This document shows positions 1 to 64,000 of a stretch of 64,000 nucleotides of DNA, one piece after another. How positions within the stretch are numbered: the first letter of the stretch is position 1; the number at the start of each line of letters is the position of its first letter. The position numbers were made by a program, and so were the translations under genes. Origin of the DNA: Novosphingobium sp. (GTDB lineage: Bacteria > Pseudomonadota > Alphaproteobacteria > Sphingomonadales > Sphingomonadaceae); the NCBI RefSeq assembly GCF_030699305.1, contig NZ_JAUYNB010000008.1, positions 62,001-126,000 on the forward strand, read 5' to 3'. The notes beneath the pieces are model-generated. The model had not been told where the DNA came from. It searched no databases and saw only the letters and a program-made list of their open reading frames with translations.

Positions 1-229
1 AATAGGCCATGCGGGTGGGATCATAACCCGCGTCGTCCCACACGAAGATCCGCCAGGTCACCGTCTTGCGGTTGGGATAGAACGGCGTGTGGATCCAGCA
101 GCCGATCTTGCGCGCCGGAATGTTGAACGACCACCAGTTGGTTTCCGTTTCATAGGGATCGTCCGACAACTGGTGATAGCAGTCGTCCTCCGGCTTGAAG
201 GCATAGGGATCGTTTTCAGGCGCGCTCAT
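1..229 (-). CDS. Partial CDS, N-terminal 76 residues of a DUF7064/7065-like protein (tentative)
   Basis: The gene starts at an ATG whose complement lies at 227-229 and runs off the left window edge, so it is absent from the ORF track. The readable start is MSAPENDPYAFKPEDDCYH, followed by a Trp-rich stretch (ETNWWSFNIPARKIGCWIH) and WRIFVWDDAGYDP. This pattern recalls lipocalin-like proteins related to hydroxyneurosporene synthase that occur in steroid and terpenoid gene clusters. The family assignment is from memory of the pattern and is tentative. It diverges from the DUF35 gene at 382 and shares the operator at 266-278. Confidence 0.6.
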   Translation of the reverse strand, partial: MSAPENDPYAFKPEDDCYHQLSDDPYETETNWWSFNIPARKIGCWIHTPFYPNRKTVTWRIFVWDDAGYDPTRMAY

Positions 230-265
230 CAGGGCTCTCTTCCACTCACAGTTTCGCGCTAATAG

Positions 266-278
266 TAAACCTGGTTAT
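266..278. promoter_or_regulatory. Candidate GntR operator, copy 1
   Basis: TAAACCTGGTTAT matches the shared palindrome ATAACCWGGTTAT at 11 of 13 positions; the AACC-T-GGTT core is perfect. It lies in the divergent promoter region between the gene starting at 229 (-) and the one at 382 (+). Confidence 0.6.
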
Positions 279-381
279 ATATGTTTCAAGCCCTGTTCGG
301 CAGATTGCACTTGACGGCACGGTCGTTTCAGGTGGAAAACTGACGCAACGTCAATAATGACCGCCCCACGGGAGATACCGC

Positions 382-792
382 TTGCGCCCCCTGCCCGAAC
401 TTACGCCCGAAAACACCGCGTTCTGGACCGGTGGCGCGCGCGGCGAACTGATGATCGCCTGCTGTAATGATTGCAACACCGCGATCCATCCGCCGCAGAT
501 CGTCTGCCCGGCCTGCCTGTCGCGCAATGTCGCGGCGCGGGCGATGGCGGGAACGGGCACGGTCTATACCTTCACGGTCAACCATCAGCCCTGGCTGCCC
601 GATATGGCCGTGCCGTTTGCGCTGGCCGTGGTCGATGTCGATGGCGCCCCCGGCGTGCGGGTGACCGCGCCGGTGATCTCGGACCAGCCTGAGACGGTTC
701 AGATCGGCCAGCGGATGCAAATCCGGTTCGAGGCGGCAGGCGATGTCTGGCTGCCGAAATGGCAACCGCTTGAAACGGGAGCATGCGCATGA
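382..792 (+). CDS. DUF35 OB-fold/zinc-ribbon protein, partner of the next gene
   Basis: 136 aa. The N-terminal part (about residues 15-50) carries a rubredoxin-like zinc ribbon, CCNDCNT then CPAC, and the remainder is the OB-fold part of the DUF35 (ChsH2-like) family. The start codon is TTG with GGGAG seven bases upstream; no in-frame ATG exists upstream. Its stop overlaps the start of the thiolase-fold gene (ATGA), a coupling expected for subunits of one complex. In actinobacterial steroid side-chain degradation, DUF35 proteins bind acyl-CoA and form an aldolase with Ltp2. By analogy this is the acyl-CoA docking subunit for the 789-1961 product; the substrate is unknown. Confidence 0.85.
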   Translation: MRPLPELTPENTAFWTGGARGELMIACCNDCNTAIHPPQIVCPACLSRNVAARAMAGTGTVYTFTVNHQPWLPDMAVPFALAVVDVDGAPGVRVTAPVISDQPETVQIGQRMQIRFEAAGDVWLPKWQPLETGACA

Positions 793-1961
793 CCATGGGC
801 AAAGCCGCGATCACCGGCACCGGCATGTCGACCATCGGTCGCAACACCGGCCGCCCCGCGATGGATCACCTGCTCGAAGCCGCGCAGCAGGCGCTGGCCT
901 CTGCCGGGCTGACCCGCGCCGATATCGACGGGATCTGCACCTATCCGGGCAAGACCGACAACTCCCCCGGCCAGTCCCCGCTGGGCACGGGCGAGGTGCG
1001 CGGTGCGCTGGGCCTCAAGACCCGCTGGCACAGCGCCGTCCCCGATGGCCCGGCGCAGATGGCCCCGATCATGGTGGCGGCGATGGCGGTGATGACGGGA
1101 CAGGCGCGCCACGTGCTGTGCTTTCGCGCGCTGACCGAAAGCTCATCGCAAAGCGCGGGACGGCGCGCCAGTATTGCGGGGGCAGGCAAACCCCAGATTG
1201 GCGGCTGGCTCAGCTGGCTGGTTTCCGTAGGGGCCATGTCGGCCTCCAACTGGGCGGGCTGGATGGCCACGCGCTATTTCCACGAATTCGGGATGACGCG
1301 CGAGCATCTGGGCATGGTCGCCACCGGCCAGCGCCAGTTCGCGCTGATGAACCCGGCCGCCGTGATGCAAAAGCCGCTGAGCATGGCCGACTATCACGAC
1401 GCGCGGATGATCTCGTCCCCGCTGGGACTGTTCGATTGCGATATCCCGATTGACGGCGCGGCGGTGGTGATTGTCTCCGCTGCGGACGCAGCCCGCGATT
1501 GCGCGCGTGCGCCATTGCGGATCGAGGCGCTCGGATCGGCGCTGCAATCGCAGGAAACATGGGACCAGCGGCCTGACCTTACCACCATGGGTGCGCACGA
1601 TGCCAGCGCGGACTTGTGGGCGCGGACCGATTTCAAGCCCGCCGATGTGGATGTGCTGGCGCTTTATGACGGGTTCAGCATTTTTGTGCCGATGTGGCTG
1701 GAAGCACTGGGCTTCTGCGGCCACGGCGAGGCAAAGGACTTCATCGCCGCCGGCAACATCGGCCCCGGTGGGCGGTTCCCGGTCAACACCGGCGGCGGGC
1801 AACTGTCGGGCGGGCGGCTCCACGGGTTCGGCCTGCTCCACGAAGCCTGCCAGCAACTGTGGGGCGATACGGGAGCGCGGCAGGTGGCGGATGCGAAGAC
1901 CGCCGTCTGCGGCATGGGCGGCGGGTTCATTGCCGGGGCCATGCTGCTCAACCGCGATTGA
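789..1961 (+). CDS. Thiolase-fold (lipid-transfer/Ltp2-like) protein, probable aldolase subunit
   Basis: 390 aa, taking the ATG of the ATGA overlap at 789 (GGGAG seven bases upstream); the track start at 783 is two codons longer. It has the SCP2/Ltp-type thiolase fold, but the usual nucleophilic Cys region reads DGPAQM and the C-terminal GHP motif reads SGGRLHGFG, so thiolase activity is unlikely. The motif DVDVLALYDGF is shared with the paralogue at 11184. Ltp2-ChsH2(DUF35) complexes carry out retro-aldol cleavage of beta-hydroxyacyl-CoA using tyrosines. Here HGFG replaces the paralogue's HAYG, so the substrate or mechanism may differ. Confidence 0.8.
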   Translation: MTMGKAAITGTGMSTIGRNTGRPAMDHLLEAAQQALASAGLTRADIDGICTYPGKTDNSPGQSPLGTGEVRGALGLKTRWHSAVPDGPAQMAPIMVAAMAVMTGQARHVLCFRALTESSSQSAGRRASIAGAGKPQIGGWLSWLVSVGAMSASNWAGWMATRYFHEFGMTREHLGMVATGQRQFALMNPAAVMQKPLSMADYHDARMISSPLGLFDCDIPIDGAAVVIVSAADAARDCARAPLRIEALGSALQSQETWDQRPDLTTMGAHDASADLWARTDFKPADVDVLALYDGFSIFVPMWLEALGFCGHGEAKDFIAAGNIGPGGRFPVNTGGGQLSGGRLHGFGLLHEACQQLWGDTGARQVADAKTAVCGMGGGFIAGAMLLNRD

Positions 1962-1987
1962 GTTTTGTCGGCAGCAAATCAACCACG

Positions 1988-2061
1988 CCCGTTCGTGTCG
2001 AGCGAAGTCGAGACACATCGCGCCGCGCCAGCGTGTCTCGACTTCGCTCGACACGAACGGG
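1988..2061. repeat. 29-bp perfect inverted repeat with 16-nt loop, sphingomonad-type
   Basis: Arms at 1988-2016 and 2033-2061 are exact reverse complements, containing GTGTCGAGCGAAGTCGAGACAC. The element lies between the convergent thiolase-fold gene (+) and amidohydrolase gene (-), where it can act as a bidirectional terminator. No T-run follows either arm. Similar GTGTCGAGCGAAGTCGAGA elements are dispersed in sphingomonad genomes (recollection, not checked). Confidence 0.85.
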
Positions 2062-2064
2062 GGG

Positions 2065-3399
2065 TTAGTTTGAAAAAGCTACTGTACCGCCGATAATCGT
2101 TGCCCGCACCCGCTCGGCGCAGAGGTCAGCCAGCACATCGGTCATGGTGCCTGCACACAGGATCAGGTCAGCCGACGCGCCCACGGCAATCTCGCCCTGG
2201 GCATAGAGCGCCAGCGCAGCTGCAGCGGCAATCGCCTCGCCCTGCCCCAGCAGCTGGCCATCGCGAGTCAGCCGGTCGCGTGCAGTGCGCATGCCCAGCC
2301 ACGGGTCGATGCCCGCATAAGGTGCGTCCGATCCGGCCCGCAGCGCAATGCCAGCGGCCAGCAGGCTGCCTGCGCGATAGAGTTCGTCCCACTGCTCCGC
2401 CCCCAGCGTCGCGCGATAGCGGTCCCCGCGGTCGTGAATGAAGGCCGGGTTGGTCACGACCGTCAGCCCGGCCTCGGCCATCACCGGGATGAAGGCGGCA
2501 GGGATCATACCGCCGTGTTCGATCCGGTCGCCGGCGCGCGCGCCGCCTGCCTGATCGAGCGCGGCGATGAACAGCGCCAGTTCCGCCTCGGTCACGCAGT
2601 GCGCGGCGACGTTTCGCCCGGCCTGCCGCGCCCAGCCGATCCGCGCAGCCAGCGCATCCAGCGCGGGCGGATCGCGTTCGTCGATCAGCAGCTTGAGCGG
2701 CCCCAGCGCATAGCCCGCCCCCGGCTTCAGCGCCTCGCTGCCCATCAGCACCAGCCGCTGCGGCAGCTTGCCCACCAGCAGCGCGGCTTCGGCGGGGCCG
2801 TTGTTGGCGCCCGCGTCGGTCAGCCCGGTCAGACCAAGTGCAGCCAGATCCTGCCCCAGTCCGGCCAGATCGGGCACGGCGGCGGGCAGCGCGGCGGCAA
2901 GCCACTGATCCTCGCGCCAGAACCGACCGGTTGGCTGCCCGTGCGCATCGCGCTCTGCGCCTGATGGCGGCGGCGTATCGCCGAGCAGCGCCAGCGCGGC
3001 GGAATTGAGCGCCCACAGCGCCCCGGTGCGGTCTTGCAGCCGCAGCGGGGTGCCTGCCAGCCACTGATCCAGCAGCGCGGCATCAGGCAACCCGCCCGCA
3101 CGCTCGTCATAGCTCACCGCCCGGACCCACCCACCATGGCGCCGCCCCGCGACCAGCGCCTGAGCAACCGCCGCCGCATCGACCAGCCCGGTCAGGTCCA
3201 CCGAATGCCGCCGCGCAGCAGTCGCCAGAATGTGCAAATGGTGATCGTGCAGCCCCGGCAACAGCACATCGCCGCGCCCGTCGATTTCCGCCGTGCCGCG
3301 CGGAAGGTTGCGGCCAATTGTGGTAATCCGTCCGTCCGCCAGCGCGAGATCGACTGCCGCCCCGCCCCACGGACGCACATCGCGCAGCACCAGCGTCAT
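2065..3399 (-). CDS. Amidohydrolase family 3 (YtcJ-like) metal-dependent hydrolase
   Basis: 444 aa. The track ORF begins at 3576, but the real start is the ATG at 3399 (MTLVLRDVRPWGG), which overlaps the upstream stop as ATGA. Metal-ligand motifs of the amidohydrolase superfamily are visible: DHHLH near residue 55, AAHCV, IEHGG and a late GSDAPY. The C-terminal part (GEIAVGASADLILCAG) is the small beta domain typical of the family. It is the last gene of the seven-gene leftward operon 10630-2065. YtcJ-like enzymes hydrolyse C-N bonds; the substrate here is unknown. Confidence 0.82.
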   Translation of the reverse strand: MTLVLRDVRPWGGAAVDLALADGRITTIGRNLPRGTAEIDGRGDVLLPGLHDHHLHILATAARRHSVDLTGLVDAAAVAQALVAGRRHGGWVRAVSYDERAGGLPDAALLDQWLAGTPLRLQDRTGALWALNSAALALLGDTPPPSGAERDAHGQPTGRFWREDQWLAAALPAAVPDLAGLGQDLAALGLTGLTDAGANNGPAEAALLVGKLPQRLVLMGSEALKPGAGYALGPLKLLIDERDPPALDALAARIGWARQAGRNVAAHCVTEAELALFIAALDQAGGARAGDRIEHGGMIPAAFIPVMAEAGLTVVTNPAFIHDRGDRYRATLGAEQWDELYRAGSLLAAGIALRAGSDAPYAGIDPWLGMRTARDRLTRDGQLLGQGEAIAAAAALALYAQGEIAVGASADLILCAGTMTDVLADLCAERVRATIIGGTVAFSN

Positions 3400-4319
3400 G
3401 CCAGCCGCTCCGCATAGGCCGCCGCGACCCGCGCCATTGCCATGTCGATCAGCCCGCGCTGGCCCGCCAGCACTGCCAGCGCGGCTTCCAGCCCGGTCAG
3501 CGGATCGGCCAGCGCATCGCCCAGGAAGCGCGGCTCGCCCTGCTCCCACCGGACCAGCCCGCCCGCCGCCGCGCAATCATCGCCAAACCCCACCCGCGCC
3601 GCGCCCGCCCCGGTGAAGCCGTGCGCGGTGATTGCCGCCCAGGTGAGGTGCGGGAAAGCCGCAGGCCTCAGCCCCAGCCGCGCAAGCGCAGCAGGCCGCG
3701 CGCTGGTGACCACCACATCGGCGTTGGCCAGTTCAGCCAACAATCGCTCGCGCCCACCGGGCGTGCGCAAATCGAGCGCCAGCCGCGCCTTGCCCGCATT
3801 GATCCGCGCATCGAGCCGCGGCGATCCCGCCGGGGTGGGATCGGGCCGCCCCACACTTTCGATCCGCAGCACCTCTGCCCCGGCCCGCGCCAGCAATCCC
3901 GCACAGAGCGGCCCGGCCCAGAGCGCCGACAGGTCCACCACCCGGCACGGAACCGTGCGGCCGCCCGGCGGCGCAAGGGCTTGCGGTGCACTTTCCCCCA
4001 CCACAGCGACCGGCAGTTGCAGTTCCGCCGCGCGGTGCATGAAATCTGCCGCCGCGCTCTCCCGCGCTGCTGCCGTGACAGCCTCCCACGGATCGCCATC
4101 CCGTCCGGTCAGCGCCGGGATCAGATCCAGATCATCCTCGCGCGCCAGATTGAGGGCGATCCAGCCGTCCTGCGCGGCGATCAACCGGCAGGAACCGTTG
4201 GCCGAAACCCGCCCCGGCGCGGCCAGTCCGCCCGGCGCGTCGCGGGTCAGCAAATCTGGCGGAGACAGGCCCAGTCCGGCCAGTCGCAGCGCCAGCAACT
4301 CGTGCAACCGCTCCATCAT
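3396..4319 (-). CDS. Family III (CaiB/BaiF-like) CoA-transferase with rearranged domain order
   Basis: 307 aa, shorter than the usual ~400. The segment normally near the N terminus (VVDLSALWAGPLCAGLLARAGAEVLRIE) starts only at about residue 128, preceded by a domain without the standard motif. The C-terminal part has GFGDDCAAAGGLV and ADPLTGLEAALAVL, as in a subgroup of actinobacterial CaiB-like proteins, so the order looks like a family trait rather than damage. It is translationally coupled on both sides (ATGA at 4316-4319 and 3396-3399). It probably moves CoA between acids or is a non-catalytic partner; the catalytic Asp is not assigned with certainty. Confidence 0.7.
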   Translation of the reverse strand: MMERLHELLALRLAGLGLSPPDLLTRDAPGGLAAPGRVSANGSCRLIAAQDGWIALNLAREDDLDLIPALTGRDGDPWEAVTAAARESAAADFMHRAAELQLPVAVVGESAPQALAPPGGRTVPCRVVDLSALWAGPLCAGLLARAGAEVLRIESVGRPDPTPAGSPRLDARINAGKARLALDLRTPGGRERLLAELANADVVVTSARPAALARLGLRPAAFPHLTWAAITAHGFTGAGAARVGFGDDCAAAGGLVRWEQGEPRFLGDALADPLTGLEAALAVLAGQRGLIDMAMARVAAAYAERLA

Positions 4320-5344
4320 GGTTCAATGCTGTGGATCAGACCCCAGTCAAACGCCTGCCCTGCCCCGATCCGGAACGCGCCGAGCGTCAGCCACAGCAGC
4401 CGGTGCCGTCCGATGGCGCGGGCGAGACTGACCGTGCCGCCCGCGCCGGGGATCAGCCCCATGCGCAGTTCGGGCAATTGCACAATCAGGTCGGGCGCGC
4501 CGGTTCGCCTCGCAGCGGCAGCGGGCACTTCGATGCCGGAGCCGATGCACGCGCCGTGCAGATGGGTTGCGGCCCGGCTCCCCAGCCGGTGCAGCAGCCG
4601 CCCGCAGGAGCGCTGGGTGCGGATCACGTGCGCGGCGGCGAGATCACGCGCGGTGCCGAATTCAGGCAAATCACCGCCGGTCGAAAAGCACCGCCCCTCA
4701 CCGCGCAAGGTCAGGCTGGGCAGGCTGGGGTCTTCCAGCACGTTGGCAAGCGCCTCATACAGCGCATCGCGCATCGCGGCGGTCATGGCGTTGCGGTTGC
4801 CGGGCGAGGCCAACGTCAGGGTTACGTGATCATCGGCGCGGTCATAGCGCACCGGGTCAGCGGCTTGCGCACCGCTTTCGCCGTGCGGCGCGGCGGCCAG
4901 CCAGCGGGCGAACTCGGCCCCGCCCAGCAGCGTGGAATAGGCCAGCGATTCCAGCTCCAGCGCGGCTTCGAACTCCAGCCCCTCGCCCAGCCGCAGCACC
5001 CGCGCCAGCATGGCGGTAGCAATCGGGCTTTGCGCCGCCGTTGCCCGCACGGCCGCCAGCTGCGCATCCAGCCGGTCCGGCGCAATGCGGACCCACGGCG
5101 CGGGTGCATCAGCCCGGGTCGTGACCATGGCGTCGTAATCAGCGGGATCGAGCATGGGCAGCGCGCCCGCGCGGTCCACCGCAACGATCACCCCGCCTGC
5201 AGGCAGGGCATCGCCCGCCTCGACCAACACCAGCGGCGATCCGGTCAGCGGAGAGTGCGCTTCGGCGCCGATCAGGTCGGATGGAATGGTTGGCATCGCC
5301 TGTTCCATCGACCAAACGGGCCTGCCACGCAATGGGTCAGGCAA
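4316..5344 (-). CDS. Enoyl-CoA hydratase/isomerase-like protein with long N-terminal extension
   Basis: 342 aa from a TTG at 5344 that overlaps the upstream stop (TTGCCTGA) with AAGGGGG just before it; an ATG at 5308 is an alternative. Crotonase signatures appear only from about residue 170: [12 protein letters not shown] (oxyanion hole) and HGACIGSG, then [15 protein letters not shown]. The first ~165 residues are not crotonase-like and I do not recognise them. The crotonase part (~170 aa) is shorter than the usual ~260, so this is an unusual member. It lies between two CoA-transferase genes in the operon. Confidence 0.7.
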
Positions 5345-6566
5345 TGGCCCCCTTGCCCTTCAGTTCCTCGATCCGGTCCCAGTCGAGGCCCAGTTCCATC
5401 AGGAACAGTTCGGTATGCTCACTGGCCTCTGGCGCGCGGGTGTTGGTGACGGCGGCCTTGTCGAACTGCACCGGGTTGGCGACCAGCTTGATCGGCGGGC
5501 CTCCGTCTGCGCTGTCGACTTCGAAGATCCAGCCGTTGGCCTGAACCTGTTCGTCGTGCTCGACATCGGCGGGGGATTGATAGGCCGCCCACTGGCCCTT
5601 CATCGTCTTCAGGCGTTCCAACCAATAGGCGAACGGCTGAGCGGCCATGGCCCGCTTCACTTCGGCAAAGGCGGCCGCAGAGTTTTCCCACAATTTCTCA
5701 ATCGTCGAAAACCGGGGATCGTTCGCACAGTCCGAGATGCCAAGGTGGGCGAACGTATCCGCGATCAGCGGCGCGGGTGACAGCACGGTCAGGTTGATGA
5801 AGCCGCCATCACTGGTCTTGAACACGCCCATGAACGGATTGGTGCCAACCACGTCCTGCCCGGGCAGCGCGTTGGCGAACGGATTGACGTTCAGTTCCAT
5901 GCACACATCGATGCTGCACGCGGTCGCCCAGATGCCCGATGACAGCAGCGAAACGTCCACCTCGGTCGCCTCGCCCGTGCGTTCGCGGTGGAACAGCGCG
6001 GCGGCGATCCCGCCCGCGATGTTCATGCCGCCGATAGTATCGCCGTAAGCCGGTCCCGGCTGGGTCAGCGGCCCTTCCAGTTCCCTCGGCGTGACCAGCA
6101 CGGCTGATCCGCCGCGCGCCCAATAGGCCGTGGAATCGAACCCGCCCTTGTCGCGTTCCGGCCCCTTTTCGCCAAACGCCGACCCGCGCACATAGATGAT
6201 GTTCGGATTGGCCGCGCGGATTTGGTCGACGTCGATCCCCAGCTTTTGCCGGGCCGATGGCAGGTAGTTGGTCAGGAACACATCGCAGGTCTTGGCGATG
6301 GCATAGATCAGCTCGCGGCCCTCGGCGGTCGAAATGTCGATTCCCACGCTGCGCTTGCCACGGTTGGGGTGCTGCATCAGCGAGGAGCGCTGCGGATTGA
6401 CCGCCAGACGCTGCAATTCCTTGATCCCGCGCTGGGCATCGCCGCGCACCGGGTGCTCGATCTTGATCACGTCCGCGCCCCAGTCGGTCAGCACCGCGCC
6501 TGCCGCCGGAACGAACGTGAACTGCGCGACTTCAAGGACCCGCACGCCCTCCATTACCTTGGTCAT
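5337..6566 (-). CDS. Family III CoA-transferase (CaiB/BaiF)
   Basis: 409 aa from the ATG at 6566, preceded by AAAGGGCAGG; the track start is a TTG five codons upstream. The canonical N-terminal motif [30 protein letters not shown] and the catalytic aspartate (GGFDSTAYW, about Asp144) are present, with full family length. Such enzymes transfer CoA from a donor acyl-CoA to a free acid without ATP. In this operon it may activate the acid formed by the P450 and aldehyde dehydrogenase encoded just upstream. Confidence 0.88.
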
Positions 6567-6577
6567 GTCCTGCCCTT

Positions 6578-8053
6578 TCAAGCCGCGTGGAAGCTGATCA
6601 CTTTTTGATAGGTGAACTCGTTCAGCCCATCCTCGCCATATTCGCGGCCATAGCCGGACCGCTTGATCCCGCCGAACGGCGCGTCGGACAGCATCGTGCC
6701 GCCGCCGCCATTGATCGAAACGCTGCCGGTCCGGATGCGCAGCGCCATTTCAAACGCGCGGCCCGCGTCAGCCGAACAGATCGCGCCGGACAGGCCGAAA
6801 TCGCTGGCGTTGGCGAGCGCGATGGCTTCATCGTCATCGTCGAACCCGATCACGGCGCCAATCGGGCCGAACACTTCTTCCTGCGCCAGCCGGCTGTCGT
6901 TGCGGACATTGTCGAACAACGTCGGCTGGAAATAGAACCCCTTGTCCAGGCCGTCCGGGCGCTGCCCCCCGGCGACCAGCGTGGCGCCTTCATCCTGCGC
7001 GATGGCCACATAGCGTTCGGTCCGCTCGCGCGCGACGGCGCGGATCAGGGGGCCGTAATTGACCGTGGGGTCCGCCGGGTTACCGATCTTCAGATGGCCC
7101 AGCATGGCCTGCAAGGTCGCCACGAATTGCGGGCGCACCGAGTTGTGGACCAGATGCCGCGTGGTCAGTGCGCAGCCCTGCCCGCAATGGACGGTGAACC
7201 CGCCGAGCGCCGCCGCTGCCGCTTCCTGGATATTGGCATCGGCCCGCACGATCAGGGCCGATTTGCCCCCCAGTTCCATCACGATCCGCTTCAGCGTGGG
7301 CGCGCCCTGCGCCTGGATCATTTCGCCGACTTTGTCCGATCCGGTAAAGTGGACCAGATCGACGCGGGGATCGGTGGTGAGCAGCTTGCCCGCTTCGATA
7401 TCGCCGGTGACGATGGACAGGACGCCCCTCGGCAGGCCGACCTCGTCCGCGATCTCGCCCAGGATAAGCGCCTGCATCGGGGTATAGGGCGACGGTTTCA
7501 GCACCACGGTGCAGCCCACCACCAGCGCGGGCACGACTTTGCCGATGTTGAGGAAGAACGGGAAGTTGTAGGGCGAAATCGCCGCCACCACGCCCACCGG
7601 CTCGCGGCTGACCACGCCCGTGCCCAGCGTCTTGCCGCCAGCGGCGTTGGGGGTCAGCTCGATCGGCAGCGGGGTGATCGCCGGGCGGCTCGCCAGTTCC
7701 ACGGTGCGGCGAGCGTGCTTCATCGGGATGCCGTATTGCAGGAACTCGGCCAGCATCCGGGTCGATCCTGCCTCGGCCACGATCATGTCGACAATCTCGG
7801 CCTTGCGGGCGTCGATGGCGTCGAGGAACCGGGTCATCAGGGCCTGCCGCCGGGCCACGGGCCAATGCGGCCAATCGGTGTGATCGAACGCATGGCGCGC
7901 CGCTGCAATCGCGGCGTCAACTTGCGCGGCGCTGCCCACGGGAGCGTCGATCAACAGGCTTTCATCGGCCGGGTTGATCACCGGTTCGCGCGTTTCGGTC
8001 GGCTGCCATTCGCCGCCGATGTAGATGCAACCGGGGTGTTTCAGATAGGCCAT
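6578..8053 (-). CDS. NAD(P)-dependent aldehyde dehydrogenase
   Basis: 491 aa from the ATG at 8053, with GAAGGA seven bases upstream; the track's extra residues start at a TTG. Motifs are complete: PYNFPFF cofactor region, [16 protein letters not shown] (general base Glu, about 260) and GQGC (nucleophile Cys, about 294), then [13 protein letters not shown]. It oxidises an aldehyde to a carboxylic acid. With the P450 gene ten bases upstream and a CoA-transferase gene 11 bases downstream, the order suggests hydroxylation, oxidation to the acid, and CoA activation; an intermediate alcohol oxidation would be supplied by P450 over-oxidation or another enzyme. Confidence 0.9.
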
Positions 8054-8063
8054 CGTCGATCCT

Positions 8064-9320
8064 TCAAGACTTGGCGGCAACGTCCCAGACGATGGGCAGG
8101 TTGCGAATGGACAGCAGACCGGCGGTCACGGTGGTGTCCGCGCCGGGTTTCACCCGGAACGTCGGCACGCGGGCCAGAAATTCTTCCAGCAGGATGCGCA
8201 GTTCACGCCGGGCGAGATGCGCGCCAAGGCACAGATGGACCCCGCCAACGAAAGTGTAATGCCGGTTGGCGCTGCGGGCCGCATCGAACGTGCGAGGATC
8301 GTCGAACTGAGCGGGATCGAAATTGCCGCTCGTGTTGAGGCAGGTCATGTAATCGCCTGCTTTCAGCGTCACCCCGTCCCAGTCCAGATCCTGCTTCACC
8401 AGCCGGAACGAATTGACCAGCGGCTGCATGCGCAGGAATTCCTCGACCGCGCTGTGGTTCAGTTCCGGATGATCGCGCAGGCGCTGCTGAAGCGGCTGAT
8501 CCAGCGCCATGCGGCGGAACATCTGACTGATCGTGGAGGCGACCGTATCCAGCCCGCCCAGCCACAGGAACCAGGTCATCCCGATGATCTCGTCCGCGCT
8601 CATCGGCTGACCATCGATCACGCCATTGGCGATATGGCTGCCCAGCTTGTCATCGGGGTTGGCCTGCTTGTCGGCGATTAATTCGCGCAAGTAGGCGATC
8701 ACCTGCCGCACCGCCGCGCCCATCCGGGCGTGATCGCGCGAATGCAGGATTTCGTATTCCCACGCCAGGAACTGTTCGAACATCGCGAACGGCAGGCCCA
8801 TCAGGTCCAGGAACACCCGCACCGGATAGACCCGGCCAAAGTCATACGCGATGTCGACTTCGCCGAGGTGCGCAAAGCTGTCGATCATTTCCACCGCCAT
8901 CGCCCGCACTTTGGGTTCCAGAACCTTTAGCGCTACGGGCGTGAAATGGCCGTTCAGGAACTTGCGGTACTTGCCATGCTGCGGCGGATCGATCCCCAGC
9001 GGGATCGATGGAAACGTCTCTCCGGCGAGCGACTGGAACTGCGCCACGCCTTTGGTGGAGAAGGTATCGTTGTCCTCATAGACCCGGCGAATGTCCTCGT
9101 AATGCGCCACCGTCCAGGTGCCGGACGACTTGTCGCCGAACGGATAGGGGCTGTAGAGCAAACGCGGCACGCCGGGCGCGCGCAGCGCATCGGTTGGGGC
9201 ATAGGGGTCCAGCAGGTCGTTCCGGCCACCACCCAGGGCAAACCGCACATCCACCACGCGATCGCGCGGGACATGTGCGGGGGCGGGTTCATCAACCCGC
9301 CATTCCGTCAGCATGCTCAT
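8064..9320 (-). CDS. Cytochrome P450 (soluble bacterial type)
   Basis: 418 aa, no membrane anchor. The I-helix motif reads LGGLDTV (about residues 254-260), the ExxR motif EEFLR (293-297) and the heme-binding loop FVGGVHLCLGAH with Cys364. The heme loop has Val instead of Gly after Phe, a minor variation. It needs an external ferredoxin and reductase, none of which lie nearby. It is coupled by ATGA (9317-9320) to the amidohydrolase 2 gene. Bacterial P450s in such clusters hydroxylate terminal methyl or ring carbons of terpenoids and sterols; the exact substrate is not readable. Confidence 0.93.
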   Translation of the reverse strand: MSMLTEWRVDEPAPAHVPRDRVVDVRFALGGGRNDLLDPYAPTDALRAPGVPRLLYSPYPFGDKSSGTWTVAHYEDIRRVYEDNDTFSTKGVAQFQSLAGETFPSIPLGIDPPQHGKYRKFLNGHFTPVALKVLEPKVRAMAVEMIDSFAHLGEVDIAYDFGRVYPVRVFLDLMGLPFAMFEQFLAWEYEILHSRDHARMGAAVRQVIAYLRELIADKQANPDDKLGSHIANGVIDGQPMSADEIIGMTWFLWLGGLDTVASTISQMFRRMALDQPLQQRLRDHPELNHSAVEEFLRMQPLVNSFRLVKQDLDWDGVTLKAGDYMTCLNTSGNFDPAQFDDPRTFDAARSANRHYTFVGGVHLCLGAHLARRELRILLEEFLARVPTFRVKPGADTTVTAGLLSIRNLPIVWDVAAKS

Positions 9321-10630
9321 GCCGAGGCGAACATCCGTTCGATATCGCCCGATGTGACCGCGCGGCGCGCCTTGCCGATGGCGTCCATGCTGTCGGTCTT
9401 CAGCCCGCCCAGATTGTGGCGCGGGGAAACGTCCACGTCCTTGCCCAGTTCGCGCAAGTGACCGACCGTGCAGTTCGCCTTGCCGCCGTTCAGACCGAAG
9501 GCGTCAAAGCTGTATTCGCGGATCACGTTTTCATGCGTGATCTTGTCCACCACCTTGGGGTCCAGCCCGTTGACCGACGCCCACAGGTATTCCGGCACAT
9601 TCGGCCAGACGGTGTCCGAATGCGGGTAATCGCATTCATAGGCGACCATGTCGGCGTTCATGTAATCGAGGTTCTTGATCCCGAACTGGTCATCGATGAA
9701 GCAGCTGATGATGTGCCGCTTGAACACGTCGGACGGACGCTCTCCCGCAAAGTCGCTGAACGTCCATTCGTGGTGGTGTTCATAGGTGAAATCGGCCCGT
9801 TCCAGGAAGTACGGCACCCAGCCGATGCCGCCTTCGGACAGCGCCATGCGCAAGTCCGGATAGCGCTTCCAGAAGCTGGCGAACGTCCAGTCCGCCGCCG
9901 AATTGGCAATCGAGATCGGCATGGCCGTAATCCACGCGTCGATCGGGCTTTCCGGGCTGGGATGCATCGCCCGCGCGCCGGTGCCGATGTGGCAGTTGAT
10001 CACGATCTTGTGATCGTTGCACGCCTTCCAGAACGGTTCCCAGTATTCGTTGTGGATGCTGGGCAGGCCGATGTTCGACGGGTTGTCGGAAAACGACACG
10101 GCGTGAACGCCAAGGTCGCTCATCCGCTTCAGTTCCTTCAGCGTTTCGGCCATATCCCAGGCGGGCACCAGACACATCGGGATGAACCGGCCCGGCGCGC
10201 TGGCGCACCATTCCTGCACGTGCCAGTCATTCCACGCCTGCACCGCCAGCAGCGATGCCGCCGGGTCTTTTTGCGCCATGCCGACAAACACCCCGCCCGC
10301 AAAGCTGGGCATGGTCGGGAAGTTCAGGCTGGCCAGCACGCCGTTGGCATTCATGTCATCGACGCGCAATTTCGGATCGTACGTGCCGGGGCGGAGCTGG
10401 TCGAACGTGGTCGGCTCCATCCCGTATTCGCTGCGCGGGCGGCCGACCACGGCATTCAGGCCGATGGTGGGAAAGCGCGCGCCGTTCCACTGCCAGATGT
10501 CCTTGCCATCTTCCTGGACAATGCGCGGGGCCTGATCCTTTTTGCCTTCGGGGTAATGCCGGATGAACGCTTCGGGCGGCTCGATCGCGTGATCGTCAAC
10601 GCTGATGATGACCATATCGTCCATTTGCAT
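9317..10630 (-). CDS. Amidohydrolase family 2 (ACMSD-like) metal-dependent hydrolase
   Basis: 437 aa and the first gene of the seven-gene leftward operon. The start ATG has AGGAG six bases upstream. Metal ligands are visible: SVDDHAIEPP near the N terminus, NCHIGTG in the middle and ECDYPHSDTVWP near residue 330. Members of this TIM-barrel family decarboxylate or hydrolyse cyclic and dicarbonyl acids. Similar proteins recur in sphingomonad and mycobacterial catabolic clusters next to acyl-CoA dehydrogenases, with mostly unknown reactions. The operator at 10726-10738 lies about 95 bp upstream. Confidence 0.88.
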   Translation of the reverse strand: MQMDDMVIISVDDHAIEPPEAFIRHYPEGKKDQAPRIVQEDGKDIWQWNGARFPTIGLNAVVGRPRSEYGMEPTTFDQLRPGTYDPKLRVDDMNANGVLASLNFPTMPSFAGGVFVGMAQKDPAASLLAVQAWNDWHVQEWCASAPGRFIPMCLVPAWDMAETLKELKRMSDLGVHAVSFSDNPSNIGLPSIHNEYWEPFWKACNDHKIVINCHIGTGARAMHPSPESPIDAWITAMPISIANSAADWTFASFWKRYPDLRMALSEGGIGWVPYFLERADFTYEHHHEWTFSDFAGERPSDVFKRHIISCFIDDQFGIKNLDYMNADMVAYECDYPHSDTVWPNVPEYLWASVNGLDPKVVDKITHENVIREYSFDAFGLNGGKANCTVGHLRELGKDVDVSPRHNLGGLKTDSMDAIGKARRAVTSGDIERMFASA

Positions 10631-10725
10631 CGCATCTCTCCTGCCTGGCCGCGCATCGCTCGCGACTCAAAAACTGATGATGTGTCAATTTATCCCATGG
10701 ACGCGTTCGCTGCAATCGGATATTT

Positions 10726-10738
10726 CACACCTGGTTAG
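10726..10738. promoter_or_regulatory. Candidate GntR operator, copy 2
   Basis: CACACCTGGTTAG keeps the ACCTGGT core but matches the consensus less well at its ends. It sits between the divergent genes starting at 10630 (-) and 10762 (+), 23 bp before the latter's start codon, where repressor binding would block transcription. Confidence 0.5.
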
Positions 10739-10761
10739 ATAAGTGACGGCAGAGGACGAGG

Positions 10762-11187
10762 ATGCACACCCCCACACCGCCCGCCCGGATCCTGCCCGCC
10801 GTGGACATGGACACCCTCCCCTACTGGACCGGCGGCAAGAATGGGCAATTGCTGATCCACCGCTGCGGCGATTGTGCCTATCTTGTGCACCCGCCGGTTC
10901 CGTTCTGCCCCGCCTGTGATGGCCGCAACGTCGCGCCGGTGCCGGTCTCAGGGCGCGGGCGCGTGACGACGTTCACGATCAACCACAAGCCATGGGTGCC
11001 CGGCCTGCCGGTCCCTTATGTGCTCGCGCTGGTCGAACTGGAGGAACAGGCCGACGTCCGGCTGGTCAGCAACATCACCCACTGCGATCCCGCCGAGGTC
11101 ACGTTCGGCATGGCGGTTGAGGTTTATTTTGAGCCAGTTGAGGACTTGTATGTGCCGCTGTTCCGCCCGGTGGAGCGCCTCGCATGA
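10762..11187 (+). CDS. DUF35 OB-fold/zinc-ribbon protein, second copy
   Basis: 141 aa and a paralogue of 382-792. The zinc ribbon is complete (CGDC about residue 36, CPAC about 50), followed by the OB fold with FTINHKPWVPGLPVPYVLALVELEE. The start ATG follows GAGGACGAGG. Its last codons overlap the next gene as ATGA, the same arrangement as the first module. It is expected to bind the acyl-CoA substrate and complex with the thiolase-fold partner, as ChsH2 does with Ltp2. Confidence 0.87.
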   Translation: MHTPTPPARILPAVDMDTLPYWTGGKNGQLLIHRCGDCAYLVHPPVPFCPACDGRNVAPVPVSGRGRVTTFTINHKPWVPGLPVPYVLALVELEEQADVRLVSNITHCDPAEVTFGMAVEVYFEPVEDLYVPLFRPVERLA

Positions 11188-12368
11188 CCGGTTATACCGA
11201 AAAAAACACCGCGATCACCGGAATCGGCATGTCCGATGTATCGCGCGGGGCGACCAAATCGGCACTCGCGCTGACCGTCGACGCCTGTCTGGAAGCCATC
11301 GCCGACGCCGGCCTGACCCGCGCCGAGATCGACGGAATCGCCACCTGGCCGGGCGAACGCGCCGATGGATCGGGCTTCTCGGCGGTCGGCTGCGCGGCGG
11401 TGCAGGATGCGCTGCGGCTGAAGCTGGGGTGGTATGCCGGGGGCGGCGAAGCGCCGGGACAGTACGGCGCGGTGTTCAACGCGATCGGCGCCATATCCGC
11501 AGGATTATGCCGTAACGTTCTGATTTTCCGCACAATGTATGAGGCAACCGCGCGCAAGACCGCCTTCGCCAACGCGCTGCTGAAGGAAGGCCAGCGTCAG
11601 GCCGGACCGTTCGCGTGGTACGCTCCGTATTACACTTATGCCGCCTCGCTCCAGCAGGCGCTGTTCTTCAATCTCTATGTCCACAACAGCGGGATCACGC
11701 CTGAACAGGTCGCGCAGATCCCGATCAACCAGCGCCGCAATGCCGGACTGAACCCCAAAGCGGTCTATCGCACCCCGATCACGCTCGACGATTATCTGGC
11801 CTCCCCGATCATCGCCACCCCGCTGCGGCTGTATGACTGCGATGTGCCGTGCGACGGCGCGGTGGCGATCATCGTCTCGCGGCTGGACGTGGCCCGCACC
11901 TTGCGCAACCCACCGGTGCGGATCGAGGCAATCGGATCATCGATGCAGTATCGCAATTCGTGGACCCAGCTCGACGCGCTCGACACCCAGGCCCAGCCCA
12001 AAGTGGCTGAGATGATGTGGAGCCGGACCGACCTGAAACCCGCCGATGTCGATATTGCCCAGCTCTACGACGGGTTCACGTTCCACACGCTCAACTGGCT
12101 GGAAAACTTTGGTTTTTGCGAGCGTTACGGCGCCAAGGACTTCATCGAGGGCGGAAGGCGGATCGCGCTCGAAGGGGAACTGCCGGTCAATACTGGCGGC
12201 GGCGCGCTGTCGGGCGGTCGGCTTCATGCCTACGGCGCGGTCCACGAAGCCTGCACCCAGCTCTGGGGCCGGGGCGGCGAACGTCAGGTCAAGGGCGATC
12301 CGCAAGTCTGCGCCACCTCCACCGCAGGCGGACCGCTGGCCGGGGCGATGTTATTGGTGCGGGATTAG
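11184..12368 (+). CDS. Thiolase-fold Ltp2-like protein, probable aldolase subunit, second copy
   Basis: 394 aa. The fold signatures match SCP2/Ltp thiolases (AITGIGMSDVSRGA at the N terminus, DVDIAQLYDGFT, NTGGGALSGGR). The thiolase Cys region reads EAPGQYG and GHP is replaced by GGRLHAYG, so neither thiolase nucleophile nor the usual His is present. Tyrosines in YDGF and HAYG are candidates for Ltp2-like retro-aldol catalysis (inference). The stop codon overlaps the convergent regulator's stop by four bases, leaving no room for a terminator. Confidence 0.83.
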   Translation: MTGYTEKNTAITGIGMSDVSRGATKSALALTVDACLEAIADAGLTRAEIDGIATWPGERADGSGFSAVGCAAVQDALRLKLGWYAGGGEAPGQYGAVFNAIGAISAGLCRNVLIFRTMYEATARKTAFANALLKEGQRQAGPFAWYAPYYTYAASLQQALFFNLYVHNSGITPEQVAQIPINQRRNAGLNPKAVYRTPITLDDYLASPIIATPLRLYDCDVPCDGAVAIIVSRLDVARTLRNPPVRIEAIGSSMQYRNSWTQLDALDTQAQPKVAEMMWSRTDLKPADVDIAQLYDGFTFHTLNWLENFGFCERYGAKDFIEGGRRIALEGELPVNTGGGALSGGRLHAYGAVHEACTQLWGRGGERQVKGDPQVCATSTAGGPLAGAMLLVRD

Positions 12369-13150
12369 CCGAGCGAATCCACCACGCGGCTGCCCTCGCC
12401 CTCGCTCGTCCAGGTGGCGTTGGCGTTGTTGAGGTGCAGCCGCCAATGGGCCACAGCCTCCTCAACCTGGCCCGCTTCGATCAGGTCCACAACCTTTTCA
12501 TAAGAACGCAGTCCGGCCCGGTTACCCTTGCGGCGCGCTTCCAGCGTGCGGACGTGGCGGCGCTGAAATTCACGCTGGTGCTTGGCAGCCAGATTCAGCA
12601 GCATCCGGCTCATGAAGGTCAGCGTCTTCAGGCCGGTGGAAGCGACCAGCGCCTGGTGAAACACTTCGACCTTTTCAATGAACTCTTCGAGCTTGTCCTC
12701 TTCCAGCAACGCCGCCATTTCGGCCAGCAACTTGCGCAACCGCACGATCGCACCGCCGCCCTTGTCCGTCGCCAGCCAGCGCACCACGGAAGGTTCGATC
12801 GCCAGCCGTGCCTGATAGAGGTCGGCAATGGTCGTGCCCTGTGCTTCGAGCATGTACCCGGCATAGCGCGATACCAGATCGACCGATGGCTTGTGCACTT
12901 TGGCCCCGGTCCGTGATCCGCGCACCACGCTGATCAGCCCTTCGGCTTCGAGAATCCTGAAAGCTTCGCGCAACGTGGGCCGCGAAATGCCCAGGCTATC
13001 CATCAACTGGCCTTCCGGAGGCAGGGTATCGCCCTCGTTCAGTTCGCCGCGAATGATCTGCGCGCGGATCTTGTCGGCCACGATCTCACTGGTCTTGGGA
13101 ACGTGAATCCGCGTGGTCAGGCTGGTATCATCGTCATTGCCAAGCTGCAT
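12365..13150 (-). CDS. GntR-family (FadR/FCD) transcriptional regulator, probable cluster regulator
   Basis: 261 aa from the ATG at 13150 (GAGGAG eight bases upstream); a GTG three codons earlier is weaker. The N-terminal winged helix-turn-helix spans about residues 18-85 (LPPEGQLMDSLGISRPTLREAFRILEAEGLI). The C-terminal all-helical FCD domain follows, with conserved acidic and His positions such as FHQAL. Such proteins usually repress and are released by an acid or acyl-CoA. It is the only regulator in the first 33 kb. It is separated from the SDR operon by a gap holding operator copy 3, suggesting autoregulation. Confidence 0.92.
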   Translation of the reverse strand: MQLGNDDDTSLTTRIHVPKTSEIVADKIRAQIIRGELNEGDTLPPEGQLMDSLGISRPTLREAFRILEAEGLISVVRGSRTGAKVHKPSVDLVSRYAGYMLEAQGTTIADLYQARLAIEPSVVRWLATDKGGGAIVRLRKLLAEMAALLEEDKLEEFIEKVEVFHQALVASTGLKTLTFMSRMLLNLAAKHQREFQRRHVRTLEARRKGNRAGLRSYEKVVDLIEAGQVEEAVAHWRLHLNNANATWTSEGEGSRVVDSLG

Positions 13151-13200
13151 CGCACGCACTCCTCAACGGGCAGAACCCGTGTTCCCTAGCGCACAGATAG

Positions 13201-13213
13201 TAAACGTGGTTTT
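13201..13213. promoter_or_regulatory. Candidate GntR operator, copy 3 (autoregulatory)
   Basis: TAAACGTGGTTTT lies 51 bp upstream of the regulator's start and 34 bp beyond the end of the SDR gene at 13247. One arm has G for C in the core. A TATAACTA sequence follows immediately (13213-13220), similar to one arm in copies 6 and 7. Confidence 0.5.
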
Positions 13214-13246
13214 ATAACTAAAGCAAAATCGGCAAGGCATGCGGAC

Positions 13247-14107
13247 TTATCCGCCAAAGGTGAGCCCTTCGTTGAGGGTCCACTTGCCATTCCGCCCGCG
13301 AACCCAGCCACCTGCGGCCGAAGTTCCGCCATCCACTGGCAACACTGCGCCCGTTACATAGCTGGCCAGCGAAGAGCAAAGAAAAACAGCAACATCGCCG
13401 CATTCGGTGTCGTTGCCTTCACGCCCCAGCGGGATCAGCCGGTTCATCGCGTCAGCCTCGTCCGGCGCTGGCTTGCGCCAGCTGGCGGGATCGACCGGCC
13501 CCGCCCGGTTGCCCTGATTGCCCGGCGTAACCGTGTGATCCGGCGCAATACAATTCACCCGGATCCCGTGGCCGGACAGTTCTACCGCCATCGACTTGGT
13601 AAAGCTGACCATCCCGGCCTTGCACGCGCCATAGACGGCAAAGTTCGGCGCAGCGCGCTCTGCCTCGATCGAGGCGACGTTCAGGATGGCCCCGCCCCGC
13701 CCTTCGCGCACCATGATCGGCGCGGCGGCGTGGGTCGCGGCCAGCATCGACACCAGATTGATGTCGATATGCCGCCGCCAGCTGCGTTCGCTTTGCTCCA
13801 GAAACGGCCGCCCCGACACGCCGCCTGCGTTGTTGACCAGAACGTCGAGCCGACCGAACCGCGCATCGGTGGCCGCAATCGCGCTGCGCAGCGCCTCGGC
13901 GTCCATTGCGTCGCCCGGCAGGACCAACGCCTGCCGCCCCAGTTCCGCGATCCGCGCGGCGGTTTCCCGTGCGCGTTCCGGGATGATTTCAAACAGCGCG
14001 ACATCGGCCCCGGCTGCCGCCAGTCCCAGCGCGATGGCGCGGCCAATCCCGCCGCCAGCCCCGGTGACAAACGCCACTTGCCCATCAAGGCGCCCGCGAT
14101 CAGTCAT
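13247..14107 (-). CDS. Short-chain dehydrogenase/reductase (active type)
   Basis: 286 aa from the ATG at 14107, which overlaps the upstream stop (ATGACTGA). The Rossmann motif TGAGGGIG, NNAG and the catalytic Ser/Tyr/Lys set (ASIEAERAAPNFAVYGACKAG) are all present, as is the C-terminal VLPVDGG. Classical SDRs of this type oxidise hydroxyacyl-CoA or secondary alcohols with NAD(P). It is the third gene of an SDR trio starting at 15481 and follows directly on the catalytically depleted SDR, which it may need as a partner. Confidence 0.9.
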   Translation of the reverse strand: MTDRGRLDGQVAFVTGAGGGIGRAIALGLAAAGADVALFEIIPERARETAARIAELGRQALVLPGDAMDAEALRSAIAATDARFGRLDVLVNNAGGVSGRPFLEQSERSWRRHIDINLVSMLAATHAAAPIMVREGRGGAILNVASIEAERAAPNFAVYGACKAGMVSFTKSMAVELSGHGIRVNCIAPDHTVTPGNQGNRAGPVDPASWRKPAPDEADAMNRLIPLGREGNDTECGDVAVFLCSSLASYVTGAVLPVDGGTSAAGGWVRGRNGKWTLNEGLTFGG

Positions 14108-14600
14108 CAAGGTCCACTCCCATCACCGCGCCGGTGACATAGGCCGCATAATCGCTGACCAGATAAGCCACCAGATTGCCGAGCGTTGCATCGTCTGCAC
14201 GAGTCTGGACCGCGTTCACCCGGATGCCATCGCGTGCCCATTCGACGCCCAGCGTCTTGGTGAGATTGCCCAGCGCGCCCGCTGCGGCAGCCTGATCGGC
14301 ACCAAGGGCCTGTTCCGGCGCACCAACGAACACCACCGCCCCGGCCTTGCCCGCCGCGCGGCGTCCAGCGGCAAAATCCCTGGCCAGCAGGAACCGCTGG
14401 TCCAGTCCGGCATCCAGCGTCGCGCGCCATTCGGCGTGGCTCAGTTCATGCGCCAGCCTGACCGGCGGCGGCGATGCAACGTGGACCAGAATGTCGCAAT
14501 CGCCATCCGCCACCAGCGTTGCCCCCTGTGCGGCCAGCGCAGCGGCAATCGCGGGGCTTTCGCCCACCAGCCGCGCGGCGCGTCCATCAAGCCAGCCCAT
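14100..14600 (-). CDS. SDR-fold protein lacking catalytic and cofactor motifs (probable pseudoenzyme)
   Basis: 166 aa from the ATG at 14600 (TGATG stop-start overlap). The C-terminal half aligns with SDRs (GNLTKTLGVEWARDGIRVNAVQ, YVTGAVMGVDLDD). The glycine-rich TGxxxGxG is absent, NNAG is replaced by HVASPPP, and the YxxxK stretch reads ADQAAAAGA, so no Tyr/Lys pair exists. The frame is intact and coupled to both neighbours, so it is not a decayed gene. Heteromeric SDRs with one inactive subunit are known (BbsCD of anaerobic toluene degradation); this could be the structural partner of the 13247-14107 product. Confidence 0.75.
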   Translation of the reverse strand: MGWLDGRAARLVGESPAIAAALAAQGATLVADGDCDILVHVASPPPVRLAHELSHAEWRATLDAGLDQRFLLARDFAAGRRAAGKAGAVVFVGAPEQALGADQAAAAGALGNLTKTLGVEWARDGIRVNAVQTRADDATLGNLVAYLVSDYAAYVTGAVMGVDLDD

Positions 14601-15481
14601 CAGCGCCACCCCCACGGACCTTCGGCCCGTTCGCGCGGCGGGACATAGTCCGGCATCATCAGCGACCGGCGCAGGCTTTCGCCGCCGTCCTGCAAGACCA
14701 CCTGGCCCGTCAGCCCGGCCAGCAGCGGTGTGCAGGTCATCGCCGACAGCCAGCCAAATTCGTGGATCGAACCCGTGCGGCCCGCCGGGATCATGTTCTG
14801 CAAGACTTCGGTTCCCCCTTCACGGCGGCCAGCGGTGGACGTTTCATGCGGAAAGAACCCCGCTGCAATCGCGTTCACCCGGATGCCAAAGTCGGCCCAG
14901 TCACGCGCCATTTTCTTCGTCATCGTGGCCTGCGCGGTCTTGGCTGCGGCGGAATGCGCGTCGCCCGGAAAGCCGGTCCAGATATACTGCGCCGAATTGT
15001 TGATGATCGCGCCGCCCTGCCCCCGCGCGATACAGCGGCGGGCAAATTCGGTGGAGCACAGGAACGTCCCGTCAATCGCGATCCGCGTTACCGCGTTCCA
15101 CGCGTTGACCGAGATATCCTCCGCCAGCACCGGAAAGTTCGCCCCGGCGTTGTTCGCCAGCAGGCTGACTGGGCCAAGCGCGCGCTCGGCCTCGTCAAAC
15201 GCGGCGGAAACCTGTTCAGGCAGGCGCACGTCGCAGCTGATCGCGTGAACTTTGGTGCCCAGCGCCGCAATCCTGGCCGCGCCCTCCTCGGCCTTTTCGA
15301 GGCTGCGGCCCATGACCGCGACATTCGCCCCGCCCTGGCCAAACGCCATCGCCATCGCCAGCCCCATGCCCGATCCGCCCCCGCTGACCAGCACGGTCTG
15401 CCCGGCAAACACATCCGCCGGATAAGGCGGCGCGCCAAACGGCGGCGGTAGGGGCACGATGTGGTGGCTTGGCACTGGCAT
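14600..15481 (-). CDS. SDR, 2,4-dienoyl-CoA reductase-like
   Basis: 293 aa from the ATG at 15481 (GGGAGAA upstream). The cofactor motif is SGGGSGMG and the next motif ANNAG. The catalytic region reads NNSAQYIWTGFPGDAHSAAAKTAQ, where SAAAK replaces YxxxK. A Ser-x-x-x-Lys pattern at this point is characteristic of 2,4-dienoyl-CoA reductases, which use a Tyr elsewhere. The likely role is NADPH-dependent removal of a double bond in an unsaturated acyl-CoA, but a different oxidoreduction is possible. It is the first gene of the SDR trio, with operator copy 4 upstream. Confidence 0.82.
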   Translation of the reverse strand: MPVPSHHIVPLPPPFGAPPYPADVFAGQTVLVSGGGSGMGLAMAMAFGQGGANVAVMGRSLEKAEEGAARIAALGTKVHAISCDVRLPEQVSAAFDEAERALGPVSLLANNAGANFPVLAEDISVNAWNAVTRIAIDGTFLCSTEFARRCIARGQGGAIINNSAQYIWTGFPGDAHSAAAKTAQATMTKKMARDWADFGIRVNAIAAGFFPHETSTAGRREGGTEVLQNMIPAGRTGSIHEFGWLSAMTCTPLLAGLTGQVVLQDGGESLRRSLMMPDYVPPRERAEGPWGWR

Positions 15482-15539
15482 GATACTTGTTCTCCCGCAC
15501 ACAGGGTTGCGCAGCGTCCGGGGTCATGTCAAGACATAG

Positions 15540-15552
15540 ATAACCAGGTTAT
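15540..15552. promoter_or_regulatory. Candidate GntR operator, copy 4 (perfect palindrome)
   Basis: ATAACCAGGTTAT is a perfect palindrome around its central base and the best copy in the set. It lies in the 96-bp divergent gap between 15481 (-) and 15578 (+), 25 bp before the latter start codon. Confidence 0.7.
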
Positions 15553-15577
15553 ACAAGATTGGCGAGCAGGAGTACGT

Positions 15578-16435
15578 ATGGAAATCGTTGCGGAGGGGCT
15601 GGCTTTTCCCGAAGGCCCGGTGGTCATGGCCGATGGATCGGTCATCGTGGTCGAACTGGCGGGCGGGCGCATCACCCGCTGCTGGAACGGTCGCAAGGAA
15701 GTGGTGTGCGATATCGGCGGTGGACCGAACGGCGCGGCGATCGGCCCGGACGGCGCGCTTTATGTCTGCAACAACGGCGGGCTCGATATCGCAAAGTTCC
15801 AGAACGCGCGCGGCCCCGGCGCCGAAGGACGGATCGAGCGGGTGGACCTTGGCACCGGCCGGTTTGAGCGCGTATTCGATGCCTGCGATGGCACCCCGCT
15901 GCAATCGCCCAACGATCTGGTGTTCGATGCCGACGGGCAGCTGTGGTTCACCGATCTGGGCAAAAGCCACGACGGCATCCGCACCGCCAGCGGGCTGTTC
16001 ACCTGCCTGCCAGATGGCAGCGCCATCACCGCGATTGACCGGCATCCGGTGTCCTACAACGGCATTGGCCTGTCACCCGATGGCAGCACGATCTATTGCG
16101 CCGATACCCATCAGGCGCGGCTTTACAGCTATCAGCGCAAAGTTGAACCGCAGCGCGCCACCTGGATCGCCACCGCGCCGGGACCGGTCGGGTTTGACAG
16201 TCTGGCAGTGACGGCCGCTGGCAATGTCTGCGTCGCGACGCTCTATGCTGGTGGCATCACCACGATCACACCTGACGGTCACACCGCGAAGCGCGATTTC
16301 GACGATCGCTTCACCACCAACATCGCGTTCGGCGGGGCGGATATGCGGTACGCCTTTATCACGTTGTCCGCGCAGGGGCGGATCGTCAAAGTGCGGTGGG
16401 ACGAACCCGGCTTGCAGTTGAACTTCAATGGCTGA
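15578..16435 (+). CDS. SMP-30/gluconolactonase family lactonase
   Basis: 285 aa. The track ORF starts at 15461, but the real start is the ATG at 15578, preceded by CAGGAG, because the upstream part covers the operator. The six-bladed propeller family motifs are present: FPEGPV (metal Glu), SPNDLVFD (Asn), NGIGLSPDG (Asn) and FDSLAV (Asp). Such enzymes open lactones with a divalent metal. In this cluster it could hydrolyse a lactone arising from a hydroxy-acid intermediate, a role that fits the acyl kinase at 29215 (inference). Confidence 0.88.
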   Translation: MEIVAEGLAFPEGPVVMADGSVIVVELAGGRITRCWNGRKEVVCDIGGGPNGAAIGPDGALYVCNNGGLDIAKFQNARGPGAEGRIERVDLGTGRFERVFDACDGTPLQSPNDLVFDADGQLWFTDLGKSHDGIRTASGLFTCLPDGSAITAIDRHPVSYNGIGLSPDGSTIYCADTHQARLYSYQRKVEPQRATWIATAPGPVGFDSLAVTAAGNVCVATLYAGGITTITPDGHTAKRDFDDRFTTNIAFGGADMRYAFITLSAQGRIVKVRWDEPGLQLNFNG

Positions 16436-16856
16436 TCTCGCGGCTGACCGGGACGCGATCCGCGATCTGCTGGCGCGCTATACCTACAACGGCGACCGGG
16501 GCCGGGTGGCGGAACTGGCCGCGTGCTTCGCCGCCGATGGCGTGATCGAATACCCCGGCAACCGCGCCGTCGGCCCCGCTGCAATCGCCGAAGCGCTGTC
16601 AGACCGGTCCGCGCCGCGCAATCCGGCGCTGACATTCGTGCGCCATCACATCACCAACCCGCTGATCGAAGTGGACGGCGATGCCGCCACGGCGCGCAGT
16701 TACTTCGCGGTTCACACCGATGCCGGGCCGGACCACAGCGGCACGTATAGCGATCAGTTGACGCGCACCGCGCAGGGCTGGCGCTTTGCCCGCCGGCTGG
16801 TGCGGATTGATTGGCAATCGCCGCAAACGCTGTTCCGGCCAATGGTCTCGCGCTGA
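16428..16856 (+). CDS. SnoaL-like / NTF2-fold protein
   Basis: 142 aa, overlapping the lactonase gene by eight bases. The sequence (DRDAIRDLLARYTYNGDRGRVAELAACFAADGVIEYPG near the N terminus, RLVRIDWQS near the C terminus) fits the SnoaL_4-type cone-shaped fold used by dehydratases and isomerases such as scytalone dehydratase and ketosteroid isomerase relatives. The specific reaction cannot be read. It ends six bases from the convergent synthetase gene, so the two transcripts overlap. Confidence 0.8.
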   Translation: MADLAADRDAIRDLLARYTYNGDRGRVAELAACFAADGVIEYPGNRAVGPAAIAEALSDRSAPRNPALTFVRHHITNPLIEVDGDAATARSYFAVHTDAGPDHSGTYSDQLTRTAQGWRFARRLVRIDWQSPQTLFRPMVSR

Positions 16857-16862
16857 CGCCGG

Positions 16863-18359
16863 CTAGTCCGCCAGGATCAGCTTGACCTCGCGCCGCAGCA
16901 GCTTGCCCATTTCGTTGTAGGGCAGGCTCGGCACGAACAGGATGCGATCCGGCACCCGGCTAGAGCGCAGACGCGCGCGGATCAGTTCCTTCAGGTCATC
17001 GTCTGCCGGTTGATCGCAGCCCCCGCGCAGCACGGCAGCAACGCCCACGGCCTCGCCCCATTCGGCAGACGGGATCGCCACGGCGGCGACATCGGCGATC
17101 GCCGGATGGGTCAGCAACACATCCTCGATCTCGCCGGGTGAAATGTTTTCTCCCCCGCGCACGATCACATCATCGGCGCGGCCCGACAGGAACAGATAGC
17201 CATCCTCGTCCAGATACCCGGCATCGCGGGTCGGGAACCAGCCAGCGGCGTCGAGCGCGCTTTTTTCGCGATATTCGCCCGATACCTGATCGCCGCGCAC
17301 GTAGATTTCGCCGGGCTGACCATGGGGCAGAACTTCGCCGCTTTCGCCCCGGATCTCCAGTTCGATGGTCGGCAAGGGCTTGCCGACCGAGGCGAGCCGG
17401 GCGCGCACTTTGGGATCGCTTGCCCCGTGCGCGGCGCGGTGTTCGTCCGGGCCAAGCAGCGCGACGGTGGAACTCGTCTCGGTCAGGCCATAGGCATTGG
17501 TGAACCCCGTATCCGGGAACAGGTCCAGCGCGCGGTGGATCAGTTCCAGTGGCATCTTGCCGCCGCCATAGGCAATCGACCGCAGCGAACCGATATCGGC
17601 GTGAACGCCCTTGTCCAGCGCGTGGATGATCCGGCTGAGCATCGTCGGTACGACGAACGCATTCGTCGCGCGTTCGGCATCGACCAGCTTCAGCCAGGCG
17701 TCGGGCGCGAAAGCGGGCAGCAGCACGATCCGGCGCTGGGCATAGATCGAGGAGATCAGCGCCGCGATTCCGGCGATGTGATAGGGCGGCACCGAAACCA
17801 GCGCCGCATCGCTATCCTCAGCCGAGGCGAATTCAACCGTGCCGAGAATGTAGGACACCAGATTCGAATGGCGCAGGATCGCCGCCTTGGGCGCGGCGGT
17901 GGTGCCGCTGGTGAACAGCTGGATCGCAACCCCCTCACCCGTGTCATAATCCGCGCCGTCGCTGGCAACCGCTTCCTGCGCAGCCAGCGTGAATTCGGCG
18001 CGCGGATAGACCACGTGGCCCTGATCGGGGACCAGCCGGGCCACCCGCGCCGCATCGCCGACGATCAGCGCCGGTGCGATCCGGCCCAGCAGCCCGGCCA
18101 GATCGGCATCGGCCAGCCGGTAGTTGAGCGGGCAATAGGGCACGCCCGCCAGCGCCGCGCCGAACAGCGCGATCACCGATGCTTCACTGCTCTCATCCAG
18201 CAGCGCCACATGGCTGGCGCCGGAATCGACGATCAGTTCATACGCGCCGCGCGCAGCGGCCAGCAGCTCAGCGTAAGTCCAGCGTTTGCCATCGCAGACC
18301 AGCGCGGTGCGATCGGACGCGGCATCGGCCGCCATTTCGAGCAGAAGAGCGATGTTCAT
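16863..18359 (-). CDS. Acyl-CoA synthetase (class I adenylate-forming)
   Basis: 498 aa from the ATG at 18359; the 24 track residues before it have no good start. Signature motifs: P-loop FTSGTTAAPKAAILRH, NAYGLTETSS, GRADDVIVRGGENISPGEIE and the C-terminal NEMGKLLRRE with the catalytic Lys. It activates a carboxylic acid with ATP and CoA. It is the fifth and last gene of the leftward operon that starts with acyl-CoA dehydrogenase at 22279, 19 bp after the small Cys-containing protein. It is one of three synthetases in the cluster, presumably for successive or alternative acids. Confidence 0.92.
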   Translation of the reverse strand: MNIALLLEMAADAASDRTALVCDGKRWTYAELLAAARGAYELIVDSGASHVALLDESSEASVIALFGAALAGVPYCPLNYRLADADLAGLLGRIAPALIVGDAARVARLVPDQGHVVYPRAEFTLAAQEAVASDGADYDTGEGVAIQLFTSGTTAAPKAAILRHSNLVSYILGTVEFASAEDSDAALVSVPPYHIAGIAALISSIYAQRRIVLLPAFAPDAWLKLVDAERATNAFVVPTMLSRIIHALDKGVHADIGSLRSIAYGGGKMPLELIHRALDLFPDTGFTNAYGLTETSSTVALLGPDEHRAAHGASDPKVRARLASVGKPLPTIELEIRGESGEVLPHGQPGEIYVRGDQVSGEYREKSALDAAGWFPTRDAGYLDEDGYLFLSGRADDVIVRGGENISPGEIEDVLLTHPAIADVAAVAIPSAEWGEAVGVAAVLRGGCDQPADDDLKELIRARLRSSRVPDRILFVPSLPYNEMGKLLRREVKLILAD

Positions 18360-18378
18360 CGGGAGTGTCGTTCCGGTT

Positions 18379-18666
18379 TCAGTCCGACGCCGGCAGCGGC
18401 TTGGCTTCCTTGAGCGCGAGCACCGTGCCATCGAGCGCGAGCGAGCCCTTGCCCGGCTTCACGCAGAGCAGTTCGGTCGTGCCAGCGGCATCGACATAGC
18501 GCTTGCCCATCACCGATCCGCCCGCGAAATCGGGGCTGAGGTCAGCTGCATCAGCGCCGCTTTCGCTCATCGCCGCGCCGCCGCACTGGATCGTGCCGCT
18601 GCCGCAGCGGATCACCACCACTTCGGTATCGCATGCGCTGCTTTTCAACCTGCTGCCGGGTTTCAT
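18379..18666 (-). CDS. Small Cys-containing protein of unknown function
   Basis: 95 aa, start ATG with AAGGGAG eight bases upstream. It has four cysteines at about residues 12, 21, 27 and 68 (SSACDT, IRCGSG, IQCGG, LLCVKPG), a possible metal site. The C-terminal part reads GSLALDGTVLALKEAKPLPASD. I do not recognise a named family, though I recall similar small proteins next to acyl-CoA synthetase genes in other bacteria (unchecked). Codon usage and the tight operon position (12 bp after WS/DGAT, 19 bp before the synthetase) argue that it is real. Confidence 0.75.
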   Translation of the reverse strand: MKPGSRLKSSACDTEVVVIRCGSGTIQCGGAAMSESGADAADLSPDFAGGSVMGKRYVDAAGTTELLCVKPGKGSLALDGTVLALKEAKPLPASD

Positions 18667-18678
18667 GGACTTGCTCCC

Positions 18679-20067
18679 TTACCTTGCCGATTGTCTGGAA
18701 TTGCTGGCGTCGGCCAGCGCCGTATAGGCTTTTACCGCATCACCGAACAGATCCGCGACCCGGCCGACGTCGGCGATCTTTTCCGGATCGGCGATCACGC
18801 CCATGTCCAGATTGTCGCCGCTGCGGCGCGAGGTGATGTTGAGAAACCGCCCGCTGCCGATGATCGGCACCGGAAAGTTGTGCCGCTGGCGATAACCGGC
18901 ATAGCTGCGCCCGCCCGCTGGGCCGGGCACGTTCGACAGCGAGATATTGCCCGGCAGAACGCGGCGGCCGCTCGCCATTCGCTCGGCAAACATCACCCGG
19001 CGATCACGCGCGCCAAACGGTTTTTCCAGCGCATCGAGCAGCGCTTCGTCGTGCCCGGTGCGGCGCATTTCAGCCGCCATGCTGGCCTGAACCGCGCGCA
19101 GTCGCTCCAGCGGATCAGCCAGATGCGTGGCCAGATGGGGATGCTGAGCCACGATCCGGTTGCCAAAGCTGCCGTGTTCAGCGCGGCGATAGGACCGCGC
19201 GGAATTGATCACCGGCGGAGCAGCAGGAAGATCGTCGATCTCGATCAGGTAGTCCCGCAGCGCGGTTCCCGCACAGGCCAGGAACAGATCGTTGATCGTC
19301 GCGCCGAGCGCCTTGGCGGCAGCCTTGAACCCGGCAAGCGGAACGCTGAGCGTGGTGTAGCTGCGCTGCGCCGAAGTGGGGCCGGACAGTTTCAGCACCG
19401 GCGTTTCAGCCCGTTCCCCGGCATAGGCTTCCAGTGCAGCCAGCGCGGCCTTGCGGGCGGCCGACTGGGCGTTTCGGGTGGCTTCCTCGGCCGTAAAGCG
19501 GGCCTGCGACAGCGCGCGCCATGCATCCGGCGCGGGCAGCACGGCAGCGGCGGTGCGCGGCGGCGGCGGCGGGGCTTCGTCGCTCAGCAGGCGCAGAACT
19601 TCCTGAAACCCGATCCCGTCGGCGACCGCGTGGTGCAGCTTGAAATAGACCGCCGCCGTCCCGCCGGGCAGGTGCGGAAAGACATAGGCCATGAACGGCG
19701 GTTGCGACAGATCAAGCCGGACAAGGTTGAGCCGGGCGACTTCGGCGCGAAGCGCAGCCACATCAGGAGTCGGCGCAGCGCTGGTCACCACATGGCGGTC
19801 CAGATCAGCGGTGGCAACGTCCGCCCAGACATCGGAATCGTAACCGTCCGGCGCTTGCACCAGCCGCGCCAGCAGCGGCGTTGCGGGCAGGCGCTGGGCC
19901 AGCTGATCCCGCAGCCGCGCCGCCAGCCCATCCTGCTCCGCCGCTGGCACCTCCAGCAAGATCAGCGCACCGACGTGCATCGGGGACGCATCGGTTTCCG
20001 ACAGGATCATGAAATGATCGTCGGGCCGCAGCCGGGTTACCCCCGGCACAAGATCAGCGCCTGCCAT
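18679..20067 (-). CDS. Wax ester synthase/diacylglycerol acyltransferase (WS/DGAT)
   Basis: 462 aa. The track ORF begins at 20316 inside the neighbouring gene; the ATG at 20067, two bases after that gene's stop, gives MAGADLVPGVTRLRPDDHFM, typical for the family. The catalytic HHAVADG lies at residues 145-151, and the second conserved element ISLSNVPGP is present. It transfers acyl groups from acyl-CoA to an alcohol or diacylglycerol. Located inside a degradation operon, it may store or detoxify acyl-CoA intermediates, or acylate a hydroxylated substrate (inference). Confidence 0.9.
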   Translation of the reverse strand: MAGADLVPGVTRLRPDDHFMILSETDASPMHVGALILLEVPAAEQDGLAARLRDQLAQRLPATPLLARLVQAPDGYDSDVWADVATADLDRHVVTSAAPTPDVAALRAEVARLNLVRLDLSQPPFMAYVFPHLPGGTAAVYFKLHHAVADGIGFQEVLRLLSDEAPPPPPRTAAAVLPAPDAWRALSQARFTAEEATRNAQSAARKAALAALEAYAGERAETPVLKLSGPTSAQRSYTTLSVPLAGFKAAAKALGATINDLFLACAGTALRDYLIEIDDLPAAPPVINSARSYRRAEHGSFGNRIVAQHPHLATHLADPLERLRAVQASMAAEMRRTGHDEALLDALEKPFGARDRRVMFAERMASGRRVLPGNISLSNVPGPAGGRSYAGYRQRHNFPVPIIGSGRFLNITSRRSGDNLDMGVIADPEKIADVGRVADLFGDAVKAYTALADASNSRQSAR

Positions 20068-20069
20068 CG

Positions 20070-21068
20070 CTACCAGCCCGCCAGATCGGCCGCGCGGGCG
20101 CGGTGCTCCGCCGGGCTGCCCAGCCACGCGCGGTTGAACGCTGCGCGGCGGAACCAGTAGTTCAGGCCATATTCCCACGTATAGCCAATCCCGCCATGCG
20201 CCGCGATGGCTGCGCGGGTGGAGCGGACATAGACATCGCACAGATGCGCCTTGGCCATCGCCGCGGCGCGCGGGGCGTCGTCCAGCGCGGCATCGTGGGC
20301 ATAGGCCGCATACCACACCAGCGCGCGGGCCGGTTCGGCATCCAGCGCCATCTGCGCCAGCTGATGCTTCAGGCCCTGAAACTGCCCGATCGGCTGGCCG
20401 AACTGTTCGCGCTCCTTGGCATAGGCCACCGAAATATCGGTGCAGTGCAGCGCGCCGCCGAGCGAATCCGCCGCAATCAGCACCAGCGCGGCATCGCAGA
20501 TTTGCGCGGCCATTGGATCGCCCGCCGCGAACAATTCGTGCCGAACCGCGCCGTCGAAGGTCACCCGCGACACCGGACGGCTGCGGTCGGTCGGCTTGAC
20601 CGGCTCGATGGTTACGCCCGCCCCGGCTTCGACCAGTGCCAGCCCGGTTTCGCGGCTGCCGACCAGGAACACCTGCGCGGCGCGCGCGCTTTGCACGTAA
20701 GGGCTGTTTCCCAGCGCCAGCGCGGCCACGGTCGTTGCGGCGACCAGCGCATCAAGGTGAGCGCGGGCTGCGGCATTGCCCGACCGCGCAACTGCCGCGA
20801 CAGTCAGCAATTGCCCGATCAGCGGCCCCGGCGCAGCCGCCTCGCCCGCCACTTCGCTGACCAGCGCGGCATCGAGCAGCCCCATGCCGCTGTCCGGCAG
20901 CAGAATGCCGCCCAGCCCCAGCGCCATCAGCGCGTTCCAGCTGGCGGGATCGAAATCGTCTGCGCCATCGGCGAATGTGTGCAGCCGGTCCATCGGCCAG
21001 CAATCGGCCAGGGTGCCGCGCACGGCAGCCTGAATGGCGGTCTGCTCTTCGGACAGGTGAAACCGCAT
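20070..21068 (-). CDS. Acyl-CoA dehydrogenase, small subunit type
   Basis: 332 aa. The C-terminal motif AAHGGIGYTWEYGLNYWFRRA carries the likely catalytic Glu (TWE) used by FadE heteromers. The middle beta domain is short and the overall length is below the usual ~380. With the 402-aa gene two bases upstream, this fits the alpha2beta2 arrangement known for actinobacterial steroid side-chain dehydrogenases (FadE26/27, FadE28/29 type), in which one subunit provides the base. It introduces the alpha,beta double bond into a bulky acyl-CoA. Confidence 0.87.
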   Translation of the reverse strand: MRFHLSEEQTAIQAAVRGTLADCWPMDRLHTFADGADDFDPASWNALMALGLGGILLPDSGMGLLDAALVSEVAGEAAAPGPLIGQLLTVAAVARSGNAAARAHLDALVAATTVAALALGNSPYVQSARAAQVFLVGSRETGLALVEAGAGVTIEPVKPTDRSRPVSRVTFDGAVRHELFAAGDPMAAQICDAALVLIAADSLGGALHCTDISVAYAKEREQFGQPIGQFQGLKHQLAQMALDAEPARALVWYAAYAHDAALDDAPRAAAMAKAHLCDVYVRSTRAAIAAHGGIGYTWEYGLNYWFRRAAFNRAWLGSPAEHRARAADLAGW

Positions 21069-21070
21069 GC

Positions 21071-22279
21071 CTACTTCTCCGCGCTCATCGCCAGATCACG
21101 CGGCAGGCCCAGCCCGCGTTCGCCGATAATGTTGCGCTGGATGTTCGTCGTGCCCCCGGCGATCGAATTGCCCAGGCTGCCCATGATCTGATCCATCCAC
21201 TTTTCCGGCCCGCGCGCCCCGCGCGGACCGCGTCCGCCCGCACCCGCCGGTTCGATAAAGGCATGTTCACCGATCAGGTCCTGCGCCAGCTGGGCCATTT
21301 CGTGCCCGATCTCGGTCAGGTAAAGCTTCATCATCAGCTGCACCGATCCGGCGTCCTCACCCGCCGCCGCGCAGGAAAACAGACGAAAGCTGGTATAGCG
21401 GTGCGACTGCACAAAGCCTTCGATCCGGACCAGCGAATCGCGCACCTGCGGATCACCGATCCGGCCGGTTTCCTGCGCCAGTTCGACCAGTTTCTTGAAC
21501 TGGTTGCCCAGCCCGTCCGCGCTGCCGATGCTGGCGCGTTCGTGCTTCAGCGTGGTCCGGCTGACATACCAGCCCTGCCCGCGTGCCCCGACCTGCCAGC
21601 TGACCGGCGTCTCGGCGTTGTCGAAGAAGTATTCGCAGAACGTATTCGCGCCTTCCTCACCCGTCATCTGGCGGATCGGACGGCGGGTAATGCCGGGCTG
21701 GTCCAGATCGATCAGCAGATAAGTAATGCCATCGTGCTTGGCCGCATCGGGTTCGGTCCGCACCAGCATGAACATATGCGTGGATTGCATACCCTGGCTG
21801 GTCCAGATCTTCTGGCCGTTGATGATCCACCGGGTGCCGTCGGCCGAAAGTTCGCCCTTGGTCCGGACCGAGGCGAGGTCAGAGCCGGAACCGGGTTCGG
21901 AATAACCCTGCCCCCAGATGTAGTCGCCCTCGACCGTTGCCCGGATGAACAGCTCGCGCTGCTCGTCCGTGCCTTTTTCCAGCAAGGTCGGGACGGTCAT
22001 GTTCATGCCGTTGCCGCCGACTTCCATCGGCGCGCGGGCGCGGCCAAATTCCTCGCGGATGACTTGCGCGCGGATCACGTCGACCGGCTGCTCCGACCCG
22101 CCGTAGCGCTTCGGGATCGAACGGTAGAGGTAGCCGCGATCGGTCGCGTTGCGGCGAAACGTGCGGATGAATTCTTTCAGGTCGCCGCCGCGCCGCTCAC
22201 CGGGCTGCCAGCTGTCCACCAGGAAGCGGCGCACTTCTGCGCGAAAGGCTTCAGCCTCTGCTCCATAGCTCAGGTCCAT
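21071..22279 (-). CDS. Acyl-CoA dehydrogenase, large subunit type
   Basis: 402 aa, start ATG with GAGGAA upstream; first gene of the operon 22279-16863. It has the FAD/substrate motif GQGYSEPGSGSDLASVRTKG, the middle beta domain INGQKIWTSQG, and the C-terminal GTTNIQRNIIGERGLGLPRD. No Glu occupies the usual catalytic loop, consistent with its being the partner of the 20070 product in a heteromeric dehydrogenase. Operator copy 5 lies 59 bp upstream in the divergent gap. Confidence 0.88.
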   Translation of the reverse strand: MDLSYGAEAEAFRAEVRRFLVDSWQPGERRGGDLKEFIRTFRRNATDRGYLYRSIPKRYGGSEQPVDVIRAQVIREEFGRARAPMEVGGNGMNMTVPTLLEKGTDEQRELFIRATVEGDYIWGQGYSEPGSGSDLASVRTKGELSADGTRWIINGQKIWTSQGMQSTHMFMLVRTEPDAAKHDGITYLLIDLDQPGITRRPIRQMTGEEGANTFCEYFFDNAETPVSWQVGARGQGWYVSRTTLKHERASIGSADGLGNQFKKLVELAQETGRIGDPQVRDSLVRIEGFVQSHRYTSFRLFSCAAAGEDAGSVQLMMKLYLTEIGHEMAQLAQDLIGEHAFIEPAGAGGRGPRGARGPEKWMDQIMGSLGNSIAGGTTNIQRNIIGERGLGLPRDLAMSAEK

Positions 22280-22337
22280 TGCGATTCCTCTTGCGATGCG
22301 CCATTTGCACAGCGCAGGCTCCTATGCCTTACTTGTA

Positions 22338-22350
22338 TCACTAGGTCAAA
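22338..22350. promoter_or_regulatory. Candidate GntR operator, copy 5 (degenerate)
   Basis: ATCACTAGGTCAA retains the AC-TAGGT core and spacing of copy 6 but is the weakest match. It lies between 22279 (-) and 22369 (+), in the same divergent-promoter position as the other copies. Confidence 0.4.
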
Positions 22351-22368
22351 CATCTCAAAGCGAATCCC

Positions 22369-23193
22369 ATGACAGCAACCGAACCTTCCCCGCACCCGTT
22401 CCCGCCCTGCTATTATCAGCGCGACGGTGATCTCCATCGGCCGACCGCCCTTGCCCGCAGCCCGTGGGATTCCAAGGCCATCGCTGGCGGCCCGGTCAGC
22501 GCGCTGCTGGCCTGCGGGGCCGAGGATGCGGCGCTGGATGCGGACTTCGAGATTGCCCGCTTCTCGGTCGATATTTTCGGCAAAGTCCCGAACCAGCCGC
22601 TGACCATGGCGACGCAGGTGCTGCGCGATGGCCGCCAGACCAAACTGCACTGCGTGACCCTGCTGGCCGATGGCCGGCCCGTGGCGCAGGCGCACATCCT
22701 GCGCGTGCGGCGGATCGAAACGCCCGCATTCCCGGCGCCGCACGATTACCCGGCCCCGGAAACCGTGCCGGTTACCGAAGGCCCGCGCAGCGCGCGGATG
22801 GCCGGTGCCATCAGCCTGCGGCGTGTGCTGGGCGGTCCGGGGGATCCGGGGCGCGGTGTGGCGTGGCTGTCGATGGAGGGAGAAGTGATCGCCGGGCAAC
22901 CATCGTCGAACTTTGCCAAGGCCTGCCTGTTCGCCGATTTCGGCAACGGCTTTGGCAACGCCACCGATGCGGGCGAATGGAGCTATGCCAACCTCGACAT
23001 CACAATCCAGTTCCTGCGGATGCCGGTGGGCGACTGGTTCCTGCTGGATGCCGAAACCCACATGGCCGGCAACGGCCACGGCACCGCCCGCAACGTATTT
23101 GCCGATGAACAGGGCGTCTATGCCCGCGGGTTCCAGACGATCTTCGTCGCGCCCGGGCACTTGTCCGAAAGCGTGCCGCGCCCGCCCGCTTGA
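22369..23193 (+). CDS. Acyl-CoA thioesterase (double-hotdog, TesB-like)
   Basis: 274 aa. The pattern fits the thioesterase-like superfamily with two hotdog repeats: IAGGPVSALLACGAED and FSVDIFGKVPNQPL in the first, ANLDITIQFLRMPVGDWFLLDAETH and GVYARGFQTIFV in the second. It hydrolyses acyl-CoA to acid and CoA, freeing CoA from stalled intermediates. It is transcribed alone, divergent from the acyl-CoA dehydrogenase operon, and ends two bases from the convergent crotonase gene. Confidence 0.85.
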   Translation: MTATEPSPHPFPPCYYQRDGDLHRPTALARSPWDSKAIAGGPVSALLACGAEDAALDADFEIARFSVDIFGKVPNQPLTMATQVLRDGRQTKLHCVTLLADGRPVAQAHILRVRRIETPAFPAPHDYPAPETVPVTEGPRSARMAGAISLRRVLGGPGDPGRGVAWLSMEGEVIAGQPSSNFAKACLFADFGNGFGNATDAGEWSYANLDITIQFLRMPVGDWFLLDAETHMAGNGHGTARNVFADEQGVYARGFQTIFVAPGHLSESVPRPPA

Positions 23194-23195
23194 AA

Positions 23196-23984
23196 TCAGC
23201 CTTTCGGCTTGTTTGTTTCCCGCCAGATCATCGCCGTCGCCTGCGTCGACAGGCCCATGTTCAGCGCTTCGGCATCGAATTGTGCTTCGAACGACCAGTC
23301 CTCGGCGTTGTTGAGGTTCTGCTTCATATAGCGGAAGCCCATGCGCGGGCCATCGGCCAACCGGTGTGCGGCTGTCAACGTTTCATCGCGCAGCACGGCA
23401 TCATCGAACAGGCGGGTGTAAAGCCCCTTGGCAAAGGCTTCCTCGGCAGAGAGCTTTTCGCCCAGCAGGAACAGTTCGCGCGCCACGCCCGTGCCGACGA
23501 TCTTGGTCCAGAACCAGGTCGATCCGAAATCCCCGCCCGCCCCGATCCGGTCGAACGCCGTCAGGAAACTGGCCGAGCGCCCGGCAAACCGCAGGTCGCA
23601 GGCCCCGGCAATGCCGATCCCCGCACCGGCCACCGGGCCGTTGACCATTGCGATGGTCGGCTTGCCCATTTCGTGCAGCAACCGCGATGTTTCCATGAAC
23701 CCGCGCAGCCGGGCAAAGCCTTGCTCGGCCCGGCTGCCGGATTCGGGATTGGCCGGAACGACGGCCTTGTCCGCCCCGCCCTCTTTCAGGTCGCCCCCGG
23801 CGCAAAAGCCGCGGCCTGCGCCGGTGACCACGACGCAGCCCACGGATGGGTCGCGCGCGGCATCGGCGCAGGCATCGGCCAGCTGGGCCATGATCGAGCC
23901 GGTCAACGCGTTCAGCCGGTCAGGGCGATTCAGCGTGATGATCCGCACCCCGCCCGAATTCTCAAGTCGCACTTCGTCAGTCAT
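23196..23984 (-). CDS. Enoyl-CoA hydratase/isomerase
   Basis: 262 aa, standard length. Oxyanion-hole motifs are GRGFCAGGDLKEGG (about residue 58) and VNGPVAGAGIGIAGACDL (about 115). The canonical hydratase Glu is not obvious in the second active-site region (FDRIGAGGDFGSTWF), where Asp stands in place, suggesting isomerase or another crotonase reaction. It is second in a two-gene operon, 51 bp after the MaoC-like gene. Confidence 0.85.
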   Translation of the reverse strand: MTDEVRLENSGGVRIITLNRPDRLNALTGSIMAQLADACADAARDPSVGCVVVTGAGRGFCAGGDLKEGGADKAVVPANPESGSRAEQGFARLRGFMETSRLLHEMGKPTIAMVNGPVAGAGIGIAGACDLRFAGRSASFLTAFDRIGAGGDFGSTWFWTKIVGTGVARELFLLGEKLSAEEAFAKGLYTRLFDDAVLRDETLTAAHRLADGPRMGFRYMKQNLNNAEDWSFEAQFDAEALNMGLSTQATAMIWRETNKPKG

Positions 23985-24035
23985 GCAGCATTCCCGTTGT
24001 TGTCGCCCAGTTGGTTCGCGGCATTGCCGGGAGGC

Positions 24036-25334
24036 TTACTTGCCCCCCAGTTCCCAGTGCCGGGCCATCATCTGCGCGGCCTTGTGCGCCAGATCACGCG
24101 GGACGTCCCGATACATCGGCAGCGGGTTCGCCTTGGACGGCAGCGCGATGGTGGCGGTCGCCCGGACCGATTCCTCACCGCGCTGGTTGACGAACTTCAC
24201 CGCGACATCGACCAGATTCTGCCCGTCTTCCGTCCGCTTGGCCAGCACTTCGCCGGTCACCATCTGGACGTCACCCATATAGTTGAACTTACGGATTTCG
24301 TCATGGACATGCAGGATGATGGCGTCGTCGCCGCACCAGTCGCTAAGGTACTGATACAGATAGTTTTCGCGCATTACCCCATAGTCATATGCCATCGGAT
24401 TGCCGATCGCCTGCGCCCACTTCGGATCCCAGTGCAGCCGCTGCGCCACGTCGGGGATACCGTGTTCGTTCTTGACGTAGAATGCCGGAATCCGCTGGCG
24501 GTTCTTGTGTGCCAGCCGGTTGGCGGTGGGTGCATAGGGGACGAAGCCGTAACCGCCCGCGTGGAAGCAGATGACGTCGGTCACGGTCAGCGGGCCCTTG
24601 GCCTGCTTGCCCAGGGTATCGCCCTTTTCGACGTCTTCAAACCAGCGCTTGTTCGCACCCTGCACCTGTTCACCGGCATAGACCGCTTCAATCGCGGCAA
24701 ATTCCTCGTCGGTATAGCTGGCCGGCTGGATCGACAGGTTCTTGCCCTTTTTCGCGGCTGTCTTGCGCTCGGTCAGCACGCGCAGGATGCGGTAAACCGC
24801 CACCACTTCGCCGCGCTGGTTGACCTTCACATCGCGGCGGACCGTAATCACCGATCGGCCGGCGAATTCGGACGCTTTCACTTCGCAGGTTTCATCACCG
24901 TTAAAGCTGTAGATCGTGTCGCCGGGGCGGACCGGGCGGTAGAAGTCCCAGGTCGACCCTGACACGAACACGTGAATGCCCTTGAACAGCGACTTGCGCA
25001 GGCGCTTGATCTCGTCCGGCACCGGATCGCCCAGCATCGGCCGGTTGATCACTCCGGTCATCATGCCTGGTGCAACAATTCCGCCCCAGCGGGTCTTTCG
25101 GGCATAGTCCGGATCGGTGAACAGCGGATTGTCATCGCCGCAGCCATGCGCAAAATTGCGGATGTTATCTTCGGTTGCGACCTGGATATACTCGCGCGTC
25201 CTGGCCGCCTGATCAAACCCCAGCAGCGCACGCTGCCGTTCGATGTCCTCGTCCGTGATCGAATAATCGACCGCTTTCTGCCACTCATCGCTTTGCAGGA
25301 TATCCGCTTTCGGGGCGGTGGGCACTTCCGACAT
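24036..25334 (-). CDS. MaoC-like double-hotdog enoyl-CoA hydratase/dehydratase
   Basis: 432 aa. The N-terminal FAS1-type dehydratase domain covers about residues 40-190, with FAHGCGDDNPLFTDPDYA, the hydratase-2-like D-x-N-P region. A second hotdog spans about 225-410 (GDTLGKQAKGPLTVTDVICFHAGGYGF). Such fused proteins hydrate bulky enoyl-CoAs, and heteromeric MaoC pairs do this in steroid catabolism. Combined with the Ltp2-like aldolases, hydration would yield the tertiary or secondary beta-hydroxyacyl-CoA that the aldolase cleaves. Operator copy 6 is 26 bp upstream. Confidence 0.85.
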   Translation of the reverse strand: MSEVPTAPKADILQSDEWQKAVDYSITDEDIERQRALLGFDQAARTREYIQVATEDNIRNFAHGCGDDNPLFTDPDYARKTRWGGIVAPGMMTGVINRPMLGDPVPDEIKRLRKSLFKGIHVFVSGSTWDFYRPVRPGDTIYSFNGDETCEVKASEFAGRSVITVRRDVKVNQRGEVVAVYRILRVLTERKTAAKKGKNLSIQPASYTDEEFAAIEAVYAGEQVQGANKRWFEDVEKGDTLGKQAKGPLTVTDVICFHAGGYGFVPYAPTANRLAHKNRQRIPAFYVKNEHGIPDVAQRLHWDPKWAQAIGNPMAYDYGVMRENYLYQYLSDWCGDDAIILHVHDEIRKFNYMGDVQMVTGEVLAKRTEDGQNLVDVAVKFVNQRGEESVRATATIALPSKANPLPMYRDVPRDLAHKAAQMMARHWELGGK

Positions 25335-25359
25335 TCATTCTCTCCTTGATCCGAGTTGT

Positions 25360-25372
25360 ATAACTAGGTAAT
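25360..25372. promoter_or_regulatory. Candidate GntR operator, copy 6
   Basis: ATAACTAGGTAAT is close to the consensus with near-perfect symmetry. It lies in the 70-bp divergent gap between 25334 (-) and 25405 (+), so one bound dimer could control both promoters. Confidence 0.6.
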
Positions 25373-25404
25373 AGAAGCTCGCGTTACAGGCAAGGGATTA
25401 AAGG

Positions 25405-26895
25405 ATGACCGGAGTAAGGCGGATCAGCGACGCGCTGAAGGTGCGGGCACAGCACCAGCACGGCGAGATTGCGCACGATGGGGTCAACCGGAAAATCACG
25501 TATGCCGAATGGGACCGCGAAGCCGATGAAATCGGCGGCGGACTGGCGGCGGCAGGACTGGTTCCGGGGGACCGCGTGTTCCTGCCGATCAGCAATGCCC
25601 ATGCCGTGGAAATGGCCATCGCCGTGTTTGCCGTATTCCGCGCGGGCGGGATCGCCTGCCCGATCAACACGCGCCTCAGCCCCAAGGAAATCGCCGACTT
25701 CGCCGAACTGACCACCCCGCGCTGGTGCATCACCGATGTTCCGGACGTGGTGAAGGACCTGACCCTGGACGGCAGCTGGACGGTGGACGCGATGCCGCGC
25801 GAACTGGCTGCGTTGCCCGATCAGGCCAGTCTTGATCCCAGCGCAGACGCCGAAATCCTGGGCACCAGCGGCACCACCGGCAAGATCAAGGGCGTCGTCG
25901 TGACGCATCCCGATCTGATGAAGGGCGTGACCGGCACCAACATGGACCGGTCGCGCTCCACGCTCAGCGCCTTGCCGCTGACCGGTTCGGGCGGGAACCT
26001 TGGCATTGTCATGCTGCCCGCGCGCGGCGGGGCAACCGCGATTACCCAGCCGAAATTTGATCCCAAGGGGTTCCTCGAACTGGTCAAGGATCGAAGGCCA
26101 AACCTGGTCTATCTGGTTCCCACGATGCTGCGACTGTTGCTCGATCACCCCGACGCGGCGAACTATGATTTTGCGGGCGTGAGGTACCTGATGACCGGCA
26201 CTGCACCGTTGCCGCACGATTCGGTCAAGCGCGCCGCCGCGCTGTGGCCGCACCTGCGCATCCGCAACAGCTATGGCATGTCCGAAGGCGGAATTGGCAT
26301 GGGCACCACCAGCCAGAAGCAAGTGCTCAAGCCCGGCTGCGTCGGCAGGATGCCCGATCACATGCAACTGCGTGATGAAGCCGGAAACGTCGTGACCCAG
26401 CCCGGCGTGGTCGCTGAAATCTTTGGCTTCCAGGCCCATCCGCGCCGTTACTGGAACGATCCGGACGCAACCGCCGCCAGCTTCGTCGGCGGCTGGACCC
26501 GGACCGGCGATCTTGGCTACGTCGATCAGGACGGCGATCTGATCATGGCCGGCCGGTCAAAGGAACTGATCATCCGCGGCGGGTACAATATCACCCCGCT
26601 GGAGATTGAAACCGCGCTGTACCTGCACCCGGCCGTCCAGCAAGCGGCCGTGGTGGGCGTGGAGCATGACGTGCTGGGCGAGGATATTGCTGCGGCCGTG
26701 ACTTTACGCCGCGGCCAGTCCGCCACCCCGGACGAGATCATCGCCTTCTGCCGCAAGCATCTGGCCGACAACAAGGTGCCGCGCACGTTGCTGGTGCTGG
26801 ATGAAATGCCGCTGAACCCCAACGGCAAGATCCTGAAAAAGGAACTGGTCGCCCCGCTGACCGCCGCCGCCAAGGCGCGCCGCCGGGCGGCCTGA
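25405..26895 (+). CDS. Acyl-CoA synthetase (class I adenylate-forming)
   Basis: 496 aa. The start ATG follows AAGGG. Motifs: EILGTSGTTGKIKGVVVTH (P-loop), NSYGMSEGGIGMG, TGDLGYVDQDGDLIMAGRSKELIIRGGYNITPLEIE and the C-terminal NPNGKILKKEL with the catalytic Lys. It makes the CoA thioester of an unknown acid. It is a single-gene transcript divergent from the MaoC operon, ending eight bases from the convergent acyl-CoA dehydrogenase gene. Confidence 0.92.
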   Translation: MTGVRRISDALKVRAQHQHGEIAHDGVNRKITYAEWDREADEIGGGLAAAGLVPGDRVFLPISNAHAVEMAIAVFAVFRAGGIACPINTRLSPKEIADFAELTTPRWCITDVPDVVKDLTLDGSWTVDAMPRELAALPDQASLDPSADAEILGTSGTTGKIKGVVVTHPDLMKGVTGTNMDRSRSTLSALPLTGSGGNLGIVMLPARGGATAITQPKFDPKGFLELVKDRRPNLVYLVPTMLRLLLDHPDAANYDFAGVRYLMTGTAPLPHDSVKRAAALWPHLRIRNSYGMSEGGIGMGTTSQKQVLKPGCVGRMPDHMQLRDEAGNVVTQPGVVAEIFGFQAHPRRYWNDPDATAASFVGGWTRTGDLGYVDQDGDLIMAGRSKELIIRGGYNITPLEIETALYLHPAVQQAAVVGVEHDVLGEDIAAAVTLRRGQSATPDEIIAFCRKHLADNKVPRTLLVLDEMPLNPNGKILKKELVAPLTAAAKARRRAA

Positions 26896-26903
26896 GGTCG
26901 CCG

Positions 26904-28115
26904 CTACCGCAGCTGTTCGAACGGCACGTCCTTGTCCATCCGGATGTCGCCCGGCATGCCCAGCACGCGTTCGGCGATCTGGTTTTTCAGCACTTCGTCC
27001 GCGCCGCCCGCGATCCGCATCACGGTGGACCAGATGTAATCATGCTGGATCTCGCGCGTCTGGGCATCGTCCGCATCAGGGGCGATGGCATCCAGCCCGC
27101 GCAGTTCCAGCGCCAGCCCGCTCGTCCGCTGGAGGCGGCTGGCATAGGCCAGCTTGACCATCCCCGCCAGCGCACCGGGGTTTTCGCCCCGGCTGACCAT
27201 CGTGCGCAGCCGCGCTTCGAAATACTTGCTGCCCTGTTCCTCGGCCAGCGCCTGCGCCAGTGCGAGCCGCACGCTGCTGCTGTCGAGCGCCGTGCCGCCA
27301 TCCGCACCGGGCGTCCGCGCCGCGTAATCGAGCAGCGGCGTGACGGTTGACTTGTGGCTGCCACTGCCCAGCCGTTCGCCCATCAGCACGGTCATGCAGC
27401 AGGCCCAGCCCTCACCCACCGCGCCAACGCGGTTGGCATCGGGGATGCGGACATCGGTCATGAAGGTTTCGTTGAAGTCCGACGCGCCGGAAATCTGCCG
27501 GATCGGGTGGATCTCCACGCCGGGGGACTTCATGTCGACCACGAAGAACGTCAGCCCCTTGTGCTTGGGCACAGTCGGATCGGTGCGGACCACCAGAATG
27601 CCCCAGTCGCTGCGGTGCGCCCAGCTGGACCAGACCTTTTGCCCGTTGACCACCCAGTCATCGCCATCACGCACCGCCTTGGTCCGCAAGTTGGCAAGGT
27701 CCGATCCGGCGGACGGTTCGGAGAACAGCTGGCACCAGGTCAGATCACCTTTCAGCGTTGCTTCGATGAACTGGGCTTTCTGGGCATCATTGCCGTGCCT
27801 GGCGATAACGTTGATCGCCATGCCCAGCCCGATACCGATGTACGGCCCCTTGGGCAGGGTATAGCGCGATTCTTCCTCGGCAAAGACCACCGCCTCGATC
27901 ACGGTCCCGCCGCGTCCGCCCAGCGCCTTGGGGAAGGTGATCCCGGCATAGCCGCCGTCATAAACGGCGCGCTGCCACGCGCGGCCCAGCCGGACCTCCT
28001 CGGCATCGTCAAGCGTCACCCCTTGCTGAACGACATGCGCGGGGGCGGTTGCGGCCAGCCATGCGCGCACTTCGGCGCGGAAGGCGGCTTCCTGGGGGGT
28101 ATCGTTGAAATCCAT
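26904..28115 (-). CDS. Acyl-CoA dehydrogenase, large subunit type (second pair)
   Basis: 403 aa. It contains CQLFSEPSAGSDLANLRTKAV, VNGQKVWSSWAHRSDWG and a C-terminal IAGGADEVLKNQIAERVLGMPGD, with no Glu at the catalytic loop. As in the first pair it lies next to a smaller dehydrogenase (one base between 28115 and the stop at 28117) that has the Glu. A heteromeric enzyme is likely. It is the last gene of the kinase-dehydrogenase-dehydrogenase operon. Confidence 0.88.
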   Translation of the reverse strand: MDFNDTPQEAAFRAEVRAWLAATAPAHVVQQGVTLDDAEEVRLGRAWQRAVYDGGYAGITFPKALGGRGGTVIEAVVFAEEESRYTLPKGPYIGIGLGMAINVIARHGNDAQKAQFIEATLKGDLTWCQLFSEPSAGSDLANLRTKAVRDGDDWVVNGQKVWSSWAHRSDWGILVVRTDPTVPKHKGLTFFVVDMKSPGVEIHPIRQISGASDFNETFMTDVRIPDANRVGAVGEGWACCMTVLMGERLGSGSHKSTVTPLLDYAARTPGADGGTALDSSSVRLALAQALAEEQGSKYFEARLRTMVSRGENPGALAGMVKLAYASRLQRTSGLALELRGLDAIAPDADDAQTREIQHDYIWSTVMRIAGGADEVLKNQIAERVLGMPGDIRMDKDVPFEQLR

Positions 28116-28116
28116 G

Positions 28117-29205
28117 TCAGGCGGCCTCGTTCTGCGCTGCGCTGTGGTGGGCGATCAGGCGATCGGCCCAGTAGGAACGGTTGCCCAGATTGACCGCCAG
28201 CAGCCGCTCACGGCGATAGAAGAAGTGGCAGTTGGCTTCCTGGGTGTAACCAATCCCGCCATGCACCTGCAGGTTTTCACGCGCGCCCATTTCCAGCGCG
28301 GCGCTGGCGCTGAGCCGCGCGGCGGCGGCGGCGGCAGGCAAGTCAGCCGGTGCTTCGCCGGCCGCCCAGCCTGCATAGAACGCGTTGGAACGCGACAGTT
28401 CGACTTGCACCGCAAGGTCGGCCAGCTTGTGCTTGATCGCCTGATAGGATGCCAGTTGACGCCCGAAAATCTGGCGGTCCTGCGCATAGTCGCGGGCCAT
28501 GGTGAGGCAGGCCTCGGCCGCGCCGGTTGCCTCGAACGCGGCTTGCACGGCGGCGCGGTCAAACAGCGTTTCCGGCGTGCCCGGTCCGGCCAGCAGCTCT
28601 GCCCCGGCCCCGGCAAAGTCGATCCGGTAGTGGCTGCGCAGCTGGTCGAAACTGGCCAGCTTGGTCCGCGTGACGCCCGGTTGATCCAGCCGGACCAGCA
28701 CCAGTCCGGCACCTGTCAGCACCGCCGCCACACTGGCGATGCCCGCATCGGCCACCGGGGTCTTGGTCCCGGTCAGCCTGCCATCCGCAAACACCGCGCC
28801 GCGCGCCAGCGCCGGTCCCGGCCCTTCGGCGTAAGCAAAGGTGCCGACCACTTCGCCGCTGGCCAGCTTGGGCAGCCATTCGGCCTGCTGCGCCGCACTG
28901 CCCGCCAGCCGGATCGCATCGGCGCACAGCACGATCGAGGAGAAGAACGGCACGGCGGCGTTGGCGCGGCCCAGTTCTTCGCTGATCACGCCCAGGTCCA
29001 GCTCGGTCATGCCCAGCCCGCCGACCGCTTCGGGAATGTTCGCCCCCAGAAAACCCATCGCGCCCAGTTCGCGCCACAGCGGTTCGTCCCATTCGGCGGC
29101 GCTGTCGATCAGGCCGCGCAAGTGATCGAACGGGGTGCGTTCGGCCAGCAAACCGCGGGCCTGTTCGGCCAGCATTTTCTGTTCATCGGAAAGGTCGAAA
29201 TTCAT
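28117..29205 (-). CDS. Acyl-CoA dehydrogenase, small subunit type (second pair)
   Basis: 362 aa. The C-terminal motif QVHGGIGYTQEANCHFFYRRERLLA contains the likely catalytic Glu (TQE). The middle beta domain lacks the usual long substrate-binding loop. It sits between the APH-type kinase (9 bp upstream) and the 403-aa dehydrogenase. Acyl-CoA dehydrogenases adjacent to such kinases include LvaC and the fused mammalian ACAD10/11, which remove a gamma-phosphate during 4-hydroxyacyl-CoA breakdown; that role is possible here but unproven. Confidence 0.87.
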   Translation of the reverse strand: MNFDLSDEQKMLAEQARGLLAERTPFDHLRGLIDSAAEWDEPLWRELGAMGFLGANIPEAVGGLGMTELDLGVISEELGRANAAVPFFSSIVLCADAIRLAGSAAQQAEWLPKLASGEVVGTFAYAEGPGPALARGAVFADGRLTGTKTPVADAGIASVAAVLTGAGLVLVRLDQPGVTRTKLASFDQLRSHYRIDFAGAGAELLAGPGTPETLFDRAAVQAAFEATGAAEACLTMARDYAQDRQIFGRQLASYQAIKHKLADLAVQVELSRSNAFYAGWAAGEAPADLPAAAAAARLSASAALEMGARENLQVHGGIGYTQEANCHFFYRRERLLAVNLGNRSYWADRLIAHHSAAQNEAA

Positions 29206-29214
29206 AGCGCGTCC

Positions 29215-30582
29215 TTAATCGGAAATCGTCTCGTACCAGGTCGTCGCCAGCGCCCCCATGGCATCGGCCATGATCGCGGTTTCGCGCGTGACGCGGTTGT
29301 GGCAGGCTTGCGCGGCGGCGGAAAAGTCTACCGCATCGGCCGCAATCGCCTCGGCCAGCGCGGTCCGCGCGCCCGCCAGCGAGGCCGGAGCACCGGGCAG
29401 CAGCGCCTTGATCTCGGCGAGTTCCGCCGCGTCATAGGCCGCGCCGTGGCTCGCGCGGTTCCGCCAGAACTTGACCAGCCGCGCCAGTTCCTTGGCCTTG
29501 GCCGCAGCGCGCTGGCTGGTCAGGCCGGGGACGATTTCATCCCGCAAGTCGGCCAGCGCAGTCGCAAAGAACCGGTCGGTCCAGTCAGGCTGGCAATCGG
29601 GCAGGACCGGATCGGTCAGCGCGATACCCGCCAGTTCCGCCACCGAGCGCACGATCACCCGCTTGTGCATGGTCCCGAACAACAGCGCCGTGCCGGTGCC
29701 GCCGCTGCTGGCATCCGCAGCGCTGGCCGAAGCCGCGCTGGCGACCGAGAAGCCCAGCTGGAAATAGAGCCGATGAAACTTCACCCGCGCCACATCGACC
29801 GGCGTGCCGCTGGCCGCTTCATAGGCCGCGAACACATCGCGCATCGGTACGAACGGCTGGATCAGGCTGCGCACCCAGATTTGCGCCAGATCCTCCATCG
29901 GGTCGCCCAGATGGCTCAGCTCCCAATCGACCAGCACGGTCACGCGGTTGTCTTCGAACAGGAAGTTGCCGGGACCGGCATCGCCGTGCAGCACCACCGA
30001 TGGCCCGCGATCTTCGGGAATGTTGTCGGCCAGCCAGCTCAGCGCCAGCTGATAGATCGGGTCGGCCCCGTGGGCCAGATTGAGGCGGCGCAGTTCGGCG
30101 ATCTTGGCGCGGATTCGCAAGGCGGGCGGTTCGCTGGCCTCGCCCAGCGCCGCCAAGGCCGGATGGCTGGCATCGACCCGGTGCAATGCAGCCAGCTGGC
30201 CGACGAAGTCCTGCGCCAGCGCGGCCTTGTCCTCAGCCTGCGGAAACCGGTCATTGCCGGTCACAAAATCGCTCAGCAGCGCCAGATGCGATGGAAATGC
30301 GCCAACCAGCCCTGCCGCTTTCACGCCCGAATCGGCCAGCGGCCCGGACAGCGCCGCCAGAATGGCCGTCTCGCGCTGAAAGAACGCCAGCCGTGAGGCA
30401 TCGCCCGCGCGGGCATCCCACGCCAGATAGCAGCGCCGCTCGGCCCCGTCGGGATAGCGCAGCGTTACCTCTGCGCCCTGCCGCGACGCGCCGCCGCCAC
30501 CGCGCGCTTGCTCAGCGGCGATGACACAGCCAGTCTGCTGTTCTACCTCTGCCCGTAAATCGGCAGGGATTGCGCTTGCCAT
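29215..30582 (-). CDS. APH-like phosphotransferase, candidate hydroxyacyl-CoA kinase
   Basis: 455 aa, longer than the usual ~350. The kinase catalytic loop is VVLHGDAGPGN (His199-Asp201, Asn206) and the metal Asp lies in LVDWELSHLGDP (about 219), the arrangement of aminoglycoside/choline kinases and the ACAD10/11 kinase domain. About 100 extra C-terminal residues (from LTSQRAAAKAKELARL) are helical and unrecognised. It starts an operon with two acyl-CoA dehydrogenase genes. In levulinate catabolism an APH-like kinase (LvaA) phosphorylates 4-hydroxyacyl-CoA before a dehydrogenase acts; context supports a similar role here. Confidence 0.83.
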   Translation of the reverse strand: MASAIPADLRAEVEQQTGCVIAAEQARGGGGASRQGAEVTLRYPDGAERRCYLAWDARAGDASRLAFFQRETAILAALSGPLADSGVKAAGLVGAFPSHLALLSDFVTGNDRFPQAEDKAALAQDFVGQLAALHRVDASHPALAALGEASEPPALRIRAKIAELRRLNLAHGADPIYQLALSWLADNIPEDRGPSVVLHGDAGPGNFLFEDNRVTVLVDWELSHLGDPMEDLAQIWVRSLIQPFVPMRDVFAAYEAASGTPVDVARVKFHRLYFQLGFSVASAASASAADASSGGTGTALLFGTMHKRVIVRSVAELAGIALTDPVLPDCQPDWTDRFFATALADLRDEIVPGLTSQRAAAKAKELARLVKFWRNRASHGAAYDAAELAEIKALLPGAPASLAGARTALAEAIAADAVDFSAAAQACHNRVTRETAIMADAMGALATTWYETISD

Positions 30583-30598
30583 CAGGTCATCCAGTTAT

Positions 30599-30611
30599 AT
30601 AACTACGTTTA
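30599..30611. promoter_or_regulatory. Candidate GntR operator, copy 7
   Basis: ATAACTACGTTTA shares the ATAAC arm and spacing, with a partial right arm. It lies in the 65-bp divergent gap between 30582 (-) and 30648 (+). An overlapping GTTATATAAC palindrome (30594-30603) adds to the symmetry of the site. Confidence 0.5.
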
Positions 30612-30647
30612 ACAGCATTACACACTTGCGCCGGGAGAGAGTCAAGC

Positions 30648-31454
30648 GTGACCTACGATACTATCCTGTTCGATGTCGCCGATCATGTCGCGACCATCAC
30701 CATCAACCGCCCCGATGCGATGAACAGCTTCAACCGCCAGATGATGGACGATTTCGCCCGCGTCTGGCACGAAATTTCGTGGAACGACGACATCCACGTG
30801 TCCGTGCTGCGCGCCGCGCCGGGCCGGGCATTCTGCACCGGGGTCGATGTGAAAGGCGCGGTGGCGGGCGGCGATCAGCGTCCGGCGGTCGACCTCGACA
30901 ACGTCTGGCACTGCTTCGATCCGGGCGACCGGCTAGGCCCCAAGTCGATGCATTGCTGGAAGCCGATGATTTGCGCGGTCCACGGCATGGCCGCAGGCGG
31001 CGCGTTCTATTGGCTGAACGAGGCGGACATCATCATCGCGTCCGAAGACGCGACCTTCTTCGATCCGCACGTGACCTATGGCATGACCAGCGCGCTCGAA
31101 CCGATCGGCATGACCTACAAGATGCCGCTGGCCGACGTGCTGCGGATGGTGCTGCTCGGCAATGATGAGCGGATGAGTGCGGAATACGCCAAATCCATCG
31201 GGCTGGTCAGCGAAGTCGTTCCGCTGGACCGGCTGTGGGACCGCGCGCATGAAATGGCGCTGCAGATTGCGGCCAAGCCCCCGGCGGCCATCCAGGGTTC
31301 GATCAAGGCGATCTGGTCCAGCCTGGACATGCCCCGCTCGGTCGCGCTGGCCAACGCGCTGAAGTATCCGCAGATCGGCAATCCGGTGGGCGTGCCGCAG
31401 GTCGACCGCGCCGCGCTGATGGCCGACAAGGCCAAGAAATACACGATCCGTTGA
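30648..31454 (+). CDS. Enoyl-CoA hydratase/isomerase
   Basis: 268 aa from a GTG with GGGAGAGAG upstream. The oxyanion motifs are GRAFCTGVDVKGAV and VHGMAAGGAFYWLNEADI. The following region DATFFDPHVTYGMTSALEPIGM lacks the two Glu residues of classic hydratases, so a different crotonase reaction is possible. It is followed 15 bp later by an acyl-CoA synthetase gene, forming a two-gene operon that ends the catabolic cluster. Confidence 0.87.
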   Translation: MTYDTILFDVADHVATITINRPDAMNSFNRQMMDDFARVWHEISWNDDIHVSVLRAAPGRAFCTGVDVKGAVAGGDQRPAVDLDNVWHCFDPGDRLGPKSMHCWKPMICAVHGMAAGGAFYWLNEADIIIASEDATFFDPHVTYGMTSALEPIGMTYKMPLADVLRMVLLGNDERMSAEYAKSIGLVSEVVPLDRLWDRAHEMALQIAAKPPAAIQGSIKAIWSSLDMPRSVALANALKYPQIGNPVGVPQVDRAALMADKAKKYTIR

Positions 31455-31469
31455 TGCCGCGCTGATCCG

Positions 31470-32978
31470 ATGACCCACCCGCGTCTCCACGCCGCCGCCC
31501 ATCCGGACAAGCCCGCCGTCGTGATGTCAGACGGCTCTGGCGGGTTGACCTATGCCCAGCTGGAAGACCGGGCGAACCGGGGCGCGCAACTGCTGCGGTC
31601 GCTGGGCATCGCGGCGGGTGACACGATCGCCTTCTGGCTGCCCAACTGCCCGCAAGTGTATGAAATCTATTGGGCCGGGCAGCGCGCGGGCGTTTACATC
31701 ACGCCGATTGCGACCGCGCTGACCGCGGGTGAGGCGGACTATATCGTCGAGAATTCCGCCGCCCGGCTGCTGATCGCCGCGCCCGAGATTGCCGGGCTGG
31801 CCGATCTGCCGCCCCGCGCCGGGGTGACGCGGCTGACGCCCGCACAGTGGCGCGACGCGCTGGATGCGCAGCCGTCCGGGCCAATCGCGGATGAGGCGCC
31901 CGGCTTTCACATGGTCTATTCCAGCGGCACCACCGGGCGGCCCAAGGGCATCCGCCTGCCGCTGCCCACGGGCGCGGTCACGGCCAGCCACATGCTCGCC
32001 GATCAGCTGGCAAGCAGCTATGGGATCGGGCCAGACACGATCTACCTCTCGCCCGCGCCGCTCTATCACACCGCGCCGCTGGTCTATACCACCAGCGGCC
32101 AGAGGCTGGGTGCAACCGTGGTGGTGATGCCACGGTTCGAGCCTGAAGCCGCGCTGGCCGCGATTGAGCGGTTCGGCGTGACGGTGACCCAGATGGTGCC
32201 GACGATGTTCGTCCGCCTGCTGAAACTGCCCGCCGCAGTCCGCGCGCGGTATGACCTGTCCTCGCTCAAGGTGGTGGTCCACGCTGCCGCACCCTGCCCG
32301 GTGGAAATAAAGCGGCAGATGATGGAGTGGCTCGGCCCGATCATCCACGAATACTATGGCGGGTCCGAAGGCAACGGCTCGACCCGGATCGGGCCGGAAG
32401 AATGGCTGCGCAAGCCCGGATCGGTCGGCCAGGCGAGCTGGGGCACGGTCCATATCTGCGACGATGCCGGACACGAGCTGCCGACGGGCGAACCGGGGAT
32501 CGTCTATTTCGAAGGCGGCTGGGACTTCCAGTACCTGGGTGATGACGCCAAGACCCGCGACAGCCGCAACCCGCTGCACCCCACCTGGTCGGCGCTGGGC
32601 GATGTCGGCTATCTCGATGCAGACGGCTACCTGTTCCTGACCGACCGCAAAAGCTACATGATCATTTCGGGCGGGGTGAACATCTACCCGCAGGAAGTCG
32701 AAGACCTGCTGATCACCCATCCCAAAGTGGCCGATGCCGCCGTGATCGGCGTGCCCAATGCGGACTTTGGCGAGGAAGTGAAAGCGGTGGTCCAGCCGGC
32801 CAATCCAGCCGATGCCACGCCCGCGCTGGCCGAAGAACTGATCGCGTTCTGCAAGGCCCGGCTCAGCCCGATCAAGTGCCCGCGCTCGGTCGATTTCGAT
32901 CCGGCCCTGCCCCGGCTCGACAACGGCAAGCTGTACAAACGGCTGGTCAAGGATCGCTACTGGCCAAAGCCATCATGA
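31470..32978 (+). CDS. Acyl-CoA synthetase (class I adenylate-forming)
   Basis: 502 aa. Motifs: MVYSSGTTGRPKGIRLP (P-loop), HEYYGGSEGNGST, LGDVGYLDADGYLFLTDRKSYMIISGGVNIYPQEVE and DNGKLYKRLVK with the catalytic Lys. The YYGGSEG variant of the A5 motif is common in sphingomonad and actinobacterial FadD-like proteins acting on bulky acids. It is the last gene of the accessory cluster, ending 24 bp before the tRNA-Arg gene. Confidence 0.92.
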   Translation: MTHPRLHAAAHPDKPAVVMSDGSGGLTYAQLEDRANRGAQLLRSLGIAAGDTIAFWLPNCPQVYEIYWAGQRAGVYITPIATALTAGEADYIVENSAARLLIAAPEIAGLADLPPRAGVTRLTPAQWRDALDAQPSGPIADEAPGFHMVYSSGTTGRPKGIRLPLPTGAVTASHMLADQLASSYGIGPDTIYLSPAPLYHTAPLVYTTSGQRLGATVVVMPRFEPEAALAAIERFGVTVTQMVPTMFVRLLKLPAAVRARYDLSSLKVVVHAAAPCPVEIKRQMMEWLGPIIHEYYGGSEGNGSTRIGPEEWLRKPGSVGQASWGTVHICDDAGHELPTGEPGIVYFEGGWDFQYLGDDAKTRDSRNPLHPTWSALGDVGYLDADGYLFLTDRKSYMIISGGVNIYPQEVEDLLITHPKVADAAVIGVPNADFGEEVKAVVQPANPADATPALAEELIAFCKARLSPIKCPRSVDFDPALPRLDNGKLYKRLVKDRYWPKPS

Positions 32979-33002
32979 CCCGCACCCCGCTTTGGGAAGA
33001 AA

Positions 33003-33079
33003 TGGTGCGCCCGACGGGATTCGAACCCATGGCCCCCAGATTAGGAATCTGATGCTCTATCCTGCTGAGCTACGGGCGC
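33003..33079 (-). tRNA. tRNA-Arg (anticodon CCT)
   Basis: The reverse strand folds into a full cloverleaf: acceptor arm GCGCCCG/CGGGCGC, D-arm with AGCTCAGCAGGATAGAGC, anticodon loop TTCCTAA (CCT, reads AGG) and T-loop GTTCGAATCC. The CCA end is encoded (33003-33005). Its 3' end faces the accessory cluster, the usual geometry for island integration at a tRNA gene. Confidence 0.95.
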
Positions 33080-33141
33080 GCCGCAGGTCTCATAGTCGGC
33101 GGGGGCAGTGGTTGGCAATTGGCTGGTTGGCCTGATGACGA

Positions 33142-33606
33142 TCAATTCAGCTTGTCCGGCGGTGCGACCGGAAATGGCAGGGGCAATACGGAAATGCCTT
33201 CCTCCACCAGCGCGCGGGCTTCGTCCGGTGTGGCCTGGCCGTGGACCAGTGCGGCGTCCTGCTCGCCATAGTGCATCGCCCGCGATACGTCGGCGAACTT
33301 GCCGCCGACCCACTTCGATTGCTTGAGCAGTTCGGCCTGCAATTCAGCCAGCTTGACGATGGCGGGATCAATCGCAGCCGGGGGGGCACCGGCCGCCAGC
33401 GGCTGGCCTGCCGCCGGGACTGTGCTGACCTGATTGCCCTTTTTCGGCACGGCCGGAGCCATCGGGGCTTTCGTCACCTGCGCAGAGCCGCATTGCGGGC
33501 AATCAACCAGACCCCGCCCGCGTTGCTCCTCAAAATCGGCGGACGAGGCAAACCAGCCTTCGAAATGGTGGCGATGCGGGGCACAGATCAGATCGAACAC
33601 GATCAT
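33142..33606 (-). CDS. DUF1178 family protein
   Basis: 154 aa from the ATG at 33606, overlapping the nitrilase gene's stop as ATGA; the longer track ORF is an artefact. The N terminus MIVFDLICAPHRHHFEGWF and the CPQCGS zinc-knuckle-like motif (about residues 36-40) are hallmarks of DUF1178, as is FADVSRAMHYGE...A. The function of the family is unknown. The grxC-nit-DUF1178 order recurs in alphaproteobacteria, suggesting a role linked to thiols or amides. Confidence 0.9.
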   Translation of the reverse strand: MIVFDLICAPHRHHFEGWFASSADFEEQRGRGLVDCPQCGSAQVTKAPMAPAVPKKGNQVSTVPAAGQPLAAGAPPAAIDPAIVKLAELQAELLKQSKWVGGKFADVSRAMHYGEQDAALVHGQATPDEARALVEEGISVLPLPFPVAPPDKLN

Positions 33607-34415
33607 GCGATTGGCCGCTTGTTGGCCAGCGCTGGCAGCTGGGTCCGCACCTCTGTCAGGCGCGCGGAATGAAGCTCGGCGAAGCCAAGCCCGGAAGCGC
33701 TGCCGCCCATATCCAGCAGCACCTCGCCCCATGGGTCGACGACCAGACTGTGGCCGTAGGTTTCACGGCCGTCCTCGTGGTGGCCAACTTGCGCCGCCGC
33801 GATCACGAATGCGCTGGCCTCAATCGCGCGGGCGCGTTGCAGGATATGCCAATGGGCCGCCCCGGTCGGGACGGTGAAGGCCGCCGGGATGGCGATGGCA
33901 TCGCATTGCAGCTGCCCCAGCGCTTCGAACAAGGCGGGAAACCGCAAGTCATAGCAGATCGCCAGCCCCAGCCGGCCGACCGGTGTCTGCACCGTTACCA
34001 CGCTGTCGCCGGGGGCATAGGCGTTCGATTCGCGCCAGCTTTCGCCCGTCGCCAGATCGACATCGAACATGTGGATCTTGTCATACCGCGCCGCGATTGC
34101 GCCGCTGGAATCGATCACGAAGCCGCGGTTGGCCCACCGCCCATCGGCGCCTTCCACGGCCAGACTGCCGATATGCACCCAGATCCCCGCGCGGGCGGCG
34201 GCATCGCGCACGGCTGCCAGCATCGGGCTGGCGGCTTCCGGCACGACATGGCGGCCACCGCGCGCGCGGTCACGGTCCAGCAGGCCCGACATTTCCGGGG
34301 TGAACAGCATCGCCGCGCCGCCCGCCGTCGCCGCCTTGACGGCGTCCACCATGGCGTTCGCGTTGGCGGCCGGGTCGATCCCCGATGTCATCTGGAACAG
34401 TGCGATCCGGGTCAT
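33603..34415 (-). CDS. Carbon-nitrogen hydrolase (Nit1-like, probable deaminated glutathione amidase)
   Basis: 270 aa from the ATG at 34415. The Glu-Lys-Cys triad is visible: TPEMSG (Glu41), YDKIHMFDVDL (Lys113) and AICYDLRFP (Cys154). The KIHMFDVDL...ESNAYAPGD context matches the Nit1 branch, which hydrolyses deaminated glutathione formed by transaminase side reactions. Linkage to grxC seven bases upstream fits a glutathione theme. The exact substrate is inferred from family. Confidence 0.87.
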   Translation of the reverse strand: MTRIALFQMTSGIDPAANANAMVDAVKAATAGGAAMLFTPEMSGLLDRDRARGGRHVVPEAASPMLAAVRDAAARAGIWVHIGSLAVEGADGRWANRGFVIDSSGAIAARYDKIHMFDVDLATGESWRESNAYAPGDSVVTVQTPVGRLGLAICYDLRFPALFEALGQLQCDAIAIPAAFTVPTGAAHWHILQRARAIEASAFVIAAAQVGHHEDGRETYGHSLVVDPWGEVLLDMGGSASGLGFAELHSARLTEVRTQLPALANKRPIA

Positions 34416-34422
34416 GATGCGT

Positions 34423-34686
34423 CTATAGCGCCAACAGCGGGTCCAGCTTGCCCGCCCGGTCCAGCGCGTGCAGATCGTCACACCCGCCGATTGCCCGATC
34501 ATCGATCAGGATCTGCGGCACGGTCATCGCGCCGGGAACGCGTTCCTGCATCTCGGCCCGCCTGGGTCCGCCCAGAGTGATATCGTATTCAGTGTAGGAC
34601 ACGCCCTTGCCGTCCAGCAACGCTTTCGCCCGCACGCAATAAGGGCAGCCCCACTTGGTATAGATCTCGACCTTGGGCGTCGGCAT
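34423..34686 (-). CDS. grxC: Glutaredoxin 3
   Basis: 87 aa from the ATG at 34686 (GGAAGGA upstream). Active-site motif YTKWGCPYCVRAK at residues 9-21, cis-proline TVPQILID and the glutathione-binding GGCDDL are all present. It reduces disulfides using glutathione in the cytoplasm. The gene diverges from the Hsp20 gene and leads the grxC-nit-DUF1178 operon. Confidence 0.93.
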   Translation of the reverse strand: MPTPKVEIYTKWGCPYCVRAKALLDGKGVSYTEYDITLGGPRRAEMQERVPGAMTVPQILIDDRAIGGCDDLHALDRAGKLDPLLAL

Positions 34687-34759
34687 GCACGGTCCTTCCG
34701 GTGTGACGCAGCGATGATTTCCGCGCGCCCCTTGAAAGCGCCGAGCGGTAACATATCTG

Positions 34760-34857
34760 GATTGCGGTGTCATGGTCCGCAAGGGGATGGCTCCGCTGGG
34801 AAGCGCCGGGTTCGGGCTTCCTGACAGGATCAGAATTGCTCATCGGAGGATTTTGCA
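34760..34857 (+). promoter_or_regulatory. ROSE-like RNA thermometer in the Hsp20 5' leader
   Basis: Just before the start codon the leader reads ATTGCTCATCGGAGGATTTT: a TTGCT box can pair with the AGGA Shine-Dalgarno across a short loop, leaving a G opposite a G, as in ROSE elements. An upstream hairpin GGAAGC-G-CCG-GGTT-CGG-GCTTCC (34798-34820) precedes it. ROSE elements control small heat-shock genes in rhizobia and other proteobacteria. The boundaries of the full element are approximate. Confidence 0.55.
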
Positions 34858-35340
34858 ATGAACCGTTTCGATTTTACGCCCTATCGCCGCTCGATGGTTG
34901 GCTTCGACCGCCTGTTCGACCTGCTCGAAAACCATTCGCGGCTGAACAGCGGGGATAATTACCCCCCCTTCAACATCGAACGGCGCGGTGATGACGCCTA
35001 TCGCATCACGCTCGCCGTGGCGGGATTCAAACCCGCCGACATCGAAATCACCGCCCAGCAGAACCTGCTGGTCGTCCAGGGCCGCAAGGGCGATGAAACC
35101 CTGGCCGGGCAGTATCTGCATGTCGGCATTGCCCAGCGCGGGTTTGAGCGCCGGTTTGAACTGGCCGACTATGTGCGGGTGGACAGCGCCAATCTGGAAG
35201 ACGGGATGCTGGCGATCGATCTGGTGCGCGAAGTGCCCGAAGCGATGAAGCCCAAGTCCATCCCGGTCGGCACACAAAAGTCGCTGAGCGTGGTGCGCGA
35301 CGCCGACGTCGCCGCCGACACCGGCAGCGCCGCCGCCTGA
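34858..35340 (+). CDS. Small heat-shock protein, Hsp20 family
   Basis: 160 aa. The N terminus MNRFDFTPYRRSMVGFDRLFDLLE is typical of IbpA-type proteins. The alpha-crystallin domain runs from about residue 38 to 125 (YPPFNIERRGDDAYRITLAVAGF...DGMLAIDLVREVP), and a C-terminal IPV tripeptide (SIPVG) follows. It holds unfolding proteins as an ATP-independent oligomeric chaperone. Translation is probably heat-controlled by the ROSE-like leader. Confidence 0.93.
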   Translation: MNRFDFTPYRRSMVGFDRLFDLLENHSRLNSGDNYPPFNIERRGDDAYRITLAVAGFKPADIEITAQQNLLVVQGRKGDETLAGQYLHVGIAQRGFERRFELADYVRVDSANLEDGMLAIDLVREVPEAMKPKSIPVGTQKSLSVVRDADVAADTGSAAA

Positions 35341-35895
35341 TTCCCGGCAAGCCGTGATCTGGCGGGCGGCACTGCGCCAAAAACTGGTTCGAGGCTGAAA
35401 AATTGAGGGGCGGAACCTTGCGGTTCCGCCCCCGCGATGCTTGCGCACCGCCCCGTCACAGCAATGATCGTCCGGGTCGCAGAAGACGATCAAGGCGCGA
35501 CAAGCACATAAACCAGGTGTGCCCACCAGCCCGGTCTGAAACTGATACCAGCTTATGCCGTAAATCCACCAAACAGTCCCGCATTAATCGCGGTTACCAT
35601 CCGGTTAGTGGCAAATTTATTCTTGCCACCAAGTCCTTAACGTCAAGCGGCAAGCTACCCTAGGGACAGGCCGGAAATCAGTTGTGACCAAAAGGTTGCC
35701 GGCAGGAAAGTTCTGTTCTGTGTGACCCAACCCGGCGTTGGCGCCGGTGTTGTTGCGAATCTCTCTTAACACCAATATCGCTACGGGCTTTCGCCATGGT
35801 CTGGCAAGATGTTTCTTTGGTTAGCATGAACTTGCAACCGATTGCGCACCGGATTTTCTGCAATCAGCCCGCACAAAGTCCTGCAGCTGCGCCGT
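35341..35895. other. 555-bp gene-free region between convergent hsp20 and pyrG
   Basis: No convincing coding sequence is visible; the 86-aa track ORF (35403-35663) is Arg/Ser-rich with no start context. The stretch is more AT-rich than its surroundings. It contains the hairpin at 35407-35432 and a 7-bp inverted repeat GTGGCAA/TTGCCAC at 35608-35629. I recognise no tRNA or known RNA family, but a small RNA is possible. Confidence 0.6.
35407..35432. terminator. Strong 11-bp hairpin downstream of hsp20
   Basis: GGGGCGGAACC-TTGC-GGTTCCGCCCC is a perfect 11-bp stem with a 4-nt loop, 66 bp after the hsp20 stop. No T-run follows, so termination would depend on the stem or Rho. Confidence 0.65.
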
Positions 35896-37542
<1,647 letters not shown>

Positions 37543-37617
37543 TTAATCCGAACAAGGGGGACCGGGCAAGTCAGGCTTGCCACCAATCCACAGTTGAAAT
37601 GAACCACGCCAGCCGTT

Positions 37618-37648
37618 CGCGCGCGGCGGTCAACTGCCCCCGCGCGCG
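37618..37648 (-). terminator. Hairpin between secG and pyrG
   Basis: A perfect 9-bp stem CGCGCGCGG / CCGCGCGCG with a 13-nt loop lies in the 141-bp gap between secG and pyrG. There is no T-run, so it could attenuate rather than fully terminate secG transcripts. Confidence 0.45.
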
Positions 37649-37671
37649 GTGTCAGCGCCTGGTCGTTTGGT

Positions 37672-38076
37672 TTACTGCTTGGTCGCGCTGCCCAGCGGGT
37701 CCACCGGAGCCGTCGAGGCCGGGGCAGGAGCCGGTGCCAGTGCGCCGCCGGGAGCCGGCTGCGCCGCCGCGCCCAACGGATCGACCGGCGCAGGAGCGAC
37801 CGGTGCAATCCCACGCTCAAGCGAGGTATCGAGTTCGCGGCTGGTGGTGGTGCCGACCGCCAGCACGGCCAGCACGATGCTGAGCACCACGAACAGCACG
37901 GCCAGCACTGCGGTCGAACGCGTGAGGAAATCCGCCGCGCCGCGCGCGGACATCAGCCCGGTCGGACTGCCGCCGACCCCCAGCCCGCCGCCTTCGGACT
38001 TCTGCATGAGAATGATCGCAACCAGCAATGCGGCTACGATCGCCTGGACGACGGTAAGGAAGATGAACAGGGACAT
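37672..38076 (-). CDS. secG: Protein-export membrane protein SecG
   Basis: 134 aa from the ATG at 38076 (the track's first 20 residues are not SecG). Two membrane segments (residues 3-23 and about 55-73) flank the family signature LMQKSEGGGLGVGGSPTGLMSARG. The Pro/Ala-rich C-terminal tail, with PVDPLG repeated, is long, as in many alphaproteobacterial SecG proteins. It is the auxiliary subunit of the SecYEG translocon in the inner membrane. Confidence 0.95.
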   Translation of the reverse strand: MSLFIFLTVVQAIVAALLVAIILMQKSEGGGLGVGGSPTGLMSARGAADFLTRSTAVLAVLFVVLSIVLAVLAVGTTTSRELDTSLERGIAPVAPAPVDPLGAAAQPAPGGALAPAPAPASTAPVDPLGSATKQ

Positions 38077-38148
38077 GGCTTTCCTGCGATAAACAGCAAT
38101 AGCGGCGCATCTAGGCGCGCGCGGGCCGGCTTGCAAGCCGCAGGCGGA

Positions 38149-38907
38149 TTATTCGCTGGCGGAGCCGCCTGCTGCCACCACGATCGCCAGGAAACTCTCG
38201 GCCGTCAGGCTCGCCCCGCCGACCAGTGCCCCGCCGACCTCGTCCGCGCTCAGCAGTTCGACCGCATTGCCTGCATTGACCGAGCCGCCATAGAGGATCT
38301 GCACGCCCGCGCCGTCCTCGCCGTAGATTGCGATCAGGCGCGCGCGAATCGCACGGTGCATGGCGCTGACATCATCGACCGAGGGCACACGCCCCGTGCC
38401 GATTGCCCAGACCGGTTCATACGCCACGGTGACTTTTGCGGCGATGTCCGCGCCTGTCGGCAGCGATCCCTGCAGCTGGGCGCAGACCACGGTTTCGGCC
38501 TGCCCGGCGTCGCGCTCTGCCTCAGTCTCACCGACACATACGATGACTTCCAGACCGGCATCGAGCGCGGCCTGGGCCTTGGCCAGCACGACCGCATCGG
38601 TTTCACCGTGCATCGCGCGGCGTTCGCTGTGCCCGACAATGGTAAAGGTCGCCCCGGCATCCTTCAGCATCGCGGCAGAGATATCGCCGGTATAGGCGCC
38701 TGCGGCCTGAACATGGCAATCCTGCCCGCCGACGGTTATTTCCTGCACCGCTTCGGCGAGCGGATTGACCAGCGTGAACGGCGGCGCGATCGCCACCTGC
38801 ACCCCGGAAGCACGCGCTGCGCCGCGATCGATCGCCCTGGCTTCAGCCAATAACGCGCGCGTTCCGTTCATTTTCCAGTTACCGACGATGTAAGGGCGGT
38901 TCGCCAT
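38149..38907 (-). CDS. tpiA: Triosephosphate isomerase
   Basis: 252 aa. NWKMNG (substrate Lys), GHSERR (catalytic His) and AYEPVWAIGTG (catalytic Glu) are present, with the phosphate-binding ILYGGSVNAGNA near the end. It interconverts dihydroxyacetone phosphate and glyceraldehyde 3-phosphate in the cytoplasm. It is followed by secG and pyrG on the same strand and diverges from the PpiD gene. Confidence 0.97.
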   Translation of the reverse strand: MANRPYIVGNWKMNGTRALLAEARAIDRGAARASGVQVAIAPPFTLVNPLAEAVQEITVGGQDCHVQAAGAYTGDISAAMLKDAGATFTIVGHSERRAMHGETDAVVLAKAQAALDAGLEVIVCVGETEAERDAGQAETVVCAQLQGSLPTGADIAAKVTVAYEPVWAIGTGRVPSVDDVSAMHRAIRARLIAIYGEDGAGVQILYGGSVNAGNAVELLSADEVGGALVGGASLTAESFLAIVVAAGGSASE

Positions 38908-39160
38908 GAAGTGTCCCTGTTCTATCTATACTTCTGCCGCCAAAGTGTCGGTGGCGGTCATTTGTTCCAGCGCCTAAGCAAGCTTCGGGACGCTTGTCAA
39001 AGCCCGCAAGGATGCGGAACATGGCATTGCTGTGACAGGTTCGGCAATCGGGGGTAGCTGGTCCTGCGCCATTGCGGGAAGTGCGTTTGACGCTTAAAGC
39101 GGCCATGAAACTGCCGGTTTGCGGGCGCGATTCCGGCCATAAGGGTTTGACGACAAACAC

Positions 39161-41098
39161 ATGATTCAGTTCATTCGCAGCATGTTCTCATCAAAGCTGG
39201 GTGCCTTTCTGGCGCTTGGCTTTGTTGCCCTGATTGCCTTGGCATTCGCAGGCGGGGATATTTCTTCGACGGGTTCGTTCGGCGGCAATACCGGCGGCGA
39301 CCGGGTGGCGACCGTGGGCAAGGGCCGGATCGATTCTGCCGAACTGGAACAGGCCAGCGCACGCGCTGTGGATAATCTGCGCGATCAGGACCCGACTCTG
39401 TCGATGGCCAGCTTCGTCAATCAGGACGGCGTCACCCGCGTGCTCGATAACCTGATCGACATGACCGCGATCCGTGCCTTTGGCGAAGCCCATGGCATTC
39501 ACATTTCAAACCGGCTGGTCGACAGCGAAATTGCCAAGATCCCGGACGCGCGCGGGATTGACGGGAAAGTCAGCGATGCCAGCTACCGGGCGTTTCTGGC
39601 TCAGCGCCGGTTGACCGATGCGCAGTTGCGCAGCCAGATCGCGCAAAGCCTGATGGCCCGGCAACTGATCGGCGGGACCGAACTGGGCGTGGCCGTCCCC
39701 AATGAACTGGCGGTGCGTTATGCCGCCGTGATCACCGAACGCCGGACCGGCCAGATCGCGCTGCTGCCGTCCGCCGCGTTCGCACCGAAGACCGCACCGG
39801 CCGACGCCGATCTGGCTGCGTGGTACAAGACCAACCAGAAGGACTATGTCCGCCCGGAAAGCCGCGTGCTGCGTTATGCGGTGTTCGATGACAAGGCGCT
39901 GCGCACCGTGCCGGCCCCGACCGAGGCGGAAATCGCCGCGCGATATAACGCCAGCAAGGCGCAATACGCCGCTTCCGAATCGCGCCAGATCGTGCAGCTG
40001 GTGCTTCCCACCGATGCTGCGGCCAAAGCGATCATGACCGAAATCAGCACCGGCAAATCGCTTGAAGCCGCTGCCACGGCCAAAGGGCTGTCGGTGGCGC
40101 AGCTGGGCCTGATCGGACGCGAAAAGCTCTCCGGCCAGACCAACGCCGCTGTCGCCGATGCCGCTTTCGCAGCGGCCAAAGGCAAGGTGATCGGCCCGCT
40201 CAAGACCCCGCTGGGCTTTGCCCTGCTGCGGGTCGACGGGATCGACGGCAAGCCCGCGCGGACGCTTGAACAAGCGCGCGGCGAACTTGTTACCGTGCTG
40301 ACCGCTGAAAAGCGCCGGGCCGCGCTGACCGATTTCTCCGCCTCGATCGAAGACCAGTTCGACAACGGCGGGTCGCTGACCGATGTCGCCAGGGAACTGG
40401 GCCTGACGCTTTCCTCAACCACGCCGCTGACGGCAGACGGTGCGGTGCTGGGCAAGCCCGGCGAAACCGCTCCGGCAGCGCTGGCGCCGGTCGTGCAGAC
40501 CGCGTTCGCGATGGAATCGGAAGGCCAGCCGCAACTGGCCGAAGTGGAAGCGGGCAAGACGTTCGTGATCTTCGATGTCGAACGGATCAACGCGTCCAGC
40601 GCCCCGCCGCTGGCCGAAGTGAAGCCGCTGGTCATTGCCGAATACCAGCTCGCCAAGGGCGCCATTGCGGCCCGCGATGCGGCCAAGAAGCTGGAAGCCG
40701 CGCTGAAAAAGGGCGGTGATCTGACGGCTGCGATGGCCCAGCTCGGCGTGCCGCTGCCCCCGGTCGACAAGGTCGATCTGGAGCGGGAACGGTTGCAGGC
40801 AATGGGTGAACAGACCCCGCCGCCGCTGGCCTTGCTGTTTGCGACCGCCAAGGGTTCGGTCAAGCTGATGGCCGCGCCGCGCAATCGCGGGTGGTATGTG
40901 GTCAAGGTCACCGACGTGATCCCCGGCAAGGTCGATCCGGCCGATCCGCGCCTGCCGGAGTTCCGCCAGACGTTCCAGCAGATCACCGGTCAGGAATACT
41001 CCGCCCAGCTGGTTGCCGCGATGCGCAAGGACGTGGGCGTGAAGCGCAACGAAGCGGCCATCACCGCCGCCGCAAACCGCCTCAAGGGCGGGAACTGA
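39161..41098 (+). CDS. ppiD: PpiD-type periplasmic chaperone / peptidyl-prolyl isomerase
   Basis: 645 aa. A single N-terminal membrane anchor (about residues 12-31, LGAFLALGFVALIALAFAGG) is followed by a SurA-N-like domain (60-190) and a parvulin-like region around 250-360 (SRQIVQLVLPTDAAAK...KTPLGFALLRVDGI). A second degenerate half follows. PpiD assists folding of secreted proteins near the Sec channel, consistent with the nearby secG. The position directly before trpE is conserved in sphingomonads. Isomerase activity is not assured. Confidence 0.87.
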   Translation: MIQFIRSMFSSKLGAFLALGFVALIALAFAGGDISSTGSFGGNTGGDRVATVGKGRIDSAELEQASARAVDNLRDQDPTLSMASFVNQDGVTRVLDNLIDMTAIRAFGEAHGIHISNRLVDSEIAKIPDARGIDGKVSDASYRAFLAQRRLTDAQLRSQIAQSLMARQLIGGTELGVAVPNELAVRYAAVITERRTGQIALLPSAAFAPKTAPADADLAAWYKTNQKDYVRPESRVLRYAVFDDKALRTVPAPTEAEIAARYNASKAQYAASESRQIVQLVLPTDAAAKAIMTEISTGKSLEAAATAKGLSVAQLGLIGREKLSGQTNAAVADAAFAAAKGKVIGPLKTPLGFALLRVDGIDGKPARTLEQARGELVTVLTAEKRRAALTDFSASIEDQFDNGGSLTDVARELGLTLSSTTPLTADGAVLGKPGETAPAALAPVVQTAFAMESEGQPQLAEVEAGKTFVIFDVERINASSAPPLAEVKPLVIAEYQLAKGAIAARDAAKKLEAALKKGGDLTAAMAQLGVPLPPVDKVDLERERLQAMGEQTPPPLALLFATAKGSVKLMAAPRNRGWYVVKVTDVIPGKVDPADPRLPEFRQTFQQITGQEYSAQLVAAMRKDVGVKRNEAAITAAANRLKGGN

Positions 41099-41111
41099 TC
41101 CGGGATCGGCA

Positions 41112-42629
41112 ATGTCCGCAGCGCGGCCTGAAAACTGGGATGCAGCTGCCGCTGCGCTGGCTGCCGGTCGCCCGGCGCTGGTCTGGCGGCAACTGATCGC
41201 CGATACCGAAACCCCGGTTGGCGCGGCGGTCAAGCTGATCGAGGATGGACGCGGCGATTTCCTGCTCGAAAGCGTCGAAGGCGGCGAAGTGCGCGGGCGC
41301 TTCAGCTTGCTGGGGCTGGACCCGGACCTGGTGTTCCGGGCGACCGGCGCGGCCTGCGAAATCAATCCGGACTGGCGCACCGACCGCAGCGCCTTCACCG
41401 CCCTGCCCGGTGACAGCCTGAGCGAACTGCGCGCGCTGGTCGCCGCCTGCCGGATCGACGTTCCGGCGGCGCTGCCACCCGTGCTGGCCTGCCTCGTCGG
41501 GTATTTTGGTTATGAAACCTATGGGCTGGTGGAAAAGCTGCCACGTCCGGCGGAAAATCCGCTGGAACTGCCGGACATGCTGTTTGTTCGCCCGGCGCTG
41601 ATCCTGGTGTTCGACCGGCTCAGCGACGCGCTCTATTGCGTCGCGCCGGTCTGGCCCGCAGCCGGAACGCCGCAGCACCGGCTGGAAGCCGCGCAGGACC
41701 GGATCGACTCCGCACTGCGCCGGCTCGCGCAGGCTGCGCCAATGGTAACCAGCGATGCCGCCCTGCCCGAACCGGCGCTGGTCCCGACCATGGCGCCCGG
41801 CCAGTATGCCGCGATGGTGGCCCGCGCGCAGGACTATATCGAGGCGGGCGACATCTTCCAGGTCGTGCTGGCGCAGCGCTTTACCTGCCCGTTCACCCTG
41901 CCGCCGCTGGCGCTGTATCGCGCGCTGCGCCGGGTCAATCCTTCACCGTTCCTCTATTTCCTCGACCTGCCGGGTTTCGCGCTGACGGGCTCGAGTCCGG
42001 AAATCCTGGTCCGCGTGCGCGACGGCGAGGTCACCATCCGGCCGATTGCCGGAACCCGCCCGCGCGGCAAGACGGCGGAAGAGGACAAGGCCAACGAAAT
42101 CAGTCTGCTGGCCGATCCCAAGGAACGCGCCGAACATCTGATGCTGCTCGACCTGGGCCGCAACGATGTCGGCCGCGTGGCCAGGGCCGGATCGGTCCGC
42201 GTGACCGACAGCTACACGATTGAGCGTTACAGCCACGTCATGCACATCGTGTCCAACGTGGTCGGCCAGCTCGACAGCGATCAGCACGATGCCATCGATG
42301 CCGTGTTCGCAGGCTTTCCCGCCGGGACGGTCAGCGGCGCGCCCAAAGTCCGCGCGTGCGAGATCATCGCCGAACTCGAACCGGAAACGCGCGGGGCCTA
42401 TGCGGGCGGGGTTGGCTATTTCGGGCCGGACGGCAACCTCGACAGCTGCATCGTCCTGCGCACCGGGGTGATCAAGGATGGGCTGCTGCACGTGCAGGCG
42501 GGCGCGGGAATCGTGGCGGACAGCGACCCGGCCTATGAACAGCGCGAATGCGAAGCCAAGGCCAGCGCGCTGATCGCGGCCGCGCGGGAAGCGGTAAAGG
42601 TGGCCAGTCAGGCCGGTTTCGGGCAATAG
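41112..42629 (+). CDS. trpE: Anthranilate synthase component I
   Basis: 505 aa. The N-terminal feedback motif is FLLESVEGGEVRGRFS. The chorismate-binding C-terminal half carries GSSPEILVRV, PIAGTRPRGKTAEEDKANEISL, LLDLGRNDVGRVA and GTVSGAPKVRACEIIAELEPETRG. It makes anthranilate from chorismate with ammonia from TrpG, encoded 7 bp downstream. First gene of trpEGDC-moaC. Confidence 0.97.
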   Translation: MSAARPENWDAAAAALAAGRPALVWRQLIADTETPVGAAVKLIEDGRGDFLLESVEGGEVRGRFSLLGLDPDLVFRATGAACEINPDWRTDRSAFTALPGDSLSELRALVAACRIDVPAALPPVLACLVGYFGYETYGLVEKLPRPAENPLELPDMLFVRPALILVFDRLSDALYCVAPVWPAAGTPQHRLEAAQDRIDSALRRLAQAAPMVTSDAALPEPALVPTMAPGQYAAMVARAQDYIEAGDIFQVVLAQRFTCPFTLPPLALYRALRRVNPSPFLYFLDLPGFALTGSSPEILVRVRDGEVTIRPIAGTRPRGKTAEEDKANEISLLADPKERAEHLMLLDLGRNDVGRVARAGSVRVTDSYTIERYSHVMHIVSNVVGQLDSDQHDAIDAVFAGFPAGTVSGAPKVRACEIIAELEPETRGAYAGGVGYFGPDGNLDSCIVLRTGVIKDGLLHVQAGAGIVADSDPAYEQRECEAKASALIAAAREAVKVASQAGFGQ

Positions 42630-42636
42630 GCATTCC

Positions 42637-43221
42637 ATGATCCTGGTCATCGACAATTACGACAGCTTCACCTGGAACCTGGTCCATTACCTGATGGAAC
42701 TGGGGGCCAAGGTTGAGGTTGTGCGCAACGATGCCATGACCGCGCAGCAGGCGATTGACACGGGCGCGCAGGGCTTTCTGCTCTCGCCGGGGCCATGCAC
42801 CCCGAACGAAGCCGGGATCAGCCTGGACCTCGTCGGGGCCTGCGCTGCTGCGGGCAAGCCGCTGCTGGGGGTGTGCCTGGGACACCAGTCGATCGGGCAA
42901 TACTTTGGCGGCAAGGTCGTGCGCGGCGGGCTGATGCACGGCAAGGTTTCGCCGGTCAGCCACGACGGCACGGGCCTGTTCCGCGGCCTCCCCTCGCCCT
43001 TCATGGCCACCCGCTATCACTCGCTGATCGTGCAGGATATTCCCGGCAGCCTGATCGTCAACGCCACCAGCGATGATGAACACGTGATGGGGTTCCGCCA
43101 CCGCGATCTGCCGATCCACGGCGTCCAGTTCCACCCGGAAAGCATCGCGACCGAACATGGCCACGCCATGCTGGCCAATTTCCTGGCCGTCTGCGGGATC
43201 GCGGCGCGCGAGCTGGCATGA
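42637..43221 (+). CDS. trpG: Anthranilate synthase component II (glutamine amidotransferase)
   Basis: 194 aa. Class I amidotransferase motifs: LSPGPCTPNEAG, the nucleophile in GVCLGHQSIGQ and the His/Glu in VQFHPESIATEHG. It supplies ammonia to TrpE and may double as PabA for folate synthesis. Its stop overlaps trpD by ATGA. Confidence 0.96.
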   Translation: MILVIDNYDSFTWNLVHYLMELGAKVEVVRNDAMTAQQAIDTGAQGFLLSPGPCTPNEAGISLDLVGACAAAGKPLLGVCLGHQSIGQYFGGKVVRGGLMHGKVSPVSHDGTGLFRGLPSPFMATRYHSLIVQDIPGSLIVNATSDDEHVMGFRHRDLPIHGVQFHPESIATEHGHAMLANFLAVCGIAARELA

Positions 43222-44183
43222 CACTCTCGCTTGACATGGCCGAGGCGCTGTTCGGGCGAATGCTCGATGGCGGGATGGCCGACGATGAGATCGCCGCCAC
43301 CCTGATCGAACTGGCCGACCGGGGCGAAACCGCCGCCGAAGTCGCCGGGCTGGTCCGGGCGATGCGCGCCCGGATGAAGCGGATTGCCGCGCCCGCCGGC
43401 GCGATTGACGTCTGCGGCACCGGCGGTGACGGCCAGCACAGCCTGAATGTATCGACCGCCGTGGCGCTGGTCGTCGCGGCCTGCGGCGTGCCGGTGGCGA
43501 AGCACGGCAACCGCGCGGCGTCCAGTCAGGCAGGCGGCGCGGACACGCTGGAGGCGCTGGGCCTCAACCTCGCCCGTGCGTCGGAGATGGCCGAGCAGAC
43601 CCTGCCGGATCTGGGCATTGCGTTCCTGTTCGCGCAGGCCCACCACCCCGCGCTGGCCCGCGTCGGCCCGATCCGCAAGGCGCTGGGGCGGCGCACGATC
43701 TTCAACTTGTGCGGGCCGCTGGCCAATCCGGCCGGTGTCACCCGCCAGCTGGTCGGCGTCGCGCATCCGGCGCTGATCGCGCTCTACCGCGACACCATGC
43801 AACTGCTGGGCACCGAAGCGGCGCTGATCGTATCCGGGGCCGAGGGGCTGGACGAGCTTTCCATCGCCGGAACCAGCTACATGGCCGCGATCGGCCTGAC
43901 CGGCATCGGGGCCGAGATCACCCCGGACAACGCCGGGCTCGCGCCGCACCCGCTCGACGCGCTGCGCGGCGGGGATGCGGCGTTCAACGCCGCTGCGCTG
44001 CGCCAGTTGCTGCTGGGCGAGCCGGGTGCCTACCGCGATGCCGTTCTGCTCAATTCAGCCGCTGCCCTGCTGGTGGCGGGCGAGGCTGAGGATTGGCTTG
44101 AAGGCGTCGAGGAAGCCGCCGAAGCGATTGACAAGGGGCTGGCCAAGGGCCTGCTCGACTGCTGGATTGATACGGTTCGCTAA
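43218..44183 (+). CDS. trpD: Anthranilate phosphoribosyltransferase
   Basis: 321 aa. DVCGTGGDGQHSLNVSTAVAL (phosphoribosyl pyrophosphate binding) and KHGNRAASSQAGGADTLEALG are canonical, as is the GPLANPAG anthranilate site. It transfers phosphoribose to anthranilate, the second step of tryptophan synthesis. Translationally coupled to trpG. Confidence 0.96.
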   Translation: MTLSLDMAEALFGRMLDGGMADDEIAATLIELADRGETAAEVAGLVRAMRARMKRIAAPAGAIDVCGTGGDGQHSLNVSTAVALVVAACGVPVAKHGNRAASSQAGGADTLEALGLNLARASEMAEQTLPDLGIAFLFAQAHHPALARVGPIRKALGRRTIFNLCGPLANPAGVTRQLVGVAHPALIALYRDTMQLLGTEAALIVSGAEGLDELSIAGTSYMAAIGLTGIGAEITPDNAGLAPHPLDALRGGDAAFNAAALRQLLLGEPGAYRDAVLLNSAAALLVAGEAEDWLEGVEEAAEAIDKGLAKGLLDCWIDTVR

Positions 44184-44216
44184 GGCCGCGCGCCCCGGAC
44201 CGCGATGGGATCACCA

Positions 44217-45002
44217 ATGGACAAGCTGACCGAAATCTGCACCACCAAGCGCGCGGAAGTCGCCGCCCGCAAGCCGCTGGCGAGCCTGGCCGATCTGGCC
44301 GCCCGCGCCGCGACGCAGACCGCGCCGCGCGGCTTTCGCGCCGCGCTGGAGGCAAAGGCCGCCGATGGTTTCGCCCTGATTGCCGAGATCAAGAAGGCCA
44401 GCCCGTCGAAGGGGCTGATCCGCCCGGATTTTCATCCCGCCGATCATGCCCGCGCCTATCAGGCCGGCGGCGCGGCGTGTCTTTCAGTGCTGACCGACGC
44501 GCCCTATTTCCAGGGGCATGAGGATTACCTGATCGCCGCCCGCGCGGCCTGCGATCTGCCGGTCCTGCGCAAGGATTTCATGGTCGACACCTGGCAAGTC
44601 GCCGAAGCGCGCGCGATTGGCGCCGACGCGATCCTGATCATCGTCGCCGCGCTGGACGACGGCGAGATGGCCGAGATCGAGGCCGCCGCGCTGGAGCTCG
44701 GCATGGACGTGCTGGTCGAAGTCCACAATGCGGACGAGATGGAGCGCGCAGCGCGGCTCCGGTCGCGCCTGATCGGGGTCAACAACCGCGACCTGAAGCG
44801 GTTCGTGACCGATATCGGCACGACCGAACGGCTCGCCCCGCTGGCTCCGGAAGGGACGCTGCTGGTCAGCGAAAGCGGCCTCGGCGGCCATGCCGACCTG
44901 CTCCGCCTGTCCCGCTGCGGCGTGCGCACGTTCCTGGTCGGCGAAAGCCTGATGCGTCAGGACGATGTCGCCGCTGCAACCCGGGCGCTGCTGCATGGCT
45001 GA
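44217..45002 (+). CDS. trpC: Indole-3-glycerol phosphate synthase
   Basis: 261 aa from the ATG at 44217 ([15 protein letters not shown], the usual family start); an ATG four codons earlier at 44205 is also possible. Motifs: [39 protein letters not shown] and [12 protein letters not shown]. It closes the indole ring in tryptophan synthesis. The trpF/B/A genes are elsewhere. The stop overlaps moaC by eight bases. Confidence 0.95.
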
Positions 45003-45468
45003 TCTGACCCACCTCGACGCGGACGGACACGCCCGGATGGTCGATGTCGGCGGCAAGGCGGCGACCGCGCGCGTGGCCGTGGCTACGGGCCGGATCACGA
45101 TGAGCGCCGCCGCCCTCACCGCGATCCGCGACGGCACCGTGCCCAAGGGCGATGTCCTCGCCGCCGCGCGGATCGCCGGGATCATGGCCGCGAAGAAAAC
45201 CGCCGACCTGATCCCGCTGTGCCATCCGCTGGCGCTCGATGCCGTGACGGTCAATTTCGAGATCGAAGCCGCAGCGATGCGCGTCACCGCCACCGCCAGC
45301 CTGACCGGCAAGACCGGCGTCGAAATGGAAGCCCTGACCGCCGCCAGCGTCGCGCTGCTGACGGTCTATGACATGGCCAAGGCGGTCGACAAGGGCATGG
45401 TGATCGAGGGCGTCCGCCTGATCGAAAAGCGCGGCGGCAAGTCGGGCGACTGGTTCGCTCCTGCCTGA
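44995..45468 (+). CDS. moaC: Cyclic pyranopterin monophosphate synthase
   Basis: 157 aa from the ATG at 44995, inside the trpC end (ATGGCTGA). The family motifs [45 protein letters not shown] and KSGDW are complete. It acts in the first steps of molybdenum cofactor synthesis. Coupling to trpC is common in alphaproteobacteria. moeA, which often follows it, is absent from the 170-bp gap before lexA. Confidence 0.95.
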
Positions 45469-45534
45469 TTGCGCAAGGGCGGTTGCTGCGGTGGAACAAA
45501 ATGCGATCAATTGCCCCCAAAATGGCGGAATTGC

Positions 45535-45563
45535 TTGACGCACGAATCGAAGTTGCTTAATTG
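45535..45563 (+). promoter_or_regulatory. lexA promoter
   Basis: TTGACG (45535-45540), a 17-bp spacer and TAATTG (45558-45563) form a sigma70-like promoter, 76 bp upstream of the lexA start. The -10 box touches the first SOS box, so LexA binding would block RNA polymerase. Confidence 0.6.
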
Positions 45564-45577
45564 TTCCGCATTCGTTC
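45563..45577 (+). promoter_or_regulatory. SOS (LexA) box 1
   Basis: GTTCCGCATTCGTTC matches the alphaproteobacterial SOS box GTTC-N7-GTTC exactly. It overlaps the predicted -10 element and start site of lexA. Confidence 0.8.
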
Positions 45578-45580
45578 ACT

Positions 45581-45595
45581 GAACGGTGCAGGAAC
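45581..45595 (-). promoter_or_regulatory. SOS (LexA) box 2, inverted orientation
   Basis: GAACGGTGCAGGAAC is GAAC-N7-GAAC, the same box read from the other strand, three bases after box 1. Two adjacent boxes suggest cooperative or tighter autorepression. Confidence 0.7.
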
Positions 45596-45638
45596 ATTTC
45601 CGTTCCCCGCGCATCGTTTGCAAAGGAGTGATGCGCGC

Positions 45639-46328
45639 ATGCTGACCCGCAAGCAGCACGAGTTGATCCGCTTCATCCAGGTCCGCCTGGAAGAGACCGG
45701 CGTCTCCCCCTCGTTTGAGGAAATGAAAGAGGCGCTGGACCTCAAGTCGAAGTCGGGCGTGCACCGCCTGATCTCTGCGCTGGAAGAACGCGGGTTCATC
45801 CGCCGCCTGCCCAACCGGGCGCGCGCGCTGGAAGTGCTGCGCCAGCCCGAAGATGTCGGGACCAAGCCCGCGCCGCGAGCCGCCAACGTCAACAGCGCCG
45901 CCGCCGTGGTCCGCCCGCCAGAGGCAAAGCCTGCTCCGGCCAACGACGTGATCGAGATCCCGCTGCACGGCCGCATCGCCGCCGGTGTCCCGATCGAGGC
46001 GATGGAAACCGCCGCGATGTTGCCGGTGCCTGCTGCACTGCTCGGCGCGGGTGAGCATTACGCGCTGGAAGTGTCGGGCGATTCGATGATCGAGGCCGGC
46101 ATTCTGGACGGCGATTATGCGCTGATCCGCCGCACCGACAGCGCCCGCGACGGCGAAATCGTCGTCGCGCTGGTGCGGGGTGAGGAAGCGACCCTGAAAT
46201 ACCTTCGGCGCGAAGGTGGCATGGTCCGGCTGGACCCTGCCAACGCAGCCTATGAACCGCAAATCTACAAGCCCGGCGAAGTGCTGGTGCAAGGCAAACT
46301 GGCCGGGCTGCTTCGCCGCTATCACTAG
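45639..46328 (+). CDS. lexA: LexA repressor
   Basis: 229 aa from the ATG at 45639 (AAAGGAG ten bases upstream); the 26 extra track residues would cover the operators. Winged helix at the N terminus ([29 protein letters not shown]), self-cleavage Ala115-Gly116 (RIAAGVP), Ser149 (GDSM) and Lys187 (ATLKYL). The linker (about 70-103) is long and Pro/Ala-rich. It represses the SOS regulon and, given the two boxes, itself. Confidence 0.96.
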
Positions 46329-46356
46329 ACGCGGCGCTGCGTTCCGTCAGTTCGAA

Positions 46357-46386
46357 GCGCCCGCGGCCCCGACTGCGGGCGTTTTC
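46357..46386 (+). terminator. lexA rho-independent terminator
   Basis: GCGCCCGC ... GCGGGCG stem with a ten-base loop followed by TTTTC, 28 bp after the lexA stop and before the convergent comEC end. Confidence 0.8.
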
Positions 46387-46421
46387 GTATCCGGAACGTC
46401 ACCGGAATCAGCCGCCGCCAC

Positions 46422-48713
46422 TCACGGGGTGTAGAGCGGCACGGTTGTTGCCGGGGCCGGAGCAGGAGTTGGCGCTGGTTCCGCCGCCGTGGCTGCACCT
46501 GACGGCGGCGCGGGGCGCGGTCCGGCCCGAAACGCTGGCGGCGGGGCCCACCAGCCGTGTTGGCCCTGACTTTCAGCGACGGTCCGGACCGTGCGGGCGG
46601 ACAGGTCAATGGTCAGCCCGCCAGTTTGGTCGAGCATCCGCCGGTCAGCCTTCAACCAGCGGGGGCGGCAGCTGCGCGGCAGATAGCGGTCTGAAATGAC
46701 GATATCGGTTCGGTCGCAGGCGGCGGCCAGTTCACGTTCGGCGGCCATGTCCTTGCCGCGGGTCATCAGCAAGTCCCAGCTGCGCCCGCCCCGAACCAGA
46801 CGGATCGCGCAGAAATCGGGATTGCAGCGGGCACCGCGCCATTGGCTGAGGGCGCGCGTCTCGCCCGCCATGCCCGCCAGCTCGGTCAGGTTATCCTTCG
46901 CAAAGTCGCTGCGGGAATCGCGCAGCATCAACAGTTCTTCAGGCACTTCTCCGGTGATCCCGACATGGCGTCCGTCGCTGGAAATGAGCACATCGGGCGG
47001 CTGCAACGTGGTCAACAGCAGCGCGCCGAGACCGGCGGGGATCAGTCCGGCCAGCCGGATCCGGCCATGCCATAGCGCCAGCCACACCCCCCCGGCCACG
47101 AACAAAGCGAACGCCCCCTGCCCCATGCTGGGCATCCGGGTCACCGCGCCGGGCATTGCGGCTGTCCAGTGCGCCAGCCCCAACAGCGCCTCCAGCGATT
47201 TGCCGGTCAGCCACCAGAACGGCGCCCCTGCCCCGACCAGATCGAACAGCAACGCCAGCGCGATCAGCGGCATCGACAGGAACGTGGTGAGCGGGATTGC
47301 CACCACGTTGGCCAGCGCCCCGTAAACGCCCGACTGGTGAAAATGAAACAGCCCGATCGGCATCAGCGCCAGCTCGATCACCAGCCCGGTCAGCACCACC
47401 GCCGCCAGATTGCGCAAACCGCGTGCCCACCAGGGCTCCTCACGCGGGGCCATGAACGCCCGCATCCGGGCCGTGCCATGCAGCGCAATGATCGACGCAA
47501 CGGCGGCAAAGCTCATCTGAAAGCTGGGACCGATCAGCGCCTCTGGCCACAGCAGCAGCACTGCAAATGCCGCCGCCGCCAGCAGCCGCAGCGACAGCGG
47601 CTCGCGCCCCAGTGCCAGCGCGCCCAGCACCAGCACCGCGCCGATGCAACTGCGAATCGTCGGCACTTCGGCACCGGTCAGCAGGGTATAGCCAATCCCG
47701 GTCAGCGCCCCGGTCGCCGCCGCCACCAGCGGAATGCGCACCCGCAGCGCGAGCCAGCCCCACAGTCCCAGCAGCCGGCTGGCCAGAAAATACGCCGCCG
47801 CAATTATTGCGCTGACGTGCAGCCCGCTGATCGACAGCAGATGGGTCAGTCCGGAATGGCGCATCGCCTCGTCATCGGTCTCGGCAATGGCCCCCCGGTC
47901 GCCGCTCGCAAACGCGGCCGCGATCGTGCCGGGCGATCCGGCCAGGTTGCTGCGGACGTGCGCCGACAGGAACCGCTGTGACCGCCGCAGCGCGCTGTTC
48001 TGCTCGGCCGGAGTGGTCACGGTCACCTCGCCCAGCACACTGCCGGTCGCGGCCAGGCCAGAAAACCAGGCTGCCCGCGCAAAGTCGTATCCGCCCGGCA
48101 GCATCGGCGGAGCGGGCGGCATCAGCCGCGCGCGCAGCCGCACGCTCGCCCCTTCGGCAATCGCGGGATTGTCCTGCGCCAGTGGCAGGTTGACCCGCAC
48201 CCGGATCGCGCGTCCGTCCTCCGGGTTGCGCGTGGCCAGCAACAGCCGGACGCGGCCTTCGGCGGGCTGCTCGATCCGGTGGATCACTTTGGCGGCCAGC
48301 ACCGTCACCATCGGGCGGCTGATTGCGGGCGTTCCGACCACTGCGGATTTCCCCCAGACCAGCAGGCAACCCAGCGCCACCATCAGCGCCAGTGTCGCCA
48401 ATGCCTGCCGGAGATAGGGAAACCGCCCGTCCGGCCGCAGCGCCGCCAGTGCCCCCAGCGCCACCCCGCCGCAGGCGGCCAGCAGTCCCAGCCACTGCCA
48501 GTGATTGGCCAGCAAAAACCACGCGGCAATTCCAGCACCGAACGCCGCCACCAGCCACGGCGCGCGATCAAACCCGGCGCGTTCAAGGAATTGTTCAAGG
48601 CTCGCAAGGCCGCTTGCCAAGCTTGCGCGGTTGCGCCAAGGACTTTGCTGCAATGCAGCGCCGTCAGGCGGTTCGTTGCCCATGGGGACGGTTGACGGCG
48701 CGCTGCTGGCCAT
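46422..48713 (-). CDS. comEC: ComEC/Rec2 family competence membrane protein
   Basis: 763 aa from the ATG at 48713 (an ATG at 48683 is possible). The 1210-aa track ORF is wrong because its first 447 residues are antisense to gltX. N-terminal DUF4131 membrane region with OB-like loop (about 60-210), Competence domain with [18 protein letters not shown] (about 290) and roughly ten membrane segments. The C-terminal metallo-beta-lactamase-like part is reduced and lacks HxHxDH. It forms the inner-membrane DNA uptake channel. It diverges from gltX with a short gap. Confidence 0.88.
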
Positions 48714-48740
48714 GCCCCAAATGACAGGATGGACGGGTTG

Positions 48741-50171
48741 ATGGCAAGCACAAGCGTAACCGGCGGAGCAGTGGCAGATGGCCGCGGCGTCGTGACGCGG
48801 TTTGCGCCCTCGCCCACCGGCTATCTGCACATTGGCGGCGCGCGCACCGCACTGTTCAACTGGCTGTTTGCGCGCCATCACGGCGGCAAGTATCTGCTGC
48901 GGATCGAAGATACCGACCGCGCCCGGTCCACCGAACCGGCGATCGAAGCCATTTTTGACGGGCTGGAATGGCTCGGCCTGGCCGGCGATGAACCGGCCGT
49001 CTTCCAGTTTGCGCGGTCTGACCGCCATGCCGCCGTGGCCCACCAGCTGCTCGAATCGGGCCACGCCTATCGCTGTTACCTGACGCCCGAGGAACTGTCC
49101 GCCCGGCGCGAGGCCGCGCAGGCAGAGCGGCGGCCGTTCCGGATCGTCAGCGAATGGCGCGATGCCGATGCGGCGACCTGGCCTGAAGGCCAGCCTTATG
49201 TCGTGCGAATCAAGGCCCCGCGCGAAGGCGAAACCGTGATCGCGGACCTTGTCCAGGGGTCGGTCACGGTCGCGAATGCCGAACTGGACGATTTCGTCCT
49301 GCTCCGGTCCGACGGCACGCCGACCTATATGCTGGCAGTGGTGGTTGACGATCACGACATGGGCGTCAGCCACGTGATCCGGGGCGACGATCACCTCAAC
49401 AACGCGTTCCGCCAGCTCGCGATCATCGACGCAATGGGCTGGCCCCGGCCGTTTTATGCCCATATCCCGCTGATCCACGGCTCGGACGGGGCGAAACTGT
49501 CCAAGCGCCACGGCGCGTTGGGGGTCGATGCCTATCGCGACGAACTGGGCATTCTGCCCGAAGCGATGTTCAACTATCTGCTCCGGCTGGGCTGGGGCCA
49601 CGGCGACAGCGAAATCATCAGCCGCGAACAGGCGATCGAGTGGTTCGATATCGACCACGTCGGGAAAAGCCCGTCGCGGTTCGACCTCGCCAAGCTTCAG
49701 AACCTCAACGGGCATTACCTGCGTGAGGCCGATGATGGCCGTCTGGCCGAACTGGTGGGCGGCCGGATGACCGGCGCGCTCGACCTCGATCTGCTCACCC
49801 GTGCAATGCCGGTGCTGAAAGTGCGCGCCAGGGATGTGAACGAACTGGCGGCCAGCGCCGCATTCCTGTTCGCCCAGCGTCCGCTGGCGCTGGAACCCAA
49901 GGCCGAAGCGCTGCTGACCGGCGATGCGCGCGCGTTGCTGGGCCAGATTTCCGCGCGACTGGGCGATGAGGCCGACTGGACGCTGGAAGCGCTCGAAGCC
50001 GCGCTCAAGGCAATGGCCGAGGAATTGGGTCTTGGGCTGGGCAAGCTTGCACAACCCTTAAGGGCCGCGCTAACGGGGCAGTCAACCTCCCCGGGTATTT
50101 TCGATGTGCTGGTTCTGCTTGGGCGGGACGAAAGTCTGGCGCGGATTGCCGCGCAGGCGATCGTCGCCTAG
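48741..50171 (+). CDS. gltX: Glutamate--tRNA ligase
   Basis: 476 aa from the ATG at 48741 (AGGA upstream); the track ATG at 48729 adds four residues without a ribosome site. Class I synthetase motifs: [18 protein letters not shown] (HIGH-like) and [10 protein letters not shown] (KMSKS-like). [11 protein letters not shown] and IRGDDHLNN are also present. It charges tRNA-Glu; a second paralogue elsewhere cannot be excluded. Confidence 0.96.
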
Positions 50172-50201
50172 AGTTGATACAGCTTTTATGGAGTAAGACA
50201 G

Positions 50202-51485
50202 GTGGGGAATCAGGTTAAGCTGGGCACCGGCAGCGGTGAGTTTGAATATCCCGTGCTTTCGGGCAGTGTCGGTCCGGATGTGGTCGATATTCGCAAGATG
50301 TATGCCCAGACGGGCATGTTCACATATGACCCCGGCTTTACCAGCACCGCCAGCTGCGAAAGCGCGCTGACCTATATCGACGGCGACGAAGGCGTGCTGC
50401 TGCACCGCGGCTATCCGATTGGTCAGCTGGCCGAAAATTCCAGCTTCATGGAAGTCAGCTACCTGCTGCTGAACGGCGAACTGCCGAGCGCCGACGAACT
50501 GGTGAAATTCGAAACGACGATCACCCGTCATACCATGCTGCATGAACAGCTGGCCACGTTCTACAACGGGTTCCGCCGGGATGCCCACCCGATGGCGATC
50601 ATGTGCGGCGTCGTCGGCGCATTGTCGGCGTTCTACCATGATTCGACCGACATTTCGGACCCGACCCACCGCAAGGTCAGCTCGCACCGCCTGATCGCCA
50701 AGATGCCGACGATTGCGGCAATGGCGTACAAGTATTCGGTCGGCCAGCCGTTCGTCTATCCGGACAACAAGCTGTCCTACACCGGCAACTTCCTGCGCAT
50801 GACCTTCGGCGTTCCGGCCGAAGAGTATGAAGTGATCCCGGCAGTCGAACGGGCGATGGACCGGATTTTCATCCTTCATGCCGATCACGAACAGAACGCC
50901 TCGACCAGCACCGTGCGCCTGGCCGGTTCGTCGGGCGCGAACCCGTTTGCCTGCATCGCGGCGGGCATTGCCTGCCTGTGGGGTCCGGCGCATGGCGGCG
51001 CGAACGAAGCCGCGCTCAACATGCTCAAGGAAATCGGCACGCCCGACAAGATCCCGCACTATATCGAGCGCGCGAAAGACAAGAACGATCCATTCCGCCT
51101 GATGGGCTTTGGCCACCGCGTCTACAAGAACTACGATCCGCGCGCGACGGTCATGCAGAAAACCGTGCGTGAAGTGTTCGACGCGCTGAAGGTCACCGAT
51201 CCGCTGTTCGAAACCGCGCTGCGGCTGGAAGAGATCGCGCTGAACGATCCCTACTTCGTCGAAAAGAAGTTGTTCCCGAACGTCGATTTCTATTCGGGCA
51301 TCATCCTGTCGGCGATCGGCTTCCCGACCACGATGTTCACCGCGCTGTTCGCACTGGCGCGGACTGTTGGCTGGGTGGCGCAGTGGAACGAAATGATTTC
51401 CGATCCCGGCCAGAAGATCGGCCGCCCGCGTCAGCTTTACACCGGCCCGACGCAACGCGATTACATCGACGTATCGAAGCGTTGA
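50202..51485 (+). CDS. gltA: Citrate synthase
   Basis: 427 aa from a GTG start with GGAG about ten bases upstream. Type II hexameric citrate synthase: [31 protein letters not shown] (catalytic His), [15 protein letters not shown] and [11 protein letters not shown] (catalytic Asp). It condenses acetyl-CoA with oxaloacetate, the entry to the TCA cycle. A strong hairpin follows. Confidence 0.97.
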
Positions 51486-51494
51486 TTGACTGGT

Positions 51495-51523
51495 GCCGCG
51501 GGTTCCCGGCGGGAACCTGCGGC
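51495..51523 (+). terminator. Hairpin downstream of gltA
   Basis: GCCGCGGGTTCCC-ggc-GGGAACCTGCGGC forms a 12-bp stem with one G-T pair, 10 bp after the gltA stop. There is no T-run. Confidence 0.6.
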
Positions 51524-51534
51524 CGTCAGCCACC

Positions 51535-51633
51535 ATGCTGAACCTGCTGCGCGCCTTTCACTACATGGTGGCGCTGGTGGCTATCGCCATCGGCATCAAG
51601 TGGATCGCACGGGGGCTGGGCTATCTTGACTAG
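51535..51633 (+). CDS. Possible 32-aa membrane miniprotein
   Basis: This ORF is too short for the track: MLNLLRAFHYMVALVAIAIG, then IKWIARGLGYLD. A single hydrophobic helix (about residues 10-24) with Arg/Lys on both sides gives a plausible small membrane protein. No clear ribosome-binding site precedes it, and it follows a hairpin, so expression is uncertain. It converges on the kinase-like gene, ending 12 bp before that gene's stop. Confidence 0.4.
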   Translation: MLNLLRAFHYMVALVAIAIGIKWIARGLGYLD

Positions 51634-51645
51634 CAGGTAATCGGC

Positions 51646-53124
51646 TCAGCCCTCGGCTGGGCCGGTTTCGTTTTCGCGCCCGTCACTTACGGAAGACCCG
51701 TCACTTACGGAAGAATCGTGCCCCGTGGTCGGGGCCTGCGCCAGCAGATCGGCCGGCACGTCCAGTATGAACCGTGCGCCCTGACCGGGGGCGCTGTCGA
51801 TGCTCAGGTCACCGCCCATCGCCCGCGCCAAGCGGCGGGAAATGTACAGGCCCAGACCGGAGCCACCTTCATCGCTGCGGCCCAGCCGTTCAAACTTTTC
51901 AAACACCCGCGCCTGCTGGTCCGGCGACAAACCCGGCCCCTGATCGGCAACGATCAACCGGGCGCGCGCGCCCGCATCTTCCAGCCTGATCCAGATCTGC
52001 GAATTGTCCGGTGAATAGCGGATGGCGTTGCCAACCAGATTGAGCAGCACCTGCAGCACGCGCCGAAATTCGGCAATCGCGGGCAGATGCTCGCCCAGAC
52101 GGGGGGCGTCGATCGTGATCCCGCGTTCCTGCGCGCGGACCCCCAGAATGCCTGCGGCGCGGCGGGCCACGTCGGCCAGATCGATCCGGTCCGGCGCGGT
52201 GTTGAAATCCTCGGCCTCAACCACTTCAAGGTCGGCCAGATCCTCGACCAGTGCCAGCAAGTGCTGTCCGGCTGCGGCGATATCAGCGGCATACTGGCTG
52301 TATTCATCCGCCAGCGGACCGGCCAGCCGGGTCCGGATCGTTTCGGCATTGGCAATGATCCGCGCGATCGGCTGGCGCAGCACGGGCGCGATATCCCGGC
52401 CGACCAGCCCTGGCCCGTTCTGCGGCATGACATTGGCCGGAAGCACGGCGGACGGTCGCGCAATGGCCGGAAGCGGCTGCTGGGCGGTCAGGCAAAGTTC
52501 AAAGCCCGCCGGTTCGCCGCCGGGTTGCAGTTGCGGAAACAGGCTGGCACGCCAGACACGCGGCGACGCCGGGATATCGAGCGTTGCCCCATCGAGCAAC
52601 CGCCAGTGCAGCGGCTGGCGATGCGCACTCCCGGCGATGGAGACGAAATCGGTCCACGGCTGGCCTGCGCCTGCGCGCATCGCGTCAGCCAGGTCAGCCA
52701 GATCCGCAGCGCTTGAGTCCACCGCCAGCACCCGCTGCTGCGCGTCGAGCCGGGCCACCAGCTCCGCCACGGCCTGATCAATCGCGGCGCGGCGCTCTGC
52801 CGCTGCCTGCATATCCTCTGGCGGAAGCGGCACCGCCTGCCAGCTGCGCAAGGCAATCGTGCAACTGCCACTGGCCGTATCCGGCGTGACTTCAACCCAT
52901 GCGGTGATGGCGTCCTGCCCGTCGGTGGCCTTGATCGTGCGGGCCAGCTTCAGTCCGTATTCGCGCGCCTTGCGGACCACTTCCAGCAGCGCCGGAATCG
53001 CAACGGTGCCCGGTATTTCACCGCCGCAGCGCCGCTGCAGGCCCGCCAGCGGCTCATCCGCGCTGATCAGGCGTCCGTCGCCATCACATTGCGCTTGCGC
53101 CAGAAAGGAACTGTCCGGTGTCAT
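51646..53124 (-). CDS. Histidine-kinase-like protein lacking the phospho-acceptor His
   Basis: 492 aa, no membrane segment. The C-terminal HATPase domain is intact: NLVGNAIRYSP (N box, 362-372), DQGPGLS (394), FEKFERLG and GGSGLGLYISRRLARAMGGDL. In the dimerisation region GRDIAPVLRQPIARIIANAETI aligns with the H box SHELRTPL so that Pro247 replaces the His. The N terminus (1-230) may contain PAS-like folds. Last gene of a four-gene operon starting at 55706. It could bind ATP and signal without phosphotransfer. Confidence 0.8.
   Translation of the reverse strand: MTPDSSFLAQAQCDGDGRLISADEPLAGLQRRCGGEIPGTVAIPALLEVVRKAREYGLKLARTIKATDGQDAITAWVEVTPDTASGSCTIALRSWQAVPLPPEDMQAAAERRAAIDQAVAELVARLDAQQRVLAVDSSAADLADLADAMRAGAGQPWTDFVSIAGSAHRQPLHWRLLDGATLDIPASPRVWRASLFPQLQPGGEPAGFELCLTAQQPLPAIARPSAVLPANVMPQNGPGLVGRDIAPVLRQPIARIIANAETIRTRLAGPLADEYSQYAADIAAAGQHLLALVEDLADLEVVEAEDFNTAPDRIDLADVARRAAGILGVRAQERGITIDAPRLGEHLPAIAEFRRVLQVLLNLVGNAIRYSPDNSQIWIRLEDAGARARLIVADQGPGLSPDQQARVFEKFERLGRSDEGGSGLGLYISRRLARAMGGDLSIDSAPGQGARFILDVPADLLAQAPTTGHDSSVSDGSSVSDGRENETGPAEG
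51679..51714. repeat. 18-bp tandem duplication in the kinase-like gene
   Basis: CCCGTCACTTACGGAAGA occurs twice head to tail, adding an in-frame second SSVSDG hexapeptide near the C terminus of the kinase-like protein. Confidence 0.9.
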
Positions 53125-53127
53125 GGA

Positions 53128-54087
53128 TCAAGCGCCGGGATAAGCGACCGAACGGGCCAGCAGCGCCGCTGCACGGTCTGCCCCCAGCACTTCGAATCCT
53201 TCGGGCAGGCTGACTTCGGGGTGGAGCGAAACGAACTGTTCTTCCACCGCCTGCGGCTTCAGCCCCGAAGCGCGCAGCGCCAGCGCCAGCCGGGCAAGCT
53301 GCCCTTCATTGGTGGAAAGCACCGCCGTATCGCGCGATTGCCCCGATGCCAGCGACAGCGCGCTGAGGAACATCGCCGCTCCGGCATGGGTGATCGACAG
53401 GGCTGCGGTTGCACCGCCGCCCATCCCCGCGATCAACCGCGCAATCAGGCCAAGGCGGCTGCGGCTTTCGTCATATTGCACGCGCACCGCGGTTTCCGCC
53501 GCGACCCGGTGGACTTCCTCTGCCCCCTGATGCGTGCGCAGCGCCTGAAGCGCGGCGTGCAGGAGATCGGCGGGCAGTTCCGAAAGCGGCAACTGCATCC
53601 GCCGCTGGTTCTGCACGAATCGCGCCTGCGCGGCCAGCAGCGCCATGGCGGTCGCCCCGGTCGCGCCATCGGCCGAGGCCACCAGCGCCTGCACCAGCGG
53701 TGACAGCACGGGATCGAGCGCCAGCCGGGCCTGCAACCGCTCGGTCAGTTGCCACTCCAGCGCCAGCGCGTGCGTGTGGGCCAGGAATGCCGGATCGCTG
53801 ATGAAACCATAGACCATCGCGTCATAGGCGTCGCCCGGATGGTCCCGCGCATCGGGTTGGCCAGCCGCTGCGCCAAGCGCATCCAGCAACTGCCGGGCGA
53901 CATCGTGCATCATTCCGCGCACCCGCGCGATGATCTCGTCACTGAACAGCGAATGGTCATCATTCGCCAGCAAATGGCGCAAGATCGGCGCGATCGTTCC
54001 GATCAACGCATCGCCATGCGCCAGATCTTCCCTGAGGGCGGCTTCCACCTGCGGATTGGCCGAAACGTTGGCAATGGTGTCATTCAT
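53128..54087 (-). CDS. Conserved helical protein of unknown function
   Basis: 319 aa, Ala/Leu-rich and predicted mostly helical by eye. I do not recognise a family with confidence; the helical repeats slightly recall DUF2336 proteins. Segments such as DAYDAMVYGFISDPAFLAHTHALALEWQLTERLQARLALDPVLSPLVQALV and VLSTNEGQLARLALALRASGLK look conserved in style. It lies three bases upstream of the kinase-like gene and 23 bp after the membrane protein gene, so the products likely act together. Confidence 0.75.
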   Translation of the reverse strand: MNDTIANVSANPQVEAALREDLAHGDALIGTIAPILRHLLANDDHSLFSDEIIARVRGMMHDVARQLLDALGAAAGQPDARDHPGDAYDAMVYGFISDPAFLAHTHALALEWQLTERLQARLALDPVLSPLVQALVASADGATGATAMALLAAQARFVQNQRRMQLPLSELPADLLHAALQALRTHQGAEEVHRVAAETAVRVQYDESRSRLGLIARLIAGMGGGATAALSITHAGAAMFLSALSLASGQSRDTAVLSTNEGQLARLALALRASGLKPQAVEEQFVSLHPEVSLPEGFEVLGADRAAALLARSVAYPGA

Positions 54088-54110
54088 TGGCCTGCCATAG
54101 CGCGCCTTGG

Positions 54111-55382
54111 TTAAGGCGGCGTTAGCCGCGCCTTCAGGCTGGAAACCAGAATTCCGCCAGCGGCCAGCGCCAGCGCCGCGAGATGAACCGCCTCGCTACC
54201 CACGCCCGCCATCACGGCCACGGCCAGGCTCAGCCCCACAACGGCCCGATCCTTGAGCCAGACGGTCCACCGATGATCGATCGCGGTCGGCAGAATGCGC
54301 AGCAGCGCGAACAGCATCAACGGCGGAAACAGGCGGTCCGGATCAAACGGCGCCCCGGCCGGCGCGGCATTCCAGGCCAGCAGCGCAACCATGATCCCAT
54401 CGATCAGCCAGCCATAAGCGGCGCGGCGGCTCAGGCCGATGCCGCCGCGATCCGCCGCATCGCTCTGAATGCGGGCCAGCATCACGGCCGCCTCGCGCAC
54501 GATCCACCCCAGCGCGCAGCAGATCAGGCCAAGCGGAACCAGCCCGAACCAGCCCGATCCAAGCCCCAGCACGGCCAGCACGACCGCCGCGATAACCACC
54601 GACCCCGCCCCGCTTCCGGCATGGAGCAGGCTGGGGCCGTACGCGTGAACCGCGCTGCGGGCGATCCCGCGCGACAGGTTCAGCGCTTCCCCGCCCCCGG
54701 TACGCTGCCTGATCCACACCGGTTCAAGCGCCTGGGCGTCCGCCTCACTGCGGATCAGCGACCAGAATACCCCATCCTGACCGAGCGGCGGCAACGGACG
54801 CTGGGGGATTCCGGCTTGCAGGGCGATGCGTTGCAGCGCTGAAATGGCGTCACAATCCGCCGGCAGTTCCGCCATGCGTTCAACCAGCCTGCCCGGCACC
54901 CGCATGGCCGCAGCGGCGGCGTGGTTGAGGTCAATCCGTTCAAACCCGGCGGCCAGACCTTGCTCGATCGGCTGCACCAGCACGCCCTGCCCTTGCCCCA
55001 ACAGGGCCACCGCTTGCGGCGCAGACACGAACAGGCCGTCGCCCAGCGCGATCAGTTCATCCGCAGCGGTCACCAGACCCAGCAACGCCCGGGCACCGTG
55101 GATCACGTGAAAGCTGACCCCCGCAGCTTCGGCTTGATGTTGCAACCCGGCGACTTCGGGTGACATCCCGGCGGCCAGACAGATCACCCGTTCGCATTGC
55201 AGCGCCAGCGCCAGCGTCAGTTGCTGCTGAGCAACACTCAGGCCGCCAACGCGCAGGAACGCACGCGGAGGGCCACTGGGCGCAGTTGGTTCAAGCAGGG
55301 AAAGCAGGGCGACCCGCAGCGTCTTTCTCCGCGCATTTCGGGAACAGACGCGCGTTGTAGGAGTTTGGCATCGCGATGCCAA
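54111..55382 (-). CDS. Membrane protein with N-terminal nucleotidyltransferase-like domain
   Basis: 423 aa. The only in-frame start near the N terminus is a TTG at 55382 with no clear ribosome site, so the start is uncertain. Residues 25-200 (PPRAFLRVGGLSVAQQQLTLALALQCERVICLAAGMSPEV) resemble a GT-A/nucleotidyltransferase fold with a glycine-rich entry. About five membrane segments follow from residue ~265. This layout recalls enzymes making activated lipid precursors, but no CDP-alcohol transferase motif is visible. Second gene of the Hpt-like to kinase-like operon. Confidence 0.7.
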   Translation of the reverse strand: MASRCQTPTTRVCSRNARRKTLRVALLSLLEPTAPSGPPRAFLRVGGLSVAQQQLTLALALQCERVICLAAGMSPEVAGLQHQAEAAGVSFHVIHGARALLGLVTAADELIALGDGLFVSAPQAVALLGQGQGVLVQPIEQGLAAGFERIDLNHAAAAAMRVPGRLVERMAELPADCDAISALQRIALQAGIPQRPLPPLGQDGVFWSLIRSEADAQALEPVWIRQRTGGGEALNLSRGIARSAVHAYGPSLLHAGSGAGSVVIAAVVLAVLGLGSGWFGLVPLGLICCALGWIVREAAVMLARIQSDAADRGGIGLSRRAAYGWLIDGIMVALLAWNAAPAGAPFDPDRLFPPLMLFALLRILPTAIDHRWTVWLKDRAVVGLSLAVAVMAGVGSEAVHLAALALAAGGILVSSLKARLTPP

Positions 55383-55400
55383 GCCAAAGCTGCGCGGCCA

Positions 55401-55706
55401 TCACGCGGCGGCGGAAAACTCATCCAGGAATGCCTGAATCCGGCGCACCACAGTCGGTTCGCCGGGGGCTGCATCCAGCGCCTCATCCGCCAGCAGGATC
55501 AGCGGTTCGGCATGGAAACTGGCAGCCAGTCCCTTCAGCCGCATCGCCGCCATCTGCCAGTTGCCATCGCAGCGCGAGCGCCGCAGCAGATCGACCTGCC
55601 GTCCAAGGCTGTCGATAAACGCCAGCCGCAGCTCGGCAAACAGCGCAGAATCCTCGCCAGCAGCAGCAGCAAGGGTCGCGTCAAGGGCTCCAGATTCGTA
55701 TGCCAT
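55401..55706 (-). CDS. Hpt-like domain protein lacking the phosphorylated His
   Basis: 101 aa. The helical hairpin of a histidine phosphotransfer domain is suggested by MAAMRLKGLAASFHAEPLILLADEAL, where the canonical AHxLKG reads AMRLKG, placing Met55 where the phosphorylated His belongs. The flanking Lys-Gly and Ala-rich turns remain. It starts the leftward operon and is separated from the divergent coiled-coil gene by 69 bp. Confidence 0.75.
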   Translation of the reverse strand: MAYESGALDATLAAAAGEDSALFAELRLAFIDSLGRQVDLLRRSRCDGNWQMAAMRLKGLAASFHAEPLILLADEALDAAPGEPTVVRRIQAFLDEFSAAA

Positions 55707-55775
55707 GCAAACGGGTTTAGGCGAAACTGGTTAAACTGGGGTTTATCCACAAGCGGTCCGTGGTAAGCTGACGTC

Positions 55776-58409
55776 ATGTCCGGGGGATCACGCATCATTG
55801 CGATCGACGCAGGTGGGGAAAATACCCCTCCTGATGAACAACTTGCCAGCAATTCAGCGGCTGTTTCGGTGCAAGAAGACGAACCCGAATGGGGCCCCGA
55901 ATGGGCCGAGGATATGCCGCAGCGGGCGCCGCGCAACTGGTTCGGCCTGATCGCCGCCGCTTTGGCCGTGGCCGCAATCGCGGGCTGGAGCGCGCTGTTC
56001 TTCATCGTCAACCGCGCGAATCTGAGCACTGGCGGAACACCCGCGCAGTGGTCTGGCTGGATTCGCGACTGGTCGATTCCCGTGCTGCTGGTCGCCGCAC
56101 TCTGGCTGGTCGCCATGCGCAACAGCCGCCGGGAGGCTACGCGCTTTGGCGATGCAGCGCGGTTGCTGGCCAATGAATCCACCCGGCTTGAGCAGCGCCT
56201 GATCACCGTGAACCGCGAACTGAGCCTGGCCCGCGAATTCATTGCCGCGCAGTCCCGCGATCTGGAAGCGCTGGGGCGGATGGCGGGTGAACGCCTGTCC
56301 GAACACGCCGCGCAGCTGGCCAGCCTGATTCAGGACAACGGCACCCGGATCGACACGATCGGCACGGTCAGCGAGGCCGCGCTCGACAACATGGAGAAGC
56401 TGCGCAGCCAGCTGCCCGTGATCGCCAGTTCGGCCAAGGATGTCACCAACAACATCGGCAACGCCGGCCGCACCGCGCACAGCCAGCTGGAAGACATGGT
56501 TTCGGGCTTCAACAAGCTCAACCAGTTCGGTCAGGCGAGCGAACGGCAGGTGCGCCAGCTGCGGGAACTGGTCGATCAGACGCTGGCTGAATTCACGCGT
56601 CAGGCGGACCAGATGGAAACCACCGCCACGCAGCGCTTTGCCGCGCTGCATGACAGCGGAGCGGAGTTCCGGACCCAGCTCGAAACCGCCGAAGTCGAAG
56701 CCCTCGGAGCCGTGCGCAGCCGCGCGCAGGCGCTGCATTCGGAACTGGATGCCGCGCGCGCGCTGCTCGATAGCCATGAAGCGGAAAGCCTCACCTCGCT
56801 GCGCTCACGCCTGACTGCGGTCCGTGATGAAAGCGCCGCGATTGCCCGCAGCCTGCGCGACGGCGAAGGCGCTGCGACCGACGCCTGGCACGAGGCAGTC
56901 ACCCGGCTTGAAACCGACCTGCGCGAAGCGATCGACCGGGTTGGCGCGATTGATGAAAAGGCGATGGAATCCGCCCGCGCCCGGCTGGCGCAACTGGCGG
57001 ACGAGGCTGAGACGGTCGACAAGCGGATGGCCGAACGCGATCAGCTGTTCAGTGACGAGCTGGAGCGCCGCCAGACCGATATGGACGCCCGTCAGACGGC
57101 CTTCATCGCTGCACTGCGCGCGCAAATGGGCGAACTTGACGCCGAACTGACCGCTCGTCAGGCCGAGCATGAACAGCAATCGCGCGCACTGGTTGACCAT
57201 ACCGAAACGATCAGCAGCCAGTTGGGCCAGTTCAGCCAGCGAATGCGCGAAATCGCCGAACATGGCGGTACCGCCAAGGCGGACATCGCCGCCGCGCTGG
57301 AAACTCTGACGCAGAACCTTGCCGCCAGCCGTCAGGCGCTGGCCGGCACGGACAGCGCCATTGCCGGATTGACCGACGACAGCGTGCGCTTGCTTGAGCT
57401 GATTCAGGCCAGCATGCACCATTCCGCCGAGGAATTGCCCGCCGCGATCCGCATCAGCGATGCCCGGCTGGCCGAGCTGGAAACCCGCGCACTCAGCCTG
57501 CGATCAACGCTGGAGGTTGCCGAAAGCCGCGGCGAAGCGCTGGGCGGCTATGTCCGGCAAAGCAAGGCCGATCTGGCCGATGCGGTCGGCACGGCTGAAC
57601 ACCTGCAAGCCGCCATGCACGCCCAGTCCACCGCCCAGGCGGCCACTCTGACGCAGCTGCACAGCGCGCTGGAAATCGCCCGCAGCGCGAGCGAGGCGCT
57701 GGCCGAACAGGCCCAGACCGAACTGCGCGGTGCCATCGATGCACTGACCGGTTCGGCGCGCGATGCCGTGGCCGGGATCGAGACGATGAGCGCGGCGGCG
57801 ATTGCCGCGCTGGCTGACCGGCTGGGCGAAGCCAGCGGAGCGGCGATCGAACAGGCGATGCGCACCCGCGCCGCTGAAATTGCCGGACAACTGGAACAGG
57901 CCGCCGCCCACGCTGCCGGGGTCAGCCGCGAGGCGGCGGTGCAACTGCGCGATCAGCTGGCGAAGGTGAACGAACTGGCCGGGAACCTGGAACGCCGGGT
58001 CGCCCAGACCCGCGCGCGGGCCGAAGAGCAGGTCGACAACGATTTCGCCCGCCGGGTGGCGCTGATCACCGAATCGCTCAATTCAAACGCCATCGACATC
58101 GCCCGCGCGCTGGACAGCGATGTGACCGACACCGCCTGGGCCGCCTATCTGAAAGGGGACCGGGGCGTATTCACCCGCCGCGCGGTGCGGCTGATCGACA
58201 ATCCCGAAGCCAAGGCGATTGTCGCCCTGTATGAGGGGGACCGTGATTTCCGCGATCATGTCAGCCGCTATATCCACGATTTCGAAGCGATGCTGCGCCA
58301 GCTGCTGTCCACCCGCGATGGCCACGCGCTGAGCGTGACGCTGCTATCGTCGGACATGGGCAAGCTCTACGTCGTGCTGGCGCAAGCAATCGAGCGGCTG
58401 CGCAACTAA
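55776..58409 (+). CDS. Large membrane-anchored coiled-coil protein, TipN-like architecture
   Basis: 877 aa. Two membrane segments (about 54-78 and 99-114) precede more than 700 residues of heptad-rich coiled coil with many Ala, Glu, Gln and Arg. The C terminus from about 790 is more globular (DTAWAAYLKGDRGVFTRRAVRLIDNPEAKAIVALYEGDRDFRDHVSRYIHDFEAML). Length and layout match Caulobacter TipN, a birth-scar polarity marker. No chemoreceptor signalling tip is visible. The TipN link is architectural inference. Confidence 0.65.
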   Translation: MSGGSRIIAIDAGGENTPPDEQLASNSAAVSVQEDEPEWGPEWAEDMPQRAPRNWFGLIAAALAVAAIAGWSALFFIVNRANLSTGGTPAQWSGWIRDWSIPVLLVAALWLVAMRNSRREATRFGDAARLLANESTRLEQRLITVNRELSLAREFIAAQSRDLEALGRMAGERLSEHAAQLASLIQDNGTRIDTIGTVSEAALDNMEKLRSQLPVIASSAKDVTNNIGNAGRTAHSQLEDMVSGFNKLNQFGQASERQVRQLRELVDQTLAEFTRQADQMETTATQRFAALHDSGAEFRTQLETAEVEALGAVRSRAQALHSELDAARALLDSHEAESLTSLRSRLTAVRDESAAIARSLRDGEGAATDAWHEAVTRLETDLREAIDRVGAIDEKAMESARARLAQLADEAETVDKRMAERDQLFSDELERRQTDMDARQTAFIAALRAQMGELDAELTARQAEHEQQSRALVDHTETISSQLGQFSQRMREIAEHGGTAKADIAAALETLTQNLAASRQALAGTDSAIAGLTDDSVRLLELIQASMHHSAEELPAAIRISDARLAELETRALSLRSTLEVAESRGEALGGYVRQSKADLADAVGTAEHLQAAMHAQSTAQAATLTQLHSALEIARSASEALAEQAQTELRGAIDALTGSARDAVAGIETMSAAAIAALADRLGEASGAAIEQAMRTRAAEIAGQLEQAAAHAAGVSREAAVQLRDQLAKVNELAGNLERRVAQTRARAEEQVDNDFARRVALITESLNSNAIDIARALDSDVTDTAWAAYLKGDRGVFTRRAVRLIDNPEAKAIVALYEGDRDFRDHVSRYIHDFEAMLRQLLSTRDGHALSVTLLSSDMGKLYVVLAQAIERLRN

Positions 58410-58415
58410 GGCCAG

Positions 58416-58694
58416 TTAACGCAGACCAGCCAGCTTGCCGACAATGTTGATGTCATCCGTGCTGATCCAGCCGTTGACATAATTGGTATAGAACAACCCG
58501 AACAGGATCACTGACAGCACCGTGGTGCGAAACACGATCTTGCGCGGTTCAAACCGGGCCGGAGCGCTTTCGGACTGGCCGGGAACTTTCGCGATCCCGG
58601 CCTCTTCATGGGTGCGCACGCCGAACGGCAGCACGAAAAATGCGCACATCACCCAGAACAGCGGGTAGATCACAATTATCGAAGTCCAGTTCAT
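58416..58694 (-). CDS. DUF1467 family membrane protein
   Basis: 92 aa with two membrane segments (about 3-24 and 55-75) and the DUF1467 signature YPLFWVMCAFFVLPFGVRTHEEAG. The function is unknown. In alphaproteobacteria it is regularly linked with rnj and nuo genes, and here it follows rnj by four bases. Confidence 0.92.
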   Translation of the reverse strand: MNWTSIIVIYPLFWVMCAFFVLPFGVRTHEEAGIAKVPGQSESAPARFEPRKIVFRTTVLSVILFGLFYTNYVNGWISTDDINIVGKLAGLR

Positions 58695-58698
58695 GGCG

Positions 58699-60333
58699 TC
58701 ATACCTCTGGCAAAATTACACGGACCTGGGGCTTCTTGCCGCACCAGCGCGTCGCCGCACGGCGGGCGGCCAGCCGCGCCGCTTCGCTGATTGCCTCGCG
58801 GTCGTGGCGCGCGCCGCCTTTCAGCTTGGCCAGTGCCGCCGCGACATCCTGCCGCGCTTCGGTCACGAAATCATCGTAGTCCTCATCCAGCGGCAGCCCG
58901 ACGCCCTCAACCTGCGCGTGGCCCTTGGCATCCAGCACGACGATCACCAGCCCGTTCAGCGCCAGTCGCCGCCGCATGACGATAGCCTCGCCATCGGCCG
59001 GCGTGATGATATCGCCGTCCAGCACCAGCCGCCCGGCGCGCACTTCCTTGATCTTGCCCGGCTTGCCCGGTGCCAGCCGCACCAGATCGCCGTTGCGCTG
59101 ATCGACCGCCTGCTTGATCCCGCAGGACCGGCCAAACCGCGCCTGTTCCCGCATATGGCGCACCTCGCCGTGCACCGGAACCAGGATTTCGGGGCGAATC
59201 CAGCCGTAGAGCGTTTCCAGTTCCGGCCGTCCGGGGTGACCGGACACGTGAATGCCGTTCTCCCGGTCGGTCACCAGCGTGACCCCGCGCGCAGCAAGGC
59301 GGTTCTGAATCCGGCCAATCGCCAGTTCATTGCCGGGGATCTGGCGACTGGAAAACAGCACGACATCGCCTGATTCCAGCGCGATCGGATGGTTATCCTC
59401 AGCGATGCGGGCCAGCGCGGCGCGGGGTTCACCCTGCCCCCCGGTCGCCACGATCAGCACTTCGCCGCGCGGCAGGTTCATCGCGCTGTCGAAGTCGATC
59501 ACATCGGGCAGGTCCACCAGATAGCCGCAGGATTTGGCCGTCCGAATGATCCGGTCAAGCGAGCGCCCTGCAACGCAGAGCTGGCGGTTGCTGGCCTGCG
59601 CGACTTCGCCCAGCGTTTGCAGGCGCGCCACGTTGGAGGCAAACGTGGTGACCAGCACCCGCTTGCCGTGATGATGCTTGATTTCCGCCATCAGCGCATC
59701 GCGCACCCCGCCTTCGGAACCCGATGCGCGGGGATTGAACACATTGGTGGAATCGCACACCAGCGCCAGCACGCCCTGATCGCCGATTTCGGTGAGTTCC
59801 TCAGCCGTTGCCGGAACACCGATCAGCGGCTCGTCATCGAGCTTCCAGTCGCCGGTATGGAACACGCGGCCATACGGTGTCTCGATCACCAGCGCGTTGC
59901 CTTCGGCAATCGAGTGCGCCAGCGGGACATAGCGAATGCCGAACGGCCCAAGCTTGAATTCATCGAGATGGTCGATGACGTTCAGTTTGACCTCTTTGGC
60001 GACGCCGGCTTCCTGAAGCTTTTCATGCACCAGCTTGGCGGTGAACGGGGTGGCATAGAGCGGAACCCCCAGATCGGCGGCGAAGTATGGCACCGCGCCG
60101 ATGTGATCTTCATGCGCGTGGGTCAGCACGATGCCGATCAGGTCCCTGGCGCGCTCCTCGATGAAGTCGAGGTCGGCGAACACCAGTTCGGTGCCGGGGT
60201 ATTCGTTCGCCCCAAAGGTCATCCCCAGATCGACCATCAGCCATTTGCCTTCGCAGCCATAGAGATTGACGTTCATGCCAATCTCGCCAGAGCCGCCAAG
60301 CGCGCAGAACAGGAGTTCGTTGCCGGGTTTCAT
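58699..60333 (-). CDS. rnj: Ribonuclease J
   Basis: 544 aa. Metallo-beta-lactamase/beta-CASP ribonuclease: LTHAHEDHIGAVPYFAADL (zinc ligands), HTGDWKLDDEPLIG, GGQGEPRAALARIA, HVSGHPGRPE and PVHGEVRHM. It degrades and matures RNA as a 5'-3' exonuclease and endonuclease. It lies six bases after coaX, part of the leftward nuoMN-birA-coaX-rnj-DUF1467 run. Confidence 0.95.
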   Translation of the reverse strand: MKPGNELLFCALGGSGEIGMNVNLYGCEGKWLMVDLGMTFGANEYPGTELVFADLDFIEERARDLIGIVLTHAHEDHIGAVPYFAADLGVPLYATPFTAKLVHEKLQEAGVAKEVKLNVIDHLDEFKLGPFGIRYVPLAHSIAEGNALVIETPYGRVFHTGDWKLDDEPLIGVPATAEELTEIGDQGVLALVCDSTNVFNPRASGSEGGVRDALMAEIKHHHGKRVLVTTFASNVARLQTLGEVAQASNRQLCVAGRSLDRIIRTAKSCGYLVDLPDVIDFDSAMNLPRGEVLIVATGGQGEPRAALARIAEDNHPIALESGDVVLFSSRQIPGNELAIGRIQNRLAARGVTLVTDRENGIHVSGHPGRPELETLYGWIRPEILVPVHGEVRHMREQARFGRSCGIKQAVDQRNGDLVRLAPGKPGKIKEVRAGRLVLDGDIITPADGEAIVMRRRLALNGLVIVVLDAKGHAQVEGVGLPLDEDYDDFVTEARQDVAAALAKLKGGARHDREAISEAARLAARRAATRWCGKKPQVRVILPEV

Positions 60334-60339
60334 ATCAAT

Positions 60340-61119
60340 TTACGCCTTTCGGGCCTTCTCGGCGAGGATCGCCATGCCTTCCAGCGTGAGGTCGGGATCG
60401 ACCGCATCAAACATGCTGGTATGCTTTTGGAACAGGATGGCCAGACCGCCGGTGGCGATGACCTTGGCCGGACGGCCGATTTCGGCGCGCATCCGCGCGA
60501 TCAGGCCTTCTATCATGGCGACATAGCCCCAGAACACCCCGATCAGCATCTGATCTTCGGTGTTGCGGCCAATCACGCTGTCGCTGCGCGGGCTTTCAAT
60601 CGCAATGCGCGGCAATTTCGCGGTGTTGCCAACCAGCGCGTCCAGCGACAGGTTGATCCCCGGTGCGATCGAGCCGCCCTTGTAAGCCCCGTTGAAATCA
60701 ATCGCATCGAACGTGGTCGCCGTGCCGAAATCAACCACGATCAGATCCCCCGGATACTTGGCATGGGCCGCAATCGCGTTGACCGCGCGGTCCGCGCCGA
60801 GCGAGCGCGGCTCATCCACGTCGATTTCCATGCCGTAATCGGCCGGAGCCTGCCCCGTGACCAGCGCCGGCACCTTGAAATACTTGTCGGCCAGCACTTG
60901 CAGGTTGTGCAAGGCGCGCGGGACCACCGTGGAAATGATGATCTGGTCGACCGCCGTGCGGGCGAACCCTTCAATCTCCATCAGCTGCATCAGCCACACC
61001 GCGTATTCATCGCCGGTGCGGCGCGGATCGGTTGCGATCCGCCAGCGCGATTTGATCGTCAGCCCTTCGAACAGCGCGAAGACGACATTGGTGTTTCCCA
61101 CATCGATGGCGAGCAGCAT
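60340..61119 (-). CDS. coaX: Type III pantothenate kinase
   Basis: 259 aa. ASKHA-fold motifs: [18 protein letters not shown] (phosphate), [14 protein letters not shown] (pantothenate site) and [14 protein letters not shown] (second phosphate). It phosphorylates pantothenate, the first step of CoA synthesis. Adjacent to birA 15 bp upstream and rnj 6 bp downstream. Confidence 0.95.
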
Positions 61120-61134
61120 TTCCTGTCCTTCAAT

Positions 61135-61854
61135 TCAATTCGCGAGCCGAACCTCGCCCGCGTGGATGGCACGGGTCGTGCCGTCCGCCAAGCGCAGTTG
61201 CAAGGCCCCATCGGTTCCCAGCCCGGCGAATGTGCCGCGCAAGAGATCCTCGCCGGGTTCACCGACCAGCAGCGGCGTGCCCTGCGGGTGCCCGGCCAGC
61301 AACCAGCGCCGGACCAGCGGCTCCAGCCCGAAAGTGCGCCAACGCTCAACCTCGACATCGAACTGCCGCGCCAGTGTGGCGGCGAACAGATCCCGGTCGG
61401 GCGCGGGTCCAAACTGCGCCAGCGCAATCGTCGCCCGGTCGGCCAGCTCCGGCGCGGCTGCCAGATTGACCCCGATCCCGACGATCACCCCGGTTCCGGC
61501 GGCTTCAAGCAGGATGCCGCACAGTTTGGCCCCGCCGATCATAACGTCGTTGGGCCATTTCAGTTCCGGCCGGTGCGGCGGGGGGATCAGCGCTCCCACC
61601 GCTTCGTGGACTGCCAGCCCGGCAACCAGCGCCAATGTGCCGGGGGGCGGATCCCCTGCCCGGCGCTCGACCACGGTCGAGCCCATGAAATTGCCTGCGC
61701 CGTCGAACCAGACCCGCCCCTGCCGTCCGCGCCCGGCGGTCTGGCGGTTGGCAATCAGCCAGTGCCCTTCGGCAACGCGGTCCCCGGCAGCGATCCGTGC
61801 TGCGAGGTCCGCGTTGGTCGATCCGGTTTCGGGCAGGACTTCGAGGCGCGTCAC
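61135..61854 (-). CDS. birA: Biotin--[acetyl-CoA-carboxylase] ligase (no DNA-binding domain)
   Basis: 239 aa from a GTG at 61854, four bases after the nuoN stop; the longer track ORF would enter nuoN. Motifs: PETGSTNADL, TAGRGRQGRVW and LKWPNDVMIGGAKLCGILLEA. The N-terminal helix-turn-helix of E. coli BirA is missing, so it is a group I ligase without repressor function. It attaches biotin to carboxylases. Confidence 0.93.
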   Translation of the reverse strand: MTRLEVLPETGSTNADLAARIAAGDRVAEGHWLIANRQTAGRGRQGRVWFDGAGNFMGSTVVERRAGDPPPGTLALVAGLAVHEAVGALIPPPHRPELKWPNDVMIGGAKLCGILLEAAGTGVIVGIGVNLAAAPELADRATIALAQFGPAPDRDLFAATLARQFDVEVERWRTFGLEPLVRRWLLAGHPQGTPLLVGEPGEDLLRGTFAGLGTDGALQLRLADGTTRAIHAGEVRLAN

Positions 61855-61858
61855 CCGG

Positions 61859-63322
61859 TCAGGCGTGGAACAGCACTGCCGCTGCCGTCGCCGCCAGCGC
61901 CCCAAGGCACTTCGTCAGCAGATAGCCCGCAGGCGAGATGAACAGCGCGCACAGCGCCAGCAGCGCCTGATGAATCCAGTCGCTCTGCCCCACGGCCTTG
62001 TTCGCCGGTTCATCGAAGTACATGACCTTGACGACCTTGAGGTAGTAGAACGCCCCGATCACGCTCGCGGCGATCCCGATGGCGGCGAGCGGGATCAGCC
62101 CCGCCTGCACCGCCGCCTGGAACACCACGAACTTGCCCCAGAACCCGAACAGCGGCGGGATCCCCGCAAGGCTGAACATGATCATCGCGATACACGCCGC
62201 CAGCACCTTGCGGTGGCTGGAAAGCCCGGCGATGTCCGCCAGTTCCTCAACCGGATTGCCATCCGCATCCTTGAGCATCAGCACCGCCACAAACCCGCCG
62301 ATGGTCATCGCGACGTAAATCGTCAGATAGACCAGCATCCCAGCCGCGCCTTGCGGAGTCGCGGCGGCCAGACCGATCAGCAGGAAGCCGACGTTGTTGA
62401 TCGACGAATAGGCCAGCAGGCGCTTGAGGTTGGTCTGCCCGATCGCGCCGAGCGCGCCGACCACGATCGAGGCCAGCGCGGCGAAGATCACAATCGGCTG
62501 CCACGCGGAAACCTGCGTGCCGAACGCCTGGAGCGAGACGATCATCGTCAAACCCAGCGCAGCGACCTTGGGGGCAGAAGCAAAGAAGGTCGTCACCGGG
62601 GTCGGTGCGCCTTCATAGACGTCGGGCGTCCACATGTGGAATGGCACGGCGCTGATCTTGAACGCCAGCCCGGCCAGCACGAACACCAGCCCGAACGTCG
62701 CGCCGGTGGACAGGCCGCCTTGCAGCGCGGTCGCGATCCCGGCGAAGTCGATGGTGCCGGTGAACCCGTAAGTCAGGCTGATCCCGAACAGCAGGATCCC
62801 GCTGGCCAGTGAACCCAGCACGAAATACTTGAGGCCCGCTTCGGCCGAACGGTCATCGCTGCGCAGGAACGCCGCCAGCACGTATGCCGCAAGCGAGTTC
62901 AGCTCCAGACCGATATACAGCGTCAGCAGGTTGGTGGCCGAAACCATGATCCCCATGCCCATCACCGCAAACAGCACCAGCACCGGATATTCCGGGCGAT
63001 AAGCCCCAAGCCGTTCAAAGAACGCCGGTGCCACCAGCAACGAGGCACCCGCCGCCGCATAGATCAGCAGTTTGGCGAAGGCCGCAAACGCGTTGGCTGA
63101 ATAAAGGCCAGAGAATGCGAGCGTCTCAGGGCCGTGCGCCCCGCTCCACAGCGTCGGGACAACCAACACGGCGCAGCCCGCCAAGGTGGCGACCGACAGC
63201 CAGGTAATCACGCGGGCATCCCGGTCACACCTGGCCCAGGCAGACGCCAGCAGCAGGATCAGCCCGGCGATGCTGAGCAGAAGTTCAGGCGCAACAAGGC
63301 GCAGTGACTGCAACCAGTCCAT
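61859..63322 (-). CDS. nuoN: NADH-quinone oxidoreductase subunit N
   Basis: 487 aa with about 14 membrane segments. The antiporter-like core is clear: LYIGLELNSLAAYVLAAFLRSDDRSAEAGLKYFVLGSLASGILLFG and KRLLAYSSINNVGFLLIGL (key Lys). One of the proton-translocating membrane subunits of complex I. Start and nuoM stop overlap by one base (TAATG). Confidence 0.96.
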   Translation of the reverse strand: MDWLQSLRLVAPELLLSIAGLILLLASAWARCDRDARVITWLSVATLAGCAVLVVPTLWSGAHGPETLAFSGLYSANAFAAFAKLLIYAAAGASLLVAPAFFERLGAYRPEYPVLVLFAVMGMGIMVSATNLLTLYIGLELNSLAAYVLAAFLRSDDRSAEAGLKYFVLGSLASGILLFGISLTYGFTGTIDFAGIATALQGGLSTGATFGLVFVLAGLAFKISAVPFHMWTPDVYEGAPTPVTTFFASAPKVAALGLTMIVSLQAFGTQVSAWQPIVIFAALASIVVGALGAIGQTNLKRLLAYSSINNVGFLLIGLAAATPQGAAGMLVYLTIYVAMTIGGFVAVLMLKDADGNPVEELADIAGLSSHRKVLAACIAMIMFSLAGIPPLFGFWGKFVVFQAAVQAGLIPLAAIGIAASVIGAFYYLKVVKVMYFDEPANKAVGQSDWIHQALLALCALFISPAGYLLTKCLGALAATAAAVLFHA

Positions 63323-64000
63323 TAATGCGCCCCCTCGGCATGTGCGGCAGCAGGTTCATGAGATTGCGCGGCAGCCTGCGGCTGTCCGGCAATAAGCTGG
63401 GCATCGCCGGCCGGGCGAGCGCGGGCAAGGCGCGCATCGAGCGCGGCAATGTCCGCCCGCATCGGGGCCAGGAAGCTTTCGGGATAGACCCCCATCCACA
63501 ACACGACCGCACCGATCACCCCCAGCATCCAGAATTCCCGGCGGTTCAGATCCGGCATCGCGGCGGCATCGGCGTTCTTCTGTTCGCCAAAGCAGATCCG
63601 GCGATAGAGGTACAGCATATAGCCCGCGCCCAGAATGATCCCCGTGCCGCAGACCAGCGCCACCAGGCTGGATACCTGATAGATCCCGACCAGCGCCAGA
63701 AACTCACCAACGAAGCCGCTGGTGCCCGGCAGGCCAACCGAGGCCATCGTGAACAGCATGAAGAAGATCGCATACTTCGGCATGTTGATCGACAACCCGC
63801 CATAGCGGCTGATCTCGCGGGTATGCAGGCGGTCATAGATCACGCCAACACACAGGAACAACGCGCCCGCGACCAACCCGTGGCTGAGCATCACGATCAT
63901 CGTGCCTTCCAGCCCCTGCACGTTGAACGCGAACAGGCCAACGGTCACGATCGCCATGTGCGCGACCGACGAATAGGCAATCAGCTTTTTCATGTCGTGC
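63322..64000 (-). CDS. nuoM: NADH-quinone oxidoreductase subunit M, C-terminal part
   Basis: The gene enters from the right edge; about 226 C-terminal residues are visible. KKLIAYSSVAHMAIVTVGLF and LPGTSGFVGEFLALVGIY identify NuoM. The tail after the last membrane helix is long, with an Ala/His-rich end (PAAAHAEGAH). Proton-translocating subunit of complex I; nuoN follows directly. Confidence 0.95.
   Translation of the reverse strand, partial: HDMKKLIAYSSVAHMAIVTVGLFAFNVQGLEGTMIVMLSHGLVAGALFLCVGVIYDRLHTREISRYGGLSINMPKYAIFFMLFTMASVGLPGTSGFVGEFLALVGIYQVSSLVALVCGTGIILGAGYMLYLYRRICFGEQKNADAAAMPDLNRREFWMLGVIGAVVLWMGVYPESFLAPMRADIAALDARLARARPAGDAQLIAGQPQAAAQSHEPAAAHAEGAH

Follow-up and report, generated by a model that had tools for sequence, protein, structure and literature searches.

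Degenerate histidine kinase, Hpt and enzyme-like membrane proteins are encoded beside a candidate polarity scaffold in sphingomonads

Sphingomonads are a large bacterial family found in soil and water. In a 64,000-nucleotide stretch of Novosphingobium sp. DNA (hereafter the window), four co-directional genes, HPT, NTP, HEL and HK, lie divergent from a fifth, COIL, across a 69-bp gap. The initial annotation had proposed a four-gene operon divergent from an 877-aa protein over such a gap, and the open reading frames of the window bear this out at the following positions.

51646..53124, minus strand: HK, pseudo-histidine kinase, 492 aa, predicted PAS-PAS-DHp-CA
53128..54087, minus strand: HEL, helical protein assigned by alignment as a divergent DUF2336 (PF10098) member, 319 aa
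54111..55319, minus strand: NTP, pseudo-IPCT-DIPPS, 402 aa from a CTG start (the mechanical ORF, 54111-55382, is 423 aa)
55401..55706, minus strand: HPT, pseudo-Hpt, 101 aa
55707..55775, no strand: divergent promoter region, 69 bp, with a footprint over relatives
55730..55745, plus strand: CtrA-like box GTTAA-N7-TTTA, which overlaps the COIL -35
55764..55769, plus strand: -10-like TAAGCT, ending 6 nt before the COIL ATG and kept in relatives
55776..58409, plus strand: COIL, candidate TipN/GPR-type scaffold, 877 aa, with two N-terminal transmembrane (TM) segments, a coiled coil and a C-terminal domain

HK matches the Pfam profiles HATPase_c (4.8e-28) and HisKA (5.6e-7), and its model predicts two PAS-like domains followed by DHp and CA domains. 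Residue 247, at the position of the phospho-accepting histidine, is a proline (codon 52384-52386), and the HMM alignment sets 'LAPVLRQP' of HK opposite 'ISHELRTP' of HK853. The phospho-accepting histidine is absent from 90 of 92 homologues; a histidine stands in the aligned column of two Zymomonas-like genomes. Conservation peaks in the docking helices (domain means of ~0.75 for DHp, 0.73 for CA and ~0.5 for PAS), with L249, P252, I256, A258, N259, A260, Y275, Y278 and A279 invariant in 28 of 28 sequences, and the dN/dS of HK (0.103) is comparable with that of citrate synthase (0.068).

DivL (4q20) is found among both the structure matches and the sequence matches of HK. DivL has neither autokinase nor phosphatase activity although its CA domain is kept, and it binds DivK~P via the docking interface, with specificity added by the PAS domains (PMC4211667). 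HK is similarly built, with PAS domains, a DHp domain without the phospho-histidine, a retained CA domain and a conserved docking face. The two differ in the replacing residue, which is tyrosine in DivL and proline in HK, and in their attachment, since DivL has a membrane anchor whereas HK has no predicted TM segment. HK also has two PAS-like domains, and its gene is part of an operon that adjoins a scaffold gene.

HPT resembles Hpt proteins in sequence, scoring weakly against the profile PF01627 (14.2 bits, under the cut-off of 24.6) and aligning with histidine-bearing relatives, and differs from them in lacking the phospho-histidine. Met55 occupies that position (codon 55542-55544), and the histidine is missing in 71 of 73 homologues. 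The dN/dS of 0.041 is again comparable with that of citrate synthase. A shift of the phospho-site to the histidine of a neighbouring 'FH' (His65 in the genus) was rejected, as this residue is glycine in many other genera. Together, HK and HPT could still form a non-canonical phosphorelay, in which HK uses ATP on another residue or partner and HPT has a different acceptor. The N, G1 and G2 motifs of the HK ATP site are intact and almost perfectly kept among homologues, beyond the need of a non-binding protein, and Cys46-Asp47-Trp50 of HPT is conserved within the genus. We nevertheless judge such a relay improbable, because there is no alternative conserved histidine and because the example of DivL shows that a CA domain can be kept without autokinase activity (PMC4211667).

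The likelier start of NTP is the CTG at 55319, which has an AGGAG-type ribosome site and belongs to a conserved non-ATG start. The AlphaFold model (pLDDT 91) predicts a GT-A-fold nucleotidyltransferase-like domain, followed by a C-terminal CDP-alcohol-phosphotransferase-like membrane domain. The best PDB match is 4mnd, the bifunctional membrane protein IPCT-DIPPS of Archaeoglobus (Foldseek E 2.4e-9; profile match E 1.2e-7), and the modelled fold agrees with it over the whole length (TM-score ~0.65/0.62). In contrast to the Archaeoglobus protein, NTP is shorter, bacterial, linked to signalling genes and devoid of both active-site signatures: a motif scan found neither D-x2-D-G-x2-A-R-x8-G-x3-D-x3-D nor a GxGTR-type loop, and the profile alignment places the 4mnd motif region opposite non-matching residues. 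The D-x2-D-G-x2-A-R portion is missing from nearly all homologues in the family, and the same scan found the full CDP-alcohol-phosphotransferase signature in none of them. The whole-protein fold match, and the retention of the motif DGVDGKLAR in Sphingosinicella homologues, would suit an envelope phospholipid module in which NTP makes a phospho-inositol-type lipid and the other products regulate it; the loss of both signatures in the window, and of D-x2-D-G-x2-A-R in nearly all of the family, renders this highly improbable. The initial annotation had described a kinase-like protein, an Hpt-like protein and a nucleotidyltransferase-like membrane protein. The IPCT-DIPPS-type fold, nucleotidyltransferase plus membrane domain, agrees with this description, which had missed the absence of catalytic residues from all three proteins.

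The profile search of the window proteins gave no significant Pfam match for NTP, HEL or COIL, and HEL itself did not match PF10098. Proteins at the orthologous position in two relatives (loci L100 and L101) do match this profile above its cut-off, at 1.4e-19 and 2.6e-23, and their alignment with HEL points to a divergent DUF2336 member. The initial annotation, which had listed an unknown helical protein, had missed this probable family assignment. A search for literature on DUF2336 returned none.

Hydropathy peaks of COIL at residues 55-81 and 96-114 mark a pair of TM segments near the N-terminus, followed by a long coiled coil, as judged from its sequence, and by a conserved C-terminal domain of ~190 aa (about residues 690-877). 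TipN of Caulobacter crescentus is a new-pole scaffold with two N-terminal TM segments and a long cytoplasmic coiled coil, and GPR, the growth pole ring protein of Agrobacterium, has 2,115 aa and an apolipoprotein-like region among its features. COIL resembles TipN in layout, in its length (877 versus 882 aa; PMC13170164), its TM pair and its long coiled coil, as the initial annotation had recognized, and differs in that its gene is divergent from a four-gene operon. The C-terminal domain is widespread in alphaproteobacterial coiled-coil proteins, being present in 155 of 387 sampled alphaproteobacterial genomes (~40%). One alphaproteobacterial family carries it in ORFs as long as 1,926-2,121 aa, which match GPR in size. 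COIL is less than half the length of GPR, and the apolipoprotein-like region gives only a sub-threshold match in it. Weak matches of COIL to ZorA and Abi_2, below the cut-off, were taken as coiled-coil noise. A full-text search found no paper on TipN in Sphingomonadales.

The gap between COIL and the operon contains a box, TTAA-N7-TTTA, that is conserved in relatives and agrees with the consensus TTAA-N7-TTAA at 7 of 8 bases and with exact spacing. The pattern occurs in 21 of 60 upstream regions, against 0.145 expected, and we infer that COIL and the operon are probably co-regulated by a CtrA-like cell-cycle regulator. Genome-wide, the box is not enriched (7 matches in 3.36 Mb versus 12 for the reversed control pattern). 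The common promoter that had been proposed carries this conserved putative regulatory box. From the position of TAAGCT relative to the ATG, the COIL mRNA is predicted to be leaderless. Three of the other six genomic box sites precede genes which, from inspection of their translations by eye, encode two PilZ-like proteins and a ribonucleotide reductase.

The five-gene arrangement recurs both in relatives within the genus and across varied genera of the same family, and is not a chance juxtaposition. All five genes are present in 43 of the 79 tabulated family loci and COIL occurs without HK in 17, in a set for which some genomes were picked because HK was undetected there. Separation of the genes in relatives had been named beforehand as one of the refuting outcomes, and the block recurs throughout the family. 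In family relatives the block is usually flanked by citrate synthase on one side and by DUF1467/RNase J on the other; these bounding genes lie outside the region covered by the initial annotation. A kinase adjoining the scaffold gene at one locus (L198) was rejected as an HK homologue, being an unrelated canonical histidine kinase.

Seven HK-bearing loci (L173, L174, L176, L178, L179, L180 and L182) have no COIL gene within the ~17 kb examined which, with the loci where COIL occurs without HK, indicates that neither gene strictly needs the other. COIL also persists in genera that have no HK, DUF2336 or Hpt. These separations, and the synteny of the housekeeping neighbours citrate synthase and RNase J, are what would be expected if the operon were an independent signalling or envelope unit that has a divergent promoter in common with the scaffold and serves a different process. 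Three observations argue against mere neighbourhood, which we regard as unlikely on balance. The conserved box sits in the shared promoter; NTP is still divergent from COIL in loci where the other three operon genes are gone; and histidine-bearing Hpt genes adjoin the COIL gene in further families of the same order, which, together with Sphingosinicella, makes the placement of an Hpt gene beside the scaffold older than the family. Of the single co-regulated system first envisaged, the conserved block and the common promoter with its box stand; it is weakened by the retention of COIL where most of the operon is lost and by the seven loci with HK and no COIL gene within ~17 kb.

The loss of active sites in proteins that are yet strongly conserved suggests a non-catalytic signalling complex. 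Our preferred reading, to which we assign a probability of about 0.45, is a sphingomonad module in which a TipN/GPR-type scaffold is co-regulated with an operon of non-catalytic histidine kinase, Hpt and IPCT-DIPPS-like proteins, forming a DivL-like hub. By analogy with DivL, the docking face of the PAS-PAS pseudokinase would read the phosphorylation state of a response regulator instead of phosphorylating it. The pseudo-Hpt may be a non-transferring decoy or adaptor that binds the same class of receiver domain, or the pseudokinase. The pseudo-IPCT-DIPPS protein could anchor the complex in the membrane, with the DUF2336 protein as a putative helical adaptor, and the TipN-like protein would place the complex at the pole. 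In a more specific and somewhat doubtful form, a 'dead phosphorelay' of the three degenerate proteins on the scaffold would read whether a cell-cycle response regulator is phosphorylated, without phosphotransfer, and in sphingomonads fill the role that DivL has in Caulobacter.

Pseudokinases such as DivL illustrate that two-component parts can turn from writers into readers, and to our knowledge few such examples exist. Here, one conserved operon beside a candidate polarity scaffold encodes a kinase, an Hpt and an enzyme-like membrane protein, none of which retains its catalytic residues. A non-catalytic complex beside a TipN-like gene appears not to have been described before, and the block is a tangible starting point for studying how sphingomonads control their polarity and cell cycle.

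The loss of the catalytic residues is traceable, because relatives with intact residues survive. A histidine-bearing Hpt and the pseudokinase occur together in no locus, and neither HK nor DUF2336 was detected in the Sphingosinicella loci. Jointly with the dead-phosphorelay reading, and just as tentatively, the module may descend from an Hpt that was active and an IPCT-DIPPS-like protein that looks active. Both are still visible in Sphingosinicella, where the same place is occupied by a histidine-bearing Hpt and an NTP homologue that carries DGVDGKLAR as its CDP-alcohol-transferase motif.

Two findings are well supported: the arrangement of the gene block, and that three of its proteins have lost their active sites. 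All five open reading frames, located on the window sequence, lie where the initial annotation had placed them:

50202–51485, plus strand: citrate synthase gene, usual neighbour of the block
51646–53124, minus strand: histidine-kinase-like protein (HK), fourth gene in transcription order
53128–54087, minus strand: helical protein, 319 aa, third gene
54111–55319, minus strand: IPCT-DIPPS-like membrane protein (NTP), second gene
55317–55319, minus strand: CTG start codon of NTP, preceded by an AGGAG-type ribosome-binding site; a non-ATG start (CTG, TTG, or GTG) is conserved in relatives
55401–55706, minus strand: Hpt-like protein, 101 aa, first gene
55730–55745: CtrA-like box GTTAAACTGGGGTTTA, within the 69-bp divergent gap
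55764–55769: −10-like element TAAGCT, ending six bases 5′ of the coiled-coil gene ATG
55776–58409, plus strand: coiled-coil protein (COIL), 877 aa, divergent from the four-gene operon across 69 bp

Separation of these genes in relatives had been set as the refutation of a common module; instead, the block is kept together, with all five genes in 43 of the 79 loci tabulated from the family, which we read as Sphingomonadaceae in the broad sense, the window being probably Novosphingobium-like. It is present in genus members with complete contigs, one of which (L038) has no called Hpt ORF yet retains DNA-level homology to Hpt, and is conserved in 20 further family loci, distant ones included. Completeness varies across 40 family loci picked for divergence or for an absent kinase match. 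The usual flanks are citrate synthase and DUF1467/RNase J. In Caulobacter, a screen that used tipN mutants identified citrate synthase as a cell-cycle regulator (PMC7083601).

The predicted structure of HK (mean pLDDT 85.6) has a PAS-PAS-DHp-CA architecture, and no transmembrane segment was found in its sequence. Profile alignment places Pro247 on the phospho-His of HK853, a column that holds Pro in 69 of 92 homologues and His in only two; both of these (L196 and L197) are Zymomonas-like and carry the motif DHSFKP, in which His is followed by Ser, not Glu/Asp. All three ATP-site boxes (N, G1, and G2) are preserved, and the most conserved part is the DHp docking helices, where, for example, I256, A258, N259, and A260 are identical in 28/28 aligned sequences. 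By analogy, this pattern is that expected of a receiver-binding protein unable to phosphorylate itself. The Caulobacter pseudokinase DivL has been shown to bind receivers without self-phosphorylation (PMC4211667). HK is not DivL by definition, because it has Pro where DivL has Tyr and lacks the membrane anchor that DivL possesses.

The Hpt-like protein matches the Hpt profile weakly, with Met at the phospho-His position. Of 73 family proteins, 71 have a residue other than His at this site (Met, Leu, Gln, Trp, and further ones). Despite the lost phospho-His, the protein is under strong constraint: in comparison with the nearest relative, its dN/dS is ~0.04, on a par with the low values of citrate synthase and RNase J. 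Hpt genes also adjoin the coiled-coil homologue in other families of the order, and those aligned retain His (AHKLKG-type). At loci L062, L063, L065, and L066, from some other families of the order, the divergent neighbour of the coiled-coil gene is an ORF of ~170–200 aa; the two examined, at L062 and L065, are response-regulator receivers, not Hpt.

The NTP model (pLDDT 91) matches 4mnd, the IPCT-DIPPS bifunctional membrane protein of Archaeoglobus, over its whole length (TM-scores 0.65/0.62), and the NTP sequence profile found 4mnd independently (1.2e-7). A motif scan of the window NTP found neither the nucleotide-binding G-loop nor the CDP-alcohol-transferase signature. The latter is complete in 0/102 family homologues scanned, and a partial D-x2-D-G-x2-A-R core is left in three (L173, L200, and L206). 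Among the 38 relatives scored, 32 start translation at CTG, TTG, or GTG and only four at ATG; this fixed non-ATG start suggests low expression. At the homologous locus L046, the reading frame from the preceding stop codon to the CTG contains no ATG, GTG, or TTG.

We assign the helical protein to DUF2336 because positional equivalents in two divergent genomes match PF10098 above cut-off; a profile search of the window protein itself gave no PF10098 match. No paper mentioning DUF2336 was found.

Nowhere in the set compared do a His-bearing Hpt and the pseudokinase share a locus. Family loci L195 and L203 encode a His-bearing Hpt, with no kinase, DUF2336, or NTP gene detected. Sphingosinicella genomes, with the same arrangement, pair a His-bearing Hpt with an NTP homologue carrying DGVDGKLAR, and neither kinase nor DUF2336 was found beside them. 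Many kinase-less genera are also without DUF2336 and the pseudo-Hpt, and a dead NTP still adjoins the scaffold (COIL) gene. Economically read, an ancestral Hpt-NTP-scaffold unit would have gained pseudokinase and DUF2336 and lost catalysis, an order that we infer.

COIL has two hydrophobic segments near its N-terminus, followed by a long coiled-coil region and, at the C-terminus, a domain of ~190 residues. The TipN-like layout proposed initially holds: in length and layout, COIL resembles TipN, the Caulobacter pole scaffold, which is 882 aa (PMC13170164). Of 387 alphaproteobacterial genomes, 155 encode the C-terminal domain, within ORFs of ~450 to 2,750 aa; members of 1,926–2,121 aa in one family match the size of the Agrobacterium growth pole ring protein GPR. 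The coiled-coil protein was found in 21/21 family genomes, mostly selected for a missing kinase match. At homologous loci L173, L174, L176, L178, L179, L180, and L182, the kinase is present and the coiled-coil gene absent within the ~17 kb fetched.

The best single reading is that the pseudokinase-containing complex would act as a DivL-like reader on a TipN-type scaffold. We put its probability no higher than roughly 0.45, in large part because operon and scaffold gene can be separated or lost independently.

CtrA recognizes a consensus of eight bases with fixed spacing. The box in the shared promoter has seven of these bases, correctly spaced, and overlaps the −35 of the predicted coiled-coil gene promoter. 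Since the −10 lies six bases from the ATG, a leaderless mRNA is predicted. Of 60 upstream regions, 21 contain the box, where base shuffles predict 0.145, and many others contain a one-base variant. A genome-wide scan showed no enrichment of the pattern, so CtrA control of the shared promoter is put forward as a hypothesis only. Other genomic GTTAA-N7-TTWA sites (L291, L293, and L295) precede genes for two PilZ-like proteins and for a ribonucleotide reductase.

Follow-up and report, generated by a model that had tools for sequence, protein, structure and literature searches.

A conserved Hpt-like protein lacking its phospho-histidine in Sphingomonadaceae: a putative phosphotransfer-free docking or scaffold protein

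Gene content of the locus

The window analysed here is a stretch of 64,000 nucleotides from a Novosphingobium sp. genome, which is designated G000 in the sampled set; the features of interest are collected in Table 1. Four minus-strand genes are co-directional and tightly packed, with gaps of about 3 to 25 bases, so that the pseudo-Hpt gene and the kinase-like gene belong to one operon, as had been claimed in the initial annotation of this DNA. The operon is flanked by citrate synthase and gltX on the left and, beyond the divergent coiled-coil gene, by DUF1467, RNase J and coaX on the right, in an order that recurs across Sphingomonadaceae. Citrate synthase adjoins the kinase end in most members of the family; the Caulobacter citrate synthase is described as a cell-cycle regulator in a study that also mentions TipN (PMC7083601).

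Table 1. Positions of the genes and elements within the window.
Feature	Position	Strand	Remarks
Pseudo-Hpt	55401..55706	(-)	101 aa, ATG start, first gene of the operon
Membrane protein, CDP-alcohol phosphatidyltransferase-derived	54111..55382	(-)	start codon uncertain
DUF2336 protein, diverged	53128..54087	(-)	319 aa; PF10098 in same-place homologues
Pseudo-histidine kinase	51646..53124	(-)	492 aa; P247 replaces His, codon 52384-52386
Coiled-coil protein	55776..58409	(+)	877 aa; divergent from the pseudo-Hpt gene
Conserved C-terminal domain of the coiled-coil protein	58050..58406	(+)	
TTAAACTGGGGTTTA	55731..55745	.	CtrA-box-like, in the divergent promoter
Citrate synthase	50202-51485		adjoins the kinase end of the operon

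The product of the second operon gene descends from CDP-alcohol phosphatidyltransferases and carries a nucleotidyltransferase-like N-terminal half. The DGxxAR motif is missing from every member of the main clade of Sphingomonadaceae (delimited below) but present in the orthologue of the outgroup genus represented by G180 and G289, to whose phosphatidyltransferase the protein is 30% identical over 417 aa. At the outgroup locus L142 (8652-9371 and 10627-12408) the phosphatidyltransferase gene adjoins a further nucleotidyltransferase-like gene, a pairing that suggests a former phospholipid-headgroup cluster. The third gene product has no Pfam match in the window itself, the DUF2336 match being obtained with its homologues at the same place; a literature search on DUF2336 returned no paper.

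The structural model of the fourth gene product comprises a PAS-like N-terminal half, a DHp hairpin and an ATP-binding domain. It had been proposed that this kinase-like protein lacks its phosphorylation site as well, and indeed the H-box histidine is replaced by proline in the window and is lost in 47 out of 47 main-clade kinase loci, with the N, G1 and G2 motifs of the ATP site intact. The replacing residues vary widely (P, A, Q, R, N, V, E, D, K, T and S). The syntenic homologue in G180 and G289, which is 40% identical to a main-clade kinase over 371 aa, carries HELRTPL. A profile of the operon kinase matches the DivL structure 4q20 with an E-value of 3.2e-30. It is nevertheless not the DivL of this organism, since the genome encodes, at another place (G000:C34, locus L286, 882-3020), a separate DivL-like kinase with multiple PAS domains that reads YEFRTPL instead of HELRTPL, and the operon kinase harbors proline rather than tyrosine at the site.

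The divergently transcribed coiled-coil protein has two hydrophobic segments near its N terminus. Of the genomes sampled, 117 of 121 from Sphingomonadales and 110 of 289 from Alphaproteobacteria encode its conserved C-terminal domain, and some of the class-level matches lie in frames near 2000 aa, which corresponds to the size of GPR of Agrobacterium (ca. 226 kDa, described as similar to TipN; PMC8546619). Membrane segments followed by a long coiled coil are likewise features of TipN and GPR; the likeness concerns architecture and size and is taken as a lead. A literature search on RgsE together with TipN found no paper.

The divergent promoter of 69 bases contains TTAAACTGGGGTTTA, the sole match to TTAANNNGGGGTTTA in the genome, which resembles a CtrA box and represents a candidate element by its sequence. 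Of 111 distinct main-clade loci, 99 have TTAA-N7-TT at a distance of 22-31 bases from the start of the Hpt gene, compared with 1.3 expected from shuffles; these loci are related rather than independent sequences.

Sequence, predicted fold and conservation of the Hpt-like protein

Hpt proteins are small bacterial signalling proteins in which phosphate is normally relayed via one histidine residue. In the window protein, residues 54-59 read AMRLKG in place of AHxLKG, as noted in the initial annotation, and Met55 occupies the phospho-histidine position, so that the phosphorylatable histidine of HxxKG is absent. The codon of Met55 (ATG, 55542-55544) is at least two base changes away from any histidine codon. 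Arg56-Leu57-Lys58-Gly59, Trp50 and Phe64 are still present. Searched alone against Pfam, the protein reaches 14.2 bits for Hpt (PF01627), under the cut-off of 24.6, while PF01627 is recognised (E <= 0.01) in 32 of the 63 aligned family sequences. The family profile detects Caulobacter ShpA (PDB code 2ooc, E = 5.9e-9), with the ShpA histidine aligned to the Met55 column.

The AlphaFold2 model depicts an Hpt-like bundle of five helices (pLDDT 92.5, pTM 0.82). Hpt proteins are the top matches of this model in Foldseek, among them 3myf (probability 1.00, TM 0.65) and ShpA (2ooc, TM 0.63); the E-values are above 0.1, which small bundles commonly give, and the weight rests on the agreeing names of the matches. 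The prediction of a fold other than the Hpt bundle had been named as a possible refutation and did not occur. According to this model, the window protein is an Hpt-derived helical bundle devoid of the phospho-histidine. Whole-genome Pfam searches found no PF01627 Hpt domain in G000 or in its near relative G024; the only recognisable Hpt relative in G000 is thus a protein without its histidine.

Orthologues were detected in 202 of the 301 sampled Sphingomonadaceae genomes and 67 of the 91 genera, a count in which a few of the weakest matches are histidine-bearing outgroup Hpts or spurious. Among 150 distinct main-clade sequences the former histidine site is occupied by Met (61), Leu (43), Trp (17), Gln (10), Ala (4), Glu (3), His (2) and other residues in the remainder; the histidine is hence missing in 148. 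Together with the distance of at least two base changes from a histidine codon, this agreement dismisses chance or sequence error as the cause. The column ranks 78th of 91 in conservation, and Trp50, Arg56, Phe64, Leu57 and Ala61 are all found in the top 13. These five are near-invariant (Trp50 150/150, Phe64 148/150, Arg56 147/150, Leu57 142/150, Ala61 142/150); Lys58 (124/150) and Gly59 (131/150) are mostly kept, yet less so than the flanking residues.

The reading frames are uninterrupted in nearly all genomes. Pairwise dN/dS against close relatives amounts to 0.04-0.13, which denotes strong purifying selection; no other operon gene in the comparison has values as low, and those of citrate synthase and RNase J are equal or higher. 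The low dN/dS and a conserved core despite a free histidine column imply that the gene is functional and that its role is not tied to the histidine. Judged from the sequence comparisons, the loss of the histidine is old and under selection.

The two main-clade exceptions are isolated genomes, G221 (L287) and G130 (L110/L289). A coupling to a restored kinase histidine does not apply, as their kinases carry Thr and Val at the H-box position. Both cases agree with an unconstrained site at which histidine turns up now and then.

Ancestry of the locus and order of the losses

Hpt proteins with the histidine, encoded beside the same coiled-coil gene, occur within Sphingomonadaceae (G180, G289, G194, G298 and G136), in other Sphingomonadales families (G062, G063, G065, G070, G076 and G081) and in two further alphaproteobacterial families (G518 and G656). 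The coiled-coil gene is therefore an ancestral neighbour, and this synteny predates the loss of the histidine. The initial annotation had held that orthologues retaining the histidine would speak against its interpretation; such orthologues do exist, but in outgroups and the two main-clade genomes mentioned above, and they demonstrate the descent of the pseudo-Hpt from a real Hpt without counting against the loss.

A response regulator and then a second Hpt come after the Hpt gene in G136 and in the Sphingomonadales families outside Sphingomonadaceae (coiled-coil gene, then Hpt, response regulator and second Hpt at L208, L210, L215, L216 and L137). The response regulator bears SNWxMSPVDGM..LRWIRRHKDSPDRF and the second Hpt bears AHDMKGQGGTFGYPL. 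This cluster is conserved across Sphingomonadales families. Close relatives of the two proteins (53-86% identity) were found only in the outgroup families and G136, the other Sphingomonadaceae genomes tested giving generic receiver matches only and no match to the second Hpt. As far as these searches indicate, the pseudo-Hpt has lost its ancestral partners, the response regulator and the second Hpt, in the main-clade genomes tested.

In the RNase J tree, G136 branches first, followed by the group of G180/G289 and G194/G298, all outside the main clade; the order of events derived from it is that of one gene, with several weak deep nodes. The outgroup genus of G180 and G289 retains all three active sites (Hpt, kinase and phosphatidyltransferase), whereas the main clade has none. 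In the sister genus of G194 and G298 the Hpt histidine is present and the kinase site is Arg or Gly, from which it follows that there were two or more losses of the kinase histidine, or else a regain, and that the kinase could lose its histidine without a loss in the Hpt. The Hpt histidine, too, may have been lost more than once. Nor does the kinase belong to the ancestral neighbourhood of the Hpt, where other families of the order have the response regulator and the second Hpt. The earlier proposal of a loss of both phosphorylation sites thus stands for each of the two proteins, but the losses are not clearly a single coupled event. A kinase without a receiver domain is not normally the direct phosphate donor of an Hpt.

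At L112, L113, L130, L132 and L140 the pseudo-Hpt gene lies by the coiled-coil gene without a nearby kinase, and genus g101 (L221, L222 and L223) has the coiled-coil gene together with those for the phosphatidyltransferase-like protein and the pseudo-kinase, with no Hpt found beside them. Pseudo-Hpt and kinase are consequently not obligate neighbours. In G117, G201 and G168 (L218, L219 and L220) the coiled-coil gene is present and the operon absent.

Proposed role, alternatives and comparison with known systems

The reading we favor, with a probability of roughly 0.6, is that the gene encodes a pseudo-Hpt and that a retired phosphorelay has been reused as docking or scaffold proteins free of phosphotransfer. 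The phosphate-independent signalling or scaffold system suggested in the initial annotation thus emerges as the best reading of an Hpt bundle and a kinase that both lack the histidine and are both under selection. The tight conservation despite active-site losses across the operon argues that the pseudo-Hpt and the relatives of the kinase and the lipid enzyme now probably serve in binding or as a scaffold.

The comparisons show the following course. Ancestrally, as in other Sphingomonadales families and the two further alphaproteobacterial families, the gene encoded a histidine-bearing Hpt and was divergent from the coiled-coil gene beside it; in other Sphingomonadales families it was accompanied by the response regulator and the second Hpt. 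The phosphatidyltransferase homologue, the DUF2336 protein and the PAS histidine kinase came to adjoin it, and in the main clade the Hpt histidine, the H-box histidine of the kinase and the phosphatidyltransferase motif were all lost under continued purifying selection. The resulting pseudo-Hpt, unable to carry phosphate at the canonical site, would act by stoichiometric docking: a conserved face with a mostly large hydrophobic residue at its centre would bind either a receiver domain or one of two neighbours, the pseudo-kinase and the coiled-coil protein. Signalling would then depend on docking and conformation instead of phosphate, in the manner of DivL. The pseudo-kinase, whose ATP-site motifs are preserved, could add a conformational switch that depends on ATP. 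Assembly would probably take place at the membrane-anchored coiled-coil protein, possibly at the cell pole.

Several observations count against this reading, namely the non-obligate neighbourhood of Hpt and kinase, the histidine in G221 and G130, and the weak deep nodes of the RNase J tree; furthermore, the lower conservation of Lys58 and Gly59 relative to their flanks counts against regarding a receiver-docking face as established. A more elaborate scheme is put forward as speculative and on the whole doubtful. In it, pseudo-Hpt, pseudo-kinase and pseudo-phosphatidyltransferase, encoded in a family-wide operon, would all have lost their active sites after the cognate response regulator vanished. 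Joined with a polar coiled-coil protein in a single complex anchored in the membrane, they would sense purely by binding whether a cell-cycle response regulator is phosphorylated, and CtrA would control the system.

Alternatively, the bundle might operate outside two-component signalling and only hold a complex of coiled-coil protein, pseudo-kinase and DUF2336 protein together. A coiled-coil synteny older than the loss of the histidine, the many residues tolerated at its former site and the lost active sites of the neighbouring proteins would all fit such a purely structural subunit; the retention in most sequences of Lys58 and Gly59, which are typical of Hpt active sites, and the intact ATP motifs of the kinase do not, and we regard it as possible, with a chance of perhaps one in four. 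Somewhat less likely still is a decoy role, in which the protein would occupy receiver domains and so keep other Hpts or kinases from transferring phosphate. A preserved fold and a largely retained motif on the docking side, without the histidine, would suit this role, and there is a precedent in AHP6, a plant pseudo-HPt that inhibits cytokinin signalling by blocking phosphotransfer. However, the window genome and its near relative encode no PF01627 Hpt that a decoy could displace, and both the cognate response regulator and the second Hpt have disappeared, which would leave kinase-receiver pairs or ChpT-type transfer as targets.

A phosphorylation site moved to His65 (in SFHAE) is very improbable: this residue is histidine in 95 of the 150 main-clade sequences, but glycine in 42, including lineages that also lack the canonical histidine, and glycine in outgroup Hpts that possess it; His65, lying in the loop after helix 3, is neither conserved nor the ancestral residue. 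That the gene is a functionless, decaying remnant, as lost active sites and its absence from some genomes might suggest, is refuted by the dN/dS values, the intact frames in nearly all genomes and the invariant core residues.

For the favored reading, related cases are at hand. Pseudo-kinases (DivL) and pseudo-receivers are already known in bacteria and pseudo-Hpts in plants, while full-text literature searches of limited extent found no precedent for a bacterial pseudo-Hpt. With AHP6 the window protein shares an Hpt fold whose histidine is replaced and which has been kept by evolution; in contrast to AHP6 it is bacterial, is encoded in an operon with other proteins lacking active sites and is presumably of independent origin. 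Among solved structures ShpA comes nearest in the profile search and also ranks high among the fold matches, but it is a working phosphotransferase in the ShkA-ShpA-TacA relay of Caulobacter crescentus (PMC7010744), whereas the window protein has methionine at the phosphorylation site. The pseudo-receiver of ShkA illustrates the same principle for a receiver domain (PMC7010744).

The closest working model for signalling by binding only is DivL, a pseudo-kinase to which DivK binds in its phosphorylated form and which, though devoid of kinase activity, controls another pathway; its phosphorylation site is Tyr, or Ala in Magnetospirillum (PMC4211667). Like the operon kinase it is a PAS-DHp-CA protein without the phospho-histidine; unlike it, DivL carries Tyr or Ala in an otherwise preserved H box, whereas the site in the operon kinase is variable.

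A pseudo-Hpt kept throughout the family, together with outgroups possessing a working-type relay, provides a natural before-and-after series from phosphorelay to binding-only signalling, and makes it testable which Hpt features serve docking and which phosphotransfer alone. By analogy with these systems, the pseudo-Hpt system is best read as a bacterial counterpart of plant AHP6 and of DivL.
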